Positions 1 to 6,320 of a stretch of 6,320 nucleotides of DNA are shown here, one piece after another (the stretch's first letter is position 1; each line of letters starts with the position of its first letter). The notes under the pieces are model-generated. The model was not told the origin of the DNA. It was given only the letters and a program-made list of their open reading frames with translations, and made no database searches. The stretch covers positions 1-6,320 of the forward strand of contig DAOVHI010000084.1 of assembly GCA_030671985.1 (NCBI GenBank), in the 5' to 3' direction. Source of the DNA: JAHJDO01 sp030671985 [NCBI: bacterium] (GTDB taxonomy: Bacteria > JAHJDO01). The translations under genes and the position numbers were made by a program.

Positions 1-126
1 ACTCAACATGACTATCATGCTCCCGTGTTTAATCATATGAATTGGCTAAAAAACGCCGGTTACAGTATTGCCGATTGCACTTGGCGCTATTTATTATGGG
101 CTGTGATATATGCAACGAAAAAATAA
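1..126 (+). CDS. C-terminal end of a probable SAM-dependent methyltransferase (5' partial)
   Basis: An open frame enters from the left edge and ends at TAA 124-126, giving 41 visible residues. They run HDYHAPVFNHMNWLKNAGYS, then IADCTWRYLLWAVIYATKK. This resembles the tail of small class I SAM-dependent methyltransferases, where a phrase like 'H..WL..AGF..VDC.WR....AV..A.K' forms the last helix and the final beta strands after the methyltransferase fold. The SAM-binding glycine motif would lie upstream, outside the window, so the substrate cannot be inferred. Its stop is followed by an A/T-rich stretch and then mobile-element debris, so it looks transcriptionally separate from the his operon. 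No terminator is clear after it. The frame being coding is fairly secure; the family call rests on a short C-terminal pattern from memory. Confidence 0.55.
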   Translation, partial: TQHDYHAPVFNHMNWLKNAGYSIADCTWRYLLWAVIYATKK

Positions 127-159
127 ATAAAAAATCTAACAGGCCAGTTCCCTACATGG

Positions 160-184
160 ATTCCTGCTAAAAATCTGCAGGAAT
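160..184. repeat. REP-like inverted repeat (8-bp arms, 9-nt loop)
   Basis: ATTCCTGC (160-167) and GCAGGAAT (177-184) are perfect inverted arms around a 9-nt loop, embedded in TGGATTCCTGC...GCAGGAATGACA. That layout matches a widespread class of dispersed bacterial repeats with an ATTCC...GGAAT core; the neisserial dRS3 repeat, ATTCCC-N8-GGGAAT, has similar architecture. There is no U-run after the stem, so an intrinsic terminator is unlikely. The right arm runs into a transposase fragment, which suggests it belongs to the same mobile-element remnant. Only one copy is visible here, so its repeat status is inferred. Confidence 0.6.
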
Positions 185-293
185 GACAAAGGGGATTGAA
201 TTGGACGAATTTGTTATCATGCCGAATCATATACATGGAGTAATAATCATCAATGATTTGGGCACGGCACGCCGTGCCCGTACGGAAACCTGA
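183..293 (+). pseudogene. Remnant of a Y1/HUH (IS200- or RAYT-like) transposase
   Basis: A 36-codon open frame contains IELDEFVIMPNHIHGVIII followed by NDLGTARRARTET and a stop at 291-293. The phrase 'h.ldefViMPNHiHGii.i' is the hallmark of Y1 transposases of the IS200/REP-associated tyrosine transposase superfamily: the two histidines of NHIH form the HUH metal site. Intact members are roughly 150-250 residues, with an upstream N-terminal region and a downstream catalytic tyrosine helix; both are missing here. The ATG at 183-185 lies in the right arm of the neighbouring hairpin, and the first codons (MTKG) read as repeat sequence, so the join near 195 is probably a deletion or insertion junction. 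It should be non-functional. The motif identification is strong; whether it was IS200-like or RAYT is open. Confidence 0.75.
260..279. repeat. GC-rich palindrome inside the transposase remnant
   Basis: GGGCACGGC (260-268) and GCCGTGCCC (271-279) are perfect 9-bp inverted arms separated by AC. The physical hairpin would be an 8-bp stem with a CACG loop. It is much more GC-rich than its surroundings and encodes the GTARRA stretch of the transposase remnant. Because it is palindromic, it also gives an Arg/Ala-rich reading on the opposite strand. It may be a REP-type recognition hairpin carried within the element, or simply a property of this transposase coding segment. Confidence 0.6.
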
Positions 294-299
294 ATTGCC

Positions 300-328
300 T
301 TGATTGCTAATTCTCCATATGACATAAT
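300..328 (+). promoter_or_regulatory. Putative sigma70-type promoter of the his operon
   Basis: TTGATT (300-305) and CATAAT (323-328) are separated by exactly 17 nt and match the -35/-10 consensus at 4 of 6 and 5 of 6 positions. Transcription would start near 335, leaving a leader of about 45 nt before hisB, too short for a T-box or a his leader-peptide attenuator. The -35 box begins 7 nt after the transposase-remnant stop, so the his operon is probably expressed from a promoter right at the edge of the mobile debris. This is a visual consensus match only. Confidence 0.5.
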
Positions 329-370
329 GCAAAGCGATGTTTGGAAGTTTCTAGTCATAAAACGGTATTT

Positions 371-374
371 GGAG
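371..374 (+). promoter_or_regulatory. Ribosome binding site of hisB that decides between two ATGs
   Basis: GGAG lies 4 nt before the ATG at 379 and 7 nt before the adjacent in-frame ATG at 382. The longer spacing is the usual one, so the second ATG is favoured. Confidence 0.55.
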
Positions 375-381
375 AAAAATG

Positions 382-969
382 ATGAAAAGAACAGGAATTG
401 TAAAACGTGACACAAAAGAGACCAATATTAATTTGAAACTTGTTTTGGACGGTAGGGGAGACGCAAATATAAAAACAAAAGTTCCTTTTTTTGATCATAT
501 GCTTACATTAATGACAAAGCACGGTTTGTTTGATCTGGATATATCGTCAAAGGGTGACATTGAAGTGGATGACCATCACACAGTTGAAGACGTGGGAATA
601 TGTCTTGGTGAGGCGCTCAGAAAGGCTCTTGGGGATAAAATAGGCATAAAACGCTTTGGATATGCAAAACTTCCGATGGATGAAGCGCTTGGGGAAGTTA
701 GTATTGATATCAGCGGCAGAGCTTTTTTGATTTTTAATGTAAATGCTCCAGCAAAAAGGATAAAAAAATTTGAGGTTCAGCTTGTAGAGGAATTCATGCG
801 CGCATTTGTAAATACTGCGTCAATTACACTGCACGTTAACCTCATATACGGGAAAAACACTCATCACATATATGAATCTATTTTTAAAGCATTTGGAAAA
901 GCTCTGGATAAGGCAGTGGCGATAGACGCAAGACAGAAAGCCATTCCATCCACAAAAGGGATTCTCTAA
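382..969 (+). CDS. hisB: Imidazoleglycerol-phosphate dehydratase HisB
   Basis: Cytoplasmic enzyme that dehydrates imidazole-glycerol phosphate to imidazole-acetol phosphate in histidine biosynthesis (EC 4.2.1.19). Numbered from ATG 382 (195 residues, the usual length of monofunctional bacterial enzymes), it shows the family pattern throughout: R.TKET near the N-terminus, FFDHML (His39), DDHHTVEDVG (His65, His66, Glu69), the LGEALRKALGDKIGIKRFG stretch, PMDEALGE (Glu101), ISGRA, a LHVN...THHIYES segment (His151, His161, His162, Glu165) and the terminal PSTKGIL. The histidines and glutamates form the two Mn sites. There is no fused histidinol-phosphatase domain. One small departure is TKV where TGI is usual before FFDHML. 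The start at 382 is chosen because GGAG at 371-374 is 7 nt upstream; ATG 379 would add one Met. The stop overlaps the hisA start by one base (TAATG), implying translational coupling. Confidence 0.97.
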   Translation: MKRTGIVKRDTKETNINLKLVLDGRGDANIKTKVPFFDHMLTLMTKHGLFDLDISSKGDIEVDDHHTVEDVGICLGEALRKALGDKIGIKRFGYAKLPMDEALGEVSIDISGRAFLIFNVNAPAKRIKKFEVQLVEEFMRAFVNTASITLHVNLIYGKNTHHIYESIFKAFGKALDKAVAIDARQKAIPSTKGIL

Positions 970-1691
970 TGGTTGTAATTCCTGCAATAGATATATATCA
1001 GGGAAAAGTTGTTCGTTTGAAGCAGGGAAGTTTTAATAATATAAAGATATATGGAAATAATCCTCTTGAGTATGCTCTTGAATGGGAAAGACAAGGTGCA
1101 AAGAGAATCCACATTGTTGATTTGGAAGGCGCAAAGACTGGCAGCCTCAAAAATCTGGACGTAATTACCTCGATATGTAAAGCATTAAAAATTCCTGTTG
1201 AAGTCGGAGGAGGGATAAGAGATATTTCTGCAATAGATACATTGCTGAATAGCGGAGTGCAATGGGTAATTATCGGCACTCAAGCATGCGCTTCTTCTGA
1301 TTTTTTAAAACAAGTTTGCTCTGAATTTGGCGAAAGAATAATTGTGAGTATAGATGCAAAGGACGACAAGGTTGCAGTTCAAGGGTGGCAGGAGAGTTCA
1401 GAGTTTACAGTTAAAGACATAATTGAGAAAGTTGAGAATATTGGAGTCAAAACAGTTGTTTATACTGATATAAGCAGGGACGGTATGCTGACAGGTCCTA
1501 ATTTAGAGAAACTCAAAAACTTGGTTAGTAGAAAAACAGTAAAAGTTATAGCGTCCGGAGGGATTTCTTGTTTGGATGACATTGAAAAACTGGTTTCAAT
1601 AAAAGACTTGATGGGCGTGATAGTCGGGAAAGCGCTGTACGAGAAGAGATTTGATTTAAGGGAAGCAATTAAACTAGCAAGTGGAGAATAA
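969..1691 (+). CDS. hisA: ProFAR isomerase HisA
   Basis: Cytoplasmic (beta-alpha)8-barrel enzyme converting ProFAR to PRFAR (EC 5.3.1.16), the Amadori-rearrangement step of histidine biosynthesis. The 240 residues match the usual length. Visible motifs are [14 protein letters not shown] (catalytic Asp8), [10 protein letters not shown] (50-58), VEVGGGIRD (first phosphate loop, 77-85), IVSIDAKD (Asp129), [16 protein letters not shown] (Thr166) and VIASGGIS (second phosphate loop, 193-200). Asp8, Asp129 and Thr166 correspond to the HisA catalytic set. The YTDI.RDG motif separates it from HisF, which has conserved Asp residues in a different context. A bifunctional HisA/TrpF (PriA) activity cannot be excluded by eye, but nothing suggests it. 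An AAGGG at 956-960 precedes the ATG by 8 nt, and the ATG overlaps the hisB stop by 1 nt. In many bacteria hisH precedes and hisF follows hisA; neither is present here. Confidence 0.96.
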
Positions 1692-1696
1692 ATGCA

Positions 1697-2080
1697 ATGA
1701 AGCTTACAGAAGAAGTTAAATTTGATAAAAACGGCTTGGTTCCTGCGATAATTCAGGATTTTAAGACCTTGGAAGTTCTCATGGTTGCGTATATGAATAA
1801 GGAGTCGCTGGAAACAACTCTTAAAACGGGGAAAGCATGTTTCTGGAGCAGGTCAAGACAGAAGTTGTGGATAAAAGGTGAGACGTCCGGACACATTCAG
1901 AAAGTAAAGGAGATTTTTGTAGACTGCGATAATGACACGCTTCTTATAAAAGCCGAGCAGATAGGCGGGGCATGTCATACAGGGTATAGAACCTGTTTTT
2001 ACAGGAAGCTCGATAAAGATGATTTTATAGTTGTAGGAAAGAAGTTCTTTGATCCGGGGAAAATTTATAAAAAAACTTAA
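1697..2080 (+). CDS. hisI: Phosphoribosyl-AMP cyclohydrolase HisI (single domain, no HisE)
   Basis: Cytoplasmic Zn/Mg enzyme that opens the adenine ring of PR-AMP to give ProFAR (EC 3.5.4.19). The 127 residues cover the complete cyclohydrolase domain: GLVPAIIQD (13-21), EVLMVAYMN (26-34), [15 protein letters not shown] (44-58), [11 protein letters not shown] (60-70), VDCDNDTLL (75-83) and [12 protein letters not shown] (90-101). Asp76, Asp78 and Asp80 are the Mg ligands; Cys77, Cys93 and Cys100 are the Zn ligands. No C-terminal PR-ATP pyrophosphatase (HisE) domain is present, so that activity must be encoded elsewhere. It starts 5 nt after hisA; the nearest SD-like GGAG (1683-1686, inside hisA) is 10 nt from the ATG. 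It ends in a TTAA shared with the convergent nagA-like gene, and no terminator is visible beyond it. Confidence 0.96.
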
Positions 2081-3363
2081 TCAGTTGAGAAAACAAGTCT
2101 TCCGTTCACTATTGTGTGTTCAACCTTGAAGTTATAACCGCCCTGCTCTTCGGAAATAGACCCAATGGTCAAATCGGCGGATTTGTCTTGTTCAATAACT
2201 CCTGTGGACTTTAACCCAAGCATATTACAGCTATTGGTGGCAAAGATTTTGGCCATGGATACGAGGGCTTCGTCAAAATCCAAAGCACAGTGTTTTCTTA
2301 TCCATATTCCTTTTATTTCCTGTGTCAGCCATGATAACAAATTAGAGAATGCCTTATCTGTTGTGAGCACACTTCCGAAGAGTGTATTTTCTTTTTTCTC
2401 AACAGCTAGGTAATCTCTATTGGAACTTACTGTGCCCTTGACCCCAAAAATTTCGAATTCTTTAATTTTGTTACTTCCTGTCAGGAACATAGAATCTGTT
2501 ACAGCAACAATTCTTGTGTTGGTTTTTCTGTTTATTGCGTCTCGAATATAGGCCGGGCTAACATGATATCCGTCTAAAATCAGTTCTGCATAAATTTCAT
2601 CATTTTTCAAAACAGCTTCAGCAGCGCCTCCTCCATTAAACGGTTTATAAGAAGTATTTGTAGGTCCATTCATAAAATGTATAAAATATTTTAATCCTGC
2701 CTTCATCGCTTCTTCAATCTGGAAACAAGTTGCTTTTGTATGACCTGCTCCAACCGCTATGTTATTTTTTGTTAGGTATTTAGTAAGCTTAATTGAGTCT
2801 TCGCCATATTCAGATACGATGTTTGCCAGTTTAATTGCGCCTGATTTGTTAATTTGATTAAATATCTTTATATCAGGTTTAAAGACATAAGTAGGGGACT
2901 GAGCTCCTAAAAAATCAGGGCTGATAAATGTGCCCTCAAGAAGTCCTCCGTGAATAAAAGACCCATTCAATCCATTTGATTTATTGTCGATAAATTTTTT
3001 GAGATAGCCAAAGGATCTTTGAAGATTTTTTATCGGAGCAGCAAATGTTCCTAAAAAGAGTGACGTTACGCCTTGTCCAGCCTTCTCCTGTGCAAGCATA
3101 GGTATTCCCTCAGAAAAAGCTTCTTCAGAGTCATCAAATGATCTTGTTTCCGGATTGTATTTGCCTAATGTAAAATCAAATAGATTGCAGCCGTGAAAAT
3201 GAATATCAACAAACCCTGGAAATATGTATTTTCCTTCAGCATTGATTGTCTTATCAGGAGACTTGTTTAGAGATTCAAAGGATATTTTGTCGTCCAACAA
3301 ATATAAATCGGTTTTTTCTATCCGGTCTTTAAGAACTACACTTCCATTTTCTATCTTTATCAT
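2077..3363 (-). CDS. nagA: NagA-type amidohydrolase (N-acetylglucosamine-6-phosphate deacetylase family), diverged
   Basis: Metal-dependent amidohydrolase of the NagA family; canonical members deacetylate GlcNAc-6-phosphate in amino-sugar recycling. Numbered from ATG 3363 (428 residues), the fold is complete: an N-terminal beta segment, [11 protein letters not shown] (His55, His57), LEGTF (Glu143), GAGHTKAT (His208), HFMNGP (His229), DGYHVSP (His267), VTDSM (catalytic Asp290) and a C-terminal segment ending [12 protein letters not shown] that closes the small domain. All metal and catalytic positions survive. Substrate-pocket motifs differ: HLEGP reads LLEGT, the (G)TH/(G)AH pair reads AQ, NAM reads NGP, and the phosphate-contacting Arg aligns with Lys240. 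Substrate assignment is therefore uncertain. A GTG at 3372 in the same frame would add three residues and overlap folE; ATG 3363 fits the family N-terminus ([10 protein letters not shown]) and sits 1 nt after the folE stop. There is no nagB nearby. Confidence 0.85.
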
Positions 3364-3364
3364 A

Positions 3365-3931
3365 TCAATCACTTTTAATAAGGCTTAGGGCTTCTGCGCG
3401 TGTTTTGCTGTTTTTTCTAAATATCCCTCTCACAGCGGAAGTGACTGTAACTGCTCCATGCTTTTTAACCCCTCTCATTGTCATACATAAATGTTCTGCT
3501 TCTATTAGAACAATAACACCTTGAGGCTTCAATACTTCCATGAGAGCATCAGCAATGTTCGTGGTTAATCTTTCCTGCAGCTGCGGTTTCTTGGCAAACA
3601 AATCAACAGCATGGACCAATGTATTGAGACCTATGACCCTGTTGTTTTTTGGAATATAGGCAACATGAGCCTTGCCTGTAAAGGGAAGGAAATGATGTTC
3701 GCACATTGAGGCAAAATAGATATCCTTTACAAGAACAATCTCATCGTATTCTGTCTCAATGGAGACTTTTAATTCCTTTTTGGGATCTTTATACAGTCCC
3801 GCAAATATTTCTTCATACATTTCCGCAATACGCTGCGGTGTTCTGATGAGCCCTTTTCTTTCCGGATCTTCTCCGACAGCTTCAAGAATTGTTTTTACTG
3901 CTTCAATGATTTTTTTATGATTTACTCTCAC
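3365..3931 (-). CDS. folE: GTP cyclohydrolase I, FolE type, with altered triphosphate pocket
   Basis: Homologue of the cytoplasmic, homodecameric enzyme that converts GTP to 7,8-dihydroneopterin triphosphate plus formate (EC 3.5.4.16), the entry to folate, tetrahydrobiopterin and queuosine-type pathways. The 188 residues match the short Bacillus-like form. Visible motifs are [20 protein letters not shown] (27-46), [20 protein letters not shown] (75-94), PQLQERLT (116-123, guanine-binding Glu120), [12 protein letters not shown] (144-155) and [10 protein letters not shown]. Zinc ligands Cys77, His80 and Cys149 and catalytic His79 and His147 are present, as is Arg153. Three usually basic positions differ: AKMY is AEMY (Glu37), and GLSKLAR is GLNTLVH (Thr104, His107). 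The start is GTG 3931, supported by AAGGAG 9 nt upstream. The gene lies 13 nt after ktrA and 1 nt before nagA. Family membership is certain; normal activity is not. Confidence 0.93.
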
Positions 3932-3940
3932 AATGAAAGT

Positions 3941-3946
3941 CTCCTT
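3941..3946 (-). promoter_or_regulatory. Ribosome binding site of folE overlapping the ktrA stop
   Basis: On the minus strand AAGGAG begins on the last two bases of the ktrA TAA (3947-3945) and lies 9 nt before the folE GTG at 3931-3929. It supports GTG as the folE start and shows that ktrA and folE are read from one message. Confidence 0.7.
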
Positions 3947-4616
3947 ATCTTGCTAATTTTTCAATATCACTGTTGCTTCCGACTACTACGAGTACATCAC
4001 TTTCTACAAAAATATGATTTGGATCCGGCACACTGTGAATTTTTTCTGTAGTCTTTCCATCTTGATCTACGCCATGTTCTTTGATCGCTACAACATTTAC
4101 TTTGAATTGGTCTCTTAGATGTAGATCCCGTAACTTTTTATGTAGGAAACTTGACGGAGTTTTAATTTGAACCAGACTATGACCGTTTGTGAGAGGAATG
4201 TAATCCAGGATGCTTGACATAAGCAGGTTTTGCGCAATTCTTTTTCCCATGTCATCTTCAGGTGAGACAATTCTATCGGCGCCAACCAGTTTTAATATTT
4301 GAGATTGTATATCGTTTGCAGCTCTGGCTATCACTTGCTTTACACCGAGTTTTTTTAGCAGGACAGTCGTAAGTAAATTTGCCTCAAAATTTTCACCGAT
4401 GCAAACCAATACACTATCAACTCTATTTATTCCCTGCGCAATTAAGTTCTCTTCAATGGAAGAATCCATTCTTACAGCCAATGTTACTCTATCCTTTATT
4501 GCTTCTACCTTTCTGGGATCTTTATCAACAGCGATCACCTCTGCATTTCTTTCTGCGAGTGTAACTGCAACTCTATAGCCAAACATCCCAAGTCCTATTA
4601 CTGCGAATTTTGTCAT
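3945..4616 (-). CDS. ktrA: Ktr potassium uptake regulatory subunit KtrA (RCK_N + RCK_C)
   Basis: Cytoplasmic subunit that forms an octameric ring under the KtrB channel and gates it in response to bound nucleotide (ATP/ADP, NAD(H)). The 223 residues are the usual size for a single-RCK KtrA, about half of the tandem TrkA. Residues 1-130 are a Rossmann RCK_N domain: [10 protein letters not shown] with GLGMFG at 8-13, acidic Asp31 ending the second strand (VIAVDKD), [11 protein letters not shown] (71-81), VIARA (95-99) and [13 protein letters not shown] (116-128). Residues about 135-223 form the RCK_C ligand-binding domain, with DVLVVVGSN near the end. The ATG at 4616 is preceded by AGAGGAG ending 7 nt upstream. 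It lies 16 nt after ktrB, the classical partner order, and 13 nt before folE. Confidence 0.94.
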
Positions 4617-4623
4617 TGTTTTT

Positions 4624-4630
4624 CTCCTCT
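4624..4630 (-). promoter_or_regulatory. Ribosome binding site of ktrA
   Basis: AGAGGAG on the minus strand sits in the 16-nt gap between the ktrB stop (4635-4633) and the ktrA ATG (4616-4614), 7 nt from the start. It is a strong site, in contrast to ktrB upstream, which has none. Confidence 0.65.
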
Positions 4631-4632
4631 AA

Positions 4633-5994
4633 TTATCCAAGAATCACTTCTTCTTCAGGGTATGCATATATAGCCCTTCTTCTCTTTCCTGTAACTGCCA
4701 GAGCCATAGCCAGAGGTCCGATCCTGCCAGTGAGCATTGTAATTGTAATTACCAATTTACCCGGCGTACTCAGGCTAGACGTTATTCCCCTTGAAAGACC
4801 TACTGTGCCAAAGGCAGACATTTCTTCAAACAAGATATCCATAAAACTAGCTTTTTCCGTAGTGAGCAATATTACAACACACACTGTAATAAACATAGCA
4901 GAAACAAAGATAATTCCAAATACTTTGTTTAAAGAATGCCTGGGTAAGCTTCTCTTGAATATCTCTATTCTTTGCCGACCCTGAATGAACGATCGCAAAC
5001 TCAATATTGCGATTCCAAATGTACTTGTTTTAATTCCGCCTCCTGTAGATCCTGGAGAGGCTCCTATGAACATAAGAATCATGAGAATAAGACAAGATAC
5101 ATTCGCTAGTCCGCAAACATTTATAGTATTAAACCCTGCGGTCCTCGCCGTTACAGACTGAAAATAAGATATCATCAACTTCTCTTTAATCGAATATGAA
5201 CATAACAAATTCTTGTTCTCAAAGAAGAATAGAATAAGTGTCCCGCTAATTATTAAGACAATACTAACAATTAGAACTAGTTTTGTATGAACTTTTAATC
5301 TGGCTGGTTTTTTTCTCAATTTAAGATTAACAACTTTAATGACGTCGGTAATTACTATAAAACCGAGTCCGCCCAATATAATTAAAGACGTAATTATAAG
5401 ATTGAAAGCACTGGACTTGTTATAGTGTGTGAAGCTGTTCTGAAACAAAGAAAATCCTGCATTGCAGAACGCAGAAACTGCGTGAAATACAGAAAAATAA
5501 AGAGTTTTCTTAACGCTTACAAAATCTTCTATCCAAAATAGATATAGTGATGTAGCTCCTATAAGCTCTATTGTGAATGTGATAAGAAGAATTGATACCA
5601 GCATATGACCTATTTTGTCAAGAGTCTCATAATTGAGAGTATCTCGCATAATCAGGCTTTCATTCAGACTCATATTTCTCAGAATAATAGAGAAAAAGCC
5701 AACCATAGTCATCAAGCCAAGCCCGCCGATTTGAATAAGAGTTAGAATAATGAGCTGGCCAAAAAGCGTAAAAGTATTTGATATGTTGACCACAGTAAGT
5801 CCTGTAACACATGTTGCTGAAGCAGCCGTAAACAAGGCGTTTACTATACTGAGGTTCATGCCTGGTTTTCTGGATTGGGGCAGTAGTAATAAAAGCGTTC
5901 CGATGCTAATGACTATAACAAAGCTTAAGACAACTATTTGTACAGGTTTCAGACCAAGTTTACCTATGGCTTTAAAGAAATTTTCTTTAAACAC
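4633..5994 (-). CDS. ktrB: Ktr/Trk-type potassium channel subunit KtrB
   Basis: Integral inner-membrane K+ translocating subunit of the SKT (Trk/Ktr/HKT) superfamily, partner of KtrA. The 453 residues match KtrB. Four M1-P-M2 units are visible, each with its pore-loop glycine: AASATCVTGL (Gly65), AVSAFCNAGF (Gly180), SVTARTAGFNT (Gly287) and EEMSAFGTVGL (Gly399). First hydrophobic helices include about 19-39 and 79-105. The Gly/Ser/Thr-rich stretch 311-328 (GASPGSTGGGIKTSTFGI) is the intramembrane gate loop of the third unit, and Arg424 in TMLTGRIGP is the conserved arginine of the fourth. The C-terminus YPEEEVILG is typical. The start is GTG 5994, the only usable codon after an in-frame stop; no Shine-Dalgarno precedes it and a 21-bp palindrome follows it directly. 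A 27-nt gap separates it from the small membrane-protein gene upstream. Confidence 0.95.
   Translation of the reverse strand: MFKENFFKAIGKLGLKPVQIVVLSFVIVISIGTLLLLLPQSRKPGMNLSIVNALFTAASATCVTGLTVVNISNTFTLFGQLIILTLIQIGGLGLMTMVGFFSIILRNMSLNESLIMRDTLNYETLDKIGHMLVSILLITFTIELIGATSLYLFWIEDFVSVKKTLYFSVFHAVSAFCNAGFSLFQNSFTHYNKSSAFNLIITSLIILGGLGFIVITDVIKVVNLKLRKKPARLKVHTKLVLIVSIVLIISGTLILFFFENKNLLCSYSIKEKLMISYFQSVTARTAGFNTINVCGLANVSCLILMILMFIGASPGSTGGGIKTSTFGIAILSLRSFIQGRQRIEIFKRSLPRHSLNKVFGIIFVSAMFITVCVVILLTTEKASFMDILFEEMSAFGTVGLSRGITSSLSTPGKLVITITMLTGRIGPLAMALAVTGKRRRAIYAYPEEEVILG
5971..5991. promoter_or_regulatory. 21-bp palindrome immediately after the ktrB start codon
   Basis: TTTAAAGAAA (5971-5980) and TTTCTTTAAA (5982-5991) are perfect 10-bp inverted arms around a single T. 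In the ktrB mRNA this begins on the base after the GTG and could form a 9-bp stem with a 3-nt loop. It could be an mRNA hairpin limiting initiation or a DNA operator. Its AT-richness makes the RNA stem weak, and chance from a Phe/Lys-rich N-terminus is possible. Confidence 0.4.
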
Positions 5995-6021
5995 TTGTTT
6001 TTGAGATTATTTAAGAATTAA

Positions 6022-6320
6022 TTAATCTTGTTCAGGAGGTTCAATCTCTGTGTCTTCATCAGGAAGTTGAGGCGACACTGAACTATTCTGTCCAAAATTA
6101 GTTTGAGTAAATTTATATGAATAGTCAATTGCCGGTTGAATAAATTCGGGTATAGACCTCTCTTTTATGCAAAATAGAACCAATGTAACGGAACACGTTA
6201 ATATTGCAAGAGAGAGTACCATAAGAGTTCCTATAAACCATGATCTTGCCTTCTTATCTAGCTTTTTTTGAGGACCTTTTAGAAACTCGGGAGTTTCTTC
6301 TTTCTGAGACTTTTTTATAT
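6022..6320 (-). CDS. Single-pass membrane protein with acidic tail, unknown function (5' partial)
   Basis: I do not recognise this protein. The frame is open from the right edge to TAA 6024-6022, giving 98 visible residues; an internal ATG at 6222 is not the likely start, because the open frame continues upstream and that Met lies inside the hydrophobic segment. Visible residues 1-26 are strongly basic and polar (many Lys, including GPQKKLDKKARS). Residues about 27-51 are one uninterrupted hydrophobic segment from WFIGT to VLFCI. The remainder is polar and ends in an acidic, proline-rich tail, PQLPDEDTEIEPPEQD. By the positive-inside rule the basic side is cytoplasmic and the tail is outside. 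It is 27 nt upstream of ktrB on the same strand and probably shares its transcript. More sequence may exist upstream, so it could be the C-terminal anchor of a larger protein. Confidence 0.6.
   Translation of the reverse strand, partial: IKKSQKEETPEFLKGPQKKLDKKARSWFIGTLMVLSLAILTCSVTLVLFCIKERSIPEFIQPAIDYSYKFTQTNFGQNSSVSPQLPDEDTEIEPPEQD

Follow-up and report, generated by a model that had tools for sequence, protein, structure and literature searches.

GTP cyclohydrolase I is a slow, well-studied enzyme that converts GTP to dihydroneopterin triphosphate, working as a decamer whose active sites are shared by three subunits. The window analysed here (the whole stretch of 6,320 nucleotides) contains a folE gene whose product lacks basic residues usual in this family at the place where the triphosphate is bound. 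The question is whether this protein is still a GTP cyclohydrolase I, and how it would hold its substrate. The genes concerned are as follows.

2077..3363, minus strand: nagA-like amidohydrolase gene, directly downstream of folE, named from Pfam and NCBIfam searches
3365..3931, minus strand: folE, GTP cyclohydrolase I, 188 amino acids, GTG start, TGA stop at 3367-3365
3945..4616, minus strand: trkA-like gene, directly upstream of folE, TrkA_N and TrkA_C above the Pfam cut-offs
4633..5994, minus strand: trkH-like potassium transporter gene, TIGR00933 340.2 against a cut-off of 331.15

The folE gene, its product and its neighbours

An AAGGAG sequence precedes the GTG start of folE. The product scores 249.3 bits with PF01227 (cut-off 27), 241.1 with TIGR00063 (cut-off 181.6) and 274.2 with NF006826 (cut-off 162). 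It falls below the cut-off of the related T-fold family QueF (TIGR03139, 23.1 versus 86.9 bits) and has no match at E 0.001 to PF02649, the family of FolE2 (GTP cyclohydrolase IB), which catalyzes the same reaction as FolE. Identity to FolE from Omnitrophota reaches 66%. The AlphaFold2 monomer model, built with 39 sequences, has a pLDDT of 92.0 and a pTM of 0.86. With VIA-align, its best matches among solved structures are FolE of M. tuberculosis (9p8z_A; Z 26.5, rmsd 1.4, 188 aligned residues, 55% identity) and FolE of L. monocytogenes (4uqf_A; Z 25.4, rmsd 1.4, 185 aligned residues, 58% identity). The subunit as modelled is a T-fold. The block of residues 151-160 has a lower value, 72, which fits the flexible loop of the human enzyme. 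Because the active site sits between subunits, the monomer model is silent on what replaces the missing Lys and Arg.

The source assembly (G000) represents an uncultured bacterium (1.25 Mb, 152 contigs, 92% complete). The phylum as sampled consists of five genomes (G000 to G004), all of one genus, and the host lineage is therefore either isolated or poorly sampled. FolE is present in four of the five genomes, one copy in each; the fifth genome is 62% complete. The three other FolE proteins of the genus are 92-94% identical to that of the window. The reading frame is intact in all four genomes and dN/dS between the folE genes is 0.036-0.13 (ratios from JC values); folE is under purifying selection.

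The order trkH-trkA-folE is conserved in all three loci from congeners. In G002 and G003, as in the window, folE is followed by the nagA-like gene; in G004 (L113) a hisI-like gene on the opposite strand stands directly after folE, with no nagA-like gene between. For the nagA-like gene of the window, the ATG at 3363 is a more plausible start than the GTG listed at 3372; the nagA-like proteins of L112 and L114 begin alike. This amidohydrolase is divergent (TIGR00221, 148.5 bits versus a cut-off of 225.65), and all NCBIfam TrkA models score under their cut-offs with the trkA-like product. There was no Rfam match anywhere in the window at gathering scores. Promoter-like sites (10, versus 13.9 with sd 4.0 in shuffles) and terminator-like sites (4, versus 3.1 with sd 1.8) are both within the shuffled range.

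Residues around the triphosphate of GTP

A preliminary description of this DNA, made from the sequence alone, reported that the zinc-binding, catalytic and guanine-binding residues of this FolE are intact, and that three triphosphate-binding basic residues are replaced, by Glu37, Thr104 and His107. It proposed a less phosphorylated or different substrate, or binding of GTP by another route. The codons that matter here are as follows.

3473..3475, minus strand: Arg153, phosphate contact, equivalent to E. coli Arg185, T. thermophilus Arg183 and human Arg216
3611..3625, minus strand: Asn-Thr-Leu-Val-His (residues 103-107), in place of the usual Ser-Lys-x-x-Arg of FolE
3821..3823, minus strand: Glu37, in a variable column
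3830..3832, minus strand: Arg34, phosphate contact, equivalent to T. thermophilus Arg64

Re-reading of the translation confirmed Cys77, His79, His80, Glu120, His147 and Cys149, and the minus strand carries GAA, ACA and CAT for Glu37, Thr104 and His107, as reported. The E. coli equivalents named for these three were borne out as well, by aligning the protein with 1fbx, which is numbered without the initiator Met. Glu37, Asn103, Thr104, His107 and Arg153 correspond to E. coli Lys68 (which we take to be a triphosphate contact), Ser135, Lys136, Arg139 and Arg185. Asn103, which the preliminary description overlooked, replaces a nearly invariant Ser.

In PMC4005822, the phosphate contacts listed for the T. 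thermophilus enzyme are Lys134, Arg137, Arg183 and Arg64; none of these four falls in the E. coli Lys68 column. By alignment, these four are positions 104, 107, 153 and 34 of the window protein. Thus two of the four published contacts are replaced (Thr104 and His107) and two are kept (Arg153 and Arg34). According to PMC7750480, the beta and gamma phosphates are coordinated by human Arg216, the residue aligned with Arg153, which sits in a loop (213-222) that becomes ordered upon substrate binding.

The rarity of these residues was assessed over 258 loci, 239 of which gave a FolE open reading frame; the remaining 19 cover different genes. With the window included and the typed E. coli row omitted, they yield 235 distinct core FolE, a non-random sample with a few partial sequences. 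They were drawn from the 80 nearest loci, further loci from family searches and 100 additionally fetched places, and one of these sources covers only the matches listed. Not among them are the places listed for G167, G225 and G346 and, from one of the family searches, the matches that were given no locus, other than the second of G051. The residues in the four columns among the 235 FolE are as follows.

Column 37: E 68, R 60, K 55, D 23, N 9, Q 8, A 7, S 2, T 2, G 1
Column 103: S 228, N 4, G 2, D 1 (outside the genus, 231 FolE: S 228, G 2, D 1)
Column 104: K 223, T 4, S 2, A 2, N 2, E 1, R 1
Column 107: R 223, H 4, K 4, E 2, Q 1, T 1

Positions 104 and 107 are thus unusual, as the preliminary description had it, and position 37 is ordinary: Glu is the commonest residue in a variable column (68 of 235), and Glu37 was rejected as part of the anomaly. 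The combination Asn103, Thr104 and His107 occurs in the window and its three congeners and in none of the 231 other FolE. By comparison, the zinc ligands and catalytic histidines (Cys77, His79, His80, His147 and Cys149), the guanine-binding Gln119 and Glu120, and both Arg34 and Arg153 are identical in all 231.

Sharing of the same residues by many related organisms had been named in advance as the sign of an ordinary lineage variant. Such sharing is complete among the four FolE-bearing genomes of the genus and absent from the 231 other FolE. In G004 (L113), Thr104 and His107 are encoded by ACG and CAC instead of the ACA and CAT of the window. Since all four genomes share the trio, with synonymous third-base changes in one of them, it is no sequencing slip. 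Ser57, Tyr72 and Asn125 are also restricted to the genus (each 0/231 elsewhere), and His158 nearly so (1/231). Possible compensating residues were sought as positions basic in all four FolE of the genus and in less than 25% of the others. Lys26, Lys48, His158 and Lys173 were found; among them only His158 (K, R or H in 2.2% elsewhere) lies in the loop after Arg153.

Loss of a basic residue at this site is not confined to the genus. A non-basic residue stands at 104 in 11 and at 107 in 8 of the 235 FolE, four of each from the window's genus, and 14 FolE have no basic residue at 104, at 107 or at both. Outside the genus, Lys104 is lost in seven FolE (L008, L025, L030, L084, L086, L097 and L245, with N, S, A or E), and Arg107 is replaced by E, Q or T in four. 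The family seems tolerant of such loss, because 10 other distinct FolE, all known from sequence alone, lack one or both residues. On these alignments, the usual GLSK..R sub-motif, which the window protein departs from with Thr104 and His107, is common in FolE and not defining. The seven FolE without Lys104, three of which carry Gly-Phe-Ser before the position, would be useful natural comparisons.

Both basic residues are gone in five FolE, the four of the genus and L025 from G005 (motif GFSNLVE, 58% identity to the window protein). L025 differs from the window protein in keeping the Ser and in carrying Asn at 104 and Glu at 107. The genome of L025 (59% complete) also differs from those of the window's genus, in that it gave a match to FolB and none to PTPS. 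A tree made by a quick method from 88 of the 235 rows (the 75 closest plus those that depart from S-K-R) places L025 beside L084 and apart from the genus. The five double-loss rows require two changes on this tree, and a single origin is compatible with the starred branches. The nine single-loss rows require eight changes, of which the starred branches force only three. The stem of the genus is long (0.58 changes per column), and the tree does not settle its placement.

Viral FolE was considered as a source of the variant and rejected, as Lys and Arg are kept in each of the 19 viral loci spanning the site (of 20 in the set, in which two pairs are alike over the stretches compared). As a separate observation, the Glu of the CEHH motif, invariant in the 231 FolE outside the genus, is Ala, Asn, Ser or Cys in nine of these 19 loci (L304-L312), in which the Cys and both His are kept. 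No paper describing the variant of the window was found in a literature search, which had most subscription journals outside its reach.

Folate and queuosine genes of the genus

The search for a second, canonical folE, suggested by the preliminary description, found none: G000 has one FolE, and each of the four FolE-bearing genomes of the genus, among the five searched, has only one. FolE2 (PF02649) and FolB have no match in any of the five genomes. PTPS was found in four of the five, FolK in four, and Pterin_bind and QueC in all five. In G000, the folate models for DHPS (311.5 versus 162.6) and folK (139.8 versus 54.1) and the queuosine models for QueD (95.4 versus 89.25), QueC (199 versus 150.3) and QueF-II (169.3 versus 86.9) are passed. 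A QueE-like protein is under both of its model cut-offs (252.8 versus 300; 231 versus 260.1), and the PTPS is under that of TIGR00039 (93.4 versus 125.5). The queE-like gene, queC and queF adjoin one another in locus L292. In G004, folK was matched as two overlapping pieces in different frames (L122 and L123; G004:C40:21686-22073), which is a frameshift or an assembly error.

QueD uses the triphosphate made by FolE. The PTPS gene of interest is the following.

L116, 1489-1860, minus strand: candidate PTPS-I/III hybrid with the motif CENLHGH

CENLHGH is present in all four PTPS of the genus (L115, L116, L117 and L118). As described in PMC5041015, CExxHGH is the signature of PTPS-I/III hybrids, able to serve folate and queuosine synthesis, and for some archaeal PTPS-III the substrate may be the monophosphate. 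With no FolB match in any of the five genomes and a CENLHGH PTPS in four, the genus probably makes folate through a bypass of FolB. Its folate and preQ1 routes would both start from the triphosphate product of FolE, which suggests that this FolE does the usual job. Because of the possible monophosphate use by archaeal PTPS-III, this pathway argument leans mostly on the queuosine branch.

The idea that the basic residues are lost along with a switch from FolB to PTPS was rejected, since the trend runs the opposite way. In handpicked genomes, several of them related and some incomplete, FolB was found in 6 of the 10 deviant genomes outside the genus (a non-basic residue at 104, at 107 or at both), versus 5 of 34 with a canonical FolE; for PTPS the figures are 3 of 10 and 29 of 34. 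PTPS loci were read for 30 of the 32 matches. CE precedes HGH in 29 of them, the exception being L279 with CSQL; by genome type, it does so in 26 of 27 loci from canonical genomes and in all three from deviant ones (L267, L270 and L283). With CE-HGH so usual beside a canonical FolE, the PTPS motif offers no explanation of the change in FolE.

Readings of the changed site

It is highly likely that the window protein is the cell's working, GTP-using GTP cyclohydrolase I, with a remodelled triphosphate corner. The sequence, its fixation in the congeners sampled, the purifying selection, the single cyclohydrolase found and the pathway genes are observed; from them we infer its activity, GTP as its substrate and the residues that take over the lost contacts. 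In the genus, the Lys and Arg of GLSK..R have been replaced by Thr and His, and the preceding Ser by Asn. The main grip on the phosphates would come from the invariant Arg34 and Arg153. Thr104, Asn103 and His107 would assist, perhaps together with the genus-specific His158 after Arg153. Two lost positive charges are not fully made good by Thr, Asn and His, so GTP may be bound with low affinity. The earlier idea that GTP is bound by another route is thus best read in this mild form, as binding by the remaining arginines with Thr, Asn and His. In fold, zinc ligands, catalytic histidines, Gln-Glu, Arg34 and Arg153, the protein is the same as FolE (GCYH-IA); it differs in having Asn-Thr-Leu-Val-His for Ser-Lys-x-x-Arg and in Ser57, Tyr72, Asn125 and His158, unique or nearly unique to the genus. 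The variant is a lineage-specific form of a known enzyme, and its annotation stays folE.

Plain drift, a special case of this explanation, would mean a GTP-active enzyme for which positions 104 and 107 matter little and no compensating contacts evolved. Replacement of Lys104 in seven FolE and of Arg107 in four outside the genus speaks for it, as do the eight changes among single-loss rows, though so few of these are forced. That the congeners keep Asn-Thr-His exactly, with a synonymous divergence that reaches 0.83, speaks against it and suggests that the new residues are selected. Drift is possible but less likely than not.

A changed phosphate specificity is unlikely. On this reading the enzyme would accept GMP, GDP or a further guanine nucleotide, with a less phosphorylated dihydroneopterin passing to the PTPS branch. 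An equally improbable wording combines a substrate with fewer phosphates, or GTP held by a new set of His, Thr, Asn and Tyr, with a PTPS adapted to the changed product. The loss of half the published phosphate contacts next to a changed Ser, the residues peculiar to the genus, the lack of FolB matches and, for the folate branch, the possible monophosphate use reported in PMC5041015 are consistent with such a change. Against it, Arg34 is kept together with Arg153, the counterpart of the residue that coordinates the beta and gamma phosphates in the human enzyme (PMC7750480). QueD, QueC and QueF are present, the first a user of the triphosphate. In the handpicked genomes of other lineages, moreover, the residue change is unlinked to the FolB-less state. 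With a sole FolE found, genes present for two pathways that draw on the triphosphate product, and both arginines kept, the less phosphorylated or different substrate proposed earlier finds little support. Even less credible is a FolE that has decayed or moonlights and no longer acts as a cyclohydrolase. The loss of usually conserved residues and the long stem of the genus in the FolE tree would fit decay, whereas the low dN/dS, the frame intact in four genomes and the intact catalytic residues argue against it, and no alternative entry enzyme was found for the folate and preQ1 genes.

If the remodelled enzyme is as active as usual, two of the listed phosphate contacts would be dispensable while Arg34 and Arg153 remain, which would narrow what GTP cyclohydrolase I essentially needs. 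If instead its nucleotide preference has changed, the genus would have an unusual route into pterin synthesis.
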